In this document: in pieces, positions 1 to 64,000 of the stretch | Layout of the letters: every line of letters starts with the position of its first letter | Position numbering within the stretch: position 1 is the first letter of the stretch | Assembly: GCF_022808815.1 (NCBI RefSeq) | Contig: NZ_JAKZLC010000003.1 | Location: forward strand, 372,001 to 436,000 | Origin: Geothrix paludis | GTDB taxonomy: Bacteria; Acidobacteriota; Holophagae; Holophagales; Holophagaceae | DNA length: 64,000 nucleotides | Reading direction: 5' to 3' | The notes under the pieces: generated by a model | Told to the model about the DNA's origin: nothing | Databases searched by the model: none | Seen by the model: only the letters and a program-made list of their open reading frames with translations | Position numbers and translations under genes: made by a program

Positions 1-800
1 AGCTCGGCGCCGGGCCCGTAGGTGAGGCTGGCTTCGGTGAGCACCAGGACGCGATGGGTCCGCTTCGCGAGCTCGGCGATGGTCTCGTCGTCCAGGGGCC
101 AGAGAGTGCGCAGATCCAGCACCGCCACGTCCAGGTCCGCCACGGCTTCCAGCGCCACGTGCTGGGCGGCGCCGTAGGTGATCACGCAGGCCTTCGAGCC
201 GTCCTTGCGCAGGGCCGCCTCCCCGAGCCGGGCCGTGGGGGCCTCGTCCCACTCATCCTTGAGCCGACGGTAGAGGTGCTTGTGCTCGAAGAACAGCACA
301 GGATCGGGGTCGTCGATGGCCGCGCGCAGGAGGGCGTAGGCGTCGCGTACGGTGCCCGGAGCCACTACCTTCAGGCCGGGGCTGCCGAGGAAGTGGCCCT
401 CGGGGTTCTGGCTGTGGAAGGGGCCGCCGCCGTTGCCGGCGCCGGAGGGGCCGCGGAACACGGCGGGCACGGTGGCACCCCAGCGCCAGTGGGCCTTGGC
501 GGCGAAGTTCACCATGAGGTCGGAGGCCAGCAGGGCGAAGTCCATGAACTGGAACTCCGCCACGGGGCGCTGGCCCATGAGGGCCGCGCCGATGGCCGCA
601 CCGGCGATGGCCTGCTCGGAGATGGGCGTGTCGATCACCCGGTCCGCGCCGAAGCGTTCCAGCAGGCCCTCCGTGGCGCGGAAGGCGCCGCCGTACGTGC
701 CGATGTCCTCACCCAGGCAGCAGACCCGGGGATCGGCCTCCATGGCGTCGAAGAGGGCCTGGCGGATGGCGTCGACGTAGGTGCCGGAGAAGGCGGTCAT
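1..800 (-). CDS. 2-oxoacid dehydrogenase E1 component, beta subunit (3' end outside window)
   Basis: Beta half of the thiamine-diphosphate E1 enzyme of a pyruvate or branched-chain 2-oxoacid dehydrogenase complex. It works with an alpha subunit to decarboxylate the 2-oxoacid and reductively acylate the E2 lipoyl group. The translation from the ATG at 800 shows family landmarks: ALFDAMEADPRV near the N-terminus, CLGEDIGTYGGAF, DTPISEQAIAGAAIGAAL, VFRGPSGAGNGGGPFHSQ and, near the window edge, LDLRTLWPLDDETI. About 266 codons are visible and the reading frame is open to base 1, so the C-terminus lies outside. Its start codon overlaps the stop of the upstream synthase by four bases (ATGA), so the two are probably co-translated. 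The exact substrate cannot be decided from this subunit alone. Confidence 0.9.
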   Translation of the reverse strand, partial: MTAFSGTYVDAIRQALFDAMEADPRVCCLGEDIGTYGGAFRATEGLLERFGADRVIDTPISEQAIAGAAIGAALMGQRPVAEFQFMDFALLASDLMVNFAAKAHWRWGATVPAVFRGPSGAGNGGGPFHSQNPEGHFLGSPGLKVVAPGTVRDAYALLRAAIDDPDPVLFFEHKHLYRRLKDEWDEAPTARLGEAALRKDGSKACVITYGAAQHVALEAVADLDVAVLDLRTLWPLDDETIAELAKRTHRVLVLTEASLTYGPGAE

Positions 801-1798
801 CCCTTCGCCTCGAGCAGGCCCCTCTCCGCCAGCCAGGCGTCGTTGAAGATGCTGCTGAGGTAGCGGCCGGCGCCGTCGGGGAACACGGTGACGATGCGCG
901 CGGGGCGGCCCATGGGCGGCAGCTTGGCCGCCACCTGCCGCACCGCCCACAGTGCCGCTCCGCTGGAGCCGCCGCCCAGGACCCCCTCCTCCTTCACCAG
1001 CCGCCGCGCGTGGAGGAAGGCGTCGCGGTCCGTCACCTGGAGCATCTCGTCGATGAGCTCGAACTCCATGGTGGGGATGAGGAACTCGTCGCCCAGGCCC
1101 TCGATCTTGTAGGGCCCGGCCTTCAGCTCCCTCTCTCCGCGGAAGTGGGGTGTGAACACCGAGCCCACGGGATCCACGGCCACGACCTTGATCTTCGGAT
1201 CCTTCTCTTTCAGGTAGCGGCCCACGCCCCCGATCGTGCCGCCGGTGCCGGCGCCCGCCACCAGGACGTCGATGCGGCCCTCCATCTGCTCCCAGATCTC
1301 CGGTCCCGTGCCGGCGTAGTGGGCGGCATTGTTTTCCCGGTTGCCGTGCTGGTCGGGGAAGAAGCAGTTGGGGAGCTCCTTCGCCAGGCGCGGCGTGATG
1401 TTGTTGTAGCTGTCGGGATGCTCCGGCGGCAGGCTCGTGTCCACCTTGTGCACCTGGGCGCCCAGGGCCAGCAGCTGGTTCAGCTTCTCCTGGCTGATGG
1501 TGTCGCGCACCACGACCTTAAGCTTGTAGCCCTTCTGGATGGCCATGAGGGCCAGGCCCATGGCGGTGTTGCCCGAGGAGTTCTCGATGATGGTGTCGCC
1601 GGGCTTCAGCCGGCCGTCCCGCTCGGCCGCCTCGATCATGTGCTTGGCGATGCGGTCCTTGCTGCTGCCCATGGGGTTCAGGAACTCGAGCTTGGCGAAG
1701 ACCTCCGCCGGAAGGTCCGACACCACGCGGCGCAGCCGCACCAGCGGCGTGTTGCCGATGGCTTCCAGGACGCTGCCGCAGGGCTTCCGGTACTGCAT
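797..1798 (-). CDS. PLP-dependent cysteine synthase / cystathionine beta-synthase family enzyme
   Basis: A 333-residue fold-type II PLP enzyme joining a serine-derived substrate with sulfide or homocysteine. The N-terminus carries GNTPLVRL, the PLP lysine is K47 in NPMGSSKDR, the substrate loop is ENSSGNTAMGLA, and the phosphate-binding glycines are GAGTGGTIGGVGRYLK. The C-terminal PDGAGRYLSSIFND resembles the catalytic core of cystathionine beta-synthases more than CysK, but no CBS-domain pair follows. The start at 1798 (MQYRK) is chosen because AGGAGG lies six bases upstream; the open frame continues 42 codons further without support. The stop overlaps the start of the E1 beta gene. CysK/CysM activity remains possible. 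Confidence 0.85.
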   Translation of the reverse strand: MQYRKPCGSVLEAIGNTPLVRLRRVVSDLPAEVFAKLEFLNPMGSSKDRIAKHMIEAAERDGRLKPGDTIIENSSGNTAMGLALMAIQKGYKLKVVVRDTISQEKLNQLLALGAQVHKVDTSLPPEHPDSYNNITPRLAKELPNCFFPDQHGNRENNAAHYAGTGPEIWEQMEGRIDVLVAGAGTGGTIGGVGRYLKEKDPKIKVVAVDPVGSVFTPHFRGERELKAGPYKIEGLGDEFLIPTMEFELIDEMLQVTDRDAFLHARRLVKEEGVLGGGSSGAALWAVRQVAAKLPPMGRPARIVTVFPDGAGRYLSSIFNDAWLAERGLLEAKG

Positions 1799-1901
1799 GA
1801 GGTTCCTCCTGCCGCCAGTATGACCGGCGCAACGGCCAGGGGCCGGCGACAATGGGGCCAGCCGCCGCTGGGGATCCTTTGATCGCGGCGGACGGGGACC
1901 C

Positions 1902-3107
1902 ATGCCGCACCGCTTCGCGCCCATCTTCGACCACCACTCCCACGTGAGCCTTTATGCGGCCCTGCAGGGCTGCCTGGACCTCTCGACCTGCGCCAACCCG
2001 GCCGCGGCACTGCGCCTGATGCGGGCCCTGCCGGAGGACCGACTCTCCCTGGTCCGGGGCTGGCACAGCGGGCGTCTGCCCCTCTCGGAAGCCGACCTCG
2101 CAGGCCTGCCGCCCCTGCTCCTGGTGAACTTCAGCCTCCACGGCCTGCGCCTCAGCCCCGGAGCCGCCGAGATGCTCCAGGACACAGACTCGGAGCTGGT
2201 GGCGCGGCACGCCGATCCAGGCTGGTGCGAGCGGAACCTGGACCGACTCCTGGTCCTCTACGGCCGCACGGCGGGCCTCACGCCCGCCAAGCTGGAAGCC
2301 TGGATCCAGAGTCTCGAAGCCACGGGCACCGGGGCCGTGGAGGACCTGCTCCTCACGGGCGATGCGGCCTGGCGGGTGATGCGGGCCTCCCGGTGGGCGG
2401 ATCGCATGCCCTGGTGGACGGTTCCCGTCATCTTCGAGGCCCTTCCCGCCGAGGCCAAGGCCGAATGCGCAGGCCTGAAGGTCTTCACCGACGGGGCCCT
2501 GGGCGCCCGCACGGCGGCCCTGGCTGAGCCCTTCCTGGACGGGACCCCGGGCCTCCTGCTCCACACCGACGAGGGCTTGCGGCAGGCCCTGGCCGCCCTC
2601 CACCCCCACGGCAAGGCCCTGGCCATCCACGCCATCGGGGACCGGGCCATCGGCCAGGCGCTGGGGGCCCTGGAGGACCTGGACCGGCAGGGACTCCGCT
2701 TTCCCCTGGTCCGTCTGGAGCACCTCCAGTTCATCACCGAGGCCCAGGCCCGCCGGGCCCGGGACCTGGGACTGGTGCTCTCCATGCAGCCCAACTTCAC
2801 CAGCGACAGCGTGGACTACGGCGACCGTCTGGGCCCCGATATGCTGGCGCGGAACAATCCCTTCCGCATGCTCATCGACCGGGTCGGCTTCCGCCCCGGT
2901 AGGGACCTGATCTTCGGCTCGGACGGCATGCCCCACGGCCTGGCCTACGCCGCCCGCTGGAGCCTCTTCCCGCCCCACGAGGGCCAGCGCCTGAGCCTGA
3001 CGGAGCTGCTTGCCGGCTATGGGCCGGCGCCGGGGGATCTCCCCGCGCTGGAGCTCGCCATCGACGAGACGGCTCGGGAGGTCCGGCTGGTCGGAGGGCT
3101 CCGCTAG
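1902..3107 (+). CDS. amidohydrolase family protein (YtcJ-like)
   Basis: A 401-residue metal-dependent hydrolase of the amidohydrolase superfamily, probably cytoplasmic since no signal peptide is seen. Metal-site motifs in order are DHHSH at the N-terminus (HxH pair), a central KVFTDGALGARTAAL stretch typical of YtcJ/imidazolonepropionase-like members, HAIGDRAI, RLEHLQF and a late FGSDGMPHG supplying the catalytic aspartate. The substrate cannot be read from sequence. It is transcribed divergently from the cysteine synthase gene with about 100 bp between starts, and recN begins 9 bp after its stop, so the two probably share a transcript. Confidence 0.8.
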   Translation: MPHRFAPIFDHHSHVSLYAALQGCLDLSTCANPAAALRLMRALPEDRLSLVRGWHSGRLPLSEADLAGLPPLLLVNFSLHGLRLSPGAAEMLQDTDSELVARHADPGWCERNLDRLLVLYGRTAGLTPAKLEAWIQSLEATGTGAVEDLLLTGDAAWRVMRASRWADRMPWWTVPVIFEALPAEAKAECAGLKVFTDGALGARTAALAEPFLDGTPGLLLHTDEGLRQALAALHPHGKALAIHAIGDRAIGQALGALEDLDRQGLRFPLVRLEHLQFITEAQARRARDLGLVLSMQPNFTSDSVDYGDRLGPDMLARNNPFRMLIDRVGFRPGRDLIFGSDGMPHGLAYAARWSLFPPHEGQRLSLTELLAGYGPAPGDLPALELAIDETAREVRLVGGLR

Positions 3108-3116
3108 ACTGGTCCC

Positions 3117-4799
3117 ATGCTCTCATCCCTCAGAATCCAGAACCTGGCCCTGGTGGAAGACCTGTCCCTGGACTGGGGACCGGGCTTCACGGTGCTGACG
3201 GGCGAGACTGGAGCGGGCAAGTCCCTCCTGGTGGACGCGCTGTCGCTGCTGGTGGGCGCCCGGGGCGATGGGGAGCTGGTGCGGCACGGCGCGGAACGGG
3301 CCACGGTGGAGGCCGTGGTGGAGGGCCGCTTCGAGGCCTGGCGGGTTTTCCTGGCGGAGCGTGGCCTGCCGGAGGAACAGCCGGTGGTGCTGCGCCGCGA
3401 GGTGGGAGCGGGCCGCAGTCGGGCCTGGATCAACGGCGCCAGCTGCGCCCTGGCGGACCTGCGGGACGCGGGCCGGCTCTGGATGCGCCTCACCAGCCAG
3501 CACGACCACCAGTCGTTGCTGGGCGAAGACCGCCACTTGACGCTCATCGACGAGGTGCTGGGGATCGAGCCGGCCCTGGAATCCCAGGCGGCCTCGGTGC
3601 GGGAGGCCGAGGCCGCCCTGAAGGCCCGACGCCGCAGCGAGGCCGAGCGGGAACAGCGCCTGGAGCAGCTGGCGGAGGCCCTGGCGGACCTGGAGAAGCT
3701 GGCGCCGAAGCCCGGCGAGTGGGCCCAGCTCAAGGCCGACCGCGAGCCCCTGCGCCATGCCGTCCACCTGGAGCAGGCCTTCCGGGAGGCCGCCGAGGCC
3801 CTGGATGCGGGCATTCCCAAGGTGGAGCTGGCCCACAAGGCGCTGGTGCGCGCCGTGACCCATTGGCCGGACGCCGTGGCCGAGCAGGACCGCCTGCGGT
3901 CCGCCGTCCTGGAGCTGGAGGACCTGTTGGCTCTGGCTCAGGACCAGGCCCTGCGCTGGTCCCAGGCCGGCGCCGACCGCATCGAAGCCATGGAGGCCCG
4001 CCTCGCCCTCTACGAGCGCCTGGCCCGCCGCCACCGCTGCGAGCCCGAGGAGCTGGCCACGCACCAGCAGGCCCTCAAGGACGAGCAGCGCTCCCTGCTG
4101 GCCGGCGACGTCTCCGTGAAGGAGTTGGAGAAGGCCCTGGCGAAGGCCGCGGAGGCCTACCGGCAGGTGGCCGAGGTGCTGCACGGCCGCCGGTCCGAGG
4201 CCATTCCGAAGCTCGAGGCGGAAGTCCAGAAGCGACTGGGCCGTCTGGGCATGAAGGGGGCGCGGATCCAGCTGCGCCTCTCCCTGGCGGAGGAACCGGG
4301 CAGTCCCGTCCAGCAGAGCGGCCGGCCCGTCCGCGTGGCGGCCCAGGGCTTCTCGGCCCTGGCCATCTGGATCGAGCCGAACCCCGGCGAGGGCTTCCGC
4401 CCCCTGGCCAAGATCGCCTCCGGCGGCGAGCTGAGCCGCCTCATGCTGTCGCTCGTGGGGGCCGGTCTCGCCCTCGGCGCAGGCGTCAGGGACGGCCTCA
4501 CCCTGGTGCTGGACGAGGTGGACGCGGGTCTCGGCGGTGAGACGGCCCTGGCCGTGGGCAAGGCTGTGGCCGAGCTCGGGAAGGCCCACCAGGTGCTGGC
4601 TGTGACGCACCTGGCCCAGGTGGCGGCCCGGGCCGACCGGCACGGACGCCTGCACAAGGAGACCGAAGGCGGCCGCACCCGCAGCGCCCTGGGCTGGGTG
4701 GCGGGCGAGACCCGCAACCGCGAGCTGGCCCGGCTCCTCTCAGGCCACCCCGACCGGCCTGAGGCCCTGGAGCATGCCAAGGTGCTGCTGGAAGGTTGA
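3117..4799 (+). CDS. recN: DNA repair protein RecN
   Basis: SMC-like ATPase that helps organise broken DNA ends for recombination repair. At 560 residues it has normal RecN length. The N-terminal LRIQNLALVEDLSLDWGPG is characteristic of RecN, the Walker A GETGAGKS lies at residues 29-36, and a long Glu/Ala/Leu-rich central region fits the coiled coil. The C-terminal half carries the ABC signature ASGGELSRLMLSL and Walker B LVLDEVDAGLGGETA, then AVTHLAQVAARAD. It follows the amidohydrolase gene closely. No LexA-type box was recognised in the 9-bp gap, so any control would come from further upstream. Confidence 0.95.
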   Translation: MLSSLRIQNLALVEDLSLDWGPGFTVLTGETGAGKSLLVDALSLLVGARGDGELVRHGAERATVEAVVEGRFEAWRVFLAERGLPEEQPVVLRREVGAGRSRAWINGASCALADLRDAGRLWMRLTSQHDHQSLLGEDRHLTLIDEVLGIEPALESQAASVREAEAALKARRRSEAEREQRLEQLAEALADLEKLAPKPGEWAQLKADREPLRHAVHLEQAFREAAEALDAGIPKVELAHKALVRAVTHWPDAVAEQDRLRSAVLELEDLLALAQDQALRWSQAGADRIEAMEARLALYERLARRHRCEPEELATHQQALKDEQRSLLAGDVSVKELEKALAKAAEAYRQVAEVLHGRRSEAIPKLEAEVQKRLGRLGMKGARIQLRLSLAEEPGSPVQQSGRPVRVAAQGFSALAIWIEPNPGEGFRPLAKIASGGELSRLMLSLVGAGLALGAGVRDGLTLVLDEVDAGLGGETALAVGKAVAELGKAHQVLAVTHLAQVAARADRHGRLHKETEGGRTRSALGWVAGETRNRELARLLSGHPDRPEALEHAKVLLEG

Positions 4800-5140
4800 T
4801 TCAGGTTTTCTAGGCTTGCAGGTCTCAGCCAGAAAAGCAGGGACACAGAAGGCACAGAAGCGCCCGTTGGGCGCGCACAGAGGACACAGAAGGGACTCGA
4901 CCCACCGCGGACATCCCTTCACGGGCGGCGGCTCCGGACGGCTTCCGAGGACCGCCGTGGCCGCCGCCCATGAAGCAGGCCGCGCTAAGCGCGACCTGGG
5001 GCCGGAGGCCCGGATGTCCGGGCTGGGGTACCAAGTGCTTTTTCCGTGTTTTCCGGCCTTCTTCCGCGTCTTCCGTGACCCGCAAGAACATTCTGGATTG
5101 GCCGGCGTTTGCGGTGGGATCCGCTGCGGAAGAGCATGAA
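4800..5140. repeat. gene-free interval with periodic short-word repeats
   Basis: No credible gene is present between recN and the protease terminator. The left part (4840-4894) repeats words of the form gacacagaag/gcacagaag, and the right part (5041-5080) repeats ttccgtg/ttccgcg words that are the complementary style (cacggaag). The interval therefore has a loosely palindromic layout with 8-11 nt internal periodicity. Several GC-rich hairpins lie between. Open frames through here have no ribosome site and are read as chance. Confidence 0.5.
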
Positions 5141-5166
5141 AAAGGGCCGCCCGGAGGCGGCCCTTT
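5141..5166 (-). terminator. intrinsic terminator of the M4 protease gene
   Basis: An 11-bp perfect stem (aaagggccgcc/ggcggcccttt) with a cgga loop lies 17 bp beyond the stop of the minus-strand protease. On the minus strand the stem runs into CCCTTTTTC, the expected U-rich tail. Confidence 0.85.
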
Positions 5167-5182
5167 CCGTGGTTCGTTCCGA

Positions 5183-7612
5183 CTACTTGACGCTCACGTC
5201 GTCGACGACGAAGGAGGTCTGGAGGCTGCTGTCCTCCACGGAGTAGAAGCGCAGGCGGATGGTCTGGCCCTTGTAGGCGCTGAGGCTCAGCGACTTCTGG
5301 GTGTAGCCCGTGCCCTTGTCCAGGTTCGAGTAGGTGGCCAGGGTGGCCAGCACGGTGCCGGAGGTGTTGAGGACCTGGACCTTCATGGTGTCGTAGGCGG
5401 TGGTGGTGGTGGTCTCCGCCGTGTCGACGTGGAGCCAGAAGGTCAGGGTCCCGGTGGCGGTGCTGGGGATGGCGATCTGCTGGTAGATGTAGTCGGTGTG
5501 GGCGGAGCCGTAGCCGCACATCCAGGCATCGTAGGAGCCGCCGTGGGCGGGCTCGCCGGTGTAGGTTCCGATGACGCCGGTGGTCTGGGTCCAGCTGGTG
5601 GCGCCGCTCTCGAAGCCGCCGTTCAGGACCAGCTCCGTGCCACCCCCGCTGGTGTTGGAGACGCTGAAGGCGACGGTGGTGCTGGTGCCCACGTTGCCGG
5701 CGGCGTCATAGGCCTTGGCGACCAGGTTGTGGGACCCGTTGGTCAGCGTGGTGCTGTCGAAGGACAGGGTCCAAGGCGTGGCCGTGTCCGTGCCCTTCAG
5801 GGCGCCGTCCACGTAGAACTCCACCTTGGTGACGCCGACGTTGTCGCTGGCGGTGGCGGTGAAGGTGATGGTGCCCGATGTCCCGCTCTCGGTGACGCTC
5901 ACGGTGGGAGCGGTGGTGTCACCGGAACCGCTGGTCCAGGCGGAGCCCACGTTGATGCCGTGGAAGGCGTTCCACACGGCCTGCTCTTGGGCGCTGCCGG
6001 CGCCGTAGAGGTCCTTGGCGGCGCTGATGGCGGCCGTCCGGGCCCCGGCGTAGTTGGTGCTGGAGGTCATGTAGACGGTGAGGGCCCGGAACCAGATGCG
6101 GGCGGCGGCGTCGTTGCCGATGCCGGTCATGCCGTTCGGCAGGTAGGTGGTGCTGGTGTTGCCGCTGGTGGTGGCGCCCTGGCTGAGGAAGTAGAAGCAG
6201 CGGTTCATGGGGCCGCTGGAATAGTGCACGTCGAGGTTGCCGATGGTGGAGGACCAGGCGTCGGGGCTGGAGCCGTCCAGGCTGGGCTTGTACATCCAGC
6301 GCAGGGGGTTGGTGGCCAGCTGTTCGCCGATGGTCCAGTTGCCGCCGGTGCTGCCGATGGTGGAACCCGACCCGCCGCGGGCGTAGAACTCGATCATGGT
6401 GCCGAAGATGTCCGAGTTGGACTCGTTCAGACCGCCCGACTCGCCGGAGTAGGTGAGGTTGGCGGTGCGGGCGCAGACGCCGTGGCTCATCTCGTGGCCG
6501 GCCACATCCAGGGCGGTCAGCGTGGTGAAGCTGGTGCCGTCGCCATAGGTCATGCAAAAGCAGCTGTCGGACCAGAAGGCGTTGTCGTAGCCGTTGCCGA
6601 TGTGAACCCGGCTGTAGGTGGCGGTGCCGGAGCCGTCGATGCCGTTGCGGCTGAAGACGTTCTTGTAGAAGTCCCAGCTCTTGATCATGCCGAACATGGC
6701 GTCCACGGCCGCGGTCTCGCCGTTGGCGGCGGTGGTGGAGCCGCCTTCGACATAGTTGGCGCCGTCACCCCAGGTGTTGTCGGCGTCGGTGTAGATCGTG
6801 CCCGTGGCCGTGCTGCTGGTGGAGGCGTGGGCCATGTTGGTGACCACGTTGTTGCCGAAGGAACCGCCGCTGCCCCGGGTCGTGTCGCGCAGCTCGTAGG
6901 TGCTGCCGGTGTAGTTCGCGGGCAGGGAGACCGTGCCGTTGTACTGGCTGTTGCCGGTGCCGGTGGCCGCGGTGGTGTGGAGGGTGTTCCAGGACTTCAG
7001 GATGGCGCCGTTGTGCGCGTCCACCAGGTAGTCGGTGTGCTTGATGCCGTCCTGGTCGTTCTCGAGCTCGGTGTGGACGTGGTAGGCCAGGGCGTAGCGG
7101 AGCACTTCGCGGGACACGTCCTCGGCGTTCAGGTCGGCGGCGGCGCGACCGGCGCGGACGACCTCGGCCATCTCGGGGTAGACCACGAGCTCGGTCGTCG
7201 GGGCGTAGGCATAGGCGCCCTTGGGAGCCAGATCACTCTGGACGACGGCCAGCGCCTCCGCGGCGTCGAGGGAGGGGGTCACGTTCAGCTGGATGCCCTT
7301 GAGCAGGGCGTTGGTGAGGGGCAGCTCCGAGCCGTTCTTGGCGGTATGGGTGATGGCGTCGCCGCCCCACACCTTCACGCCCTTGTAGGTCTGCTGGAAG
7401 TGGGCGTGGGACTGACCGAGCTGGTCGGCATGGGCGCCGCGGAGGAGGAACGCGTGGTCCGCATCCAGCCCCAGCTGCGCGCGGCTGGCCAGCAGATGCT
7501 GGGCGGCCGCATCGGCGCGCGGCGAATCCTGCGGAAGCCGAGCGCTCAGGGAACCCGCGGCGAGGGCCGCGGTGAGGAAGGACAGGGCCGTACGGCCCGT
7601 GGAGATCGCCAT
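5183..7612 (-). CDS. secreted M4 (thermolysin-family) metalloprotease with Ig-like and C-terminal adhesion-type domains
   Basis: A predicted 809-residue exported zinc endopeptidase. A signal peptide (residues 1 to about 24) is followed by an FTP-type propeptide (HFQQTYKGVKVWGGD) and the M4 catalytic domain. Zinc site: H373-E-M-S-H377 and, 24 residues after the first His, E397 in GGLNESNSD, exactly the thermolysin spacing. After the catalytic domain come an Ig-like repeat (TAPTVSVTES... DNVGVTKVEFYVDG) and a jelly-roll-like C-terminal module starting ELVLNGGFESG, common in large secreted bacterial peptidases. The start at 7612 has AAGGAG upstream; the frame continues 39 codons further with poor support. 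It stands alone, with its own promoter and terminator. Confidence 0.92.
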   Translation of the reverse strand: MAISTGRTALSFLTAALAAGSLSARLPQDSPRADAAAQHLLASRAQLGLDADHAFLLRGAHADQLGQSHAHFQQTYKGVKVWGGDAITHTAKNGSELPLTNALLKGIQLNVTPSLDAAEALAVVQSDLAPKGAYAYAPTTELVVYPEMAEVVRAGRAAADLNAEDVSREVLRYALAYHVHTELENDQDGIKHTDYLVDAHNGAILKSWNTLHTTAATGTGNSQYNGTVSLPANYTGSTYELRDTTRGSGGSFGNNVVTNMAHASTSSTATGTIYTDADNTWGDGANYVEGGSTTAANGETAAVDAMFGMIKSWDFYKNVFSRNGIDGSGTATYSRVHIGNGYDNAFWSDSCFCMTYGDGTSFTTLTALDVAGHEMSHGVCARTANLTYSGESGGLNESNSDIFGTMIEFYARGGSGSTIGSTGGNWTIGEQLATNPLRWMYKPSLDGSSPDAWSSTIGNLDVHYSSGPMNRCFYFLSQGATTSGNTSTTYLPNGMTGIGNDAAARIWFRALTVYMTSSTNYAGARTAAISAAKDLYGAGSAQEQAVWNAFHGINVGSAWTSGSGDTTAPTVSVTESGTSGTITFTATASDNVGVTKVEFYVDGALKGTDTATPWTLSFDSTTLTNGSHNLVAKAYDAAGNVGTSTTVAFSVSNTSGGGTELVLNGGFESGATSWTQTTGVIGTYTGEPAHGGSYDAWMCGYGSAHTDYIYQQIAIPSTATGTLTFWLHVDTAETTTTTAYDTMKVQVLNTSGTVLATLATYSNLDKGTGYTQKSLSLSAYKGQTIRLRFYSVEDSSLQTSFVVDDVSVK

Positions 7613-7758
7613 GGGGGGCTCCTTGACTTGAGGGGGGGGAGGCCTGCCCGCTTCGCCGAAGCGAGGACGGAGGCTAGGTGGGGGTGAAAAGATCGGAAAG
7701 TCGGAACCAGAGTCCCTACCGCGCGTCAACCCCTCAAGTTAAGGCTTGTTAATTTTCT

Positions 7759-7773
7759 TGAGAATCATTTCTA
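7759..7773. promoter_or_regulatory. possible Fur-like box near the protease transcription start
   Basis: tgagaatcatttcta matches 11 of 14 defined positions of the 7-1-7 Fur consensus TGATAATNATTATCA. It lies just downstream of the candidate -10 element, where a repressor could block initiation. The match is partial and AT-rich sequence raises the chance level. Confidence 0.3.
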
Positions 7774-7779
7774 TTTAAA

Positions 7780-7808
7780 AATATACGATACAAAATTATT
7801 GATACCAA
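7780..7808 (-). promoter_or_regulatory. candidate sigma-70-type promoter of the M4 protease
   Basis: On the minus strand TTGGTA (7808-7803) and TATATT (7785-7780) are separated by exactly 17 bp, inside a strikingly AT-rich block (about 7740-7840) in an otherwise GC-rich chromosome. The leader to the start at 7612 would be about 160 nt. Confidence 0.5.
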
Positions 7809-7904
7809 TGTTTGATAATTAATCCATTGGTCAGGTTTGATCGTTTTGAGCAAAGGCACGGAAGGGATTGCGCCCTTCTGGAACCCCGGGATCAGATCCG
7901 GGGC

Positions 7905-9479
7905 TTAGGGCCGCTTGGTGGATTTCTGGCGGACCCGCTTCGGGCCGGCGCCCTTGCGGGGAGCCTGCTTGGCTGCGGGTCGGGGGCCCTCCTTCTTCTT
8001 GGGCTTGGGCCGGGCCTTCACCCTGTCCGCCCGTTGGGCCTGGAGGGACTCGTTGCTGCGGGAGGGCTTGAGGCCCTCGCCGGGATCGAGGATGCGGCGC
8101 ACGGGGGCCACCTCGGCCTCCTCGCCTTCGCCCTTCTGCTTCTTCTGGACGCTGAGGCGCAGGGGCACGCCCGCCAGGCCGAACTGCTCGCGCAGGCGGT
8201 TTTCCAGGTAGCGCACGTAGCTGAAGTGCAGGCCCCGGTCCGTGTTGGCCTTCACCACGAAGCTGGGGGGCCGCACGCCCACCTGGGTCATGAAGTAGAG
8301 CTTGGGCAGCTTGCCGTCCACGGCGTGGGGGCTCATGGCCGCCACGGATTCGCGCAGGAAGCGGTTCAGCTCGCCCGTGGGGATGCGCCGGGCGTGGGCC
8401 TCGGCCAGCTCGTCGATCATGCCGAACAGCTTGGACACCCGCTGTCCAGTCAGGGCGGAGAGGAAGATCATGGGCGCATGGTGCAGGAAGCCCAGGCTGC
8501 GGCGGAGGTCCTCCTCGGCGCCGTAGATGGTGTGCGTGTCCTTCTCCACCAGGTCCCACTTGTTCACCACGAGGATGACGGCGGCGCCGGCCTCCTGGGC
8601 GTAGCCGGCGATGACGGCGTCCTGGTGGGTGGCACCTTCCACGGCGTCCAGCAGCAGGAGGCTGACGTCGGCCCGGGCCATGGCCTGCTTGGCCTTGAGG
8701 ATGCTGAGCTTCTCGGCACCCTCGTGGGTCTTGCCCTTCTTGCGGATGCCGGCCGTGTCGATCATCCGGTAGACCTTCCCCTTCACGTGGAAGACCGTGT
8801 CCACCGTGTCCCGCGTGGTGCCGGCCACCTCGCTGACGAGGCTGCGCTCATAGCCCAGCAGGCGGTTCGTGAGGGAGGACTTGCCCACGTTGGGACGGCC
8901 GATGAGAGCGAAGCGCAGCTCATCCGAGAGGTTGTGGATCGCCGCTTCCTCGGGGGTGCGGTGGAAGGGCAGCCGGGCGCGGATGGCCTCCAGCAGCTCG
9001 GGCACGCCGGAGCCATGGGCCGCCGAGATGGACAGCACGGCGTCGAAGCCCAGGCCGTAGAACCCGGCGTCGGGGGCGCCGCCTTTCATGCCGTCCAGCT
9101 TGTTGATGACCAGCAGGATGGGCTTGCCCTGACGGCGGAGGCGCGCGGCGATCTCCTCGTCCCCGGCCGTGAGGCCGTCGTGGCCGTCCACCAGCAGGAT
9201 GGCGACATGGGCCTCGCCCAGGGCCGCTTCGGCCATGCGGGTGATGCCCTGGGTGATGACGTCGTCACCCTCGAAGTCGAGGCCACCGGTGTCCACCAGC
9301 TCGAAGACCTCCTCGGCCACCCCCTCGTCGTCGAGGCAGGTGACGCGGCCGTAGCTGCGGTCCCGGGTCATGCCCGGCAGGTCGTGGACCAGGGCCGCCC
9401 GGCTGCGGGTGAGCCGATTGAAGAGGGTGGACTTGCCCACATTGGGGCGTCCGCAGAGGGCGACGAGGGGCAGTTTCAT
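7905..9479 (-). CDS. der: ribosome assembly GTPase Der (EngA)
   Basis: Double-GTPase needed for 50S subunit maturation. Two G domains are visible: first GRPNVGKSTLF with DLPGMTRDR and NKLDG, second GRPNVGKSSL with DTAGIRKKG and NKWD, followed by the KH-like domain (VRPPSFVVKANTDRGLHFSYVRYLENRLREQ, quoted here only as a region near residues 400-430). At 524 residues it is longer than the usual 440-490. The excess is a very basic Lys/Arg/Pro tail (KARPKPKKKEGPRPAAK and onward) that probably contacts rRNA. The start at 9479 opens directly with MKLPLVALCGRPNVGKS as in other Der proteins. Confidence 0.96.
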   Translation of the reverse strand: MKLPLVALCGRPNVGKSTLFNRLTRSRAALVHDLPGMTRDRSYGRVTCLDDEGVAEEVFELVDTGGLDFEGDDVITQGITRMAEAALGEAHVAILLVDGHDGLTAGDEEIAARLRRQGKPILLVINKLDGMKGGAPDAGFYGLGFDAVLSISAAHGSGVPELLEAIRARLPFHRTPEEAAIHNLSDELRFALIGRPNVGKSSLTNRLLGYERSLVSEVAGTTRDTVDTVFHVKGKVYRMIDTAGIRKKGKTHEGAEKLSILKAKQAMARADVSLLLLDAVEGATHQDAVIAGYAQEAGAAVILVVNKWDLVEKDTHTIYGAEEDLRRSLGFLHHAPMIFLSALTGQRVSKLFGMIDELAEAHARRIPTGELNRFLRESVAAMSPHAVDGKLPKLYFMTQVGVRPPSFVVKANTDRGLHFSYVRYLENRLREQFGLAGVPLRLSVQKKQKGEGEEAEVAPVRRILDPGEGLKPSRSNESLQAQRADRVKARPKPKKKEGPRPAAKQAPRKGAGPKRVRQKSTKRP

Positions 9480-9594
9480 ATCTGTTCCAAGCCCTCCAGT
9501 CTATCGGCCTGGAGGGGAAAAGACAGCGCACGAATGAGGACTCGCCGTCACTTCCGCCGTAAGCTGGGGAGGATAAATCCGACGAGGTGCGTTC

Positions 9595-9939
9595 ATGAAG
9601 AGGATTCTGGTGGTCTTCCTGGTAGTGGCTGGGCTGTTCACCGGGGTCTACTACGTCATGACGGGCCGCCTTCCCTGGGTGGCCCTCTCCCAGGAAGAAC
9701 AGCGGGTCATCGCCCTGGGCGAGGAGTTCCAGCGGGCGCGGGAGCAGTGGCAGGCGGCCGGCCGGTCCCAGGCCCTTGGGGTGGATGCGTCCAGCCAGAC
9801 AGAATCTCCGCTGGCGACCCTGGATCGCCTTGACCAGGAGCTGGCGGATCTGACGCCCCAGCTGAAGTCCACCGAAGCCAAGAACCGGGCCACGATCCTG
9901 CGGAGGGACATCGCGGCATTCAAGAGCGAGATGAGGTAG
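9595..9939 (+). CDS. small membrane-anchored coiled-coil protein, unknown function
   Basis: A 114-residue protein not recognised as a named family. Residues about 3-22 (ILVVFLVVAGLFTGVYYVM) form one hydrophobic segment. The rest is hydrophilic, with two heptad-like helical stretches (EEQRVIALGEEFQRAREQW and LDRLDQELADLTPQLKSTE). This predicts an inner-membrane anchor with a coiled-coil domain outside or inside the membrane. It is divergent from der across a 115-bp gap and lies just before the tRNA-associated repeat units. A GAGG-like ribosome site precedes the ATG. Confidence 0.6.
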   Translation: MKRILVVFLVVAGLFTGVYYVMTGRLPWVALSQEEQRVIALGEEFQRAREQWQAAGRSQALGVDASSQTESPLATLDRLDQELADLTPQLKSTEAKNRATILRRDIAAFKSEMR

Positions 9940-9995
9940 GGCGGCGCCCTTTCGCATCTGGCCGTTCTCCGCCTTTCGCGGCGACCCATGCAGTC

Positions 9996-10199
9996 ACGGG
10001 GCTCGAACGGGTCCGCGGCGCCCTGCGGGCTTGCGTCCCCTGGCCTTGGGGGGGGGGGGGGGGGGGCCGGGCGCGGGGCGCGCCGACCGACGCGGGGGGC
10101 GGGGGCGCGGGGGACAGGGCATCAAGCCCTGTCTCCGCAAGTCCACTCGACGCTGGATCCTGGCCGCGCATGCGCGGCCGGGGCGGGTCCGAGCCCCGT
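9996..10199 (-). repeat. tRNA-Asp-tail-derived unit 2 (inverted T-arm copies around a GC-rich spacer)
   Basis: A 204-bp unit whose ends are inverted copies of the tRNA-Asp T-arm. acggggctcgaac (9996-10008) faces gtccgagccccgt (10187-10199). The right end extends to 10182-10207, matching 24 of 26 nt of the tRNA-Asp 3' end including its discriminator base. Inside are a run of 19 G (10048-10066) and a perfect 8-bp hairpin gacagggc-atcaa-gccctgtc (10113-10133). A flanking segment from 9961 is also shared with unit 1. No gene is visible. Confidence 0.65.
10048..10066. repeat. homopolymer run of 19 G
   Basis: Nineteen consecutive G on the plus strand inside the tRNA-associated unit. It may be a slippage-prone tract or an assembly artefact. 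Confidence 0.8.
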
Positions 10200-10241
10200 C
10201 AGCCCCGCCGTTCCCCCCCTTTCGTGCCGACCCATGCCGCC

Positions 10242-10351
10242 ACGGGGCTCGAACGCAGCCGCTGCGCCCTTTGGGCTTGCGTCTGCCGGTCTCGCTCCGG
10301 CGCCACATCAAGTGGCGCCTCTGCGATCCCACTCGCGGGTCCGAGCCCCGT
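10242..10351 (-). repeat. tRNA-Asp-tail-derived unit 1
   Basis: A 110-bp unit with ends acggggctcgaac (10242-10254) and gtccgagccccgt (10339-10351), inverted relative to each other. The tRNA-proximal end (10332-10358) is an inverted near-copy, 24 of 27 nt, of the T-arm plus acceptor strand of the adjacent tRNA-Asp (10395-10421). It contains hairpin ggcgccac-atcaa-gtggcgcc (10299-10319). A stretch from about 10207 (gccgttcc...gacccatg...cacggggctcgaacg...gggcttgcgt) is shared with unit 2 starting at 9961. Confidence 0.7.
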
Positions 10352-10361
10352 CCGCCCCAAA

Positions 10362-10395
10362 CGCCAAAAAGCGCCCGACTGGGCGCTTTTTGGCG
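10362..10395 (-). terminator. intrinsic terminator of the tRNA-Val/tRNA-Asp operon
   Basis: A 15-bp perfect inverted repeat (left arm 10362-10376, right arm 10381-10395, loop gact) begins within the encoded CCA end of tRNA-Asp. Runs of five A and five T occupy the stem, so it could stop transcription in either direction. Confidence 0.75.
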
Positions 10396-10467
10396 GGGCT
10401 GACGGGGCTCGAACCCGCGACCTCCGGCGTGACAGGCCGGCACTCTAACCGACTGAGCTACAACCCC
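10391..10467 (-). tRNA. tRNA-Asp (anticodon GTC), CCA encoded
   Basis: The minus strand reads a full cloverleaf: acceptor GGGGTTG pairing with CAGCCCC (one G-T pair), D-arm GCTCAGTCGGTTAGAG, anticodon loop CTGTCAC between CCGGC and GCCGG (anticodon GTC), T-arm GCGGGTTCGAGCCCCGT, discriminator G, then CCA at 10393-10391. It follows tRNA-Val by 22 bp on the same strand, with its terminator overlapping the CCA. Confidence 0.96.
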
Positions 10468-10489
10468 TTGCTTTTTCACCAGATGAATC

Positions 10490-10565
10490 TGGTGGGCGAT
10501 GACGGGCTCGAACCGCCGACATGCTGCGTGTAAGGCAGCTGCTCTACCGACTGAGCTAATCGCCC
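10490..10565 (-). tRNA. tRNA-Val (anticodon TAC), CCA encoded
   Basis: The minus strand gives acceptor GGGCGAT/ATCGCCC, D-arm GCTCAGTCGGTAGAGC, anticodon stem GCTGC/GCAGC around CTTACAC (anticodon TAC), T-arm GGCGGTTCGAGCCCGTC, discriminator A and encoded CCA. A short perfect hairpin (caccagat/atctggtg) sits between its CCA and tRNA-Asp, perhaps aiding processing. A weak TTGACC (10610-10605, minus strand) upstream might be the -35 of the pair. Confidence 0.96.
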
Positions 10566-10625
10566 GAATCGCCGAACCATGATGCTCACACAGGATGCAG
10601 GAAGGGTCAAGGCCAAAGGTCTGCG

Positions 10626-10654
10626 TTGAGGGTTTCCTCCAGATCTGGTAAGGT
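10626..10654 (+). promoter_or_regulatory. candidate promoter of the ATP synthase operon
   Basis: TTGAGG (10626-10631) and TAAGGT (10649-10654) are spaced by 17 bp, about 105 bp before the first gene of the cluster. The -10 match is weak. Confidence 0.3.
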
Positions 10655-10760
10655 TTTCAGACTTCCGTGCCAGGGGTTCCCGGGGACCTTTCGCTGGTGT
10701 CGGTGTGACCCTGGCCGATCCCTTCGGCCGTGGCCTTGGGACGTTTCTGGAGGGTGGCCT

Positions 10761-11273
10761 GTGGCGCTGCTGGAACTGGCGAATCTGACGCTCCGATCAC
10801 CGGAAGGGGACGGCCCCGTCGCGCGCATCCTGGCCCAGATGCCGGATCCCATGCGCCCGGACCTGCCGGCCATCCTGTTCGTGATCGTCCTGCTCGTGGT
10901 GCTCTACATCTACCTCAAGGTGGTGTTCTTCAAGCCCATCACCCAGGTCATGGACGACCGGGAGCGGGACCTGAGCGCCGGCGGAGACGCCAAGGCCGAG
11001 GCCGCGGCGCAGCTGGAGGCCCGTCAGAAGGATTATCAGGGCCGCCTGAAGGATCTCCGCGCGCAGGCCTTCGAGCGGCGCAAGGCCCTGGCGGATGCCG
11101 CCGGCAAGGACAAGCAGCAGCTGCTTGACGAGGCCCGGGCCAAGGCCCTGGCCGAGCGTCAGGCCGCTGTGGCTTCCTTGAAGGCGCAGCAGGCCGAAGC
11201 CAAGCAGAACCTGCTGGCCCAGGTGGACGCCCTGTCCGAGACCATGGCCCAGACCCTCCTGAAGCAGGCCTGA
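10761..11273 (+). CDS. atpF: ATP synthase F0 subunit b (first of two b-type subunits)
   Basis: Peripheral stalk protein linking the membrane F0 sector to F1. One membrane span (PAILFVIVLLVVLYIYLK) is followed by FFKPITQVMDDRERDLSAG, the typical b-subunit junction, then a long charged Ala/Glu/Lys/Gln-rich helix to the C-terminus. The GTG at 10761 is chosen because GGAGGG precedes it at proper distance, giving 170 residues. ATGs at MPDPM, about 23 codons later, have no visible ribosome site. It is the first gene of the cluster and ends 2 bp before the second b-type gene. A pair of b-like subunits suggests a heterodimeric stalk. Confidence 0.85.
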   Translation: MALLELANLTLRSPEGDGPVARILAQMPDPMRPDLPAILFVIVLLVVLYIYLKVVFFKPITQVMDDRERDLSAGGDAKAEAAAQLEARQKDYQGRLKDLRAQAFERRKALADAAGKDKQQLLDEARAKALAERQAAVASLKAQQAEAKQNLLAQVDALSETMAQTLLKQA

Positions 11274-11275
11274 GC

Positions 11276-12060
11276 ATGAAGACCCCGAGCATGAAGACCC
11301 TGACCCGACTCTCCCTCGCCGCCGCCCTGGTGCTCAGCCCCCTCGGGCTGTCGGCCCAGGCCCAAGACTCCCACGCAGCCCCCGCCGCTGAGGCGCACGA
11401 GGCGCCTGCGGCCGGCCACGGCGCCCAGCCTGCGGCGCATGAGGCCCAGCCCGCGGAAGGCCATGCGCCCGAAGCCCATGGCGAGGCGGCCGCCGGTCAC
11501 GAAACGGCCGGTCAGGAAGCGCATGGCGGCGCCCACCACGGCCCGGCCATGAAGCTCTTCGGCAAGGCGTACGGCAACCTGGGCGCCTTCCTCGTCCAGC
11601 TGCTGAACTTCGCCATCTACGCCGCGGCCCTCTTCTTCCTGCTGAAGGGCGCCCTGTCCGCCATGTTCAAGTCCCGCAAGGAGGAGCTGGAAACGATGCT
11701 CGCCCAGGCGGAGAAGGACAAGGCCGAGAGCGAGGCCCAGATGAAGGAGATGGAGGCCAAGATGGCTGGGCTCGAAGGTGAGCTGGCGGGCATCCTGGCC
11801 AAGGCCGAGACCGACGCCGAGGCCGAGAAGCAGCGCGTGCTGGAGGCCGCGAAAGCCGAGGCCGCCCAGATCCTGGCCCAGGCCCAGGCAGAGATTGGCT
11901 TCCAGAAGCGGCAGGCTGAGCAGGAACTGCGGGCTCTCGTGGCCGAGCTGGCCGTCGAAGGTGCCGCCAAGCGCCTGGAGGCCAAGCTGGCGGGCCCTGA
12001 CGCCGCCAAGGCCATCGACCGCGCCATCCACCAGATCGGCCAGCAGACCGGGGGTATCCA

Positions 12061-12064
<4 letters not shown>
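11276..12064 (+). CDS. ATP synthase F0 subunit b-type protein with signal-like N-terminus and Ala/His-rich linker
   Basis: A 262-residue second stalk subunit. The N-terminus resembles a cleavable signal peptide (LTRLSLAAALVLSPLGLSAQA). About 60 residues follow that are very rich in Ala, His, Glu and Gly, with about ten histidines. Then come the true membrane span (NLGAFLVQLLNFAIYAAALF) and a long coiled-coil helix (KSRKEELETMLAQAEKDKAE and onward). A second ATG five codons in (11291) is an alternative start. The His-rich segment would face the periplasm. The delta gene overlaps its stop codon, so the order is b, b', delta, alpha, gamma, beta, epsilon. Confidence 0.82.
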
Positions 12065-14209
<2,145 letters not shown>

Positions 14210-14213
14210 TCCG

Positions 14214-15095
14214 ATGGCCGGTCTCCAGGACATTCGCCGCCGCATCCGGTCGGTGAAGAACACCCAGCAGGTCACCAAGGCCATGAAGATGATTTCCGCG
14301 GTGAAGCTGCGGAAGTCCCAGGAACGCCTGGTGGCCCTGCGCCCCTACGCCGGGAAGATGATGGACGTCGTCCAGCGCGTCGTGGGCCGCATCAAGGGTG
14401 ATTCCGAGATCCAGCCGGGCCCCGCCGCCCAGGCCTTCCTGACCCCCCGCGAGGAGAAGCGCATCCGCGTGGTCCTCGTGGCTTCGGACAAGGGACTCTG
14501 CGGCGGCTTCAACGCCAACGTGCTCAAGGCCGCCACCGCCTTCGCCACGGAAACCCAGGCCGAGATCGTGCATCTGGACGTGGTCGGCAAGCGCGCGGCC
14601 GAGTGGGCGCGCAAGCGCAAGCTGACCGCCACCGGGGAATACCTGAACATCCCCCTCGCGGGTTTCCAGCGTGTGGTGACGGAGATTTCCGAAGGCGCCG
14701 CCGCCCAGTACCACGCGGGGGAGATCGACGCGCTCTACGTCATCTACAACTACTTCAACAGCCCTGTGGCGCAGACGCCCACGGTCTTCAAGGTCTTCCC
14801 CATGGAGCTGGACCGGCGCACCGAGAGCCGCGAGGCCGCCGAGGTGCCCCACCTGCTCGAGCCTGATCCCAACGCGGTGCTGGAGACCCTGCTGCCCCGC
14901 TTCGTGGAGACGGAGCTGCTGCGCAACCTCCTGGAGAGCAGCGCCTCCGAGCACGGCGCCCGCATGGCGGCCATGGACAAGGCCAGCAACAACGCCGGCG
15001 AGATGATCGCCAAGCTGACGCTGACCATGAACAAGATCCGCCAGGCCAGCATCACCAACCAGATCATCGAGATCGTGTCGGGCGCCAACGCCTAG
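14214..15095 (+). CDS. atpG: ATP synthase F1 subunit gamma
   Basis: Central rotating shaft of F1. The 293-residue protein begins MAGLQDIRRRIRSVKNTQQV, the conserved gamma N-terminus with TKAMKMISAVKLRKSQ, contains SDKGLCGGFNANV, and ends with the conserved TLTMNKIRQASITNQIIEIV helix. It starts 4 bp after the atpA stop, and atpD follows after a 30-bp gap with an AGG-containing leader. Confidence 0.97.
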   Translation: MAGLQDIRRRIRSVKNTQQVTKAMKMISAVKLRKSQERLVALRPYAGKMMDVVQRVVGRIKGDSEIQPGPAAQAFLTPREEKRIRVVLVASDKGLCGGFNANVLKAATAFATETQAEIVHLDVVGKRAAEWARKRKLTATGEYLNIPLAGFQRVVTEISEGAAAQYHAGEIDALYVIYNYFNSPVAQTPTVFKVFPMELDRRTESREAAEVPHLLEPDPNAVLETLLPRFVETELLRNLLESSASEHGARMAAMDKASNNAGEMIAKLTLTMNKIRQASITNQIIEIVSGANA

Positions 15096-16547
<1,452 letters not shown>

Positions 16548-16563
16548 CCTTGTCTTTCTCCAA

Positions 16564-16591
16564 CTCGGAATCCGCGAAAGCGGATTCCGAG
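16564..16591 (+). other. intercistronic hairpin between atpD and atpC
   Basis: A perfect 12-bp stem, ctcggaatccgc/gcggattccgag, closed by a GAAA tetraloop. No T-run follows, so it is more likely an RNA-stability or processing element than a terminator. It may set the beta:epsilon ratio, since F1 needs three beta per epsilon. Confidence 0.6.
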
Positions 16592-16609
16592 CATTGAAAA
16601 GAGCCTGCC

Positions 16610-17032
16610 ATGTCCCAAACCATCAAACTGGAAGTGGTGACCCCGGAGCGGCCGGTCTTCTCGGCCGAGGTGGCCGAGGTGCAGTTCCCCACCGCGGCCC
16701 GCGGCTACTACGGCATCCTGCCGGGCCACACGCCCCTGATGACCGAGGTGGGCGACGGCCTGCTCTACTACGTGCAGGATGGCCAGAAGCACTGGCTCAC
16801 GGTGTTCGGGGGCTTCGCGGAAGTGGGCCCCGATCGCGTCACCATCCTGGCCCGCGAGAGCGAGACCGTGGACATGATCGACCTCGAGCGCGTCGAGGCG
16901 GATCGCCAGCATGCCCTGAAGCTCCTCAAGGAGGCCCAGACGGAGCATGACCTGGCCTCCGCCCAGGCCGCCCTCGACGCCAGCCTCATCCGCCTCCAGG
17001 CCGCGGGCCACCCGGCCGGCCACGGATTCTGA
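16610..17032 (+). CDS. atpC: ATP synthase F1 subunit epsilon
   Basis: Regulatory and coupling subunit of F1 that binds gamma. The 140-residue protein begins TIKLEVVTPERPVFSAEVAE and contains GYYGILPGHTPLMTEVGDG and FGGFAEVGPDRVTILA, the beta-sandwich domain motifs. A C-terminal helical hairpin (ERVEADRQHALKLLKEAQTE) follows. It is the last gene of the cluster; a 13-bp hairpin lies downstream. Confidence 0.96.
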   Translation: MSQTIKLEVVTPERPVFSAEVAEVQFPTAARGYYGILPGHTPLMTEVGDGLLYYVQDGQKHWLTVFGGFAEVGPDRVTILARESETVDMIDLERVEADRQHALKLLKEAQTEHDLASAQAALDASLIRLQAAGHPAGHGF

Positions 17033-17055
17033 TCGCTTCGTCTCCCGACACCTTC

Positions 17056-17101
17056 CACCCGTCCTCATGGACCCGCTGCCCGGGGCCGATGAGGGCGGGT
17101 G
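17056..17101 (+). terminator. hairpin after the ATP synthase operon, possible terminator
   Basis: cacccgtcctcat (17056-17068) pairs with atgagggcgggtg (17089-17101), 13 bp with one G-T pair. No clear T-run follows, so termination may be weak or factor-dependent. Confidence 0.4.
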
Positions 17102-17123
17102 AAGTCTTCCTGTCGGAGCCGTC

Positions 17124-17483
17124 TTGCCGGACCTTCTGCCCGTCCTCGATCCCCGCCCCCTCCAGGACCTCCTGGAGATGGGGGCGGAACCGGGCCTGGT
17201 GACGGAGCTGATCGGGCTGCTGGAGGCGGATGTCCCCGCCCGGATGGCCGCCCTGCGGCAGGCCCTGGCGCGCGAGGACGGCGACGCCGCGATACCGGAG
17301 GCCCACCAGCTGAAGGGGGCCCTGGGGACCATGGGGCTCCAGCGCTTCGCCGAGCTGGGCCACCGGATGGAGGAGCACCTCCGCGCTGGCGAGTGGGAGG
17401 CCGCGCGCAACCTCCTGGAGGCGTTCCCCGCCGCCTACGAAGAAGCGCTGGCCGCGATCCGGGCGGCCTTTCCGGAGGCTTGA
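17124..17483 (+). CDS. stand-alone Hpt (histidine phosphotransfer) domain protein
   Basis: A 119-residue four-helix-bundle phosphotransfer protein for a multistep phosphorelay. The phospho-accepting motif is AHQLKGALGTMGLQRFAELG, matching the HxLKGs core of Hpt domains. No receiver or kinase domain is attached and none is encoded nearby, so its partners are elsewhere. The start is a TTG with GGAG 6-8 bases upstream. An internal ATG (about codon 19) would cut off the first helix, so TTG is preferred but not certain. It is convergent with the next gene, with only 7 bp between stops. Confidence 0.75.
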   Translation: MPDLLPVLDPRPLQDLLEMGAEPGLVTELIGLLEADVPARMAALRQALAREDGDAAIPEAHQLKGALGTMGLQRFAELGHRMEEHLRAGEWEAARNLLEAFPAAYEEALAAIRAAFPEA

Positions 17484-17490
17484 CCGTCCC

Positions 17491-18252
17491 CTACCAGACC
17501 AGCCGCTCGTCCTGGGCCAGCAGGCTGACCCGGCGGTCGCCCAGGGCCTGGATCTGGGGCAGCATGGTGGCCTTGTCGCCGGGGGTGAGGTGGTAGATCC
17601 TCACGGGCACGTCGCGGGTGAGCTTACGGAGCTCGGTTCCGAGCATGGCGGGGGTCAGGTGCTTGGAAGCCTCGGCGAGCCCGGCCTGTTCGTTGGGGAA
17701 GCTGGCCTCCGTGATCACCAGGCGCAGGTTGGGCGTGGCGTTGGCTTCCGCCCAGATGCGATCCGTCCCCGCGGTGTCGCTGGTGAAGATGAAGGCGTCC
17801 TTCCCGTCGTCCACCTTGTAGCCGACGCAGGGGACCAGGTGGTTCACGCGGATGGGCGTGATGGCCAGGCCGCAGACGCGGTAGGTGCGCTCGGGCTCGA
17901 TCTCCGTGTAGCGGATGGTGGGATCGTTGGGGCTGGGAATCACGCTGAAGTCGGGCCACAGCTCGTCGTTGAAGAGGTGGCGCCGCAGCACGTCGAGGGT
18001 CTCGGGCAGGGCGTGGATCTCCACGGCCTCGTGGGTGTGCCCGAAGATGTTCTTGGTGAAGAAGGGCAGGGTGCAGATGTGGTCCAGGTGCGAGTGGCTG
18101 AGGAACACATGCTGGATGGCCACCTGCTCGGCCACTGTGAGGGCCGCGGTCAGCGAGCCGGCATCGATGGCCACGCAGCCGTTGACGAGCAGGCCCGTGA
18201 GGCGCTCGCCCTCGACCTCTCCGCCGCTGCAGCCCAGGATCCTGAGTTCCAT
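17491..18252 (-). CDS. metallo-beta-lactamase-fold hydrolase, cAMP phosphodiesterase class-II-like
   Basis: A 253-residue cytoplasmic MBL-fold enzyme. The dinuclear metal motif is H53-S-H55-L-D57-H58, with later ligands in RVNHLVPCVGYKV, FTSDTAGTD and the C-terminal YHLTPGDK. The N-terminus MELRILGCSGGEVEGERLTG and FLSHSHLDHICTLPFF resemble class-II 3',5'-cyclic nucleotide phosphodiesterases of bacteria and yeast. Cyclic AMP is therefore a plausible but unproven substrate. GAGGAG precedes the ATG. Confidence 0.75.
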   Translation of the reverse strand: MELRILGCSGGEVEGERLTGLLVNGCVAIDAGSLTAALTVAEQVAIQHVFLSHSHLDHICTLPFFTKNIFGHTHEAVEIHALPETLDVLRRHLFNDELWPDFSVIPSPNDPTIRYTEIEPERTYRVCGLAITPIRVNHLVPCVGYKVDDGKDAFIFTSDTAGTDRIWAEANATPNLRLVITEASFPNEQAGLAEASKHLTPAMLGTELRKLTRDVPVRIYHLTPGDKATMLPQIQALGDRRVSLLAQDERLVW

Positions 18253-18280
18253 CGCTCCTCGGTGTAAGTGGACTCATCAT

Positions 18281-18315
18281 ACGAAAAAGGGACGCCGGAG
18301 GCGCCCCTTTTTCGT
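18281..18315 (-). terminator. intrinsic terminator after the barrel-protein gene
   Basis: A 16-bp stem (acgaaaaagggacgcc against ggcgccccttttt plus cgt, one G-T pair) with a 3-nt loop, ending in five T on the minus strand, 13 bp after the stop. Confidence 0.8.
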
Positions 18316-18328
18316 AGAGCGGACGGGT

Positions 18329-18925
18329 CTAGAAGCGGATGCCGCCGTAGATGCCGATCTGCACCTGGGGAGCCAGCGCCTCGCTCAAGTCCTTGTAGGT
18401 GGCCGTGGTGTCCTTCTTGGTGAGGGGCGCGGCCACCTCCAGCGTGAAGAAGGGGCTGACGATGGGGGTCGGGATGCTGAAGCCCACGTTCACGCGGGCC
18501 CAGGGGCGGCCCAGGGTGCTGTCCGTGCTGGTGCCCGCGGTGGGGCGGAAGGTGAGGCTCTCGGAGCGGTATTCCACGCCGGCGCCCACGTTCACCAGGA
18601 GCTTCCAATTCACCATGGCGCCCACGGCCCAGTACTGGTTCTCCAGCTCTCCGTACTTGGTGCCGCCGTAAGTCAGATCGCCGGTGGTCTTGTTGTGCCA
18701 CGTGGCGTTCAGCTGGAGGGCAGCCACCTTCAGGTCCACGACGTCAAAGCCGCCGCGGATGGCGAAGCCCGTGGGGCTCACGGCATCGTACTTCTGGCCC
18801 GTGCCGAAGGAAGCAGCCTGGGCCTTGCCCACCTGCTTGTCCAGCAGCACGCCGACCTCGCCGGCGGAGGCCGGGAGGGCAGTCATGGCGGCGAGCGCCG
18901 CGAGTGAAAGCAGTTGCCTGCGCAT
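18329..18925 (-). CDS. outer-membrane beta-barrel family protein
   Basis: A 198-residue exported protein of unknown specific role. A signal peptide (MRRQLLSLAALAAMTALPASA) is followed by alternating polar/hydrophobic strands (FAIRGGFDVVDLKVAALQLN, WAVGAMVNWKLLVNVGAGVE, ARVNVGFSIPTPIVSPFFTL). The chain ends in ...IGIYGGIRF; a terminal Phe is the usual barrel-insertion signal. Eight or so strands would fit an OmpX/OmpA-size barrel. The start at 18925 is supported by GGGGGA upstream; the longer frame adds 25 residues that do not resemble a leader. It has its own terminator. Confidence 0.7.
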   Translation of the reverse strand: MRRQLLSLAALAAMTALPASAGEVGVLLDKQVGKAQAASFGTGQKYDAVSPTGFAIRGGFDVVDLKVAALQLNATWHNKTTGDLTYGGTKYGELENQYWAVGAMVNWKLLVNVGAGVEYRSESLTFRPTAGTSTDSTLGRPWARVNVGFSIPTPIVSPFFTLEVAAPLTKKDTTATYKDLSEALAPQVQIGIYGGIRF

Positions 18926-19017
18926 AGAATCCCCCAATCCGGCAGATATGGCATCATCGGGCCTCCGGAGGCTGTGGTCAACCTCCGCCGGTCCCGGCAT
19001 CTTGTTAACCTCAGGTC

Positions 19018-20061
19018 ATGCGGGCCCACCTTCGCTTCCTGATCCTGGACGGCTTCGACCCCGATACGGGCGAGCTCGCCCTGCGGGTGGCCTTCCAGTC
19101 CGGGCCGGAGCCCGGCATGGACCTGATCCGCCTGCACCTGCACCTGGGAAGGGCCGGCAACGCGCTCGATCCCCTGAGCCGCCAGCTGCGGACGCACGTG
19201 CAGATGCCGGTGCCGCCCCTCTGGGAACACGGCCTCAAGACCGTTATCCACGCCATCGAGGAGGAACTGCCCGGCCCCGAGGGGCGCAACCCCCTGCGCT
19301 ACCTGTGGGTCAGGACCCAGCTGCTCCATCCGGCCGAGGCGGCGCGTTCGACGCCGAACCATCCCGTGGCCCGCCAAGTGGAGATCCTGCGGGACTGGGC
19401 GAACCGCCTGGACCAGGAGGGCCAGGCCCTCCGGGCCGCCGAGGTCCTGGATCGCCTGCTGCTCCTCGCGCCCAAGGATGTCGCCAGCCTCGCCTACCTG
19501 ACCACCTTTTTCCGCGACCAGGGCATGGCCGAGGAGATGGCGGCCGTGGCCGAGCGGTGGGTCAAGGCCGAGCCCGGGCGCCTGGAGGCGCAGCTGCGTC
19601 TGGGTGAGGCCCAACTGCGCCTGGCGCGCGCGCGAGAGGCCCGGGCGGCCTTCGAGGCCGTCCTGAAGGCCCAGCCGGTCCACCTGCTGGGCCACCTCGG
19701 CATGGCCCAGGCCCTGGGGATGCTGGGGGGCAACCCGTTCCCGCACCTGGACGCGGCCCAGGAGCTGGATCCCGCCGCCACGGCTTCGGTGCTGAGGGAG
19801 ACCTTCGACTACCGGCTGCTGGAGCCCCCGGCCGGGGACCGGGTCCATCCCCTGGACGCCCTGCCGCCCCTTCTCGGCGTCTCCGGCGCCGAGATCCAGG
19901 ACTTCCTCCAGTTCCTGGGCCTGCCCCTCACGGGGCCCGAGGGCGCCGTGCGCGAATCGGAGCTGGCCCGGTGGGCGGGCGTGATGAACCGCTACGCCTT
20001 GCTGCCCGGAGGCCTCAACTGGTCCGCCCCCACGCCCAGGCGCCTTCCGGATCTGGTTTAG
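19018..20061 (+). CDS. TPR-repeat protein of unknown function
   Basis: A 347-residue protein without signal peptide. The middle third holds tetratricopeptide-like helix pairs (ALRAAEVLDRLLLLAPKDVA, AEEMAAVAERWVKAEPGRLE, AREARAAFEAVLKAQPVHLL), which usually mediate protein contacts. The first 110 residues (LRFLILDGFDPDTGELALRV and onward) and the last 100 are not recognised. It is divergent from the barrel gene and precedes purC by 93 bp that include a small tandem repeat. Confidence 0.65.
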   Translation: MRAHLRFLILDGFDPDTGELALRVAFQSGPEPGMDLIRLHLHLGRAGNALDPLSRQLRTHVQMPVPPLWEHGLKTVIHAIEEELPGPEGRNPLRYLWVRTQLLHPAEAARSTPNHPVARQVEILRDWANRLDQEGQALRAAEVLDRLLLLAPKDVASLAYLTTFFRDQGMAEEMAAVAERWVKAEPGRLEAQLRLGEAQLRLARAREARAAFEAVLKAQPVHLLGHLGMAQALGMLGGNPFPHLDAAQELDPAATASVLRETFDYRLLEPPAGDRVHPLDALPPLLGVSGAEIQDFLQFLGLPLTGPEGAVRESELARWAGVMNRYALLPGGLNWSAPTPRRLPDLV

Positions 20062-20064
20062 GAG

Positions 20065-20102
20065 TTATCAGCTGTCGGCTATCAGCTGTCAGCGATCAGT
20101 GA
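20065..20102 (+). repeat. 14-nt tandem word repeat between the TPR gene and purC
   Basis: Words atcagctgtcggct, atcagctgtcagcg and atcagtgac follow each other with a 14-nt period. Each contains the palindrome CAGCTG. No gene is present. Confidence 0.6.
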
Positions 20103-20154
20103 CGGACCGGTGACGGCCGACCGCTAGGATGGATGTTTCGACTCTGGAGGCTTC

Positions 20155-21033
20155 ATGGCCGTCGTGTTGAGCACCGATCTCCCCTTTCCCGTCTTCCGCC
20201 GGGGCAAGGTCCGGGATGTGTATGACCTGGGCAAGCAGCTGCTCATCGTGGCCACGGACCGCATCAGCGCCTTCGATTGCGTGATGCCCGAGGGCATCCC
20301 GGACAAGGGGCGCATCCTCACGGCGGTGGCGTCCTACTGGTTCGAGGCCACCGAGGACCTGGTGCCCAACCACTTCCGCGGCAACCCCGCCTGGCCAGCG
20401 GCTCTGGAACCCTACCGCGAGGCCCTGGCCGGCCGCGCCGTGGTGGTGGAGAAGACCCGGCCCATGCCCGTGGAGTGCGTGGTGCGCGGCTACCTGGCGG
20501 GCACCGGCTGGAAGGAATACCAGAGCGGCCAGTCCGTCTGCGGCGTGCCGCTGCCGGCGGGCCTGCGCCTGGCGGATCGCCTGCCCGAGCCCATCTTCAC
20601 GCCCGCCACCAAGGAGGAGGAAGGGCACGACGAGAACATCAGCTTCGAGCGCATGGCGGAGATCGTGGGCGCGGATCTGGCGGCGCGGCTGCGGGACTTG
20701 AGCCTGGCCCTCTACCAGCGCGGCGCGGAGCTGGCGGCCCAGCGGGGGATCCTCCTGGCGGATACGAAATTCGAGTTCGGCCTGAGCGATGCCGGCGAGC
20801 TGATCCTCATTGACGAAGCCCTCACGCCGGACAGCAGCCGCTACTGGCTGGCGGACAGCTGGGCGCCGGGGAAGAACCCGCCTAGCCTGGACAAGCAGTT
20901 CCTCCGCGACTACCTGGAGACGCTTCCGGGCTGGAACAAGCAGCCGCCGGCGCCGCACCTGCCGGAGGCCGTCATCGAAGGGATCCGGGCCCGGTACCTG
21001 GATCTGGCCGGACGGTTCGGCGTGCAGGTCTGA
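20155..21033 (+). CDS. purC: phosphoribosylaminoimidazole-succinocarboxamide synthase
   Basis: ATP-dependent condensation of CAIR with aspartate in purine synthesis. The 292-residue protein shows FRRGKVRDVYDLG (nucleotide-binding strand), ATDRISAFDCVMPEGIPDKG, MPVECVVRGYLAGTGWKEY and LILIDEALTPDSSRYW, all SAICAR-synthase hallmarks. Length matches the longer, yeast-like subgroup. The preceding CTGGAGG supports the ATG. Its TGA abuts the opposing stop of the M16-like gene (TGATCA), leaving no intergenic space. Confidence 0.96.
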   Translation: MAVVLSTDLPFPVFRRGKVRDVYDLGKQLLIVATDRISAFDCVMPEGIPDKGRILTAVASYWFEATEDLVPNHFRGNPAWPAALEPYREALAGRAVVVEKTRPMPVECVVRGYLAGTGWKEYQSGQSVCGVPLPAGLRLADRLPEPIFTPATKEEEGHDENISFERMAEIVGADLAARLRDLSLALYQRGAELAAQRGILLADTKFEFGLSDAGELILIDEALTPDSSRYWLADSWAPGKNPPSLDKQFLRDYLETLPGWNKQPPAPHLPEAVIEGIRARYLDLAGRFGVQV

Positions 21034-22299
21034 TCAGGGGCCGACGGGGCCGGCGAGGACCCCGGTCCGGATGCGGGCCGGGTCCAGCCACCGGCGGAGC
21101 CCCTGGTTCAGGGCCTCCACCGTGAGCGCATTCACGCGCGCGGGAGAGACCGACCGTCCCCGCGCGTCGGCCAGGGCCTCGGCCACCTGGGCTTCCGGGT
21201 GGAGGGTGATGAGGGCGCGGCTTTCGGACCAGGCGGCCTGGGCGCGGCGGAGGTCCGTCTCGGTGAAGCCGCGCTGACGGATGGCCTGGAGGCGCTCCAG
21301 CATCGAGGTCTCGGCGCTGGCCGCGGATCCGGAGGGATCCGACTCCAGCTCGCCCACCAGGTCCAGACCCTCCAATCGGAGCTGCGCGGGAGCCAGGGCC
21401 GGGTCTCCGGGAAGGAGCAGGGCGAGAAGCGCCGCTGATTCCGGGTCCAGGTCCTCCGGCTGGGCCGCCACCGCCATGGCCATGAGGGCGGGTCGAGGAT
21501 TCCGGACCAGGATCCGGGGAGCCTGCGGGGCCGCGGGAGCGGGGGCTGAAGCGGCTGCGGGCGCTGGTGCGGCGGCAGTCTGAGGGGTGGCCTGGACAGG
21601 GGCGGGAACCGGCGGCTGCGCCTGGACCGTCCAGGTGCCGAAGCTGAGGAGCACGAGGCGCTTGGCCTGCTCCAGGCCGAGGTCGCCCTGGAGGATCAGC
21701 ACCGCCCGATCGGGCCTCAATGCGCCGGCGTAGAAGGCCAGCAGATCCGGGTGGTTGATGGCGGACAAGTGCTCGAGCGTAGGGGCCTGGAGGGTCCAGT
21801 CCGGTTCCAGCAGCAGGCGCAGCTTGGCCCGGGGGGAGGCCTCCAGGCGCTCCGTCTCACGCCAGGTGGCCAGGCGATCGGTCTCGAGGGTGAGGGAGGT
21901 GGCCACCGAGCGGAAGGCGCGATCCGCCAGCAGGCCCAGGGCCAGGTCCTGATCGCGGCTCCGGGCCAGGAGGCTCCAGGAGAGGCCGTCCGTCTGGAGG
22001 GCGGGAACCAGCTCGATGCCGGCCCCGGCCAGGAGCTGCTCGAACTCGTCGACGCTGAAGGCGCCGGCGTCCGAATGCCCCAGGACGCGCAGGGCCAGGG
22101 CCGCCAGGCCCGGGTGGGCCGCCTCCAGGTCGCGGCTCAGGAGCACGTTCAGGCGGGCCCGGACCAGGGGGCGCTCGTGATCCTCCAGGAGGACCACCCG
22201 CATCCCGTTGGGCAGGCTGAAGGTCTGGGGCCGGATCGAGGTCTGGGCCTGCCCCGGGAGGCTGAGGAGGATCGCGGCCAGGGCCGCCAGGGGTCTCAT
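21034..22299 (-). CDS. degenerate M16 (insulinase-like) peptidase-family protein, zinc motif absent
   Basis: A 421-residue exported protein with signal peptide MRPLAALAAILLSLPGQAQ. The fold is indicated by FSLPNGMRVVLLEDHERPLV at the start, as in M16 domains, and by the later AINHPDLLAFYAGALRPDRAVLILQGDL. Where active enzymes have HxxEH the sequence reads HPGLAALALRVLGH, so zinc binding is not expected. A Pro/Ala-rich linker (VPAPVQATPQTAAAPAP) joins the two halves. It overlaps the end of a second M16-like gene by four bases (ATGA). The pair probably forms a two-chain complex with a structural role; an active partner elsewhere is possible. Confidence 0.75.
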   Translation of the reverse strand: MRPLAALAAILLSLPGQAQTSIRPQTFSLPNGMRVVLLEDHERPLVRARLNVLLSRDLEAAHPGLAALALRVLGHSDAGAFSVDEFEQLLAGAGIELVPALQTDGLSWSLLARSRDQDLALGLLADRAFRSVATSLTLETDRLATWRETERLEASPRAKLRLLLEPDWTLQAPTLEHLSAINHPDLLAFYAGALRPDRAVLILQGDLGLEQAKRLVLLSFGTWTVQAQPPVPAPVQATPQTAAAPAPAAASAPAPAAPQAPRILVRNPRPALMAMAVAAQPEDLDPESAALLALLLPGDPALAPAQLRLEGLDLVGELESDPSGSAASAETSMLERLQAIRQRGFTETDLRRAQAAWSESRALITLHPEAQVAEALADARGRSVSPARVNALTVEALNQGLRRWLDPARIRTGVLAGPVGP

Positions 22300-23975
22300 C
22301 GCTTCTCCGGCGCGAGCTGGGCTTCCAGGAGCTTGAGGGTCCGGCGGCGCTCGTCGAGGCTGAGCATGCGGAGCTGGCGGAGCCCCTCCGAGACCAGGTG
22401 TTCCCGCTGGGCCAGGTCCTCGATGCGGGTGGCCGCGAGGGCCTTCAGCACCCGGGCCGTCTCGGCCTCCAGGGGATCCTGGCTCTCGTCCGTGCCCGAC
22501 TGCAGCCAGAGGGTCGTCCGGTGGCTCGGGTTCAGCCAGGTCCGGGTGGCCAGCTGGACCATCTCCGGCCCAAGGTTCCGCAGGCGCTGGACCTCCTGTT
22601 CCGCCTGCCGCCAGTCCCCGGCCTCCACCCAGGCGCGCGCCAGGGTCGAGGCGAGGGCTCCGGGCTCATCCTGGATGCGGAGCTGCTCCACGTCGATCTG
22701 GGTCAAGGCGCGCTGCCACTCGTCCGTGGGGATGGGCTCCTGCTGGAGCCGCAGGATCTCCGTGTGCAGGGCGCCTTCGAGCTCCGCGAGGCTGTGGCCT
22801 TCCGACGGCACGGCGCGGACCACCAGCAGGCCGGGCAGGCGGCCCCCCGGAACATCCATCCACATTTCGGCGGACTGGGCCACGGCCTTCTGGCGCACCA
22901 GCCGCTGGGCCAGGCGGCCCGAGGGGCCCTCCAGGAGGCGGGCGGCCATGCGCAGGGCCAGGTGGTCCCGGTGCGGGCGCGCCGGGATGCGCCAGCCCAC
23001 CAGCAGGGCGGGGGTCCCGCCCAGGCTGGCCTGGATGCGCCGGTCGCCGAGGTCCGCGGGGATCTCCGGCAGGAGGGGGTCCTCCGTCGAGGCACTGGCC
23101 GCGCCGGCGGGCAGGGCCCCGAAGGTCCGCTCCACGAAGGGCAGGGCCGAATCCATGCTGAGGCTGCCCACCAGCACCACGGTGAGCTGATCCGGCCGGC
23201 AGGCGCGGCGGGCCCAGGCCTGGAGGTCCGAGCGGCGCATGGCCTCCAGGGCGGGAAGGTGGTCCGCCAGGTCGCGGCCGTACGGGTGGCCGGGCAGGGC
23301 GGCGCCCTGGATCATCGGCAGGCCCTGGGGGCCCCGGGATCGCAGCTCCGCCGCCAGGGCGGCGCGGGCTTCGGAAAACCGGCTGAGTTGGAGGACGGTC
23401 AGCCGCTGGGCCTCGGTGCGGCACCAGAACTCGAAGTCCGAGGCGGGCAGTTCGACCTGGACCAGCAGGGCGTCGGCCCCGGCGGTGGCCGTCTGGCGTC
23501 CGCCGCGGGCCACGTAGAGATCCGCCAGGGGCGAGGTGGAATAGCGGGCCCGCACGGCCTGGTGGAGGGTCCAGAGGCTGGCTCCCAGGGCCTGCGCCTG
23601 GCTCGCGGCTTCGGGCGCCTTCCGCTGGCGGAGCTGCTCCAGTCGCAGGGCCTCCAGCAGGCCCTCCTCTTCCTTGAGCAGGGCATCGAGCGAGCCGTTC
23701 CCCTTGGCCGGTTCCAGATCCTCAGGCCAGGTGGCGCCGTAGAGGGCCCGGGCCAGCAGATCCGTGGCGCCCGCCAGCGGCGGGGGTTCCTCCGCCCTGC
23801 CGCCCCGGAAGACCAGGGCCGCATGGAAGGCGGTCACGGCCCGCCGCTCCACCACCAGGAGCCGGACGCCGTTCGCCAGGCGCCGCTCCTGCACGTCCTC
23901 CGTGCGGGAGTCGAGGAGGGGCGCCTGGGCGCTCAGGCCGAGGACGGCAAGAAGGGGCAGGACCAGGCGTCGCAT
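22296..23975 (-). CDS. degenerate M16 peptidase-family protein, zinc motif absent
   Basis: A 559-residue exported protein (signal MRRLVLPLLAVLGLSAQA). It opens with ERRLANGVRLLVVERRAV, the M16 start, but the catalytic stretch reads LAGATDLLARALYGATW instead of HxxEH. The second half has the usual AMRRSDLQAWARRACRPDQL and VLVGSLSMDSALPFVERTFG segments and an IPTDEWQRALTQ helix. Gene order and overlap suggest co-expression with the smaller paralogue downstream. Since both chains lack the motif, this is not a normal catalytic/non-catalytic M16B pair. Confidence 0.75.
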   Translation of the reverse strand: MRRLVLPLLAVLGLSAQAPLLDSRTEDVQERRLANGVRLLVVERRAVTAFHAALVFRGGRAEEPPPLAGATDLLARALYGATWPEDLEPAKGNGSLDALLKEEEGLLEALRLEQLRQRKAPEAASQAQALGASLWTLHQAVRARYSTSPLADLYVARGGRQTATAGADALLVQVELPASDFEFWCRTEAQRLTVLQLSRFSEARAALAAELRSRGPQGLPMIQGAALPGHPYGRDLADHLPALEAMRRSDLQAWARRACRPDQLTVVLVGSLSMDSALPFVERTFGALPAGAASASTEDPLLPEIPADLGDRRIQASLGGTPALLVGWRIPARPHRDHLALRMAARLLEGPSGRLAQRLVRQKAVAQSAEMWMDVPGGRLPGLLVVRAVPSEGHSLAELEGALHTEILRLQQEPIPTDEWQRALTQIDVEQLRIQDEPGALASTLARAWVEAGDWRQAEQEVQRLRNLGPEMVQLATRTWLNPSHRTTLWLQSGTDESQDPLEAETARVLKALAATRIEDLAQREHLVSEGLRQLRMLSLDERRRTLKLLEAQLAPEKR

Positions 23976-23988
23976 GGTCCGTAGGGTA

Positions 23989-24891
23989 CTACTTCACCCG
24001 GATGCTGCCGTTGGTGGTTTCAAGGCGGATCTGCTGAGCCCGGCCGGGCACCTTCACGTGGGCGCTGTGCTTGGTGATCTCGACGATCTGCGCGCCAGGG
24101 ACCTTGACGTCCATGGAGCCGTTGCTGTTCTCGGCCATCAGCTCGCCCGTGGCCTTGCCCAGCTCCACCTCGATGCTGCCGTTGGTGGATTCCAGGTAGA
24201 TGCCCTCGCCCCAGCCGTCCAGGTTCCGGGCCCGGACGCTGCCGTTGGTGGTTTCCAGGCGGATGCCGCCGGCCACATCCTCGAGGACGATGCGTCCGTT
24301 GGTGGTACCGCCCTTGATCCGGGCCGCCAGGTTCCGGGCCTCGATGGGGCCGTTGGTGGTGTCCGCCTGGACCTCGCCCCGCACGTCCGCGACCAGGATG
24401 GCGCCGTTGGTGGCCTCGCAACGGGCGTAGCCCTCGAGGTGCTCCACGGCCACGGTGCCGTTGGTGGTGCGGAAATAGCCCAGGACCCGGTGGGGCACCT
24501 GGAGCGTCATCTCGCAGCGGGGGCTGATGTAGACGCCGAAACTCCAGGAGGGCTGCTGGAACATCGCCTCGATGTCCAGGTCCGATCCCTTCCGCTGGAG
24601 CACCAGCTCCACCCGGCGTTTCTCGCTGTCGCGGATCTGGGCGGTGAGGGCGACCTCCTCCTTGTCCCAGCCGGTCACCCGGATGCCGCCGTTGCGGTTC
24701 TTCACCCAGAGCTTCGACCCGTAGGCCAGCTTCTCCGTGCGCTGCTCCGTGCGCGAGCCGGAGGGCACGTCCACCCCGATCATCGGAGCCGGGGGCGCCG
24801 GCGGCGGGGGCGGTGGCGGCGGAGGGGGAGCCTGGGCCAGCAGGGCGCTCCCGACCAGGAACAGGGGGATCCAACGGCTGGAGACGGTCAT
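23989..24891 (-). CDS. DUF4097-family secreted protein with repeated TTNG beta-strands
   Basis: A 300-residue exported protein of unknown function. A signal peptide (SSRWIPLFLVGSALLAQA) is followed by a run of ten prolines, then about nine copies of a roughly 20-residue repeat centred on TNG or SNG (YFRTTNGTVAVEHLEGYARC, CEATNGAILVADVRGEVQ and similar). This pattern suits the right-handed beta-solenoid-like DUF4097 fold. The start at 24891 gives a proper leader; the longer frame does not. It lies upstream of the two M16-like genes on the same strand with a 13-bp gap, so the three may form an envelope operon. Confidence 0.75.
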   Translation of the reverse strand: MTVSSRWIPLFLVGSALLAQAPPPPPPPPPPAPPAPMIGVDVPSGSRTEQRTEKLAYGSKLWVKNRNGGIRVTGWDKEEVALTAQIRDSEKRRVELVLQRKGSDLDIEAMFQQPSWSFGVYISPRCEMTLQVPHRVLGYFRTTNGTVAVEHLEGYARCEATNGAILVADVRGEVQADTTNGPIEARNLAARIKGGTTNGRIVLEDVAGGIRLETTNGSVRARNLDGWGEGIYLESTNGSIEVELGKATGELMAENSNGSMDVKVPGAQIVEITKHSAHVKVPGRAQQIRLETTNGSIRVK

Positions 24892-25006
24892 GGCGGCTTC
24901 CGTGGAGGAAAGAACCAGGGCGGGCCTGGATGTGAAGTTCACGGTAATGCCTCGGGGGCGTTTAGTCACCAGGGCTTGTCCCGGTCCCGGCCGGGGCGGC
25001 CGGAGC

Positions 25007-25975
25007 TCAGCTTTTCCTGGGGGCGGGCCCCAGCGTGGACCCCTCGATGATCTTCACCGGGACCACCACGTGCCGGATGGCGTCCCGCTCGATGGCCCCG
25101 AGGGCCAGCGCGACGGCCTCGTGGGCGATGGCGGGGATGTCCTGGGCCACGGAGGCGAGCCCGGGGTAGAGGTCCACCAGGCCGTCAAAGCCCAGCACGG
25201 AGACCTGTTCGGGGACGGCCACGGACAGGTCGGCCAGGGCGCCGAGGGCCCCCACGGCCATCTCGTCCGTCGCGCAAAAGATGCCCGTCGGGCGGTGGCC
25301 CTGCTGCCAGGCGTCCCGCATGAGCCGGTAGCCGCCCAGCACCGAGCCCCCGCCCCGCAGGATGACGGGGGCCAGGGACTGGCCGCCGTGCTCGGCCAGG
25401 GCGGCGGTGAAGCCGGCCGCGCGGTCCACGGCCCACTGGTGCTCATCGGCCACCGTGAGGTGCAGCAGGTCGCGGTGGCCCAGCGCGAGGAGGCGCATGG
25501 CGGCGAGGCGGCCACCGCCGATGTCGTCGGGCGCCACGCAGGACACGCCCGGGTGGTGGCCGATGAGCGCGCCTGGGACCCCGCGCCGCCAGAGGGTCGC
25601 CAGCCGCTGGTCGATGTCGGTGCAATGGAACATCAGCACCGCGTCCAGCCGCCGTCGCACGGGGGTGATGTCCACCGGGAGCTCGATGAACTGGGTGGCG
25701 TGCATCTGCATCTCCCGCAGCAGGGCGCGCCAGATGACGCTGAAGTAGGGCGACAGCCGGTTCTCTCCGGCGCCCACCCAGATGCCGAGGGTGTGCTTGC
25801 TGCGCCGCGACAGCTCCCGGGCCACGGGGTCCGGCTCGTAGCCGAGCTTCTTCATCACGGCGAGGACCGTTTCCCGCGTTTCGGCGGCCACGGTGGGCTT
25901 GCCGTTGATGACGCGGCTCACCGTGCCCGTGGAAACACCGGCCTGGCGGGCGATCTCACCGATGGTGATCTTCAT
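25007..25975 (-). CDS. LacI-family transcriptional regulator, probable controller of the glucan/Entner-Doudoroff genes
   Basis: A 322-residue repressor. The N-terminal helix-turn-helix and hinge read ITIGEIARQAGVSTGTVSRV and NGKPTVAAETRETVLAVMKK, followed by a periplasmic-binding-protein-like sugar-sensing domain (VSVLGFDGLVDLYPGLASVA). It lies immediately downstream of glucokinase on the same strand, divergent from the maltodextrin operon. Palindromes of LacI type (TGTAACCGGTTACA) lie in front of that operon and of edd/zwf, and it is the only LacI-type regulator here. Effector (maltose, maltodextrin, glucose or a phosphate) is unknown. Confidence 0.88.
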   Translation of the reverse strand: MKITIGEIARQAGVSTGTVSRVINGKPTVAAETRETVLAVMKKLGYEPDPVARELSRRSKHTLGIWVGAGENRLSPYFSVIWRALLREMQMHATQFIELPVDITPVRRRLDAVLMFHCTDIDQRLATLWRRGVPGALIGHHPGVSCVAPDDIGGGRLAAMRLLALGHRDLLHLTVADEHQWAVDRAAGFTAALAEHGGQSLAPVILRGGGSVLGGYRLMRDAWQQGHRPTGIFCATDEMAVGALGALADLSVAVPEQVSVLGFDGLVDLYPGLASVAQDIPAIAHEAVALALGAIERDAIRHVVVPVKIIEGSTLGPAPRKS

Positions 25976-26046
25976 GGGGGCCGCCGGGAAAGGAGCGCGG
26001 GAGAAGGGAAGGGACCACCCATGAATAGCGTTCGGTCATCCGGGCG

Positions 26047-27081
26047 TCAATCCAGGCAGTCCAGGGCGCGGGCCGCGCCGTAGAGGCTCAGGTCGTAGTC
26101 CCGGGTGATGAAGACCGGCGTTTCCCGGGTGAGGACGTCGATGTGCGGGCGGTAGTTCCGCTCGAACCGGGCCATGAAGCGGCCGCCCTCCAGGAATCGC
26201 TCGGAGTTCTTGGCGGCGATGCCCCCGGCGAGGAAGAGTCCCCCGGTGGGCAGGAACGCGGCGCAGAGCTCGGCGCAGACCCGGGCGTAGAGGTCCACGA
26301 ACATCGACATGGCGCGGGTGCAGGCCGGATCCCAGCCGGCACGGGCGGAGATGGCGGCGGGCTGGTCCGCGGCGGGAAGGTCCAGGAGGGCAGTGGTTCC
26401 AGCCGCCCCCTGCGCGCGGCCCGAGTCGAGGAGGAAGCGGAGGATGCGGGCCAGGCCCTGTCCGGAGACGGCCAGCTCGGCGCCCGGCGGGCCGGGCAGG
26501 CCGTCGGCCAGGTGCCTCCAGAGGGCCAGGGAGTCCTCGTCGAACACCGGCAGGCCGATGTGTCCCCCTTCGCTGGGGTAGGCCCGGGCGCCCTGGGGCG
26601 TGCGCACGATGAAGCCCGCGCCGAGGCCCGTGCCGGCGCCCACCACCAGGGCGAGGCCCTTGGGATCCGCCTTGGGGAGGCTGGCGTCGCCGTGGGGAAG
26701 GGGGAGGACCTGGCCAGCGTCCGAGAGGTTCAGCTCGAGCACGCCGCAGGACAGGGCCGTGAAGTCGTTGATCAGGCGGACCGGGATGCCCAGCGCCTGC
26801 TCCAGCTCGGTGCCGTCCATGTCCCAGGGGGCATTGGTGAGGCGGATGCGGCGGTCTAGGACCGGGCCGGCCCCGGACAGGCAGGCCCGGACCGGCCGAT
26901 CAGCCGGAGCAGAGGCGAGGAACCGCCGGATCGGCCCCAGGATGGACGGCTCGTCCTGGGTGCTGAAGCGTTCCTTCCGGTGGAGGCGGTAGCCGGATTC
27001 GCCAGGCGCCAGCAGGGCCAGGCTGAGGTTGGTGCCGCCCACGTCCGCCACCAGGATGAGGTTGTCAACGGTTGCATCCAC
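26047..27081 (-). CDS. glk: glucokinase
   Basis: ATP-dependent phosphorylation of glucose to glucose 6-phosphate, feeding the Entner-Doudoroff genes of this island. The 344-residue protein has the ATP phosphate-binding DVGGTNLSLAL, LTNAPWDMDG, INDFTALSCG with the catalytic Asp, VGAGTGLGAGFI and the sugar-binding SEGGHIGLP. The C-terminal GGLFLAGGIAAKN is typical of the E. coli-type glucokinase family. The start is GTG at 27081 with GAGGTGAT upstream. The regulator gene follows after a 71-bp gap. Confidence 0.9.
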   Translation of the reverse strand: MDATVDNLILVADVGGTNLSLALLAPGESGYRLHRKERFSTQDEPSILGPIRRFLASAPADRPVRACLSGAGPVLDRRIRLTNAPWDMDGTELEQALGIPVRLINDFTALSCGVLELNLSDAGQVLPLPHGDASLPKADPKGLALVVGAGTGLGAGFIVRTPQGARAYPSEGGHIGLPVFDEDSLALWRHLADGLPGPPGAELAVSGQGLARILRFLLDSGRAQGAAGTTALLDLPAADQPAAISARAGWDPACTRAMSMFVDLYARVCAELCAAFLPTGGLFLAGGIAAKNSERFLEGGRFMARFERNYRPHIDVLTRETPVFITRDYDLSLYGAARALDCLD

Positions 27082-27309
27082 TGGATATCACCTCAGCAGG
27101 TCCCGAAAGTGGGGCAGTAACGCCCCTTCAGGCCATGACGGCCGGCCGGGATCAGATTGTCCCCTCCCAGGCGAGGCGTCCACTGGATCACACGGAACGC
27201 TCCGGACGGATCAGGATGGCCCCCAGCTGGGCGTCGGCGACTGAAACCAGCCTGGATGCTGCATCGCATGCGAATCGTCAAAAAGTTCCCCCGCTCCTGA
27301 ATTCCTTTC

Positions 27310-27339
27310 TTGACACGCCCATGACACCAGTCGACCATA
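27310..27339 (+). promoter_or_regulatory. possible promoter of the glucan operon
   Basis: A perfect TTGACA (27310-27315) is followed at 18-19 bp by accata/ccatac, a weak -10. The first operator palindrome begins 14 bp downstream, where a bound repressor would block initiation. Confidence 0.35.
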
Positions 27340-27352
27340 CCTGCGACTTCCT

Positions 27353-27366
27353 TGTAACCGTTTACA
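27353..27366. promoter_or_regulatory. operator O1, LacI-type palindrome
   Basis: TGTAACCGTTTACA differs from the perfect palindrome TGTAACCGGTTACA at one position. It lies 146 bp before the alpha-glucosidase start and 92 bp from operator O2, nearly nine helical turns. Confidence 0.6.
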
Positions 27367-27444
27367 CACCCCTCGACGCCACACCCCTGTCCCCATCCAT
27401 GTTTCCCGCAGGTACCCAGGAAAAGCAGACCGTGAATATCGATT

Positions 27445-27458
27445 TGTAACCGGTTACA
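27445..27458. promoter_or_regulatory. operator O2, perfect LacI-type palindrome
   Basis: TGTAACCGGTTACA is a perfect 14-bp palindrome with the central CG typical of LacI/GalR-family sites, located 53 bp before the alpha-glucosidase start. The rest of the 430-bp interval 27082-27511 shows no gene. Confidence 0.65.
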
Positions 27459-27511
27459 TCGAATTCTCCCAGCCACCCGCCTTGTCCCCAATCCAGAAAG
27501 GAACTCAGGCC

Positions 27512-29161
<1,650 letters not shown>

Positions 29162-29240
29162 CCCCATGCGCCGGCCCTCCCTCCGCAAGCTTCCCACCCA
29201 ACCCGCCGCCCCCGCGGCTTCTCCCACTGGAGGCAAGACC

Positions 29241-30599
29241 ATGAAGTCTCTCTCCCTCATCAAGGCCGCGCTGCCCTTGGCGCTGGCCTGCGGACCGCTC
29301 CTCGCGCAGGATGTGGTCGAAATCCACGGCTACATGCGCACCGGTATCGGCCGCTCTTCCAACGGCGGTGAGCAGGTCACCTTCTACCTGCCCAATACCG
29401 GCGATGCCGTCACGGCCGGTCCTGGCTATCGCCTCGGCAACGAGACCGATACCTACATCGAACTGGCCGTCGACGTGAAGGCCTACGAGAAGGGCAGCAC
29501 CACCTTCAAGCTCCACTTCCGCCCCACCTTCCGTCAGTACTACGGAGCCCGCGATGCCTCCTCCGACGCTGGTGGCAACGTCAACGGGTCTTTCTACCCG
29601 AACAACACCCAGCAGGTCTTCATTCGTGAAGGCTGGGGCGAGGCCACGGGGATCTTCGGCAAGAGTGGCCCCTTTAAGGATGCCTCGCTGTGGATCGGCC
29701 GGCGGTTCTACCAGCGCCAGGACCTCCATATCCGCGACCAGTGGTACTGGAACAACAGCGGGGATGGCGTGGGCATCGAGAACATCGACCTCGGCTTCGG
29801 CAAGCTGCACTACGCCTTCATCCAGAATGATACGGGCAATGTGGACACCGGCTGGGGCGCAGGCCACTTCCCCGGGAACCTGCAGACCGACACCTACAAC
29901 CGGCAGGGGACCGTCATCGGCGCCCATGACCTGCGGCTCTCGGATCTGAATCCCTGGCAGGGTGCCAGCGTGACGCTCGGAATCCAGCACCAGGACGCGC
30001 GGAGCCGGGCCACTGTCGAGAACGCCTCGAACAACAACAAGGGCAACAAGTACTCGCTCATGTACACCCAGTCGGGCGTGCTGGGGGGCGATAACCGGGT
30101 CTACGTGGCGTTCGGGGATGGCTCGACTTGGTACAACTGGTACAACCCCGAGCTCACGACCGCCAACAAGTGGCATCAGATCATGGATATCTTCTTCATC
30201 AAGCCGCTTCCGAACCTCGAGATGCAGGGCGTGGTGGAGTACCGCAGGCAGGACGGTGCCGATACCAACAAGGGTGCTTCGAATACCTGGAAATCGATCG
30301 GTGTTCGGCCCACGTACTTCTTCACCCAGCATTTCAGCCTGGCCTACGAGATCGGCTACGACCAGCTCAAGTTCGACAATGAGAACGGCAACCGCCACCT
30401 GAACAAGCAGACGCTGGCCCTGCAGTGGAGCCCCCAGGCGAGCTTCTGGTCCCGCCCCCAGCTCCGCCTGTTCGTGACCAAGGGCTCCTGGAACAACGAG
30501 CTGGCGAACAACTGGGGCCCCGTGGATGCCGGTCAGTTCAGCAGCCGCGGCCAGAGCTCCGGCTACACCTACGGCGCCCAGATCGAGGCCTGGTGGTAA
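29241..30599 (+). CDS. maltoporin-family outer-membrane carbohydrate channel
   Basis: LamB-type porin letting maltodextrins cross the outer membrane. The 452-residue protein has signal peptide MKSLSLIKAALPLALACGPL to about residue 22, then VVEIHGYMRTGIGRSSNGGE, the conserved opening of mature LamB (F/Y-H-GY-x-R-G-G). RLGNETDTYIEL, DLHIRDQWYWNNSGDGVGIE and the terminal ...YGAQIEAWW with aromatic end suit an 18-strand trimeric barrel. GGAGG before the ATG at 29241 fixes the start. It sits between the alpha-glucosidase and a GH13 lipoprotein and is followed by a hairpin that may reduce read-through. Confidence 0.9.
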   Translation: MKSLSLIKAALPLALACGPLLAQDVVEIHGYMRTGIGRSSNGGEQVTFYLPNTGDAVTAGPGYRLGNETDTYIELAVDVKAYEKGSTTFKLHFRPTFRQYYGARDASSDAGGNVNGSFYPNNTQQVFIREGWGEATGIFGKSGPFKDASLWIGRRFYQRQDLHIRDQWYWNNSGDGVGIENIDLGFGKLHYAFIQNDTGNVDTGWGAGHFPGNLQTDTYNRQGTVIGAHDLRLSDLNPWQGASVTLGIQHQDARSRATVENASNNNKGNKYSLMYTQSGVLGGDNRVYVAFGDGSTWYNWYNPELTTANKWHQIMDIFFIKPLPNLEMQGVVEYRRQDGADTNKGASNTWKSIGVRPTYFFTQHFSLAYEIGYDQLKFDNENGNRHLNKQTLALQWSPQASFWSRPQLRLFVTKGSWNNELANNWGPVDAGQFSSRGQSSGYTYGAQIEAWW

Positions 30600-30615
30600 T
30601 GACTGGCTGACGGAG

Positions 30616-30642
30616 CGGCCCGTCCTCCGGGGCGGGCCGTTT
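30616..30642 (+). terminator. hairpin after the porin gene, partial terminator
   Basis: cggcccgtcc pairs with gggcgggccg (one G-T), loop tccg, followed by TTT. The short T-run suggests attenuation rather than a full stop, since the operon continues. Confidence 0.5.
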
Positions 30643-30669
30643 CCTCGCTCCTGACGCAAAGGACCGGAT

Positions 30670-32358
30670 GTGAAGATCCCCCGCCTGATGACGGCCACGG
30701 CCCTGCTCGCCTACCTCCTGGTGGGCGGGGCGGGCTGTGCCGGCCCGAGCTCGACCAGCCCCAGCCGCTACCCGGTGGACACCACGATCATCGCCCCCGG
30801 CCAGCAGCTGGAGAATGCCCCCGGCTGGTACCGGGATGCGGTGGTCTACCACATCTGGGTGAAGGCCTTCGCCGATGGCGCCTACCAGGACGGCATCGGC
30901 GACCTTCCCGGCATCCAGGGCAAGCTGGACTACCTCCAGTCCCTGGGTGTGAACACCCTGTGGCTGTCGCCGATCTTCGAGTGCGGCTACAAGGGCGACA
31001 ACATGCATGGGTACGACACGACGGACTACTACGCCGTGAACGACCGCTTCGGCACCCGCGCGGACCTCAAGGCCCTCATCGAGGCCGTGCATGCGAAGGG
31101 GATGCGGATCCTCTTCGACTTCGTGCCGAACCACACCTCCACGAAGCATCCCTGGTTCACGAACGCCGCCACGCGGGACAGCTGGTACATCTGGAGCGCC
31201 GGCCAGCCCGCGGGCTGGGGCCTCCCCTGGGGCGGCGGCACGTCCCGGGACGTCTGGAAATCCGGCGCCTCCGGCTACTTCTACACCTCCTTTGCCACAG
31301 ACACCCTGGCGGACCTGAACTTCTACAACCCGGCCGTCCAGGCCGAGATGCGGAAGGTCCAGGCCTTCTGGCTGGACCGTGGTTTCGACGGCATGCGGGT
31401 GGACGCGGTGCGCTACCTCTGCGAGACCGGCCCCGGCCAGCAGGCGGACCAGCCGGACACCCACGCGCGGCTCCAGGCCTTCCGCGCGCTGCTGGACGAG
31501 TACGACAGCGGCGACCTCCATCCCCATCCGGGCGGCGACCCGGCAAAGCACAGCAGCAAGGCCATGATCGCCGAGGCCTGGACCAACGACGCCTCGGGCG
31601 TGACGCCCTACTACGGCAACGGCGCGAACGAGTTCCACATGTGCCTGGACTTCAGCGCGCCCTGGGCCATCTACAACACCATCAGCCGGGGGGACGCCAC
31701 GCAGCTGACCTCCCTCTGGGAGCACGAGCAGCGCACCTACCCGGCGGGCTACCGCTCGGCCACCTTCGACTCGAACCACGACAACCTCATCTCCCGCCCC
31801 GGCACCCAGTACGGCGGCGACCGGAGGAGGATCATCCTGGCCGAGGCCCTGAACCTCCTGTCCCCCGGCACACCCATCCTCTACTACGGCAACGAGGTCG
31901 GCATGGCCGGCAAGGCCGGCTCGGACATCAACCTCCGCCAGCCCATGGACTGGGCGGCGGTGACGGCCCAGACGGGCCAGCCCGACTCCATCCTGAGCTG
32001 GTGCACCTACCTCATCCAGGCCCGGAAGACCTATCCGGCCCTGCGCGGCGGCTACGCGACCCTTCCCACCGACGTGGGCACCGGCAAGGCCCTCGCCTAC
32101 CTGCGCGATGCGGGCACCGAGCGGGTGCTGGTGGTGGTGAACCTCACGGGCGCGGCCCAGACAGTCACCGTTTCGGGGCTGACGGCCCTGGGCGTGCTCG
32201 CCTCCGGTCCCGTCCAGGCCATCCTGGGCGACCTGAAGGGCGTCGGCGCCCTCAGCGGCGACGCCTATGCCGCATCCAACCTGCCCCCCTACGGTGTCCG
32301 CGTGCTCTACCTGGCGGGCACAGGCTTCCAGGGCACCCTCCACGGCGACTTGCCCTGA
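30670..32358 (+). CDS. GH13 glycosidase, probable lipoprotein (alpha-amylase/neopullulanase-like)
   Basis: A 562-residue extracytoplasmic GH13 enzyme. The N-terminus has an export signal ending LLVGGAGC, a slightly unusual lipobox, so lipid anchoring is likely but unproven. Catalytic motifs: [23 protein letters not shown], nucleophile Asp in [10 protein letters not shown], acid/base Glu in MIAEAWTND, and [10 protein letters not shown]. Local GYFYTSF and ADLNFYNP resemble amylases acting on maltodextrins. The start is GTG with AAGGA upstream; the ATG two bases earlier is out of frame. It lies between porin and malK genes, fitting trimming of dextrins before import. Confidence 0.85.
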
Positions 32359-32420
32359 CCTTGCCTGCGGGCCTTCGCGGCCCTATCCATCTGGCTCCAC
32401 CCGTCTCATCCGGAATCCCC

Positions 32421-33518
<1,098 letters not shown>

Positions 33519-33563
33519 CGTTCCCATCCACCGGACCTTCCGGCCCAACCCAAGGAGACTGTC

Positions 33564-34769
33564 GTGAGTCATCCATCCACCCTCCGCAAACTGGCGGCCA
33601 CCACCGCCCCCCTGCTCGTCGCCGGCGCCCTCACCGTGGCCCAGGCGGCCGAGAAGGGCAAGCTCCTCGTCTGGATCAATGGCGACAAGGGCTACAACGG
33701 CCTCCAGAAGGTGGGCGACGAGTTCACCAAGAAGACCGGCGTGAAGGTCGTCGTCGAGCATCCCGAGGACGCCCCCGGCAAGTTCCAGGCGGCCGCCGAA
33801 GAGGGCAAGGGGCCCGACATCTGGATCTGGGCCCATGACCGTGTGGGCGAGTGGGCTGACAGCGGCGTCATCAACGCCGTGACTCCCGGCAAGAAGATCA
33901 AGGACCAGATCGACGCGAAGGCCTGGCAGGCCTTCACCATCAAGGGCAAGGTGTGGGCCTACCCCGTGGCCATCGAGGCGGTCTCCCTCATCTACAACAA
34001 GAACCTGATCAAGACCCCGCCGAAAACCTTCGAGGAGATCTTCGCCCTCGACAAGAAGTTCGCGGCCCAGGGCAAGAAGGCCATCCTGTGGGACTACACG
34101 AACACCTACTTCACGATGCCCATGCTGGCGGCCAACGGCGGCTACGCGTTCAAGATGAACGCCGACGGCACCTATGACCAGAAGGACACGGGCGTGAACA
34201 ACGCCGGGGCCGTCATCGGCGCCGAGCTGCTCACGAAGATGGTGAAGGAGGGCGTGATGCCCAAGGGCGCCACCTATGCCGACATGGAAGCCCAGATGGC
34301 CCAGGGCAAGCTCGCCATGATGATCAGCGGCCCCTGGGCCTGGGACAACCTCAAGAAGGCCAAGATCAACTTCGGCGTGGCCAAACTCCCCAGCGTGGCC
34401 GGCAAGCCCGCCAAGCCCTTCGTGGGCTACATGGGCGCCATGATCACCAAGGCCGCCTCCTCCGCCGGGAACGTGGACATCGCCCGCGAGTTCATCGAGA
34501 ACAACATGCTGACGCTGAAGGGTCTCGAGACCATCAACGCCGACGTGGCCATCGGCGCCCCCGCCAACAAGGCCGCCTACGCCAAGATGAAGAACGATCC
34601 CTTCATCCAGGTCTCCATGGCCAGCGCCACCGATGGCGTCGTCATGCCGAACAACCCCCGCATGGGCCGCTTCTGGGCCGCCATGGTCTCCGCCCTGAAC
34701 AACATGACCGAAGGCCGCCAGACCCCGAAGGAAGCCCTGGACGCCGCCGCCAAGCGGATCCTCAAGTAG
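33564..34769 (+). CDS. malE: maltodextrin-binding periplasmic protein
   Basis: Solute receptor of the maltodextrin importer. The 401-residue protein has a signal peptide ending TVAQA and the MalE core [20 protein letters not shown]. Further family motifs are [43 protein letters not shown] (here [12 protein letters not shown]) and [20 protein letters not shown]. Resemblance to enterobacterial MalE is unusually clear. It starts with GTG behind AAGGAG. It is followed by a stable hairpin before malF, a common arrangement giving receptor excess. Confidence 0.94.
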
Positions 34770-34784
34770 CCGTTCCTCCCGGCA

Positions 34785-34810
34785 CGGGGCGGGCCTCCGG
34801 GTCCGCCCCG
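34785..34810 (+). other. malE-malF intercistronic hairpin
   Basis: cggggcgggcc (34785-34795) pairs with ggtccgccccg (34800-34810), 11 bp with one G-T, loop tccg. No T-run. The position matches the stability element seen after malE in enterobacteria, suggesting protection of the upstream message. Confidence 0.55.
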
Positions 34811-34845
34811 CCGCTCCGGGCCCTCTTCAAGATTCGGATCCACCC

Positions 34846-36378
34846 ATGCCCATGCCGCCGGTTCTCAAACGCCTCCTGCCGTCCCTCCTGATGGTCCTCC
34901 TGGGACTGGCCGGGCTGTACGCCGTCACCGTGGTCTACGCCACGGGCGAGACCCTGCTGGCAGGCGTCATGCTCGTGACCCTGGTCTGTTTCGTGTGGAT
35001 CTACACCTCGAAGAAGACCTATGCCTACCGCTACCTCTTCCCGGGCATCGGCGCGGCGTTGATCTTCGTGGTCTTCCCGATGCTCTACACCATCCGCATC
35101 GGCTTCACCAACTACAGCTCCACGAACCTCCTGACCTTCAAGCGGGCCACCCAGTACCTGCTGGAGGAGACCTACCGGGCCGAGGGCGCCACCTACACGT
35201 CCGAGCTCCATGCCGACGGCGGTCGCTGGCGGTTCCGCCTGGAGGATGCCGACAGCGGCGCCGCCTTCGCGACGGAGCCCTTCGCCCTGGGCGCCGAGGG
35301 GACGCACCTCACCCTGAAGGCCCAGCCGGCCACCGGGCCGCTTCCCGGCGACGAGATGCCCCTCAAGGACCTGATCGACCGCCAGCCCTTCCTCAAGGGC
35401 CTCGCGGTGGTCATGCCCGACGGCAGCCAGGTGCGCATGACGGGCCTGCGGGAGTTCGCCCCCAGCCGGCCCCAGTTCACGCGCAACGCCGACGGCAGTC
35501 TCACAAACAACGAGACCCATGACGTACTCCGGCCCAACTTCAAGACGGGCTTCTACGAGACCGCCGACGGCGAGTCGGTGACGCCGGGCTTCCAGGTGGA
35601 CATCGGCTGGAAGAACTACGTCGACATCTTCACGGACACCTCCCTGCGCGAGCCGCTGTGGCGGATCTTCACCTGGACCATCGTCTTCTCCACCCTGACG
35701 GTGGTGTTCTGCACCGCGCTCGGCATGGTGCTAGCCGTGCTGCTGAGCTGGGAGAACCTGCGGTTCCGAGGTGTCTACCGGCTGCTCCTCTTCCTGCCCT
35801 ACGCGGTGCCGGGCTTCATCTCCATCCTCGTGTTCAAGGGGCTCTTCAACAACAACTTCGGCGAGATCAACCTGGTGCTGAACGGCCTCTTCGGCATCAA
35901 GCCCACGTGGTTCTCGGATCCCTTCCTGGCCAAGACGATGATCCTTATCGTCAACACCTGGCTGGGTTTCCCCTACATGATGGTGGTTTGCATGGGCCTC
36001 ATCAAGGCGATCCCCCAGGACCTCTACGAGGCCTCGGCGGTGGCGGGCGCGGGGCCGATCACCAACTTCTTCAGGATCACGATGCCGCTGATCCTCAAGC
36101 CCCTCACGCCGCTGCTCATTTCCTCCTTCGCTTTCAACTTCAACAACTTCGTGCTCATCAGTCTCCTGACGGGTGGGCTGCCGGACTTCCTGAACACCTC
36201 CACGCCGGCGGGCACCACGGACATCCTCGTGTCCTACACCTACCGCATGGCCTTCCAGGACTCGGGCCAGAAGTTCGGCCTGGGCGCGGCCATCTCCACG
36301 GTGGTGTTCCTGATGGTGGCCGTGATCTCGATGATCCAGATCCGGTCCACCCGCATCGCCGAAGACACCAAGCGCTGA
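34846..36378 (+). CDS. malF: maltodextrin ABC transporter permease MalF
   Basis: Larger membrane subunit of the importer. The 510-residue protein matches E. coli MalF length. Three N-terminal spans (LLPSLLMVLLGLAGLYAVTV, LLAGVMLVTLVCFVWIY, YLFPGIGAALIFVVFPMLYT) precede a periplasmic P2-like domain of about 185 residues. The C-terminal transport core follows with the EAA loop EASAVAGAGPITNFFRITMP that docks on MalK. The presence of the P2 domain is typical of true maltose systems and supports docking of MalE. It is 11 bp upstream of malG. Confidence 0.93.
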   Translation: MPMPPVLKRLLPSLLMVLLGLAGLYAVTVVYATGETLLAGVMLVTLVCFVWIYTSKKTYAYRYLFPGIGAALIFVVFPMLYTIRIGFTNYSSTNLLTFKRATQYLLEETYRAEGATYTSELHADGGRWRFRLEDADSGAAFATEPFALGAEGTHLTLKAQPATGPLPGDEMPLKDLIDRQPFLKGLAVVMPDGSQVRMTGLREFAPSRPQFTRNADGSLTNNETHDVLRPNFKTGFYETADGESVTPGFQVDIGWKNYVDIFTDTSLREPLWRIFTWTIVFSTLTVVFCTALGMVLAVLLSWENLRFRGVYRLLLFLPYAVPGFISILVFKGLFNNNFGEINLVLNGLFGIKPTWFSDPFLAKTMILIVNTWLGFPYMMVVCMGLIKAIPQDLYEASAVAGAGPITNFFRITMPLILKPLTPLLISSFAFNFNNFVLISLLTGGLPDFLNTSTPAGTTDILVSYTYRMAFQDSGQKFGLGAAISTVVFLMVAVISMIQIRSTRIAEDTKR

Positions 36379-36389
36379 GAGGAGAGGCC

Positions 36390-37280
36390 ATGGCTATCGT
36401 CATCGACAAATCCCAGCGCTGGCGCGTCGTCGCCGCCCATGTGTTCCTGATCTGCCTCTGTGCCCTGGTGATCTTCCCGCTCCTGATGGTGGTTTCCATC
36501 TCGCTCCGCCCCGGCAACTTCGCCACGGGGAGCCTGATCCCCACGACCATCAGCCTGGAGCACTGGCGCTTCGCCCTGGGCCTGCCCGTGACCAACGCGG
36601 ACGGCCAGGTGATCATCCCCGATCTGCCCGTGCTGCGATGGCTGTGGAACTCCGTGAAGGTGGCCACCCTGTCGGCCACCACGGCGGTGCTGCTCTCCAC
36701 GACCGCCGCCTACGCCTTCGCCCGCATGAAGTTTGCCGGGAAGAAAGCCTCGCTCGTGGGGCTGATGCTGATGCAGATGTTCCCCACGATCCTGGCCCTC
36801 ATCGCCATCCACGCCATCTTCTCCCGGCTCGGGCACACCTTCCCCGCCTTCGGCATCGACAGCCCCTGGGCGCTGGTCCTCGCCTATTCCGGCGGCATCG
36901 CCCTGCACATCTGGACCATCAAGGGCTTCTACGAGACCATCCCGGCCGAGATCGAGGAAGCCGCCACTGTGGATGGCGCCACGCCCTGGCAGGCCTTCTG
37001 GCGGGTGCTGCTGCCCATGGCCCTGCCCATCATCATGGTCATCTTCCTGCTGGCCTTCATCGGCGCGGTCAACGAGTACCCCGTGGCCTCCATCCTGCTG
37101 CGCAGCCAGGACCAGCTCACCATGGCCGCGGGCATGAAGCAGTTCCTCTACCAGCAGAAGTACCTCTGGGGCGACTTCGCGGCCGCGGCCATCCTCTCCG
37201 GCCTGCCCATCGCCGTCGTCTTCATCCTCGTCCAGCGCTGGATGATCTCCGGCCTCACCGCCGGCGCCAACAAGGGCTGA
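36390..37280 (+). CDS. malG: maltodextrin ABC transporter permease MalG
   Basis: Second membrane subunit of the importer, 296 residues with about six spans. The N-terminal span is VFLICLCALVIFPLLMVVSI. The EAA loop EIEEAATVDGATPWQAFWRV contacts MalK. MKFAGKKASLVGLMLMQMFP and the ending MISGLTAGANKG closely follow enterobacterial MalG. GGAGAGG precedes the ATG at 36390; the longer open frame reads back through malF and is spurious. A small gagggc/gccctc hairpin (37301-37315) separates it from the next gene. Confidence 0.93.
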   Translation: MAIVIDKSQRWRVVAAHVFLICLCALVIFPLLMVVSISLRPGNFATGSLIPTTISLEHWRFALGLPVTNADGQVIIPDLPVLRWLWNSVKVATLSATTAVLLSTTAAYAFARMKFAGKKASLVGLMLMQMFPTILALIAIHAIFSRLGHTFPAFGIDSPWALVLAYSGGIALHIWTIKGFYETIPAEIEEAATVDGATPWQAFWRVLLPMALPIIMVIFLLAFIGAVNEYPVASILLRSQDQLTMAAGMKQFLYQQKYLWGDFAAAAILSGLPIAVVFILVQRWMISGLTAGANKG

Positions 37281-37336
37281 ACCGCTTTCCCACCCAACCC
37301 GAGGGCCGAGCCCTCCCTTCCCCCAAGGAGTCACGC

Positions 37337-37768
37337 ATGAGCCTCCGCACGACCTTCCTCAAGGCGATCGCCGTGATCGCCCTGATCATCACCCCCGCCC
37401 TCGCCGCACCGCCCGAGGGCAAGATCCAGATCAACTACCACCGCTGCGACGGCAAGTACGAGAAGTGGGGTGTGCACCTCTGGAAGAGTCCCAACATGCC
37501 CCTGCCCGACATCGAGTGGCCCAACCCCATGATGCCCACCGGCAAGACCGACTTCGGCGTCTTCTGGCAGGTGGACCTCGAGGAGTTCAACACCGGCTCC
37601 AAGTCCCAGGTGAACTACATCATCCACAAGGGCGACATCAAGGAGCAGGGCGCTAAGGACATGGCCTTCGACGGCCGCGCCCACAAGGAGATCTGGGTGG
37701 TCAACAACGACCGCACCATCTACTTCTCCAAGGAAGAGGCCCTGAAGGACCACGTCTGCAAGAAGTAG
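37337..37768 (+). CDS. secreted single-domain PUD (pullulanase-associated) protein
   Basis: A 143-residue exported protein consisting of a signal peptide (TFLKAIAVIALIITPALA) and one CBM41/PUD-like domain: IQINYHRCDGKYEKWGVHLW, FGVFWQVDLEEF, VNYIIHKGDIKE, KEIWVVNNDRTIYFS. Such domains normally sit as appendages on pullulanases and bind alpha-glucan. Here it is free, so a periplasmic or surface dextrin-binding or sequestering role is inferred. Two cysteines (the DGKY-preceding Cys and the one four residues from the end) might pair. Location between malG and amylase genes and AAGGAG upstream support a real gene. Confidence 0.82.
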   Translation: MSLRTTFLKAIAVIALIITPALAAPPEGKIQINYHRCDGKYEKWGVHLWKSPNMPLPDIEWPNPMMPTGKTDFGVFWQVDLEEFNTGSKSQVNYIIHKGDIKEQGAKDMAFDGRAHKEIWVVNNDRTIYFSKEEALKDHVCKK

Positions 37769-37785
37769 GGCCTTCAGCCTTCTCG

Positions 37786-37885
37786 CTGTTCATCACCGTT
37801 CATCACCGGTTGATCTTTCCTTTTCCTCGAGCAGAGCGCTAAAGAAAAAGGGAACCAGTGATAGACGGTGATGAACGGTGAACAG
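37786..37885. repeat. imperfect 100-bp inverted repeat of ttcatcaccg words
   Basis: Left arm 37786-37824 repeats gttcatcacc with a 10-nt period. The right arm 37841-37885 carries the complementary ggtgatgaac/ggtgaacag words. No gene is present; it separates the PUD gene from the amylase gene. Confidence 0.6.
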
Positions 37886-37936
37886 GAAGGCCTGTCTTGA
37901 ATCACCGTCATGTTGAATGTTTCTATCCGAGGTCCC

Positions 37937-39625
37937 ATGTTTCCGCTTCAAAGCCGCCCGGCTTTTCGTTCCCTGTTGCTGGCGGTTGGACTCGCTGCGA
38001 CCCACCTGTCCGCACTTGCCCAGGCGCCGGTGGCCGTTCCAGGCACCTTCGCCGAGAACCCCATCGTCTACTTCGTGATGACGGACCGCTTCGTCAACGG
38101 AGACCCCTCCAACGACCACGCCTACGGCCGCCAGCGGGAGATGAACCCCAAGGATGACGTGGGCACCTGGCATGGGGGCGACTTCAAGGGCCTCACCCAT
38201 AAGCTCAAGGAGGGCTGGTTCAAGGAGCTGGGCGTGAACGCCCTGTGGATCACCGCACCCTATGAGCAGATCCATGGCTGGGTCCAGGGCGGCCAGCGCG
38301 AGTTCAAGCACTACGGCTACCACGGCTACTGGGCCCTGGACTACACAGTGATCGACCAGAACCTGGGCACCGCGGCGGACCTCCGCGAGCTGGTGGACAC
38401 GGCCCACGCCCAGGGCATCCGCGTGCTCTTCGACGTGGTGATGAACCACCCCGGCTACCTCGACATCCAGACGGCCAAGGACCTGAAGGTGGACGTCCTG
38501 TGGGAGGGCTGGGAGAAGGACCCGAACCTGCTTCGTAACTACCACAACTACATCGACTACAACTCCTTCAAGTTCGGCGACTGGTGGGGCCGGCCCTGGG
38601 TGCGCGCCGGGCTGCCCGGCTACATCGACGGCGGCCGCAACGACCTCACCATGCAGCTCGCCTTCCTGCCCGACTTCCGCACCGAGAGCCCCGACTTCGT
38701 GAAGCTCCCGAAGTTCCTGAAGGAGAAGGCGGACACGAAGGCGGTGGACCTCGCCAACACCACCGTGCGCGGCTACCTCATCAAGTGGCTCACGGACTGG
38801 GTCCGCGAGTACGGCGTCGACGGCTTCCGCTGCGATACCGTGAAGCACGTGGAGCCGGAGGCCTGGGCCGCCCTCAAGACCGAGGCCGTGAAGGCCCTGG
38901 CGGAGTTCAAGGCCAAGAACCCTACCCGCAAGGTCGACGACGCCCCCTTCTGGATGGTGGGCGAGTTCTGGGGCGCGGGGCCCGAGAAGCACAAGATGAC
39001 GGGGTTCGGCTTCGACGCCATGATCAACTTCGACTTTCAGCAGCAGGACGGCGCCTTCGCCAAACCCGAGAAGCTCTTCCGGAGCTACGCCCAGGCCCAG
39101 GCCGGCAAGCCTGTCCACATGCTGAACTACCTCTCGTCCCACGACACGGAGCTGTTCGACCGCAGCAAGCTCATCGAGGGGGGTACGGCCCTCCTGCTGG
39201 CCCCCGGCGGGGTGCAGATCTTCTACGGCGACGAGACCGCCCGGCCGGAAGGGCCCATGCCCCGCACGGACAAGCAGCAGGCCACCCGCTCGGACATGAA
39301 CTGGGGCAAGGTGGATGCGAAGGTCCTGGCCCACTGGCGCAAGCTCGGCACTTTCCGCGCCCGCCACCGGGCCCTGGCCGCAGGCGAGCACAAGCAGCTG
39401 GGCGACGCACCCTACACCTTCAGCCGCATGGAGGCTGCCAGTGGCGACCGCGTGGTGGTGGCCCTGGGCGCCCAGGGCCAGGTGAGCGTCCCCGTGGCCG
39501 GCGTCTTCAAGGACGGCGAGACCCTGCGCGACGCCTACACCGGCCGCACCGCCACGGTGGCCGGCGGGAAGGTGGCCCTCCAGGCGGAGGGGACCGTCCT
39601 GCTCGAGCGCGTCCAGGCCCACTGA
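37937..39625 (+). CDS. secreted GH13 alpha-amylase (MalS-like)
   Basis: Periplasmic or outer alpha-amylase, 562 residues, with signal peptide (FRSLLLAVGLAATHLSALAQ). Motifs: IVYFVMTDRFVNGDPSNDHA, VLFDVVMNHPGY, nucleophile Asp in VDGFRCDTVKHVE, acid/base Glu in FWMVGEFWGAG and LSSHDTELFDR. The TDRFxNGDPSND pattern and insertion with PWVRAGLPGY resemble MalS-type periplasmic amylases. ATG 37937 is chosen because GAGGT precedes it; the frame start nine codons earlier lacks a site. It would cut longer dextrins before MalEFGK import. Confidence 0.88.
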   Translation: MFPLQSRPAFRSLLLAVGLAATHLSALAQAPVAVPGTFAENPIVYFVMTDRFVNGDPSNDHAYGRQREMNPKDDVGTWHGGDFKGLTHKLKEGWFKELGVNALWITAPYEQIHGWVQGGQREFKHYGYHGYWALDYTVIDQNLGTAADLRELVDTAHAQGIRVLFDVVMNHPGYLDIQTAKDLKVDVLWEGWEKDPNLLRNYHNYIDYNSFKFGDWWGRPWVRAGLPGYIDGGRNDLTMQLAFLPDFRTESPDFVKLPKFLKEKADTKAVDLANTTVRGYLIKWLTDWVREYGVDGFRCDTVKHVEPEAWAALKTEAVKALAEFKAKNPTRKVDDAPFWMVGEFWGAGPEKHKMTGFGFDAMINFDFQQQDGAFAKPEKLFRSYAQAQAGKPVHMLNYLSSHDTELFDRSKLIEGGTALLLAPGGVQIFYGDETARPEGPMPRTDKQQATRSDMNWGKVDAKVLAHWRKLGTFRARHRALAAGEHKQLGDAPYTFSRMEAASGDRVVVALGAQGQVSVPVAGVFKDGETLRDAYTGRTATVAGGKVALQAEGTVLLERVQAH

Positions 39626-39696
39626 GATTGCCACCTGCGCCATCCGGCACGGATGGCGCGCGGAACATCGCACGAATCGAGAACGAAGGAGCCTGC

Positions 39697-41349
39697 ATGA
39701 CCATCAAGAAGCTGCCCCGGGTCGCGTATTTCTGCATGGAGTACGCCCTCGAGAGCTCGTTCAAGATCTATTCCGGCGGCCTGGGCATCCTCGCCGGCGA
39801 CTACCTGAAGGGCGTGAAGGACCACGGCTACCCCATGGTGGGCATCGGCATCCGCTGGAAGCAGGGCTACGGCGAGCAGATGGTGGACCCGGCGACAGGC
39901 AGGGTCTTCGACGCCTACAAGAACGCCAGCCACGAATTCCTGGAGGACACCGGCGTCACCGTCGAGGTGGAGATCAAGGCCCGGCCGGTGAAGATCAAGG
40001 TATGGCGGGTGAACAGCTACGGCGTGGACTCCCTCTACCTGCTGGACACGGACATCGAGGAGAACGACGGCGAGGCCCGCTGGATCACCGGCCAGCTTTA
40101 CGGCTGGTTCGGCGAGGAGCGCGTGGCCCAGGAGATGGTGCTGGGCATCGGCGGTGTCCGTGCCCTCCAGGCCCTCCGCATCAAGCCTGACGTCTACCAC
40201 TTCAATGAGGGCCACGCCCTGTTCGCGGGCTTCGAGCTGATCCACCAGCGCATGACCAAGGGCGCCACCTTCGAGGCCGCCTGGGCCAAGACCCGTGACG
40301 AGGTCGTCTTCACCACCCACACGCCCATCGTCCAGGGGAACGAGTCCCATCCCATCGACCGCTTCCTCTACATGGGCGCCAACCTCGGCATGACCAAGGC
40401 CCAGCTCAAGCAGCTCGGCGGCAGCCCCTTTAACATGACCGTGGGGGCCTTGCGGCTGTCGCGGATCTCCAACGCCGTGGCCGACCTGCACCGGGTCACC
40501 TCCAACAAGATGTGGAAGCACATCGAGGGCCGGAGCGAGATCATCGGCATCACCAACGCCATCCACCGTCCCACCTGGGTGGACGCCCGCATGCTCGACC
40601 TCGGCGCCAGCTATGACGGCACGAAGAAGGCGAAGGACGCGATCTGGAAGGCGCACCTGGACAACAAGAAGAAGCTCATCGCCTTCGTGGAGGCCCGCAC
40701 GGGCGTGAAGCTCGACGCGGACAAGCTGCTCATCGGCTTCTCCCGCCGCGCGGCGCCCTACAAGCGGTCGAATTTCATCTTCACCGACCGCAAGTTCATC
40801 GAGCCGCTGCTCAAGAGCGGCCGGCTCCAGATCGTCTTCTCCGGCAAGGCCCACCCCCTGGATGACAACGGCAAGCGCATCGTCGAGAACATCCTGGAGA
40901 TGACGAAGCGGTACCCCGAGAGCGTGGTGTTCCTCGAGAACTACGACATGGAGATCGGCCGCATGCTCACCCGCGGCTCCGATGTGTGGCTGAACAACCC
41001 GCGCCGGCCCAAGGAGGCCTCGGGCACCTCCGGCATGAAGGCCGCCATGAACGGGGCTCTGAACCTGTCGATCCTGGACGGCTGGTGGCCCGAGGCCTGC
41101 GAACACGGTGTGAACGGCTGGCAGTTCGGGGATGGCTTCGAGAGCGAGGACGAGGCGGTGCTGGACAAGCACGACTTCAAGGCCTTCAAGAAGGTGCTGT
41201 CCGACGAGGTGCTGCCCACCTACTACGATCGTCACGACGCCTGGGTGGACATGATGGCCGCCTCGATCCGGAGCACCCGCGATGCCTTCGGCGTCGAGCG
41301 CATGCTCGACGAGTACTACAGCCGGATGTACAAGCGGGCCTCCCGCTAG
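39697..41349 (+). CDS. glgP: alpha-glucan (glycogen/maltodextrin) phosphorylase, short form
   Basis: GT35 enzyme releasing glucose 1-phosphate from alpha-1,4-glucans. The 550-residue protein starts VAYFCMEYALESSFKIYSGG and has DVYHFNEGHALFAG, FTTHTPIVQGNESH, ITNAIHRPTW, FSRRAAPYKRSN and the PLP-site EASGTSGMKAAMNGALNLSI. It is much shorter than E. coli MalP/GlgP (about 800) and matches the compact alpha-glucan phosphorylase subgroup. No signal peptide, so it acts in the cytoplasm. GAAGGAG before ATG 39697 fixes the start. Phosphoglucomutase, needed to use its product, is not in the window. Confidence 0.9.
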   Translation: MTIKKLPRVAYFCMEYALESSFKIYSGGLGILAGDYLKGVKDHGYPMVGIGIRWKQGYGEQMVDPATGRVFDAYKNASHEFLEDTGVTVEVEIKARPVKIKVWRVNSYGVDSLYLLDTDIEENDGEARWITGQLYGWFGEERVAQEMVLGIGGVRALQALRIKPDVYHFNEGHALFAGFELIHQRMTKGATFEAAWAKTRDEVVFTTHTPIVQGNESHPIDRFLYMGANLGMTKAQLKQLGGSPFNMTVGALRLSRISNAVADLHRVTSNKMWKHIEGRSEIIGITNAIHRPTWVDARMLDLGASYDGTKKAKDAIWKAHLDNKKKLIAFVEARTGVKLDADKLLIGFSRRAAPYKRSNFIFTDRKFIEPLLKSGRLQIVFSGKAHPLDDNGKRIVENILEMTKRYPESVVFLENYDMEIGRMLTRGSDVWLNNPRRPKEASGTSGMKAAMNGALNLSILDGWWPEACEHGVNGWQFGDGFESEDEAVLDKHDFKAFKKVLSDEVLPTYYDRHDAWVDMMAASIRSTRDAFGVERMLDEYYSRMYKRASR

Positions 41350-41368
41350 TCCCTCCGCAGGAGGTCCC

Positions 41369-43636
41369 ATGTCCCGAGCCGCCCTGTTCCCCCTGGTCGT
41401 CAGCCTGGTCCTCCTGCTCGCCTGCGGAGGTGGAGGCGGCGGGGGCGGGAGCACGGGCCCTTCCAACCCCAGCGCCTCGGCCCTTGATGCGGATCCGAAC
41501 GCCACGCCGGCCCCTGACGCCAGCTACTACAAGGTGCCCAGCACCGCCCTGGGACCGGTGTTCGGCTCGGGCACGGTCACCTTCAACTACTGGAATGCCA
41601 ACGCCAGCGCCGTGGGGCTCTGCCTCTACGCGCACTGGAACGACGCCCTGAACGCCCCCGCGGCCACCGTGGCCATGACCCGTGGTTCCGGTGGCGTCTG
41701 GAGCACCGGGGCCATCGCACTCCCCGCGCAGAGCTTCTATGTCTTCAAGGTGGGCGGCGAGTACGTGCTGGACCCCTACGCCAAGTCCATGGCCCAGTGG
41801 GTGCGGACGCCCACGGCCTCCATCTCTGGTGACAGTATCGGGAAGGGCGCGATCGTGGATCCCACGGCCATCGGCCCCGATGGCGGCTGGACACCCTACG
41901 CCGGCGCCTCCTACTACTTCGACGGATCGGCCATGAAGGGCCCCGATGGCGCGACGGCAGCTCCTTATGCCTACGCCTCGAACCGGGACGCCATCCTCTA
42001 CGAGACCGGCGTGCGCGACCTCACGGTGGATCCCAACCTCAGCGGGTTCGCCGCGGGGCACACCTGGGGCACGTTCAAGGGGCTGGTGGACCTGCTGCCC
42101 CACATCCAGAAGCTGGGCGTCACCCATGTGCAGCTGCTCTGCCCGCTGGAGAACTACACCTACGACCAGACGAAGATCGGTACCCGCGAGCTGACGATCA
42201 GCCAGACCTCCGGCGCCAACTACAACTGGGGCTACGATCCCCAGAACTACTTCACGCCCACCGGCATGTACTCGGCGGCCCCGGGCGATCCCGCGGCTCG
42301 CGTCAACGAGCTAAAGACCCTCATCAACGAGATCCACAAGCAGGGCATGGGCGTGGTGCTGGATGTGGTCTACAACCACACCGCCAACAACGCCGTGCTG
42401 GGCGATTCCGGCATCCAGGGCTACTACTACCGCAGCACCAGCCGGAACGGCGCGGGCAGCCAGGACGTGCGCTCCGAGGCCAAGATGGTACGGAAGCTCA
42501 TCGTGGACTCCATCGCCTACTGGGTGCGGGAGTACAAGGTGGACGGGTTCCGCTTCGACCTCATGGGCGTGCTGGACACCCAGACGGTGAAGGCCGCCTA
42601 CGCCGCCGCCACCTCCTACAACCCGAAGACCCTCTTCATCGGGGAAGGCTGGAACGGCTTCTACAGCGGGCCGGCCACGGACTACAACGGCGATGCCACC
42701 ACCGGCGCGGACCAGGGGAATTCGGTCCAGTTCCTCGGTCAGAACGTCGCCATGTTCTCCGACAGCTACCGCCAGGTCTTCAAGAACGGCTTCCCCAACG
42801 ACGGCCAGCCTGCCTTCCTCACGGGCGTCTCGCAGTCCGTGGCCACCCTGTTCTCCAACATCGCCGGCGTCCCCACCAACACCAGCCCGGCCTTCGCACC
42901 GGGCTCCACCAGTAACGTGGCCAGCTACCTCACCTGCCACGACAACCTCTGCCTCTATGACGTGCTGGCTATGGCCACCGCCGCGCCCAAGAGCCCGGCG
43001 GGCGACGCCATCCTCCTCAAGCGGGCCAAGGTGGGCTACGCCGCGCTGCTGACCTCCCAGGGGCTCGCGTTCATCCATGCCGGTGACGAGATGTTCCGCA
43101 CCAAGGAGACCACCGGGCTGTACGCCAACACCAAGTCGAACGGCGGGCGCTACTTCGTGGACAACTCCTACAACGCCTCCGACGCCATCAACCTGGTGGC
43201 CTGGTCCCGGGTATACACGAACGGCAACCCGCTGGCCGGCGGCTTCGCCAACTACGACACCACCCAGAACGGCACCCAGCTCTACCGCTACGTCCAGGGC
43301 CTCATCTTCCTGCGGAAGAGCACCAACGCCTTTCGCCTGCCAGACGCCGTGCGTGCCGCGAACGTGACCAGCCTTACGGCCTCGGGCGCCGGCAGCAGCG
43401 CCCTGGCCTTCGGCTACAAGGCCGTGTCCTCGGACGGCACGGGCACCTGGTACGTCTTCCACAATGCGGACACCACCGCGAAGACCTTCTCGGCGGACAT
43501 CGACCTCACCACGGCCACCCTGGTCGCCGATGGCGCCGCCGCAGGCACCACGGCGATCGTCGCGCCCACTGGCGTGGCCGTCAGCGGTTCCACCGTGACG
43601 CTGGATCCGCTGACCTCGGCCATCTTCAGGAAATAG
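41369..43636 (+). CDS. type I pullulanase, lipoprotein
   Basis: Debranching enzyme hydrolysing alpha-1,6 bonds of pullulan and amylopectin dextrins. The 755-residue precursor has lipobox LLAC followed by a run of eight Gly, predicting a lipid-anchored surface or periplasmic enzyme. An N-terminal CBM48-like domain (VTFNYWNANASAVGLCLYAH) precedes the GH13 domain. The type I pullulanase signature YNWGYDPQNYF is present, with VVLDVVYNHTANN, nucleophile Asp in VDGFRFDLMGVLDTQ and acid/base Glu in LFIGEGWNGF. AGGAGG lies before ATG 41369. It is the last gene of the operon. Confidence 0.93.
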   Translation: MSRAALFPLVVSLVLLLACGGGGGGGGSTGPSNPSASALDADPNATPAPDASYYKVPSTALGPVFGSGTVTFNYWNANASAVGLCLYAHWNDALNAPAATVAMTRGSGGVWSTGAIALPAQSFYVFKVGGEYVLDPYAKSMAQWVRTPTASISGDSIGKGAIVDPTAIGPDGGWTPYAGASYYFDGSAMKGPDGATAAPYAYASNRDAILYETGVRDLTVDPNLSGFAAGHTWGTFKGLVDLLPHIQKLGVTHVQLLCPLENYTYDQTKIGTRELTISQTSGANYNWGYDPQNYFTPTGMYSAAPGDPAARVNELKTLINEIHKQGMGVVLDVVYNHTANNAVLGDSGIQGYYYRSTSRNGAGSQDVRSEAKMVRKLIVDSIAYWVREYKVDGFRFDLMGVLDTQTVKAAYAAATSYNPKTLFIGEGWNGFYSGPATDYNGDATTGADQGNSVQFLGQNVAMFSDSYRQVFKNGFPNDGQPAFLTGVSQSVATLFSNIAGVPTNTSPAFAPGSTSNVASYLTCHDNLCLYDVLAMATAAPKSPAGDAILLKRAKVGYAALLTSQGLAFIHAGDEMFRTKETTGLYANTKSNGGRYFVDNSYNASDAINLVAWSRVYTNGNPLAGGFANYDTTQNGTQLYRYVQGLIFLRKSTNAFRLPDAVRAANVTSLTASGAGSSALAFGYKAVSSDGTGTWYVFHNADTTAKTFSADIDLTTATLVADGAAAGTTAIVAPTGVAVSGSTVTLDPLTSAIFRK

Positions 43637-43660
43637 CGGCATCCGGCGTCTTCGAAAGTT

Positions 43661-43767
43661 AAAGAACACCACCAAGACACCAAGAAAAGCCAAGATCACC
43701 TGCTTTTGCCGTTCTTGGTGGTCCTGGTGCCTTGGTGGTGATCCGTGCTTTTCTTGATAATCCTTGG
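43661..43767. repeat. quasi-palindrome of accaccaag/cttggtggt words between convergent genes
   Basis: Left arm aagaacaccaccaagacacc (43662-43681) and following caccaag words face right-arm gttcttggtggtcctggtgc (43711-43730) and ccttggtggtg. It is closely related to the element at 56986-57053. No gene is present. Confidence 0.6.
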
Positions 43768-43790
43768 TTCCTTCCTGGTTCCAAGGAGGG

Positions 43791-45266
43791 CTACTTCAGC
43801 TCGATGAACGCGGCCTCCACCTTCCGGCGCCCGGGAAAGCCGGGCAGGGGATGGCTGGTGCGCTTCGCCAGGCGCCCGTCGAAGAAGTAGGGTCGCAGGA
43901 CCGCCTTCGGATCCTTGGGGGCGAAGTAGAGGACCGCGGGCTGGTGGTGGAGGGCCTGGGCCGTGAGGTAGCCCACCAGGGCGTGCTCGGCGGAGTGGTA
44001 GCCGCTCTTCCACTGGTGGATCTTGGGGCCCTCCCAGGGCTCGAAATCAGGCCCTCCCGCCCCGCCCCAGACCTCGTGGTTCACGGGGTCCACCATGCGG
44101 CGGAACCAGAAGTCCGCGGTGCGGGGCAGGGGCGCCGCCTGGGCGGGGTCCCGCAGGGCCAGGGTCTCCGCCAGCTGGTCTAGCTCCGCGTAGATCCACC
44201 ATTCCTTGCCCGAGTCCACGCTGCCATCGCGGCCGAGACGCGAGCCCCAGGTTCCGGAATCCGGCAGATAGGCCTGCTTCAGCACGGCCTGGGCACCGGT
44301 GGTCGCGAGGTCCACCAGGGCCTGGTCGTGCGTGAGCCGGCCGATGCGCTCCAGCATCCAGTAGGCCTTGGCCGTGTGGCCGAAGTCCGTGTGACGGGAG
44401 CCCAGCCGCTTCAGGGCCGGATCGTCGATGGTGCCCCAGAACAGGTGGCGGTCGGCGTCGTGGTAGTCCTTCACCATGACCGTTGCGAGGCGCTTCAGGT
44501 CGGCGGTCCAGGCCCGGCGCTCCCTGGGAGGCAGCAGGGGCGTGACCAGCAGCAGGTAGGCGTTCACCTGGTCCAGCTGGGCCACCAGTTCCTGGCGGAG
44601 CTGATCCTTGTCCGGGTCCTCCTTTACCACCCAGCGCAGGGCCTGCCAGTCCGGGTTCCAGTACTGGGAGAAGATGTGGTCCTTGAGCCGCCGGATGTCG
44701 GCCAGCACCGCCTCGTCGCGGGTGAGGTACCAGTACATCGCCATTCCCAGCTCCGCGTAGGCCAGGTCCTGGCTGGTACGGGCCAGCACCTCGGGCTTCG
44801 GCTCGCCCTTCTCGAACCAGGAGACGGCGCTGCCGGTGGCGGGATCCAGCGCCTTCGACCGGATGAAGGCCACGCCGTCCCGGGCCAGCTCGAGCATCTT
44901 CGGATCGCCCGTCAGGTGGTAGGCCACGCCGTAGAAGTAGGTCTGGCGGGACTTCATGCGGACGTACTCGCGGCCGAACTCGGCCCGGATCCAGCCTGGC
45001 GCGTCCGCGAGCTCGGCGGGTGGCTTGGCCCAGTCGACCACCTTGCCGTCGTTGCCGCGGAAGGTGGGAAAGTCGCCCCGAGGGGAGCCCCAGGCGTCCG
45101 GCACGTTCCAGAAGGGCAGAAGGTCGCCGCGGAAGTGGGCCAGCCAGCGCTCGCCCGTGGGCAGGTCGGCGGGGATCCGGGCGGCCAGGGGGGGCTGGGG
45201 CGCCGGGGTCGGGGGAATCCCACCGGCGAGGGCGAGGGTGGTCAGCAGCAGCAGAGGCTTGAACAT
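43791..45266 (-). CDS. secreted N-acylglucosamine 2-epimerase (AGE)-family protein
   Basis: A 491-residue exported protein with signal peptide MFKPLLLLTTLALAGGIPP. The body is helical with AGE-type (alpha/alpha)6-barrel segments: VRMKSRQTYFYGVAYHLTGD, YAELGMAMYWYLTRDEAVLA, DFGHTAKAYWMLERIGRLTH, GKEWWIYAELDQLAETLALR and the closing KSGYHSAEHALVGYLTA. Conserved His and Arg positions of epimerases or isomerases are present, but export is unusual and the substrate is unknown. Convergent with pullulanase and next to the glucan operon, so a role with exported sugars is possible. It shares a strand and a 36-bp gap with the SHOCT lipoprotein gene. Confidence 0.75.
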   Translation of the reverse strand: MFKPLLLLTTLALAGGIPPTPAPQPPLAARIPADLPTGERWLAHFRGDLLPFWNVPDAWGSPRGDFPTFRGNDGKVVDWAKPPAELADAPGWIRAEFGREYVRMKSRQTYFYGVAYHLTGDPKMLELARDGVAFIRSKALDPATGSAVSWFEKGEPKPEVLARTSQDLAYAELGMAMYWYLTRDEAVLADIRRLKDHIFSQYWNPDWQALRWVVKEDPDKDQLRQELVAQLDQVNAYLLLVTPLLPPRERRAWTADLKRLATVMVKDYHDADRHLFWGTIDDPALKRLGSRHTDFGHTAKAYWMLERIGRLTHDQALVDLATTGAQAVLKQAYLPDSGTWGSRLGRDGSVDSGKEWWIYAELDQLAETLALRDPAQAAPLPRTADFWFRRMVDPVNHEVWGGAGGPDFEPWEGPKIHQWKSGYHSAEHALVGYLTAQALHHQPAVLYFAPKDPKAVLRPYFFDGRLAKRTSHPLPGFPGRRKVEAAFIELK

Positions 45267-45302
45267 GGAGAGGGCTCCCGCGTCAGGTGGAACGGCTCGC
45301 GC

Positions 45303-45785
45303 CTACTGGGCCTTCGCCTTCTCCAGGAGGCGCTGGCGCAGGTCCTTGAACTCGGTCTCCGAGATGAGCCCGTCCTTCTTGAGCTTCTCCAGCTTCTCCA
45401 GCTCGGTCCTGAGGTCGAAGGCGGGTGCCGCGGGAGCCGCCTCCGCGCCAGCGCCGAGCTTCGGTTCCGCGGCGGGTCTGCCGGCCGGGACCTTGGCGGG
45501 GTCCACCTCCTCCCGGGTCCCGAGCGCATCAACCCGGCCGTTGGCGAAGCGCACGAAGGAGGACCGCTCGTTGACCTTGAGGGCGCCGTAGCGGTCGTAG
45601 GCCTCGTACTCGAACAGCTCGAAGCCGTTGACCATGGACGTCCGGGAGGGCTGCCCGGCCCGGGCGATGACTTCCTTCCTGTCCATCCCGAGCCTGAGCT
45701 TGCCGAAGTCCAGGTCGGGCTTGGCGCATCCGACCATCGCGGCGACGGCGAGAGCGAAGAGGGGGGCGGCGGGGGACCAGCGCAT
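45303..45785 (-). CDS. lipoprotein with SmpA/BamE-like start and SHOCT C-terminus
   Basis: A 160-residue lipoprotein of unknown role. The lipobox is MVGC after signal MRWSPAAPLFALAVAA. Residues about 28-75 (GKLRLGMDRKEVIARAGQPS) resemble SmpA/BamE domains. An Ala/Pro-rich linker leads to a C-terminal SHOCT motif (LEKLKKDGLISETEFKDLRQ), a short oligomerisation element. GAGGT precedes the ATG. A second SHOCT protein lies at 52504-53313. Confidence 0.7.
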   Translation of the reverse strand: MRWSPAAPLFALAVAAMVGCAKPDLDFGKLRLGMDRKEVIARAGQPSRTSMVNGFELFEYEAYDRYGALKVNERSSFVRFANGRVDALGTREEVDPAKVPAGRPAAEPKLGAGAEAAPAAPAFDLRTELEKLEKLKKDGLISETEFKDLRQRLLEKAKAQ

Positions 45786-45867
45786 GGGGACCTCGAATCA
45801 GAATCCAGGCAAGCAGTATGGCGGACCGGCGACCTCCTCCCAGGCCCAAGTTGGGCCGGGGACCGTC

Positions 45868-47511
<1,644 letters not shown>

Positions 47512-47515
<4 letters not shown>

Positions 47516-49344
47516 GGCCGGCTCCGGTCGAAGGCCTCGCCGAAGGAGGTGGCCCCGGCCTCGGCCTCGGTGGCGTGGGCGCGGAAGAGGCCGAACAGCT
47601 CGCGGCCGGTGCCGTGGTCGTGGCGGGCCGGAAGCGCGGCCAGCGGGCGCGCGGCCCATTCGGCGGGGTCCACCTTCACCTCCAGCCGTCCCTGCTCGGC
47701 GTCCAGCTCGATGAGGTCGCCGTCGCGCACCTTCGCCAGGGGGCCGCCGGCCAGGGCCTCGGGGGAGACGTGGATGGCCGCAGGCACCTTGCCGGAGGCG
47801 CCGGACATGCGGCCGTCGGTGACCAGGGCCACGTGGAAGCCCTGGTCCTGGAGGTTGGCCAGGGTGGGCGTGAGCTGGTGGAGCTCGGGCATGCCATTGG
47901 CCCGGGGACCCTGGAAGCGCACCACGGCCACGAGGTCCCCGGTGAGGCTTCCGGCCTTGTAGGCGGCCTGCAGGGCCTCCTGGCTGTCGAAGACCCGGGC
48001 AGGCGCCACCACGTGGCGATGCTCGGGCTTCACCGCCGAGACCTTGATGACAGAGCGCCCCAGGTTGCCCGTGAGCAGGCGCAGGCCGCCGTTGGGGTCG
48101 AAGGGCCGCGCCATGGGCCGCAGCACCGACTCGTCGCCGCTCTCCGCTGGGGCGTCCCGCCAGACCAGCTCGCCGTTCTCCAGCTGCGGAGCCTGGGTGT
48201 AGGGCCGCAGGCCCGGTCCTGCCACGGTCAGCACGTTGCCGTGCAGCAGGCCCGCGTCCAGCAGCTCCCGGATGAGGAAGCCCATGCCCCCGGCGCGGTG
48301 GAAGGCGTTCACGTCCGCCTGGCCGTTGGGGTAGGCCCGAACCAGCAGGGGCACGTGGGCGGAAAGCTCGTCGAAGTCGCTCCAGTCGATGACGATGCCC
48401 GCGGCCCGCGCGATGGCCACCAGGTGCAGGGTGTGGTTGGTGGAGCCGCCCGTGGCCAGCAGGCCCACCATGCCGTTCACGATGGCACGCTCGTCGATCA
48501 CCAGGCCCAGGGGCGTGTACTCGGCGCTCCCTTCCACCAGGGCGGCGGCGCGGGCGGCGGCGCGGCGCGTGAGCGCCTCCCGCAGGGGCGTGCCCGTGGG
48601 CACGAAGGAGGCGCCAGGCAGGTGCAGGCCCATCACTTCCATGAGCATCTGGTTGCTGTTGGCGGTGCCGTAGAAGGTGCAGGTGCCGGGCGCCCAGTAG
48701 GCGGCGCCCTCGGCGGCCAGCAGCTCCTCCCGCGTGGCCTTCCCGGCCTGGTACCTCTGGCGGACCTTGGCCTTCTCCTCGTTGGAGAGGCCGCTGGGCA
48801 TGGGGCCGCCGGGCACGAAGACCACGGGCAGGTGCCCGAACTGGAGGGCCCCGATGAGCAGGCCCGGCACGATCTTGTCGCAGACGCCCAGGCAGAGGGC
48901 CGCGTCGAAGACTCTGTGGGAGAGCGCCACCGCCGTGGCCATGGCGATGACGTCCCGGGAGAAGAGGGACAGCTCCATGCCCGGCTGGCCCTGGGTGATG
49001 CCGTCGCACATGGCCGGCACGCCGCCGGCCACCTGGGCCGTGGCGCCTGCGGCGCGGGCGGCCTCCTTGATCCAGGCGGGGAAGGCCCCCAGCGGCTGGT
49101 GGGCCGAGAGCATGTCGTTGTAGGCGGTGACGATGCCCAGGTTCGGTTCGCGGCCCTCCTTCAGCGCGGCTTTGTCGGCGCCGGCGGCGGCGAAGGTGTG
49201 GGCCAGGTTGGCGCAGGAGACGTCGCAGCGGTGCGGACGGGCCGCCCCGGTCTCCCGGAGCTGGGCCAGGTAGGCCTCCCGGCCGGCGCGGCTGCGCTGG
49301 CGGATGCGATCCGTGAGGGCGGAGACATGGGCGTTCAGGGCCAT
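47512..49344 (-). CDS. edd: 6-phosphogluconate dehydratase
   Basis: Fe-S dehydratase making KDPG from 6-phosphogluconate. The 610-residue protein has the IlvD/Edd-family [85 protein letters not shown] and [20 protein letters not shown]. Three conserved Cys suit a cluster ligand set. The start MALNAHVS at 49344 is chosen; 58 upstream codons of open frame run through the regulatory interval. It is divergent from zwf with a 109-bp shared control region containing an operator copy. Confidence 0.96.
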
Positions 49345-49401
49345 GGGGAGGTTCCTTCCCGGAGTCCCGGTGGGTCGGGTGTGTGTAACATTATTACTTT
49401 T

Positions 49402-49415
49402 TGTAACCGGTTGCA
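49402..49415. promoter_or_regulatory. operator O3 between edd and zwf
   Basis: TGTAACCGGTTGCA differs from the perfect operator palindrome upstream of the glucan operon at one base. It sits in an AT-rich 109-bp divergent control region, about 40 bp before the zwf start and 58 bp before the edd start. An imperfect half (TGTAAC at 49384) lies nearby. Confidence 0.6.
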
Positions 49416-49453
49416 TGAAAAAAAGTCGTAGTATTTCTACATCCGGAGATCCC

Positions 49454-50914
49454 ATGAGAACCCTGCCCGATTTCGACATGGTGCTGTTCGGCGGGACCGG
49501 CGACCTGGCCATGCGCAAGCTGTTGCCCGCGCTCTACCAGCAGGTGAAGGCGGGAACCGTGAGCCCGGGTTCCCGCATCCTCGCCGCGGCGCGCCGGTCG
49601 CTCACCCGGGAGGCCTTCCTGGAGCTGGCCGAGACCAGCTGCAAGCCCTTCCTGGGTGCCGACTACGACGCCGCCACCTGGACCTCCTTCGCGGAGCGCA
49701 TCAGCTACTTCCCCATGGACGTCCAGTCCGAGGACAGCTACGGGCCGCTGGGCGCCGCGCTGGGCCAGCACCCCGACCGCATCCGCGTCTTCTACTACTC
49801 CACGTCGCCGGACTTCTTCGCGGCCATCTCCGCCCACCTGGGCGGGGCGGGCCTCATCTCGCCGCACTCGCGTGTGGTGGTGGAGAAGCCCCTGGGCCAT
49901 GACCTGGAGTCCTCCCGCGAGATCAACGACGCCGTGGGCCGGCACTTCACCGAGCGCCAGATCTTCCGCATCGACCACTACCTCGGCAAGGAGCCGGTGC
50001 AGAACCTGCTGGCCCTGCGCTTCGCCAACGTGCTCTTCGAGCCGCTCTGGCGCCGGGAGTGGGTGCAGGACGTGCAGATCACCGTGGCCGAGCAGCTGGG
50101 CGTGGAGGGCCGGGGCGACTTCTACGAGGGCACCGGCGCCCTGCGGGACATGCTGCAGAACCACCTGCTCCAGCTGCTCTGCATCGTGGCCATGGAGCCG
50201 CCCACGGCCAGCGATCCCGACGCGGTGCGCGACGAAAAGCTCAAGGTGCTGCGCTCCCTGCGCGCCTTCACGCCCCAGGACGTGGCCGCGAAGACCGTGC
50301 GGGGCCAGTACAAGGCCGGCGCCGTGGGGGGGCGGCCCGTGGCCGGCTACGTGGAGGAGCCGGGCGTGGCCCCGGAGAGCCGCACGGAGACCTTCGTGGC
50401 CGCGAAGGCGGAGATCGACACCTGGCGCTGGGCCGGCGTGCCCTTTTTCCTCCGCACCGGCAAGCGCATGCCCGAGAAGCTGGCGGAGATCGTCATCAAC
50501 TTCCGCCAGGTGCCCCACTTCATCTTCGGCGAGGCCGCCCACGGCACCCGGGCGAATCGCCTCGTCATCCGCATGCAGCCGGACGAGAGCATGCGCCTCT
50601 ACCTGGTGGCCAAGCAGCCCGGCGACGCCATGGCTCTGCATCCGGTGAACCTCAACCTCGACTTCGCCGAGTCCTTCCGCGCGCGGCGCCTGGAGGCCTA
50701 CGAGCGGCTGCTGCTGGACGCCATCCGCGGCCGCCTCACGCTCTTCGTGCGCCGCGACGAGCAGGAGGCGGCTTGGCGCTGGGTGGAGCCCATCCTCGAC
50801 AGCTGGGCCGCCAGCGAGGACCGGCCCAAGTCCTACACCGCCGGGAGCTGGGGCCCCGCGGCCTCCAGCGCCCTGCTTTCCCGCGATGGCCTGGCCTGGT
50901 CCGAGGAGGACTAG
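49454..50914 (+). CDS. zwf: glucose-6-phosphate 1-dehydrogenase
   Basis: Oxidises glucose 6-phosphate to 6-phosphogluconolactone. The 486-residue protein has the nucleotide-binding [20 protein letters not shown], the active-site [36 protein letters not shown] and [20 protein letters not shown]. The start at 49454 follows CCGGAG and gives the normal N-terminus. It is the first gene of a three-gene unit zwf-pgl-regulator whose genes abut or overlap. Confidence 0.97.
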
Positions 50915-51604
50915 GTGTGCAGCCTGCGTGAGTATCCCGACCAGGCCAGGCTCATCGCGTCGCTGGCCCAGGACGTGGCCCGGCGCTTGAAGGAGGACCT
51001 CGCACGCCGGGAGCGGGCCGTCCTGGTGGTGTCCGGCGGGCGCAGCCCCGTACCCCTCTTCCAGGCCCTGGCCAGGCAGGTTCTCCCTTGGGAGCGCGTG
51101 ACGGTCACGCTGGCCGACGAGCGGTGGGTGCCGGCGGATCATCCCGATAGCAACGAGGCCTTGGTGCGGGACCACCTCCTGCAGGGCGCCGCCGCCGCGG
51201 CCCAGCTGGTGCCCCTGTTCACCGGCGACGCGACGCCGGAACAAGGCGCATCCAAAGCCAGCGCCGCCTTGGCGGAGCTGCCCCGGCCCTTCAGTCGGGT
51301 GATCCTCGGCATGGGCGAGGACGGGCACATCGCCTCGCTGTTCCCGGGGGCCGCGGAGCTGACCGAGGGCCTGACCACGGAGGCCGCGGCACTGGCCGTG
51401 CATCCCCCCCACGCGCCCCACCCGCGCCTCAGCCTCTCCCTGCGCGCCCTGCTGGACACCCGCGACCTCGTGCTGATGATCTCCGGCCCGGCCAAGCGCC
51501 GGGTGCTGGAGCGGGCGCTGGAGGAGGGGCCGGTGGAGGACCTGCCTGTGCGGGCCATCCTGCGCCAGACCGCGGTGCCGGTCTCGGTATGCTGGGCGCC
51601 ATGA
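50915..51604 (+). CDS. pgl: 6-phosphogluconolactonase
   Basis: Hydrolyses 6-phosphogluconolactone to 6-phosphogluconate. The 229-residue DevB/SOL-type protein contains VLVVSGGRSPVPLFQALARQ, VTLADERWVPADHPDSNEAL and VILGMGEDGHIASLFPGA, the family signatures. It starts with GTG immediately after the zwf stop, with GAGGAGGA inside the end of zwf. Its own stop overlaps the regulator start. Confidence 0.93.
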   Translation: MCSLREYPDQARLIASLAQDVARRLKEDLARRERAVLVVSGGRSPVPLFQALARQVLPWERVTVTLADERWVPADHPDSNEALVRDHLLQGAAAAAQLVPLFTGDATPEQGASKASAALAELPRPFSRVILGMGEDGHIASLFPGAAELTEGLTTEAAALAVHPPHAPHPRLSLSLRALLDTRDLVLMISGPAKRRVLERALEEGPVEDLPVRAILRQTAVPVSVCWAP

Positions 51605-52443
51605 GCCTCCTCACACGCATCCAGGCCCTCCTGCCGGAGCTGCCGCCCTCGGAGCGGCGCGTGGCGGACCTGGTGCTCAACCATCCGGTGGAGGTGGTCT
51701 CCGCCCCCATCTCGCGGATCGCCGCCCTGGCCGACGTGAGCCAACCCACGGTCATCCGGTTCTGCCGCCGCCTCAGGTTCCCGGGCCTGCCCGGCTTCAA
51801 GCTGAAGCTCGCGGGCGATCTGGGCGCCGGCATCCCCTTCGTCCACGACCGCCTGGCCGCCGGCGACGGCATGGACCGCCTGATCTCGAAGGTCTTCGAC
51901 AGCGCGCTGGCGGGCCTGGCGAGGGGACGCGACGCCCTACGGCCCGAGCGGCTCGCCCGGGCCGTGGAGGCCCTCGACCGGGCCAGCCGCATCGAGTGCT
52001 ATGGCCTGGGCAACTCCGCCGTCACCGCCCAGGACGCCCAGATGAAGCTGTTCCGCATGGGCACGCCCACCGTGGCCTGCGCGGATTCCCAGATGCAGCG
52101 CGTGGCCGCGGCCCTGCTGCCCGCCGACGCGGTGGTGCTGGCCATCTCCAACTCGGGCCGCACCCGGAACCTGCTGGAGGTCGTCGCCCTGGCGCGGAAA
52201 TCCGGCGCCACGGTCATCGCCCTCACGCGCTCGGGCACGCCCCTGGCGGAGGCCGCGGACCTGCTGCTGCCCGCGGACGTGCAGGAGAACCCCGAGGTCT
52301 ACGCGCCCATGGTGGCCCGGCTCGTCCACCTGGCCATCATCGACGTGCTCACCGTGGCCCTGGCCCTGCGCAAGGGGCCCGCGGCCATCACGCGCATGGA
52401 AGCCGCCAAGGCGTCCCTCCAGGCCACCCGGGAACCCCGGTAG
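51601..52443 (+). CDS. RpiR/HexR-family transcriptional regulator
   Basis: A 280-residue regulator: N-terminal RpiR helix-turn-helix (LPPSERRVADLVLNHPVEVV and IAALADVSQPTVIRFCRRLR) and a C-terminal SIS sugar-phosphate domain (IECYGLGNSAVTAQDAQMKL, AISNSGRTRNLLEVVALARK, ATVIALTRSGTPLAEAAD). In proteobacteria HexR binds KDPG and controls zwf, edd and eda; linkage to the same genes here supports that role by analogy. ATG 51601 overlaps the pgl stop (ATGA); a slightly earlier in-frame ATG (51589) is less likely. Confidence 0.85.
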   Translation: MSLLTRIQALLPELPPSERRVADLVLNHPVEVVSAPISRIAALADVSQPTVIRFCRRLRFPGLPGFKLKLAGDLGAGIPFVHDRLAAGDGMDRLISKVFDSALAGLARGRDALRPERLARAVEALDRASRIECYGLGNSAVTAQDAQMKLFRMGTPTVACADSQMQRVAAALLPADAVVLAISNSGRTRNLLEVVALARKSGATVIALTRSGTPLAEAADLLLPADVQENPEVYAPMVARLVHLAIIDVLTVALALRKGPAAITRMEAAKASLQATREPR

Positions 52444-52503
52444 GGCCGGCCTTTGCGGCTATGCTTCCGGAGCAGGTCTCGAACCGACATCCCAGGAGGA
52501 ATC

Positions 52504-53313
52504 ATGCGATGCAGCAGCGAAGTGATCCGGACGCTGGCCCTGGCGGCGGTGCTGTTTCCGGGAGCCTCCGCCAGCGCTCTCGATGAGGGCCGGACCCAGT
52601 GGAAGCTGGCCAACTTCACCTGGGTGAGCCGGGTCCCGGCCGAGGCGGGGGCCGTCGCCAACGGCCATCCGGCCCAGGTCTCCCAGGCCGTGCTGCAGAA
52701 GGCCCTGGGCGCCGTGGTGGCGCAGGTGGATGGGGCCGACACGCCCCTCTTCGAGCCCAAGGAGGCCGCCGCGCTCGCCAAGGCCCTGGAGGAGGCCCTC
52801 GCCGCCGCCCGGCCGTCGGAGGACCTGGTCCTGCTGAGCACCCAGCGGCGGGGCGGGCACTTCATGGATCCCGCCCTGGCCGTGACGGCGCGGCTCTTCG
52901 TGAAGGCGGGGGCCCTCAACCTGATCGTGCACGATGCCCGGCTCGACTTCATGGACCGCTATTCCGCCGACCGCACGCTGCCCACCTTCGCCTACGGGTC
53001 GCGGACGGCGGGCACCGCCGTGTCCCTCAAGGCCGAGGGCGCCACGAACCTCCGGTCCGACTGGCTGGCCCTTCCGCTCGCGCCCGTGGCGCCAGCGGCC
53101 ACCACACTGGCACCCACACCCGCCTCGGCGCTGGCACCCGGATCGGCGGCATCGGCTCCTCAGGCGACCGCGTCCGCGGCCGCGAAGCCGGATCAGGATT
53201 TCTACGACCTTCAGTACCAGCGCCTCAAGGCGCTGAAGCGCCTGCGGGATGAGAACCTGATCTCCGAGGTCGAATACCAGGAGAAGCGCCAGGCCATCCT
53301 GAAGACGCTCTGA
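52504..53313 (+). CDS. exported SHOCT-domain protein of unknown function
   Basis: A 269-residue protein with signal peptide ([19 protein letters not shown]). The central region (residues about 40-175) is not recognised; it has strand-like [20 protein letters not shown] and [20 protein letters not shown]. An Ala/Pro/Thr-rich linker leads to a C-terminal SHOCT motif ([20 protein letters not shown]). AGGAGGA upstream supports ATG 52504. Architecture parallels the lipoprotein at 45303-45785. Function unknown. Confidence 0.65.
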
Positions 53314-53386
53314 GGCTGCCCGGAGACCGCCGGGTCCTGGCGGGCGCGGCTTCGCGATACCCTGTGGGGATCCTCCGGAGTCCGCC

Positions 53387-54559
53387 ATGTCCACCTACAT
53401 CCTGTCTGCGACCCGCACCGCCGTCGGTTCCTTCGGAGGCGGCCTGAAGCCGCTGAACGCCGTGCAGATGGGTGCCCTGGCGATCACCGAGGCCCTGAAG
53501 CGGGCCGGCGTGGCGTCCGAGGCCGTGGGCGACGTGGTGATGGGCAACGTGCTCCAGGCTGGCAGCGGGCAGAACGTCGCCCGGCTGGCGGCCCTCAAGG
53601 CGGGCCTGCCCTTCTCGACCCCTGCCCACACGCCCAACCAGGTGTGCGGCTCGGGCCTCAAGGCCATCGCCCTGGGCGCCCAGTCCATCGCCATGGGCGA
53701 CGCGGACCTGGTAGTGGCCGGTGGCACCGAGAGCATGTCCAACGCGCCCTACCTGCTGCCCGCCGCCCGCTGGGGCGCCCGCATGGGGAACGCCCAGCTC
53801 ATCGACAGCATGATCCAGGACGGTCTCTGGTGCGGCCACGGCGACACCCACATGGGCATCACCGCCGAGAACGTGGCCGCCAAGCACGGTATCACCCGCG
53901 AAGCCCAGGACGCATTCTCCCTCGCCAGCCAGCAGAAGGCCGCCGCCGCCCAGGCCGCGGGCGCCTTTGACCGCGAGGTGTTCACGGTCACCCTGGCGGG
54001 TAAGAAGGGCGACGTCCTCTTCAACCGCGACGAGTACATCAAGGCCGACGCCTCCGCCGAGGGCCTCGCGAAGCTGAAGCCCGCCTTCAAGAAGGACGGC
54101 ACCGTCACCGCCGGCAACGCCAGCGGCATCAACGACGGCGCCGGCGCCCTGGTGCTGGCCTCCGAGGCTGCCGCCAAGGCGCACAAGCCCATCGCCCGCA
54201 TCCTCGGCTTCGCCCAGGCCGGCGTGGATCCCGCCACCATGGGCCTGGGCCCCGTGCCCGCCATCCAGAAGCTGCTGGCGAAGACCGGCGTGAAGTTGGC
54301 CGACATCGATCTCTTCGAGCTGAACGAGGCCTTCGCCGCCCAGAGCCTCGGCGTGCTGGCGGAGCTGCCCGAGCTCGACCCCGCCAAGGTGAACCTGCGC
54401 GGCGGCGCCATCGCCATCGGCCACCCCATCGGCGCCAGCGGCACCCGCATCCTCGTCACCCTGCTGCACCTGCTGCAGGACGAGAACAAGAAGCTCGGCC
54501 TCGCCGCCCTCTGCGTCGGCGGCGGCCAGGGCGTGGCCATGCTGGTGGAGCGGCTGTAG
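53387..54559 (+). CDS. acetyl-CoA C-acetyltransferase (thiolase)
   Basis: Biosynthetic-type thiolase condensing or cleaving acetoacetyl-CoA. The 390-residue protein carries acyl-accepting Cys in [45 protein letters not shown], the His motif [14 protein letters not shown] and the second Cys in [12 protein letters not shown]. Length and motifs are canonical. GGAG lies upstream of the ATG. Whether it serves fatty-acid use or polymer or ketone synthesis cannot be told; no related genes are adjacent. Confidence 0.93.
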
Positions 54560-54567
54560 GCCGAGAG

Positions 54568-55422
54568 CTACTCGAACACCACCGTCTTGTTCCCGTAGGT
54601 CAGCACCCGGTGCTGGAGGTGGAGCCGCACGGCCCGCGAGAGGGCCAGGCGCTCCATGTCCCGGCCCTTGCGGACCAGGTCCTCGACCGTGTCGCGGTGG
54701 CTGACGCGGACCACGTCCTGGTCGATGATCGGGCCCGAGTCGAGGTCCGGCGTGACGTAGTGGGCCGTGGCACCGATGAGCTTCACGCCCCGGGCGTGGG
54801 CCTGGTGATAGGGCTGGGCCCCGGCGAAGGCAGGCAGGAAGCTGTGGTGGATGTTGATGACGGAGGGGAAGGCCTCCAGGAAGGCAGGGCTGAGGACCTG
54901 CATGTACTTGGCGAGGATCACCAGGTCCACGCCTTCGGAACGCAGCAGGGCCAGCTCCTGGGCCTCGGCGGCCTCCCGGGTCTCGCGGGTGATGGGGACC
55001 ACGTGGAAGGGGATGCCCAGCGGCTCGACGTGGCGCTTCAGCGTGGCGTGGTTGCTGAGCACGAGGGCGATCTCCGCCCCCAGCTCGCCGGCTTGGTGGC
55101 GCCAGAGGAGGTCCAGGAGGCAGTGCTCCTGTTTGCTGCACCAGAGGGCGATCCGGGGGACCACGTCCGAGAAGTGGAGTTCCCAATGGCCGCCCATGGG
55201 ATCGGCGATGTCCGCGAACCCCTTCCGGAGCCCGGCCCGGTCCAGGTCCAGGCCCTCGACCTCCAGCTCGATGCGGCCCAGGAAGCGCCCGGCCTGCAGG
55301 TCCGAGTGGTGGTCCGAGTCGACGATGTTGCCGCCGTGCTGGTACACGAAGCCGGCCAGGCGCGCCACGATGCCCTTCTGGTCCGGGCAGGAGATGAGGA
55401 AGATGGCCGTGGGGTTGGACAT
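54568..55422 (-). CDS. purU: formyltetrahydrofolate deformylase
   Basis: Hydrolyses 10-formyltetrahydrofolate to formate and tetrahydrofolate. The 284-residue protein has an N-terminal ACT domain (AIFLISCPDQKGIVARLAGF, GGNIVDSDHHSD) and a C-terminal formyltransferase fold. Active-site motifs are VINIHHSFLPAFAGAQPYHQ and DLDSGPIIDQDVVRV. Start ATG 55422 is preferred; a GTG four codons earlier is possible. It is convergent with thiolase (8-bp gap) and divergent from ftsE. Confidence 0.94.
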   Translation of the reverse strand: MSNPTAIFLISCPDQKGIVARLAGFVYQHGGNIVDSDHHSDLQAGRFLGRIELEVEGLDLDRAGLRKGFADIADPMGGHWELHFSDVVPRIALWCSKQEHCLLDLLWRHQAGELGAEIALVLSNHATLKRHVEPLGIPFHVVPITRETREAAEAQELALLRSEGVDLVILAKYMQVLSPAFLEAFPSVINIHHSFLPAFAGAQPYHQAHARGVKLIGATAHYVTPDLDSGPIIDQDVVRVSHRDTVEDLVRKGRDMERLALSRAVRLHLQHRVLTYGNKTVVFE

Positions 55423-55510
55423 AGGTGATTTCACCCCAGGGGGGCCCGGCCCGCAAGCAAATCGGGCGGCCAGGGCGTGGCCAGGCTGGTGGAACAGATC
55501 TGAAGACTGG

Positions 55511-55581
55511 AACCGCGAATGGCGCGAATTTGCGCGAATATGAATGACATGTATTCGCGTGCATTCGCGCCATTCGCGGTT
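55511..55581. repeat. 71-bp palindrome of cgcgaat words abutting ftsE
   Basis: Left arm 55511-55540 and right arm 55552-55581 are 30-nt arms complementary at 27 positions, with an 11-nt loop. The arms are built from roughly 10-nt words (aaccgcgaat, ggcgcgaat, ttgcgcgaat). The right arm ends 11 bp before the ftsE start. Confidence 0.8.
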
Positions 55582-55592
55582 AGGTTTTTTTC

Positions 55593-56279
<687 letters not shown>

Positions 56280-56367
56280 AGGCAGTCCGGACTCCAGACT
56301 GCGGACGGCCTGGAAGGGCGCTAATCTTGAATTTGCCTCGACCTTCGTCGTAGCCACCCGAGGTCCC

Positions 56368-56955
56368 ATGGCCCAGCCCCTCACCGATGCCCGTTTCGTC
56401 ACCTCCGCCTCCGACGCGCGGACGCTGGGCGTCTGCCACGCGGAGGTGGCCTTCGTGGGGCGCAGCAACGTGGGGAAGTCCTCGCTGCTGAACGCCCTGG
56501 CCAACCAGAAGCAGCTGGCGCGGGTATCCAAAACGCCAGGCCGCACGCGGCTCATCAACGTGTTCCTCACGGGGCCGGACCGCTGGATCGTGGACCTGCC
56601 GGGCTACGGCTTCGCCACCGGCCCCGCCGCCGAGCGCGCCACGTGGCAGAAGATGATCGAGGGCTACCTCACGGGCCGGGCCACGCTGCGCATGGTCTTC
56701 GTGCTGGTGGACGCCGAGGTGGGCCCCACCAAGCTGGATCACCAGATGATCGAGTGGCTCCGCGCCGAGGGCCTGCCCCTCCGCATCGTGGCCACCAAGG
56801 CCGACCAGGTGAAGCCCAGCAAGGCCCTGAAACAGCGCAAGGACGTGGCCGCGGACCTGGGCCTGCATGCCGGCGACATCGCCTGGGTGAGCGCGGGCAA
56901 GGGCACGGGCATCCCCGAGCTGCGGCGCGAGGTCGCAGATCTGCTGGAGCTCTGA
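56368..56955 (+). CDS. engB: ribosome biogenesis GTP-binding protein EngB (YsxC/YihA)
   Basis: Small GTPase for 50S assembly, 195 residues. G1 GRSNVGKSSLLNAL, G2 SKTPGRTRLINVF, G3 DLPGYGFA and G4 ATKADQVKPS are present in the usual spacing. GAGGT lies before the ATG. It follows ftsE after 88 bp; co-transcription is possible. Confidence 0.96.
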   Translation: MAQPLTDARFVTSASDARTLGVCHAEVAFVGRSNVGKSSLLNALANQKQLARVSKTPGRTRLINVFLTGPDRWIVDLPGYGFATGPAAERATWQKMIEGYLTGRATLRMVFVLVDAEVGPTKLDHQMIEWLRAEGLPLRIVATKADQVKPSKALKQRKDVAADLGLHAGDIAWVSAGKGTGIPELRREVADLLEL

Positions 56956-56985
56956 CCCATCCAAGATTCGAAGAAAAAAGAAGAA

Positions 56986-57053
56986 ACCACCAAGACACCA
57001 AGGCACCGAGAAAGGCCTGTTTTGCCTTTCGCAGTTCTTGGTGTCTTGGTGGT
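56986..57053. repeat. palindrome of accaccaag words with nested hairpin, between convergent genes
   Basis: A perfect 17-bp inverted repeat: accaccaagacaccaag (56986-57002) against its complement (57037-57053). A nested gaaaggc/gcctttc hairpin (57010-57030) lies inside. It is a relative of the 43661-43767 element and may act as a two-way terminator. Confidence 0.75.
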
Positions 57054-57086
57054 GATCTTTAGTCTTTAGGCGCAGTTCCGTCGAAC

Positions 57087-58157
57087 CTACAACGCCTCGA
57101 CCTTCCCGCCCCGCCGCACCATGAACCGCCCCTCATGGGCCCAGGGCAGGGCGATGCCGTTGGCTTCCACCTCGTGGGTGTGGAAGTGGCCGGTGAGGAA
57201 GGTGGCGCCGGGATGGACCTGGGCGGCGGCGCGGAAGGACTCACGGGGGAAGGTGAGCTTGTAGGCGGCGTTGGTGGTGCGAAGCTTCCGCTCCATCCAG
57301 GCGGACACCTTCCGGGCCGTGCCCGCGGGCATCAGGCGGAACAGCAGCCACAGGGCGCCGGAACGCGACACCAGGTTCCACAGCCGGTACTGGCGGTCCG
57401 CGGTGTTGATGAGGTCGCCGTGCTCCCAGGCCAGGGCCTCGTCCTCCAGCGCCCCGCCGATGCCCTCGCCCATGAGGTTGAAGCGCGCGGCGTGGCGGTC
57501 CAAGAAGTACTCGCGGTTGCCCATCCATAGGCCCACCCAGCGACCCGCGGCGCGGCGGGCGTCCACCCAGGCGAGGAAGGTTCGTTGCACCTCCGTTTCC
57601 ATGCCCGGGAAGCCCACCCAGACGTCGAAGACGTCGCCCAGGAAGAGCCAGTCGGCCTCCGGATGGGCCGCGGTGGCCGTCTCCAGGCCGGTGAGCGTGG
57701 CGTTCCAGTGGGGGTCTGCGACGAGGATGAGATCCCGGGCGGGGTCCGGCCTGCGCGGCGCGCCGCGGCGCCAGGAGAGGGCTCCCAGGCGCCGGGTGAA
57801 CAGCAGGTGGAGGGAGCCCAGGGTCAGGCCCAGGCCGCCGCCGAAGCAGTCCGCCAGCCAGTCGCCGAACTCGCAGGAGCGGCCGGGGACGAAGAACTGG
57901 TGCAGCTCGTCGGAGGCGCCGTAGAGGGCGACGGCGGCCAGGATCCACAGGTGCCGGCGGTAGAGGGGCAGGCCGGTGGCAGTGTGGCGCAGCGTCCGGT
58001 CCAAGGCCAGGGCCAGCATCGCGTACACCGAGGCATGGGCGACCTTGTCCAGCGGCGAGGGCAGCTCGATCCCGCCCGGGTAGTGCCTCTGCGCACTCAG
58101 CCAGAAGATCGTTCCGGCCAAGGCCAGGGGAAGGAGCCAGTATCCACGGAAGCGCAT
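57087..58157 (-). CDS. fusion of VanZ-like membrane domain and LpxH-like metallophosphoesterase
   Basis: A 356-residue two-part protein. Residues 1 to about 130 form a VanZ-like region with hydrophobic spans (WLLPLALAGTIFWLSA, VAHASVYAMLALALD) and the typical ASDELHQFFVPGRSCEFGDW ... GLGLTLGSL. The rest is a calcineurin-like phosphoesterase with metal motifs DPHWN, FLGDVFDVWVG, MGNREYFLDR, EHGDLIN and GHFHTH; the GNR form and order resemble LpxH (UDP-diacylglucosamine hydrolase of lipid A synthesis). Start 58157 gives a clean membrane start; 34 upstream codons are open but unsupported. No stop or frameshift separates the halves. Lipid A or another lipid-phosphate substrate is inference. Confidence 0.78.
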   Translation of the reverse strand: MRFRGYWLLPLALAGTIFWLSAQRHYPGGIELPSPLDKVAHASVYAMLALALDRTLRHTATGLPLYRRHLWILAAVALYGASDELHQFFVPGRSCEFGDWLADCFGGGLGLTLGSLHLLFTRRLGALSWRRGAPRRPDPARDLILVADPHWNATLTGLETATAAHPEADWLFLGDVFDVWVGFPGMETEVQRTFLAWVDARRAAGRWVGLWMGNREYFLDRHAARFNLMGEGIGGALEDEALAWEHGDLINTADRQYRLWNLVSRSGALWLLFRLMPAGTARKVSAWMERKLRTTNAAYKLTFPRESFRAAAQVHPGATFLTGHFHTHEVEANGIALPWAHEGRFMVRRGGKVEAL

Positions 58158-58325
58158 GTTCCATCGAACCACAGGCGATGGGGAGATGCGAGCCGGCCCT
58201 CCCAGGGGGCTCTGGAACCGGGCGGTTCCCGAAATATCAGCGCGCGGGGACCTTGCCATCGCCCGTGGAGGCCGTACCTTCCGGGCGTAGGCCCCGGATC
58301 TGGCCCTTCAGAAGCCGGAGGTTCC

Positions 58326-59075
58326 ATGCCCAAGAGCTTCGATTCCCTCATCCCGAGCATCGAGCAGCGCGAAGCCGGCTGGATGCGTCTCCGGGAGCGC
58401 TTCGAGCAGGCCCACCGGCCCCAGGCCCATCCGTCCGTGACCATCTCCAGGCAGTACGGGTGCGAGGGCTACGCGCTGGCCCAGCGGCTCAAGGTGCTGC
58501 TGGAGGAGGCCTCCGGCCAGCCCTGGAACCTGTTCGACAAGGCGCTGGTGGATCAGGTGGCCTCCGATGAGAACCTGTCCCGCCAACTCCTGGGCCATCT
58601 GGGGGACGAGAGCCACGCGCAGGATGTCCTCCGGACCCACTTCGGCCACCTCACCCACGATGACGCCTACGCCAAGGTCGTGAAGCACCTCGTCCAGATC
58701 GCCATGGTCGGCAGCGCCATCATCGTCGGCCGGGGCGGAGCCGTGGCCTGCCAGGACCTGAAGAACTGCTTCCATTTCCGTCTGGAGGCCGGCTTGGATT
58801 TCCGCATCTCGACCATCGCTCGCCGCCTGGACATTCCCCTGGAGGAGGCGGAGAAACTGGTCCGGAAGCAGTCGAAACTGCGGGAGAAGTTCATCAGTGA
58901 ATGCCTCCACGCGGACGTCACGTCCTCCCGCTGGTACGACGCCGTGTTCAACAACGAGCGCCAGAGCGTGGAGACCATCGCCCAGGCCTGCCGGCGGGTC
59001 GTCGTCGACGGTTGGCCGGATCAGGACTACTTCAGGCACGATCCGATGCGTGTGACCCACCTGATCCGGAGCTGA
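58326..59075 (+). CDS. cytidylate kinase-like family protein
   Basis: A 249-residue P-loop protein of the cytidylate-kinase-like (AAA_26) family. The opening VTISRQYGCEGYALAQRL replaces a classical Walker A, as usual for this family. NLFDKALVDQVASDENLSRQ, AIIVGRGGAVACQD and STIARRLDIPLEEAEKLVRK are further landmarks. The natural substrate of this family is mostly unknown. GGAGG precedes ATG 58326. It is divergent from the VanZ fusion and is the last chromosomal gene before the tRNA-associated junction. Confidence 0.75.
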   Translation: MPKSFDSLIPSIEQREAGWMRLRERFEQAHRPQAHPSVTISRQYGCEGYALAQRLKVLLEEASGQPWNLFDKALVDQVASDENLSRQLLGHLGDESHAQDVLRTHFGHLTHDDAYAKVVKHLVQIAMVGSAIIVGRGGAVACQDLKNCFHFRLEAGLDFRISTIARRLDIPLEEAEKLVRKQSKLREKFISECLHADVTSSRWYDAVFNNERQSVETIAQACRRVVVDGWPDQDYFRHDPMRVTHLIRS

Positions 59076-59216
59076 CCCCTTCCATGGCCCGGGCCTGGCA
59101 GGTCGGGCAGTGGCCCAGGCAGGTCCAGGAGCAGGCGAGGCGCGCGGCCTTGGGTGCCGACGGGGGAACAGGAACAGGGGCGGCCATGCCTTCAGGATAG
59201 CGCCGGACAAGAAGAA

Positions 59217-59238
59217 GGCCCGGCATGTGCCGGGCCTC
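59217..59238 (-). terminator. terminator following an older tRNA 3'-end copy
   Basis: aggcccggca and tgccgggcct form a 10-bp stem with almost no loop (working stem shorter). On the minus strand TTCTTCTT follows. It stands immediately after a CCA-ending tRNA fragment (59241-59260). Confidence 0.6.
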
Positions 59239-59240
59239 GT

Positions 59241-59260
59241 TGGTAGTCCCAAGGGGAATC
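59241..59260 (-). pseudogene. older displaced copy of a tRNA 3' end
   Basis: tggtagtcccaaggggaatc is identical to the first 20 bp of the longer fragment at 59455. On the minus strand it reads half a T-arm, acceptor strand, discriminator A and CCA, followed by a terminator hairpin, but no tRNA body precedes it. Confidence 0.6.
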
Positions 59261-59454
59261 CCTCCGCATCACCCCTGCGGCCGCGCCTCCGGGGTGACGC
59301 TCCGGCCGCACGGCTGGCTGCGCACGGGCCTCCGCCTGTGGCGGACCGGCCCGGACAGCCCCTCGGGCTGCCCGGGTCTGGCCCTACCTGCGCGCCATCC
59401 GTGACTTCGATTCCCCTTGGGACATGAGAAAGGCCCGGCTTGCGCCGGGCCATT
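59261..59454. repeat. GC-rich spacer bounded by tRNA-tail repeats
   Basis: No gene is seen. The interval holds a large hairpin-prone stretch (cccggacagcccc...gggctgcccggg, about 59353-59385) and an inverted tRNA tail (ttcgattccccttgggac, 59406-59423). That tail pairs perfectly over 18 bp with 59460-59477 and over 15 bp with 59246-59260. A terminator hairpin lies at its right end. The whole 59076-59648 interval has no supported gene. Confidence 0.5.
59432..59451 (-). terminator. terminator following the displaced tRNA 3' end
   Basis: ggcccggc and gccgggcc pair around ttgc; on the minus strand TTTCTC follows. It lies 3 bp beyond the CCA of the tRNA fragment. Confidence 0.65.
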
Positions 59455-59488
59455 TGGTAGTCCCAAGGGGAATCGAACCCCTGTTTAC
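59455..59488 (-). pseudogene. 3' end of a tRNA (tRNA-Glu-like), element attachment site
   Basis: On the minus strand: GTAAAC, T-arm AGGGG-TTCGATT-CCCCT, acceptor strand TGGGACT, discriminator A, CCA. The GTAACAGGGGTTCGA pattern is typical of tRNA-Glu. No anticodon arm or 5' half precedes it; unrelated sequence begins near 59489. This is the expected trace of integrase insertion into a tRNA gene whose restored copy lies at the far end, outside the window. Confidence 0.7.
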
Positions 59489-59509
59489 GCTGTGAGAGAA
59501 AAAGGGCAG

Positions 59510-59611
59510 ACACTTTTGCGAATGCCAGTGAATGTCTAGAACCGCATGGATACAGCATCGGTGAGCTTCTTGCCTTCATTCAAATTTATCTACCTTCGCA
59601 CACACTTTTGC
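59510..59611 (+). promoter_or_regulatory. possible integrase arm sites (10-bp direct repeat)
   Basis: acacttttgc occurs at 59510-59519 and again at 59602-59611, between the attachment site and the integrase gene. Spacing is 92 bp. The region is also less GC-rich than its surroundings. Confidence 0.3.
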
Positions 59612-59648
59612 CCCATGATTGCCCCGTGAAGTTCTGAGGGGGGAACCC

Positions 59649-61013
59649 ATGGCCAGGACCCAGCGCAGCGGCAAGTTGGACACGCGCACGGCCCGCCTCT
59701 CGAAGTGCCCGCCACGTGAGGAGCCCTACTGGATGAGGCTCGCCCCGGGCGAGTTCCTGGGCTACTACCGGGCCAGCTCCGGGGTGGCCGGGACCTGGCG
59801 AGCGAAGATCCGGGAGAGTGGGACCGGGGCCCGGAAGAAGTGCGCCCTGGGAACCGCGGACGACTACTCGGACGCGGACGGTGCCCACATCCTGGACTAC
59901 TCCCAGGCCCAGGCGAAGGCTCGGGAGTGGTTCACCACAGCCCGGCAAGCCATCGGGGAGGATGCCCCGAGCTCCGGGCCCTACACGGTGGCCGATGCCA
60001 TGGAAGCCTATCGGCGGGACTGTCTGCGCCGCGGGGTGAAGCGGACGGACCGAATGGAATCCGCGGCCAGACTGCATATCCTCCCGGCCCTTGGTGCTCT
60101 GCCCGTGGTGAAGCTCTCTCAGGCCCGAATCGAGCGATGGCACGAGGCCCTGGCCGAGGCCGCCCCCCACGTCCGGGGTAGGAAGACGAGCACAAAGCCC
60201 ACCTTCGGGCCGAAACCTTCGAGCGAAGAAGAGAAGCGGAAGCGGAAGGTATCGGCAAACCGGGTGCTCACGGTCCTCAAGAGCGCCTTGAATCTTGCGA
60301 AACGAAAGCGCCGGGTGTCCTGCCCGGGCGATGCCTGGCGTGAGGTCAAGCCGTTCGGCAAGGCAGACGCCCCGCGGGTGCGGTATCTGACCATCGAGGA
60401 ACAGGTGCGCCTGGTCAACGCCTGCGAGCCTGACTTCCGGAAGCTGGTTCAGGGAGGACTCTTCACGGGGGGCCGATACAGTGAGCTGGCCCGCGTGGAG
60501 GCCCAGGACTTCGCCCCGGAGAATGGGACCCTCTTCATCCGGCCCGGGAAGACCGGGAAGGGGCGGCACGTGGTCCTCACGGAGGAGGGGGCCGCCTTCC
60601 TGGCCGAAGCCGTGGCTGGCCTCAAGGGGAGTGACCTGGTGTTCACTCGGGAGGGGTTCCCGGACATGCGCCGGGTGAATCCCGAGACGCACGAGGTCTT
60701 GCCGAAGATCCATCGGGCCTGGAAGACCTCGGACCAGAACCGCCCCATGAGACTGGCCTGCGAGGCCGCGGGGATCGAGCCCATGGGGTTCCACCAGCTG
60801 CGGCACTCCTACGCCTCTGCTCTGATCAACGCGGGCATACCGCTTGCCTACGTGGCAGAAGTGCTGGGGCATGTGGACACGCGGATGGTGGAAAAGCACT
60901 ACGGGCACCTGGCCCCATCCGCGGTGAAAGATTCCATCCGAAAGCTCGCCCCAAAGCTGGGCATCCACCAGGCCGGGAACGTGGCCGGCCTACGCATCAA
61001 GACCGGGGCCTGA
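59649..61013 (+). CDS. site-specific tyrosine integrase
   Basis: A 454-residue phage/island-type recombinase catalysing insertion and excision at the tRNA site. A SAM-like core-binding domain lies around residues 110-190 (AMEAYRRDCLRRG, KLSQARIERWHEALAEAAP). The catalytic set is complete: R276 in TGGRYSELARVE, Lys in GKTGKGRHVVL, H382-x-x-R385 in HQLRHSYASALI, H408 in LGHVDTRM and nucleophile Y418 in EKHYGHL. ATG 59649 has GAGGGGG upstream. Location 160 bp from a displaced tRNA end fits its role. Confidence 0.93.
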   Translation: MARTQRSGKLDTRTARLSKCPPREEPYWMRLAPGEFLGYYRASSGVAGTWRAKIRESGTGARKKCALGTADDYSDADGAHILDYSQAQAKAREWFTTARQAIGEDAPSSGPYTVADAMEAYRRDCLRRGVKRTDRMESAARLHILPALGALPVVKLSQARIERWHEALAEAAPHVRGRKTSTKPTFGPKPSSEEEKRKRKVSANRVLTVLKSALNLAKRKRRVSCPGDAWREVKPFGKADAPRVRYLTIEEQVRLVNACEPDFRKLVQGGLFTGGRYSELARVEAQDFAPENGTLFIRPGKTGKGRHVVLTEEGAAFLAEAVAGLKGSDLVFTREGFPDMRRVNPETHEVLPKIHRAWKTSDQNRPMRLACEAAGIEPMGFHQLRHSYASALINAGIPLAYVAEVLGHVDTRMVEKHYGHLAPSAVKDSIRKLAPKLGIHQAGNVAGLRIKTGA

Positions 61014-61075
61014 TCCGCAATTCAACGTTCACCCAACACGCGGGCCCTGGGCCCGCCCAACCGGAAGGATTCTCG

Positions 61076-61390
61076 ATGCCGAACACTCAGCAGGACCAGA
61101 TCCGCGTGGGGATACAGGTGGAGCCCCTGACTCACGAGGCCCCGGGGCAGGCGCCCCAGCGAGTGGCTTACCTGAACCTGCAAGACGCGGTGAACCGGGC
61201 CGATGATTTCCTGCGCACAGCGGAGCGGCTGGGGTGCTTCCTGCTGGATGAGGTGGTGGATGAGAAAGCCACCCTCAAGGCCCTGAATGTGAAGGCAGAT
61301 GGTGAGGGCCTAGCTCTCGCTGATGCCGAGCTGCTGATGGCGCAGGTGAGCCAAGCCCGTGCGGTCTTGGCCGAGGCGATGGCCCAATAG
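61076..61390 (+). CDS. small protein of unknown function in the integrative element
   Basis: A 104-residue acidic, helical soluble protein. It has no recognised motif; the C-terminal half (LADAELLMAQVSQARAVLAE) looks amphipathic. GGAAGGA precedes the ATG. It lies between integrase and the excisionase-type gene, suggesting an element-specific accessory role. The 250 bp downstream (61391-61643) are relatively AT-rich and hold no gene. Confidence 0.6.
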   Translation: MPNTQQDQIRVGIQVEPLTHEAPGQAPQRVAYLNLQDAVNRADDFLRTAERLGCFLLDEVVDEKATLKALNVKADGEGLALADAELLMAQVSQARAVLAEAMAQ

Positions 61391-61573
61391 AGATCCCATC
61401 GCACCTCGACAAACCGTGAGGCAGGCGGAGAGTGTTCCAGTTTGATGAGAACACCTAGGAGCATCGAAATTCGCTTTCATTAATTGGAATTCGTGGCACT
61501 TCTTTGTGCGGTTAAAGCCACACCAATAATCGAGAAGCTCTGGGCAATTCGCCTGTATTCGTATGGCGTCCGT

Positions 61574-61596
61574 GCGTTCTCATCCAATGAGAACGC
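61574..61596. promoter_or_regulatory. perfect 10-bp inverted repeat, candidate operator
   Basis: gcgttctcat and atgagaacgc flank cca, 48 bp before the excisionase-type gene. The form suits a dimeric DNA-binding protein controlling the early genes of the element. Confidence 0.4.
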
Positions 61597-61643
61597 CCCA
61601 TGTGCGGGGGCCTCCTACTCTTCGCCAAGATAGGAGGCCCCAG

Positions 61644-61859
61644 ATGGGCAACGAACCCAAGGCACAACCCGCCGCGCCCCGCGCGGCCCTCACTGTCGAA
61701 GAGGCCGCCCGTTCCCTCGGGATCGGCAAGGTGATGCTCTTCAAGCTCCTCAAGGAAGGCCAGCTCCGGCGCGTGAAGATCGGACGCCGGACCGTGATCC
61801 CCGCGGGCGACGTGGAGGCTCTGGTGGAGCGGCTCGCAAGCCTCCCCAAGGGGGAGTGA
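61644..61859 (+). CDS. excisionase/AlpA-type helix-turn-helix protein
   Basis: A 71-residue DNA-binding protein. The stretch ALTVEEAARSLGIGKVMLFK, LLKEGQLRRVKIGRRTVIPA and GDVEALVERLA is the classic MerR-like excisionase-family (HTH_17) pattern: helix-turn-helix, wing with basic RRV, then a dimer helix. Such proteins bend DNA for excision or switch on element genes. TAGGAGG lies before ATG 61644. Confidence 0.85.
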   Translation: MGNEPKAQPAAPRAALTVEEAARSLGIGKVMLFKLLKEGQLRRVKIGRRTVIPAGDVEALVERLASLPKGE

Positions 61860-61862
61860 CCG

Positions 61863-61994
61863 ATGCGAGCAAAGAAAAAGGCCCCCGGGGGCGGGGGCCT
61901 GGTGTTCCGAGGTCTGCGAAAGGTGCGGCACACCCTCTGCCCCCTCAGTGTCTGCCCATCCATCGCCCATCGCAACGGGGGGGCGGATGCGTGA
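61863..61994 (+). CDS. possible 43-residue basic small protein
   Basis: An ATG 3 bp after the excisionase-type stop opens a 43-codon frame ending at 61994. GGGGGAG inside the previous gene could serve as ribosome site. The product begins MRAKKKAPGGGG and is basic with two Cys. It overlaps the next gene start by 8 bp. A hairpin with T-run on the opposite strand (61871-61900) lies within it, so it may be chance. Confidence 0.3.
   Translation: MRAKKKAPGGGGLVFRGLRKVRHTLCPLSVCPSIAHRNGGADA
61879..61900 (-). terminator. hairpin with minus-strand T-run
   Basis: aggccccc (61879-61886) pairs with gggggcct (61893-61900); on the minus strand TTTTTCTTT follows. No minus-strand gene ends here, so it may shield the element from antisense transcription. 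Confidence 0.35.
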
Positions 61995-62358
61995 TTTCCT
62001 GATTTTCCCTCGAACTGTCCTGGGGCATGGCCGTGCCCTGAGCATCGTAGCGCCCCCTCTGGTCATGCCTCTTGGTCCTGAGGACTTGGCGGACGGGGAG
62101 CCCTCCTGTCTGCCCGGCCTGGCCGCCCGTCTCATCTCCCGCGCCCGGGAGCTGCGCCGCGTGAAGCGCCGGCATGGGGGGGTGCTCATGATGCCCTGGC
62201 AGGGACGCCAAGAGGCCGTGCGCTTCCTCTACTGGAAGGGGCGAGTGCTGATCCAGGAAGAGGACGCAGGCACGCCCTGGGGCGCCGCGCTTTTCCTGGC
62301 GTTGGAGGGAATTGACGCCCAGCGGGCTGGGATCTGGCGAAAGGGAGGTGCGCGGTGA
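61987..62358 (+). CDS. unknown protein upstream of the primase
   Basis: A 123-residue protein without recognised domain. It has a hydrophobic beginning (LIFPRTVLGHGRALSIVAPP), a basic middle (RARELRRVKRRHGG) and RQEAVRFLYWKGRVLIQEED. The start at 61987 is behind a G-rich stretch (GGGGGGGCGG); an in-frame GTG at 61948 is an alternative. Its TGA overlaps the GTG of the primase gene, implying coupled translation and perhaps a replication-accessory role. Confidence 0.6.
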   Translation: MRDFLIFPRTVLGHGRALSIVAPPLVMPLGPEDLADGEPSCLPGLAARLISRARELRRVKRRHGGVLMMPWQGRQEAVRFLYWKGRVLIQEEDAGTPWGAALFLALEGIDAQRAGIWRKGGAR

Positions 62359-64000
62359 GCGCACAGACGACTGATTCCTCTGCACATGCCTTCCTGGCTT
62401 GCCTCTCCCCGGAGGGTGAGGGCCTGACCTTTCAGACCTTCGATGATGAGAAGCCCGGAGGGAAGCCCCGCGGCACGCTGGCCCGGACCATCCACGGGCC
62501 CCTGGAACAGAACCGGGCCGCCCTGGAGGACCTGAACCGGCGCGGGGCGGGGGTGTTCGTGGCGGTGAACGGCACGGACGGGAAGGGCCGCAAGAAATCG
62601 AACATCCGGACGCTCCGGGCCTGGTGGTGCGACGTGGATTCCAAGGGGGCACAGCAGGCCCTGGACCTGGCCGCCCTGCCTCTGTGCCCCTCGATGGTGG
62701 TCCGGACGCCGGGAGGGTGGCACCTCTACTGGTGCGCGGATGCTCTGATGCCATGCGGGGATAAGGAGCGGAGGGCCGAGCACGAGGCCGAGGTGAAGGC
62801 CATCGCCTGGGCCCTGGCCCCCTTCGGCGGGGACCTGCAAGCCTGCGATGTGGCGCGGGTGCTCCGGGTGCCCGGCTTCCTCCATCGGAAGGCCGAACCC
62901 GCCCCCGTGATCCTCGAATGGGCCGATGGGCCCCGCTACACACGGGACCAGATCCGCGCCGCCTTCCCGGTGGACCGAGGGCAAGCCACCACAGCGCCGT
63001 GTGCGCCGGAGGTGCCGCCCCTCCACCAGGACCGGGAGGCCGTGCTACGACGGGCGGGGGCCTACCTCGAAACGATGCCCGGGGGCATCCAGGGGAGCAA
63101 CGGGAGCGGAGCCACCTTCGAGGCCGCCTTGAAGGTGGTCACGAGGTTCAACCTCACGGAGGCCGAGGCCCTGGTCCTGATGGAGGAGGTGCATAACCCG
63201 AAGTGCGAGCCGAGCTGGAGCCGGGCCGAGCTGGAGCACAAGGTGGCAGACGCCTGGCAACGGGCCCAGGGGAGCACGGAGCTGGGCTGTGCGCTGATGG
63301 AGCCCGCACGCGGGCCCCAGGGCCGCGGAGGCGAAGATACGCCCCAGGCGCCGGAGGGCCGGCCCTGCGTGGCCGGGTTCGAGTGGGGCACGCGGGGCCT
63401 TTTCCTGGTGAAGGAGAACGGGAAGGATGCAGAAGGGCAACCTCTCCCCCCAGCTCGAACCTGGATCGCCCCGCCCTTCACCCTCCCGGGCCTGGTGCGT
63501 GACCTGGAATCCTCGGGGTGGCGACTGCTCATCGCCTGGGACGACCTGGACGGAGTGCATCACGAGGAAGCGGTGCCCTTCGACCTTCTGAGCGGTGAGG
63601 GCACGGACCTGGCCCGGACCTTGGCCCAGGGCGGCATGATGCTCTCCCCGGACCCTGGGCCCAGGAAGGCCCTGCTGCGCTACCTGTGCGGGGCCGCGCC
63701 GAAGATCCGGGCCCGGGTGCGCCTGGTGGAAACCCTCGGATGGCACGGTGGGGCCTTTGTGCTTCCGGATGGGAGCGTGGTGGGGAAGACCGCGGAGGCG
63801 GTGCGCTACTCGGGAGCGGGATCGCCTGTGAATGCGGGGACAGGCGGCACGCTTCAGGGGTGGCAGGACCAGGTGGCCGCCTATGCGGTGGGAGAGCCCC
63901 GCCTCGCTTTCGCCCTGGCTTGCGCCTTCGCAGGGCCGCTCCTCCGCATGGTGCGCCCCGATGCCCGCGGCGGGTTCAACATCCAGGGGGCCAGCTCCAA
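62355..64000 (+). CDS. primase-type replication protein with DUF927 region (3' end outside window)
   Basis: At least 548 residues are visible from GTG 62355, with GGGAGG upstream. The N-terminal third looks like an archaeo-eukaryotic-type primase: AGVFVAVNGTDGKG, metal-binding D93-V-D95 in RAWWCDVDSKG, H123 in TPGGWHLYW and ACDVARVLRVPGFLHRK, as in RepB-like primases. The later part (LLIAWDDLDGVHH, VRLVETLGWHGGAFVLPDG, AFALACAFAGPLL) is DUF927-like, normally ending in a helicase-type ATPase. A fused primase-helicase would allow element-specific replication. The frame is open at base 64000. Confidence 0.8.
   Translation, partial: MSAQTTDSSAHAFLACLSPEGEGLTFQTFDDEKPGGKPRGTLARTIHGPLEQNRAALEDLNRRGAGVFVAVNGTDGKGRKKSNIRTLRAWWCDVDSKGAQQALDLAALPLCPSMVVRTPGGWHLYWCADALMPCGDKERRAEHEAEVKAIAWALAPFGGDLQACDVARVLRVPGFLHRKAEPAPVILEWADGPRYTRDQIRAAFPVDRGQATTAPCAPEVPPLHQDREAVLRRAGAYLETMPGGIQGSNGSGATFEAALKVVTRFNLTEAEALVLMEEVHNPKCEPSWSRAELEHKVADAWQRAQGSTELGCALMEPARGPQGRGGEDTPQAPEGRPCVAGFEWGTRGLFLVKENGKDAEGQPLPPARTWIAPPFTLPGLVRDLESSGWRLLIAWDDLDGVHHEEAVPFDLLSGEGTDLARTLAQGGMMLSPDPGPRKALLRYLCGAAPKIRARVRLVETLGWHGGAFVLPDGSVVGKTAEAVRYSGAGSPVNAGTGGTLQGWQDQVAAYAVGEPRLAFALACAFAGPLLRMVRPDARGGFNIQGASS

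Follow-up and report, generated by a model that had tools for sequence, protein, structure and literature searches.

The window, that is, the whole 64,000-nt stretch of Geothrix paludis DNA that was analysed, contains a tRNA-Asp(gtc) gene (10391-10467) next to a tRNA-Val gene (10490-10565), both on the minus strand. On this strand, tRNA-Asp is followed by a perfect terminator-like hairpin of 15 bp (10362-10395), an inverted repeat in the interval between tRNA-Asp and unit 1, then by unit 1 and finally by unit 2, all with the same orientation. The T-arm and tail of tRNA-Asp were the source of the copies that flank the units. In unit 1, the tRNA-proximal end is an antisense copy of the T-arm and some of the acceptor strand (10333-10358), complementary to tRNA-Asp at 10395-10420 with 24 of 26 nt matching. 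The covariance model R1 matched 10244-10348 with 78 bits, and its helices in this unit are P1, formed by the antisense and a T-loop copy, P2 with a TTGAT loop, and P3 (GCCC-AAA-GGGC). The sense copy of the T-loop and T-stem that closes P1 (10242-10254, inverted repeat) pairs with 10339-10351, and beyond it lies a spacer with a conserved TGGGTCG motif (10207-10241, direct repeat).

At the tRNA-proximal end of unit 2 is an antisense copy of the T-arm and acceptor strand (10183-10209), complementary to tRNA-Asp at 10392-10418. Next come an extra hairpin module (10159-10182, inverted repeat), which is optional in that it was present or absent across orthologous loci, and a degenerate core (10009-10158) with a TTGAT-loop hairpin at 10113-10134. 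The sense copy of the T-loop and T-stem (9996-10008, inverted repeat) pairs with 10187-10199 and is followed by a spacer with the same TGGGTCG motif (9961-9995, direct repeat). Unit 2 is longer than unit 1 because of the extra hairpin and the degenerate core with its run of 19 G. The run itself (10048-10066) may be real slippage or a sequencing or assembly problem.

Inverted T-arm copies around two gene-free units had been the core of the original prediction. The copies were present when their coordinates were re-derived from the inverted repeats, and no convincing gene was found within the units themselves. The predicted tRNA-proximal match of 24 of 26 nt in unit 1 was reproduced, but that in unit 2 was 26 of 27 nt instead of 24 of 27. 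The 60-80 bp thought to be common to both units is indeed shared, as part of a longer stretch of 86 nt with 81% identity (9961-10046 and 10207-10292). A T-to-C change in both T-loop copies had been taken as proof that the units descend from a single copy. This argument was weak, since 16 of the 58 first units that aligned well have the change, some of them behind other tRNAs; it affects the antisense base opposite U55, where a G.U pair is retained. Rfam at gathering and loose thresholds returned nothing credible in the window beyond the tRNAs. When tRNA-Asp and unit 1 were folded together as RNA, the z score against shuffles was -10.2. This value, together with similar units behind many tRNAs, excluded a chance origin.

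It had also been proposed to search for further copies and to ask whether they lie 3' of tRNA genes and adopt the local tail. On all three points the expectation was borne out: units recurred in this genome and in its relatives, they sat 3' of tRNA genes, and their ends tracked the tail of the local tRNA. BLAST with the region detected more copies, each adjoining a tRNA gene, namely Pro(ggg), Pro(tgg), His and Arg(ccg). When the 3' flanks of the 45 tRNA genes were read, no fewer than 13 and perhaps as many as about 18 were found to carry antisense of the local T-arm, a count that is approximate because old copies decay. The tRNAs with units were Pro (three genes), Asp, Arg (two), His, Thr, Met (two), Ser (four), Phe, Cys and Leu, and a tail copy was found behind tRNA-Gln.

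A single-unit BLAST query had matches in 36 of 60 relatives, nearly all Geothrix. Across the phylum, R1, which was built from alignment A2, matched 27 of 396 genomes (25 Geothrix and two from other Holophagaceae genera), and 70 of the 71 units detected by this model were directly 3' of a tRNA on the same strand. We also scanned 84,980 species genomes with an exact pattern that made no use of tRNAs. The scan gave 50 matches on 41 contigs, one of them a chance match. The contig titles of the others read Geothrix (fermentans, limicola, rubra, campi, fuzhouensis, oryzisoli and others), Holophagaceae or Acidobacteria; 43 of the 50 matches were directly 3' of a same-strand tRNA, and six more lay no more than 264 bases from the end of a contig. 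A complete genome of a different Holophagaceae genus (G152) carried young copies that R1 missed: behind Pro(cgg), a tandem unit about 195 bp long whose 25-nt tail is exact, and behind Ser(gct), a duplicated tail-terminator segment with near-perfect antisense. The tail copy extends through CCA in the Pro unit of G152 and in Cys and Met units, and the units of the window retain the T-loop and part of the stem only. Behind tRNA-Thr(tgt) of G152, the tail was duplicated exactly about 110 nt downstream, without an antisense copy. We concluded that the tRNA-Asp units are part of a Geothrix-wide system which is also present in other Holophagaceae. The literature that we searched held no description of such units in Geothrix or Acidobacteriota.

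The layout of the units is antisense of the local T-arm first, a structured core next, and a sense copy of the T-loop or tail last. The antisense was specific to its locus. When tRNAs were shuffled among the 70 R1 matches with an upstream tRNA, the observed match level was reached in none of 20,000 shuffles, and T-stem antisense matched its own locus at 297 of 325 positions against a shuffled mean of 235 (0/20,000). Where species differ in the T-loop of Arg(ccg), their units carry the matching variant. In the 65 first units that lack the extra hairpin, the match was 0.92 at tRNA positions 47-48, 0.91 in the T-stem 5' strand, 0.88 in the T-loop, 0.71 in the T-stem 3' strand, 0.38 in the acceptor and 0.03 at positions 44-46. 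With shifts allowed, the linker antisense to positions 47-53 (the T-stem 5' strand and 47-48) matched at 6.93 of 7 (null 5.30) in a set of 58 units, a level inflated by their preselection at 13 or more of 16 matches, and the acceptor antisense matched at 4.28 of 7 (null 3.86). The acceptor contrast in the 65 first units is independent of this selection. The linker antisense to 47-53 is left unpaired in the unit's own fold. Among 35 deviations in the antisense, counts that are subject to the same preselection, 21 retained a G.U pair, and 16 of these 21 were at position 55 and may share descent. As far as sequence comparison can tell, near-exact antisense to positions 47-62 beside a decayed acceptor antisense points to selection for RNA pairing.

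The units also carry a conserved structure. Across an alignment of 22 of them, the four helices (32 pairs) were paired in 97.4% of cells, a percentage biased upward because the structure was derived from the same sequences; slid structures used as a control gave 25-38%, and none of 500 shuffles reached the observed pairing. Double-sided changes, which are independent of that bias, were found at 15 of the 32 pairs, and templated correction between the palindrome arms could imitate part of this covariation. A U.G pair and an A.G mismatch were each present in all 22 units, and a tandem G.A / A.G at columns 21/60 and 22/59 was largely retained. Such conserved non-Watson-Crick pairs, combined with the structure, suggest an RNA rather than a DNA element, and the conserved features point to a transcribed RNA.

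A comparable architecture exists in E. coli. RtT RNA has been known from this species since 1991 without a clear function, and the tyrT locus is noted for 178-bp repeats as well as RtT RNA. In E. coli tyrT we found a tail copy ATCCTTCCCCCACCACCA and an antisense GGGGAAGGATGAGAAGCTTCGA; in lysV and lysQ, the lysine tail and the terminator are duplicated, with 13 nt of exact antisense. The Rfam RtT model (RF00391) matches the units of all three, and P1 of its consensus is antisense T-arm against tail (GgGaaGGAU...AUCCuuCcC). Antisense in RtT was not described in the literature that we searched. The likeness to Geothrix covers the position 3' of tRNA genes on the same strand (in E. coli, the tyrT, lysT-lysQ and lysV operons), a P1 made from antisense T-arm and sense tail copy, in some Geothrix units an end formed by a copy of the local tRNA tail, a hairpin of the GCCCGAAGGGC type, and a tandem GA motif, which has been reported for RtT (PMC7657543). 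In E. coli, RtT is reported to be freed as a stable RNA from the transcript of its tRNA (PMC4986893). Geothrix differs in that many different tRNAs are involved, the antisense is near-exact and reaches position 47, the cores are different and the host belongs to another phylum. The Rfam RtT model at its gathering score matched no Geothrix unit tested, and for this reason the units were not filed as RtT members. From their sequences, they appear to be a greatly expanded variant of the RtT kind, RtT-like in build with no homology implied. A weak match to the RtT model elsewhere (G000:C4:162626-162700, 22.4 bits, below cut-off), with no listed tRNA nearby, was probably due to chance.

Other known elements were less similar. 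Spacer units at argV/argZ/argQ of E. coli K-12, which fall below the listing cut-off of the Rfam RtT model, have a GCCCGAAGGGC hairpin and, about 115 nt downstream, repeat the local tail exactly over 18 nt; unlike in Geothrix, a search for antisense T-arm found none there. They are possibly a further RtT-like unit. The 3' external transcribed spacer of leuZ (3'ETS-leuZ) is likewise a trailer RNA of a tRNA transcript, and in it neither antisense (11/19) nor tail copy (12/18) was above background. REP/RAYT palindromic elements resemble the Geothrix units as short structured intergenic repeats with several copies per genome, but the Geothrix units have no tie to a transposase and occur only behind tRNAs.

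We consider it reasonably probable that the units are RtT-like tRNA trailer RNAs, in which pairing of the antisense with the T-arm, as opposed to P1, gates or acts on their own tRNA. This reading builds on observations of where the units lie and on which strand, of their conserved structure, and of antisense that is locus-specific and selectively conserved. Each unit would be transcribed as part of the transcript of the upstream tRNA, reading through the terminator-like hairpin, and would fold to a small RNA closed by P1, in which the antisense T-arm pairs with the sense T-loop or tail copy. Alternatively, the antisense would pair in the cell with the T-arm of its own tRNA. In the joint fold of tRNA-Asp and unit 1, a long hairpin between tail and antisense was preferred that would undo the tRNA, so that the two folds compete, on paper at least. 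The choice of fold may be the function, with the unit gating how its own tRNA folds or matures; once released, the unit may instead act on that tRNA as a small RNA. The units likely originated by duplication of tail and terminator at the tRNA 3' end, and the T-loop sequence, being nearly universal, would have allowed cores to pass from one locus to another on rare occasions.

The original prediction had seen in the units a non-autonomous element that uses or mimics a tRNA tail as its terminal repeat. Read as a mobile element, it would insert behind tRNA genes and take up the local tail as terminal inverted repeat, with a putative enzyme such as a tyrosine recombinase acting in trans. Unit ends do track the local tRNA, and tail and terminator are duplicated around the insert at Ser(gct) and Pro(cgg) of G152. 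The cores at Arg(tct) of another genome (G009) are 93-94% like Pro cores, yet have Arg-specific ends, which is a clear jump between tRNA loci. Some movement therefore stood, as rare tRNA-to-tRNA jumps, but the mobile element as stated did not. For 38 of 58 cores, the nearest core at other loci was one behind the same tRNA (expected 14.8), and for 2 of 58 it was one from the same genome (expected 2.0). This comparison indicates inheritance with the locus as the rule, cores mostly tracking the tRNA locus, and clustering by genome at the expected level spoke against recent within-genome bursts. Reverse transcriptase was missing from 8 of 9 Geothrix genomes checked and Y1 transposase from six that carry units (G032, G063, G002, G015, G018 and G025). 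Both were missing in 6 of the 9 despite the presence of units, which ruled them out as general movers. Far from tRNAs the pattern scan gave the one chance match only, RNA-type non-Watson-Crick pairs were kept, and the architecture is that of E. coli RtT RNA. With this evidence, a mobile element is an unlikely explanation.

Orphan copies were rejected as proof of movement. At two of them (L075, tRNA-Pro(ggg), and L080, tRNA-Thr(cgt)), islands had apparently integrated into the tRNA, leaving only the tRNA tail upstream, and are located between tRNA and units; at another (L139) an IS element precedes the unit. The last (L141, positions 1200-2100, G009:C40) is a long palindrome around a terminator hairpin behind a Thr-type tRNA tail, on a contig that reflects an assembly artefact or else genuine fold-back. 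Palindromic repeats of other families were themselves inserted in units, one (GAGGAGGCTCCGACTCCGCG...) within units at L065, L067 and L082, the other (GACTCGGGCTCCGCCCTCGCCC...) in their T-loop copy at L092, L101, L105 and L111. Comparison of orthologous Asp loci in 30 genomes revealed module gains, tandem copies and deletions. The core or the entire unit was lost at orthologous loci in four genomes (G007, G064, G022 and G003), so that the unit is dispensable at those loci.

The units could also be a mutational by-product without function: template switching after fold-back at the terminator hairpin would copy the tail in both inverted and direct orientation, and the arms would then be kept matched by correction templated on the palindrome. 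Tail and terminator arms do form one long palindrome, tail-terminator duplications are seen in G152 and at E. coli lysV and lysQ, and the palindromic contig above is centred on such a hairpin. Nevertheless, acceptor antisense decays and antisense to 47-62 does not, the core sequence is conserved, and non-Watson-Crick pairs persist where correction would erase them, which makes this origin quite improbable. Scars of integrative elements, that is, attachment-site copies left by islands integrating at tRNA 3' ends, are hardly credible: islands do integrate at these tRNAs (the Pro and Thr cases above) and tail copies look like attachment-site duplications, but the kept T-arm antisense beside a decayed acceptor, an antisense copy as such and a common structured core at many tRNAs are not expected from them, and both islands sit between tRNA and units and did not generate the units.

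Tentatively, and with considerable doubt, the trailer RNA reading could be widened to a class of tRNA-specific RNA switches across phyla, which would include E. coli RtT with its overlooked antisense; pairing of the antisense with the T-arm would then recognise the unit's own tRNA and set its folding, maturation or use. The RtT-type layout is now found in another phylum and behind many tRNAs at once, where natural variation reveals the part that is retained, namely antisense against the adjacent tRNA's positions 47-62. It yields a testable prediction, that a unit pairs with the T-arm of its own tRNA, through which the purpose of RtT-like RNAs becomes testable as well. These results suggest that tRNA trailers can be a conserved class of RNA rather than mere spacers.

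Follow-up and report, generated by a model that had tools for sequence, protein, structure and literature searches.

A family of RNA-like repeats behind Geothrix tRNA genes that carry the antisense T-arm of the preceding tRNA

The tandem array behind tRNA-Asp(GTC)

In the window (the whole stretch of Geothrix paludis DNA that was analysed, 64,000 nucleotides), a pair of tandem units, about 150 and 250 bp long, lies on the minus strand immediately 3′ of the genes for tRNA-Val(TAC) and tRNA-Asp(GTC). Both tRNA genes were identified on the minus strand with ARAGORN: tRNA-Val(TAC), the upstream member of the pair, at 10490–10565, and tRNA-Asp(GTC), which precedes the array and is matched by it, at 10391–10467, where the Rfam tRNA model scores 70 bits. 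The array begins past a bidirectional terminator-like hairpin, an inverted repeat with 15-bp arms and a 4-nt loop that occupies the spacer behind tRNA-Asp(GTC) (10362–10395). Elsewhere in the window, a minus-strand open reading frame of 848 amino acids (5183–7729) has a HEMSH zinc-binding motif and probably encodes a secreted thermolysin-type metallopeptidase.

Unit 1 opens with an anti-T-arm (10333–10358, minus strand, as are all the unit elements that follow), the reverse complement of the tRNA-Asp T-arm and acceptor 3′ strand; it was detected as an inverted repeat 92% complementary to 10395–10420 and by the cognate test described below. The structured core, delimited by covariance model R1, extends over 10245–10348 and comprises a basal helix, a helix P2 with GA/GA and purine 3 × 3 loops, an apical hairpin and a hairpin P3. 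The apical hairpin, GGCGCCAC-UUGAU-GUGGCGCC, is located at 10299–10319 (from the sequence and the R1 alignment) and a second hairpin found by RNA folding, CGCAAGCCCAAAGGGCGC, at 10264–10281. The T-loop and T-stem 3′ strand are repeated in sense at 10242–10255, a stretch that pairs with the anti-T-arm, as seen in the sequence, the inverted repeat and the fold, and the conserved TGGGTCG lies behind the unit at 10228–10234. Unit 2 comprises an anti-T-arm of 27 nt (10183–10209; inverted repeat) that is 96% complementary to the 3′ half of tRNA-Asp, an optional hairpin module, GGCCGCGCATGCGCGGCC, followed by ATCCAGCGTC (10159–10182), which is an inverted repeat also found in relatives, the apical hairpin GACAGGGC-UUGAU-GCCCUGUC (10113–10133), a T-loop and T-stem 3′ strand repeated in sense (9996–10009) and TGGGTCG (9982–9988). 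It is disrupted by a GC-rich insert with a run of 19 G (10048–10066), possibly a sequence or assembly fault. Model R1, which was built from 18 units, matches unit 1 on the minus strand at 10348–10245 with 83.7 bits (E 5e-15), against 23.5 bits on the opposite strand; as unit 1 is a member of the training set, the independent evidence consists of the covariation and the location of the matches at tRNA genes only. Unit 2, with its 19-G insert, scores about 15 bits.

The apical hairpins had been noticed in a sequence-only reading of the window, which overlooked their link to tRNA-Asp and the cognate anti-T-arm. On the forward strand they read gacagggc-atcaa-gccctgtc (10113–10133) and ggcgccac-atcaa-gtggcgcc (10299–10319), and both are exact, with 8 fully paired bp. 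The gcgccct...gggcttgc element said to accompany them was found in both units, at 10019–10036 and as the second hairpin of unit 1 at 10264–10281. The description of the stems as differing at nearly every base is slightly strong: five of the eight stem pairs differ and three positions are identical. The hairpins are real and exceed what chance would give. The fold belongs to the minus (tRNA) strand, where the loop is UUGAU and not AUCAA, and this loop, taken to be conserved, is common to the two window copies but not generally kept, other copies having TAGAT, TTGAT or TCGAT (tRNA strand) or wholly unlike loops such as AGT or GGG.

Unit classes, fold and distribution

The units were found to be of two classes. 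In those of class A, behind tRNA-Asp, three tRNA-Pro, tRNA-Thr(CGT), tRNA-Arg(CCG), tRNA-Arg(TCT), tRNA-His and tRNA-Met, the antisense of the whole T-arm comes first, then GAGTGG, and the T-loop and T-stem 3′ strand, copied in sense, close the unit. Class B units, behind tRNA-Cys, tRNA-Phe, tRNA-Ser and tRNA-Leu(CAA), open with the antisense of the acceptor and T-stem 3′ strand and close with 20 nt copied from the tRNA 3′ end, CCA included; their breakpoints fall within the T-loop, and the complement of the T-stem 5′ strand (T5) is absent from the Cys, Ser, Phe and Leu units.

The 18 units used for R1 are class A units that align well. Their fold consists of a 10-bp basal helix between the anti-T-arm and the T copy, P2, in which a GA/GA loop adjoins an invariant GG/CC, a roughly 3 × 3 internal loop rich in purines (GGA facing GGA), an apical hairpin of 8 variable bp and the P3 hairpin. 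Pairing is kept in 94.3% of the cells of the alignment, and two-sided changes occur in 13 of 32 pairs (47 cells), compared with 7.1 pairs and 13.0 cells in column shuffles; slid partners are paired in 26–39% of cases. Simulations along a tree built from these sequences, starting from a paired consensus (200 runs), gave a mean of 10.4 and a maximum of 31 two-sided cells with 76% pairing, and the maximum rose to 45 when branch lengths were increased by half, a single tree being only an approximation given the recombination between units. The compensatory change and the selection for a folded nucleic acid that had been proposed from the two window hairpins are thus supported, with covariation above the tree-aware expectation.

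The folded strand is the tRNA strand (minus in the window). Class A cores fold better on this strand by an average of 4.9 kcal/mol, and do so in 86% of 76 cores; the corresponding values are −3.5 kcal/mol for class B, −3.2 for tRNA genes and a nonsignificant −0.6 for flanks, the p-values being only indicative for sequences of common ancestry. Mismatch counts over whole regions were too noisy to give a strand signal, and the apical hairpins alone have too few mismatches (three T·G and one A·C) for a strand test, but counts in defined pairings gave one, as described below.

The downstream region of every tRNA locus in the G. paludis genome was inspected. Units are present behind roughly 18 tRNA genes and most tRNA genes have none. 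BLAST searches of this genome yielded copies of only weak sequence similarity, every clear one of them 3′ of another tRNA gene; all nine R1 matches lie immediately downstream of a tRNA gene, on the same strand as the tRNA. The matches examined in relatives are likewise downstream of tRNA genes and co-oriented with them, or else at a cut-off tRNA 3′ half. Among 297 genomes of Acidobacteriota, R1, the class A model, matched 20 of 21 Geothrix genomes and one genome of a neighbouring genus; pattern matches in contigs from outside the Holophagaceae were mostly due to chance and had no model match. The neighbouring-genus locus (JACPUT010000006.1, Holophagaceae, 85–5751) is an array of 14 tRNA genes that also contains an RtcB-like ligase, a TROVE/vWA-like protein and an HNH-like open reading frame, with one hairpin unit between tRNA-Pro(CGG) and tRNA-Gly that has a cognate anti-T-arm and a CCA end.

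The number of units at one orthologous locus changes by gain and loss between species, from 0 to 3 or more; modules are swapped between arrays, and identical cores are common to different loci. An extra module of about 100 nt (GACTCGGGCTCCGCCCTCGCCC...GCTGCAGTCGAATGGTCGAGCCCC) ends the tRNA-Asp arrays of several species (loci L094, L104, L108 and L114). Where no intact tRNA adjoins the unit (L063, L074 and L284), the unit lies behind a tRNA 3′ half of the kind that island integration leaves. Two of these islands appear to have integrated at the T-arm of tRNA-Pro(GGG) (L063, genome G015) and tRNA-Thr(CGT) (L074, genome G020), and the third (L284, genome G169) at the anticodon region of a tRNA-Pro; in all three the tRNA 3′ fragment was left beside the repeat array. 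Most units sit behind a terminator and would therefore be transcribed only upon read-through. At the Arg-TCT and Pro-TGG loci no terminator separates the tRNA from the unit, so that co-transcription is expected there.

On the sequence evidence, the Geothrix units constitute a real, ordered and previously unlisted family of RNA-like repeats. Rfam has no usable family for the window units, the matches to isrG, RNAI and similar families being far below the cut-offs.

A T-arm complement that follows its tRNA, in Geothrix and in E. coli

In each class A unit, those of the window included, the opening stretch is antisense to the T-arm of the preceding tRNA. In a matrix of class A loci against tRNAs covering eight tRNA species, the locus's own T-arm was the best match in seven of the eight rows; the eighth was an exact tie between tRNA-Pro(CGG) and tRNA-Pro(GGG), which have identical T-arms. 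The complementarity was not uniform along the tRNA: over 70 loci the T-stem 5′ strand reached 0.99, the T-loop 0.94, the T-stem 3′ strand 0.78 and the acceptor 0.45, levels that are inflated by the selection of loci with a match of at least 13/17, with the gradient still informative. A second count was anchored on GAGTGG, blind to the tRNA, and compared the five preceding bases with the T5 complement. The match to the unit's own tRNA was 4.64 of 5 in first units (n = 75) and 4.95 of 5 in later units (n = 19), as opposed to 2.6–2.7 of 5 for other tRNAs, in a count that leaves out the units with the optional GGCC hairpin module, which lies between the anti-T-arm and GAGTGG. In later units the T5 complement stands at 0.99 while the loop and T-stem 3′ (T3) parts have decayed to 0.68 and 0.66. 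Since the rest of the anti-T-arm has decayed, the T5 complement is retained in its own right. This segment is unpaired when the unit is folded by itself.

The anti-T-arm varies with the tRNA, both between isoacceptors and between species at one orthologous locus. A natural experiment is provided by tRNA-Pro(TGG), which has three different T-arms among species, each matched by its units with an average of 15.1/17. Mismatches in the pairing between anti-T-arm and tRNA include 77 G·U, 26 A·C and 89 others, and the loop part has 29 G·U, 3 A·C and 8 others; such an excess of G·U over A·C is what would be predicted of RNA pairing on the tRNA strand. The sequence-only reading had left the choice between a folded RNA and a protein-recognised cruciform. 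Selection for folding is supported, whereas the strand asymmetry and the G·U excess disfavour the cruciform.

The closest known elements are the tRNA-linked repeats (TLRs) of E. coli, described in 1978, of which there are 22 at ten loci and for which a function is known only for the three behind rRNA operons (PMC8144298). Like them, the Geothrix units are tandem, of similar size and directly behind tRNA genes, have a reverse complement of the T-stem 3′/acceptor strand near the start, and contain a hairpin core; they differ in the core itself, in the many more tRNA species concerned and in the phylum. TLRs are defined by a location immediately 3′ of a tRNA or rRNA gene, where the nine matches in the G. 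paludis genome and the loci of relatives also lie, and by a final 18–19 bp that repeat the 3′ end of the upstream tRNA exactly (PMC8144298). Transcription together with the tRNA is a further TLR trait, to which the two terminator-free Geothrix loci (Arg-TCT and Pro-TGG) and the unit inside the tRNA array of the neighbouring genus point indirectly. The window units end in only 13 nt of T-loop and T3 stem, with no acceptor or CCA, and most class A units also fall short of 18–19 bp, while the class B Cys, Ser, Leu and Phe units have end copies of 20–21 nt and some Met and Pro units of 21–26 nt; a terminal copy of the tRNA 3′ end, 20–26 nt long, is a likeness of class B. The Rfam RtT RNA model (RF00391) scores 47–138 bits at the E. 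coli loci and found neither the window units nor any of ten Geothrix unit loci when the E-value was relaxed as well, and the Geothrix model had no sense-strand match in E. coli. The end copy being found in class B and not in the window units, and RtT matching no Geothrix unit, the Geothrix units work like tRNA-linked repeats but are a variant rather than a plain member.

The E. coli K-12 repeats behind tyrT/tyrV, proK and lysQ/lysV also have an anti-T-arm, with a score of 14/17 (L301, L303, L306 and L313 among the loci examined) that was attained in none of 300 spacer shuffles. The Tyr, Pro and lysQ/lysV repeats have a cognate T5 complement, which in the tyrT, proK or lysQ repeat is GAACCTTCGA. 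The best fit of the Tyr and Pro anti-T-arms is their own tRNA, with Pro and Arg indistinguishable and, over the full arm, LysQ and Tyr likewise. Neither the Arg nor the short Lys repeats of E. coli K-12 have an anti-T-arm. No description of an anti-T-arm in tRNA-linked repeats was found in the literature searched, a set that does not include older papers in subscription journals.

Possible roles of the units

We tentatively favour, at somewhat below an even chance, the reading that the units are cis-acting RNAs that would capture the T-arm in a read-through precursor and act as a fail-safe for that tRNA or control its dose. The action in cis would be on a precursor that escapes immediate termination or cleavage 3′ of the tRNA. 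The anti-T-arm, with its free T5-complementary end as a toehold, would invade the T-arm of the tRNA and yield an inactive precursor; the unit's own T copy would compete for the anti-T-arm and allow the tRNA to fold, and the balance of capture and release might depend on a protein or on processing at the core. In silico folds of tRNA, terminator and unit predicted capture of the T5 strand with a probability of at least 0.74 and loss of the T stem at 12 of 15 loci, in an equilibrium calculation that disregards tRNA modification and co-transcriptional folding. At equilibrium, a read-through transcript would consequently hold an unfolded T-arm, which favours a cis-acting trap or fail-safe. Against such control, most units are separated from their tRNA by a terminator, and units are missing behind most tRNA genes and turn over between species, unlike an essential control, and, by sequence comparison, the lack of the T5 complement in class B units and in the E. 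coli Arg repeats would also count against it.

The turnover also fits selfish or passive DNA, that is, hairpin-prone tandem repeats at tRNA 3′ ends that grow, contract and swap modules by recombination and template switching and in which the cognate match is a by-product of local copying. The variation from 0 to 3 or more units per orthologous locus, the swapped modules, the cores common to several loci and the class B breakpoints in the T-loop are all in keeping with this origin. However, copying about the terminator palindrome predicts that the acceptor complement should be best, and it was 0.45 against 0.99 for the distant T5; the increase of complementarity with distance from the centre led us to discount quasi-palindrome correction about the terminator in its simple form. 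The retention of T5 at 0.99 in later units despite loop and T3 values of 0.68 and 0.66, the G·U over A·C mismatches and the strand-specific fold also speak against passive copying, which we regard as somewhat unlikely.

It is less likely still that the units are trans-acting small RNAs cut from a read-through precursor, which would act on other RNAs or proteins and use the tRNA match for processing only. Such action is reported for E. coli: the small RNAs rrA, rrB and rrF are TLR members behind rRNA operons (PMC8144298), and the RNA 3′ETS-leuZ is a product of a tRNA precursor's 3′ spacer (cited in PMC8144298). In addition, the conserved purine internal loops and nearly free stems of the Geothrix units resemble protein-binding RNA. 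However, rrA, rrB and rrF follow rRNA rather than tRNA, no anti-T-arm has been shown for them, and they bind CsrA and Hfq, while the G. paludis genome (96.65% complete) has no match to CsrA (PF02599), leaving a CsrA sponge unsupported. 3′ETS-leuZ is a short sponge of two small RNAs, is not tandem and has no reported complementarity to its tRNA. Y RNA (YrlA, with Ro60/Rsr) is another structured, tRNA-related RNA, and the neighbouring-genus unit shares its tRNA array with RtcB and a TROVE-like protein, but none of 47 Geothrix genomes has a TROVE protein and there was no match to an Rfam Y RNA, so this reading is also unsupported. Moreover, a role in trans needs no T5 complement that tracks the tRNA.

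Two readings of the units as DNA fared worse. The T-arm copies could be relics of attachment sites of tyrosine-integrase elements that target tRNA 3′ ends, given the islands at the T-arm of the same tRNAs (L063 and L074) and at an anticodon region (L284) in relatives and the 20-nt tRNA 3′-end copies of class B. This is improbable: the units are gene-free, tandem, about 100–250 nt long and have a conserved covarying core, their best-kept identity is the inverted T5 side and not the usual 3′ block, and the islands are seen between tRNA and unit, not as the unit itself. A DNA cruciform or single-stranded DNA hairpin recognised by a protein such as a transposase or recombinase is very improbable, since the long near-perfect inverted repeats, and purine mismatch loops that are stable in DNA as well, are set against the G·U over A·C asymmetry and the lack of model copies away from tRNA genes in the G. 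paludis genome. Two further candidates were rejected. GAGTGGGACCGCG resembles a T-box motif, but the base after TGG obeys no tRNA rule and no aminoacyl gene lies downstream; and the opposite strand was not taken as tmRNA-like or tRNA-like, the extra tRNA-Asp that ARAGORN gives in L124 being a chance call across the array.

The TLR kind of repeat is already known but unexplained; what is new, and can be tested, is the cognate anti-T-arm. A broader proposal, which we hold to be rather doubtful, is that the TLRs of distant phyla are one general tRNA-cognate cis RNA switch in which the antisense T-arm would unfold its own tRNA in the precursor, the decoy T copy would release it, and the fate of the pre-tRNA would be set gene by gene. 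With dozens of Geothrix genomes that have arrays behind many tRNA species, a one-species curiosity becomes a set with measurable covariation. The cognate anti-T-arm, common to Geothrix and three E. coli loci, points to a mechanism that is open to a compensatory-mutation test.
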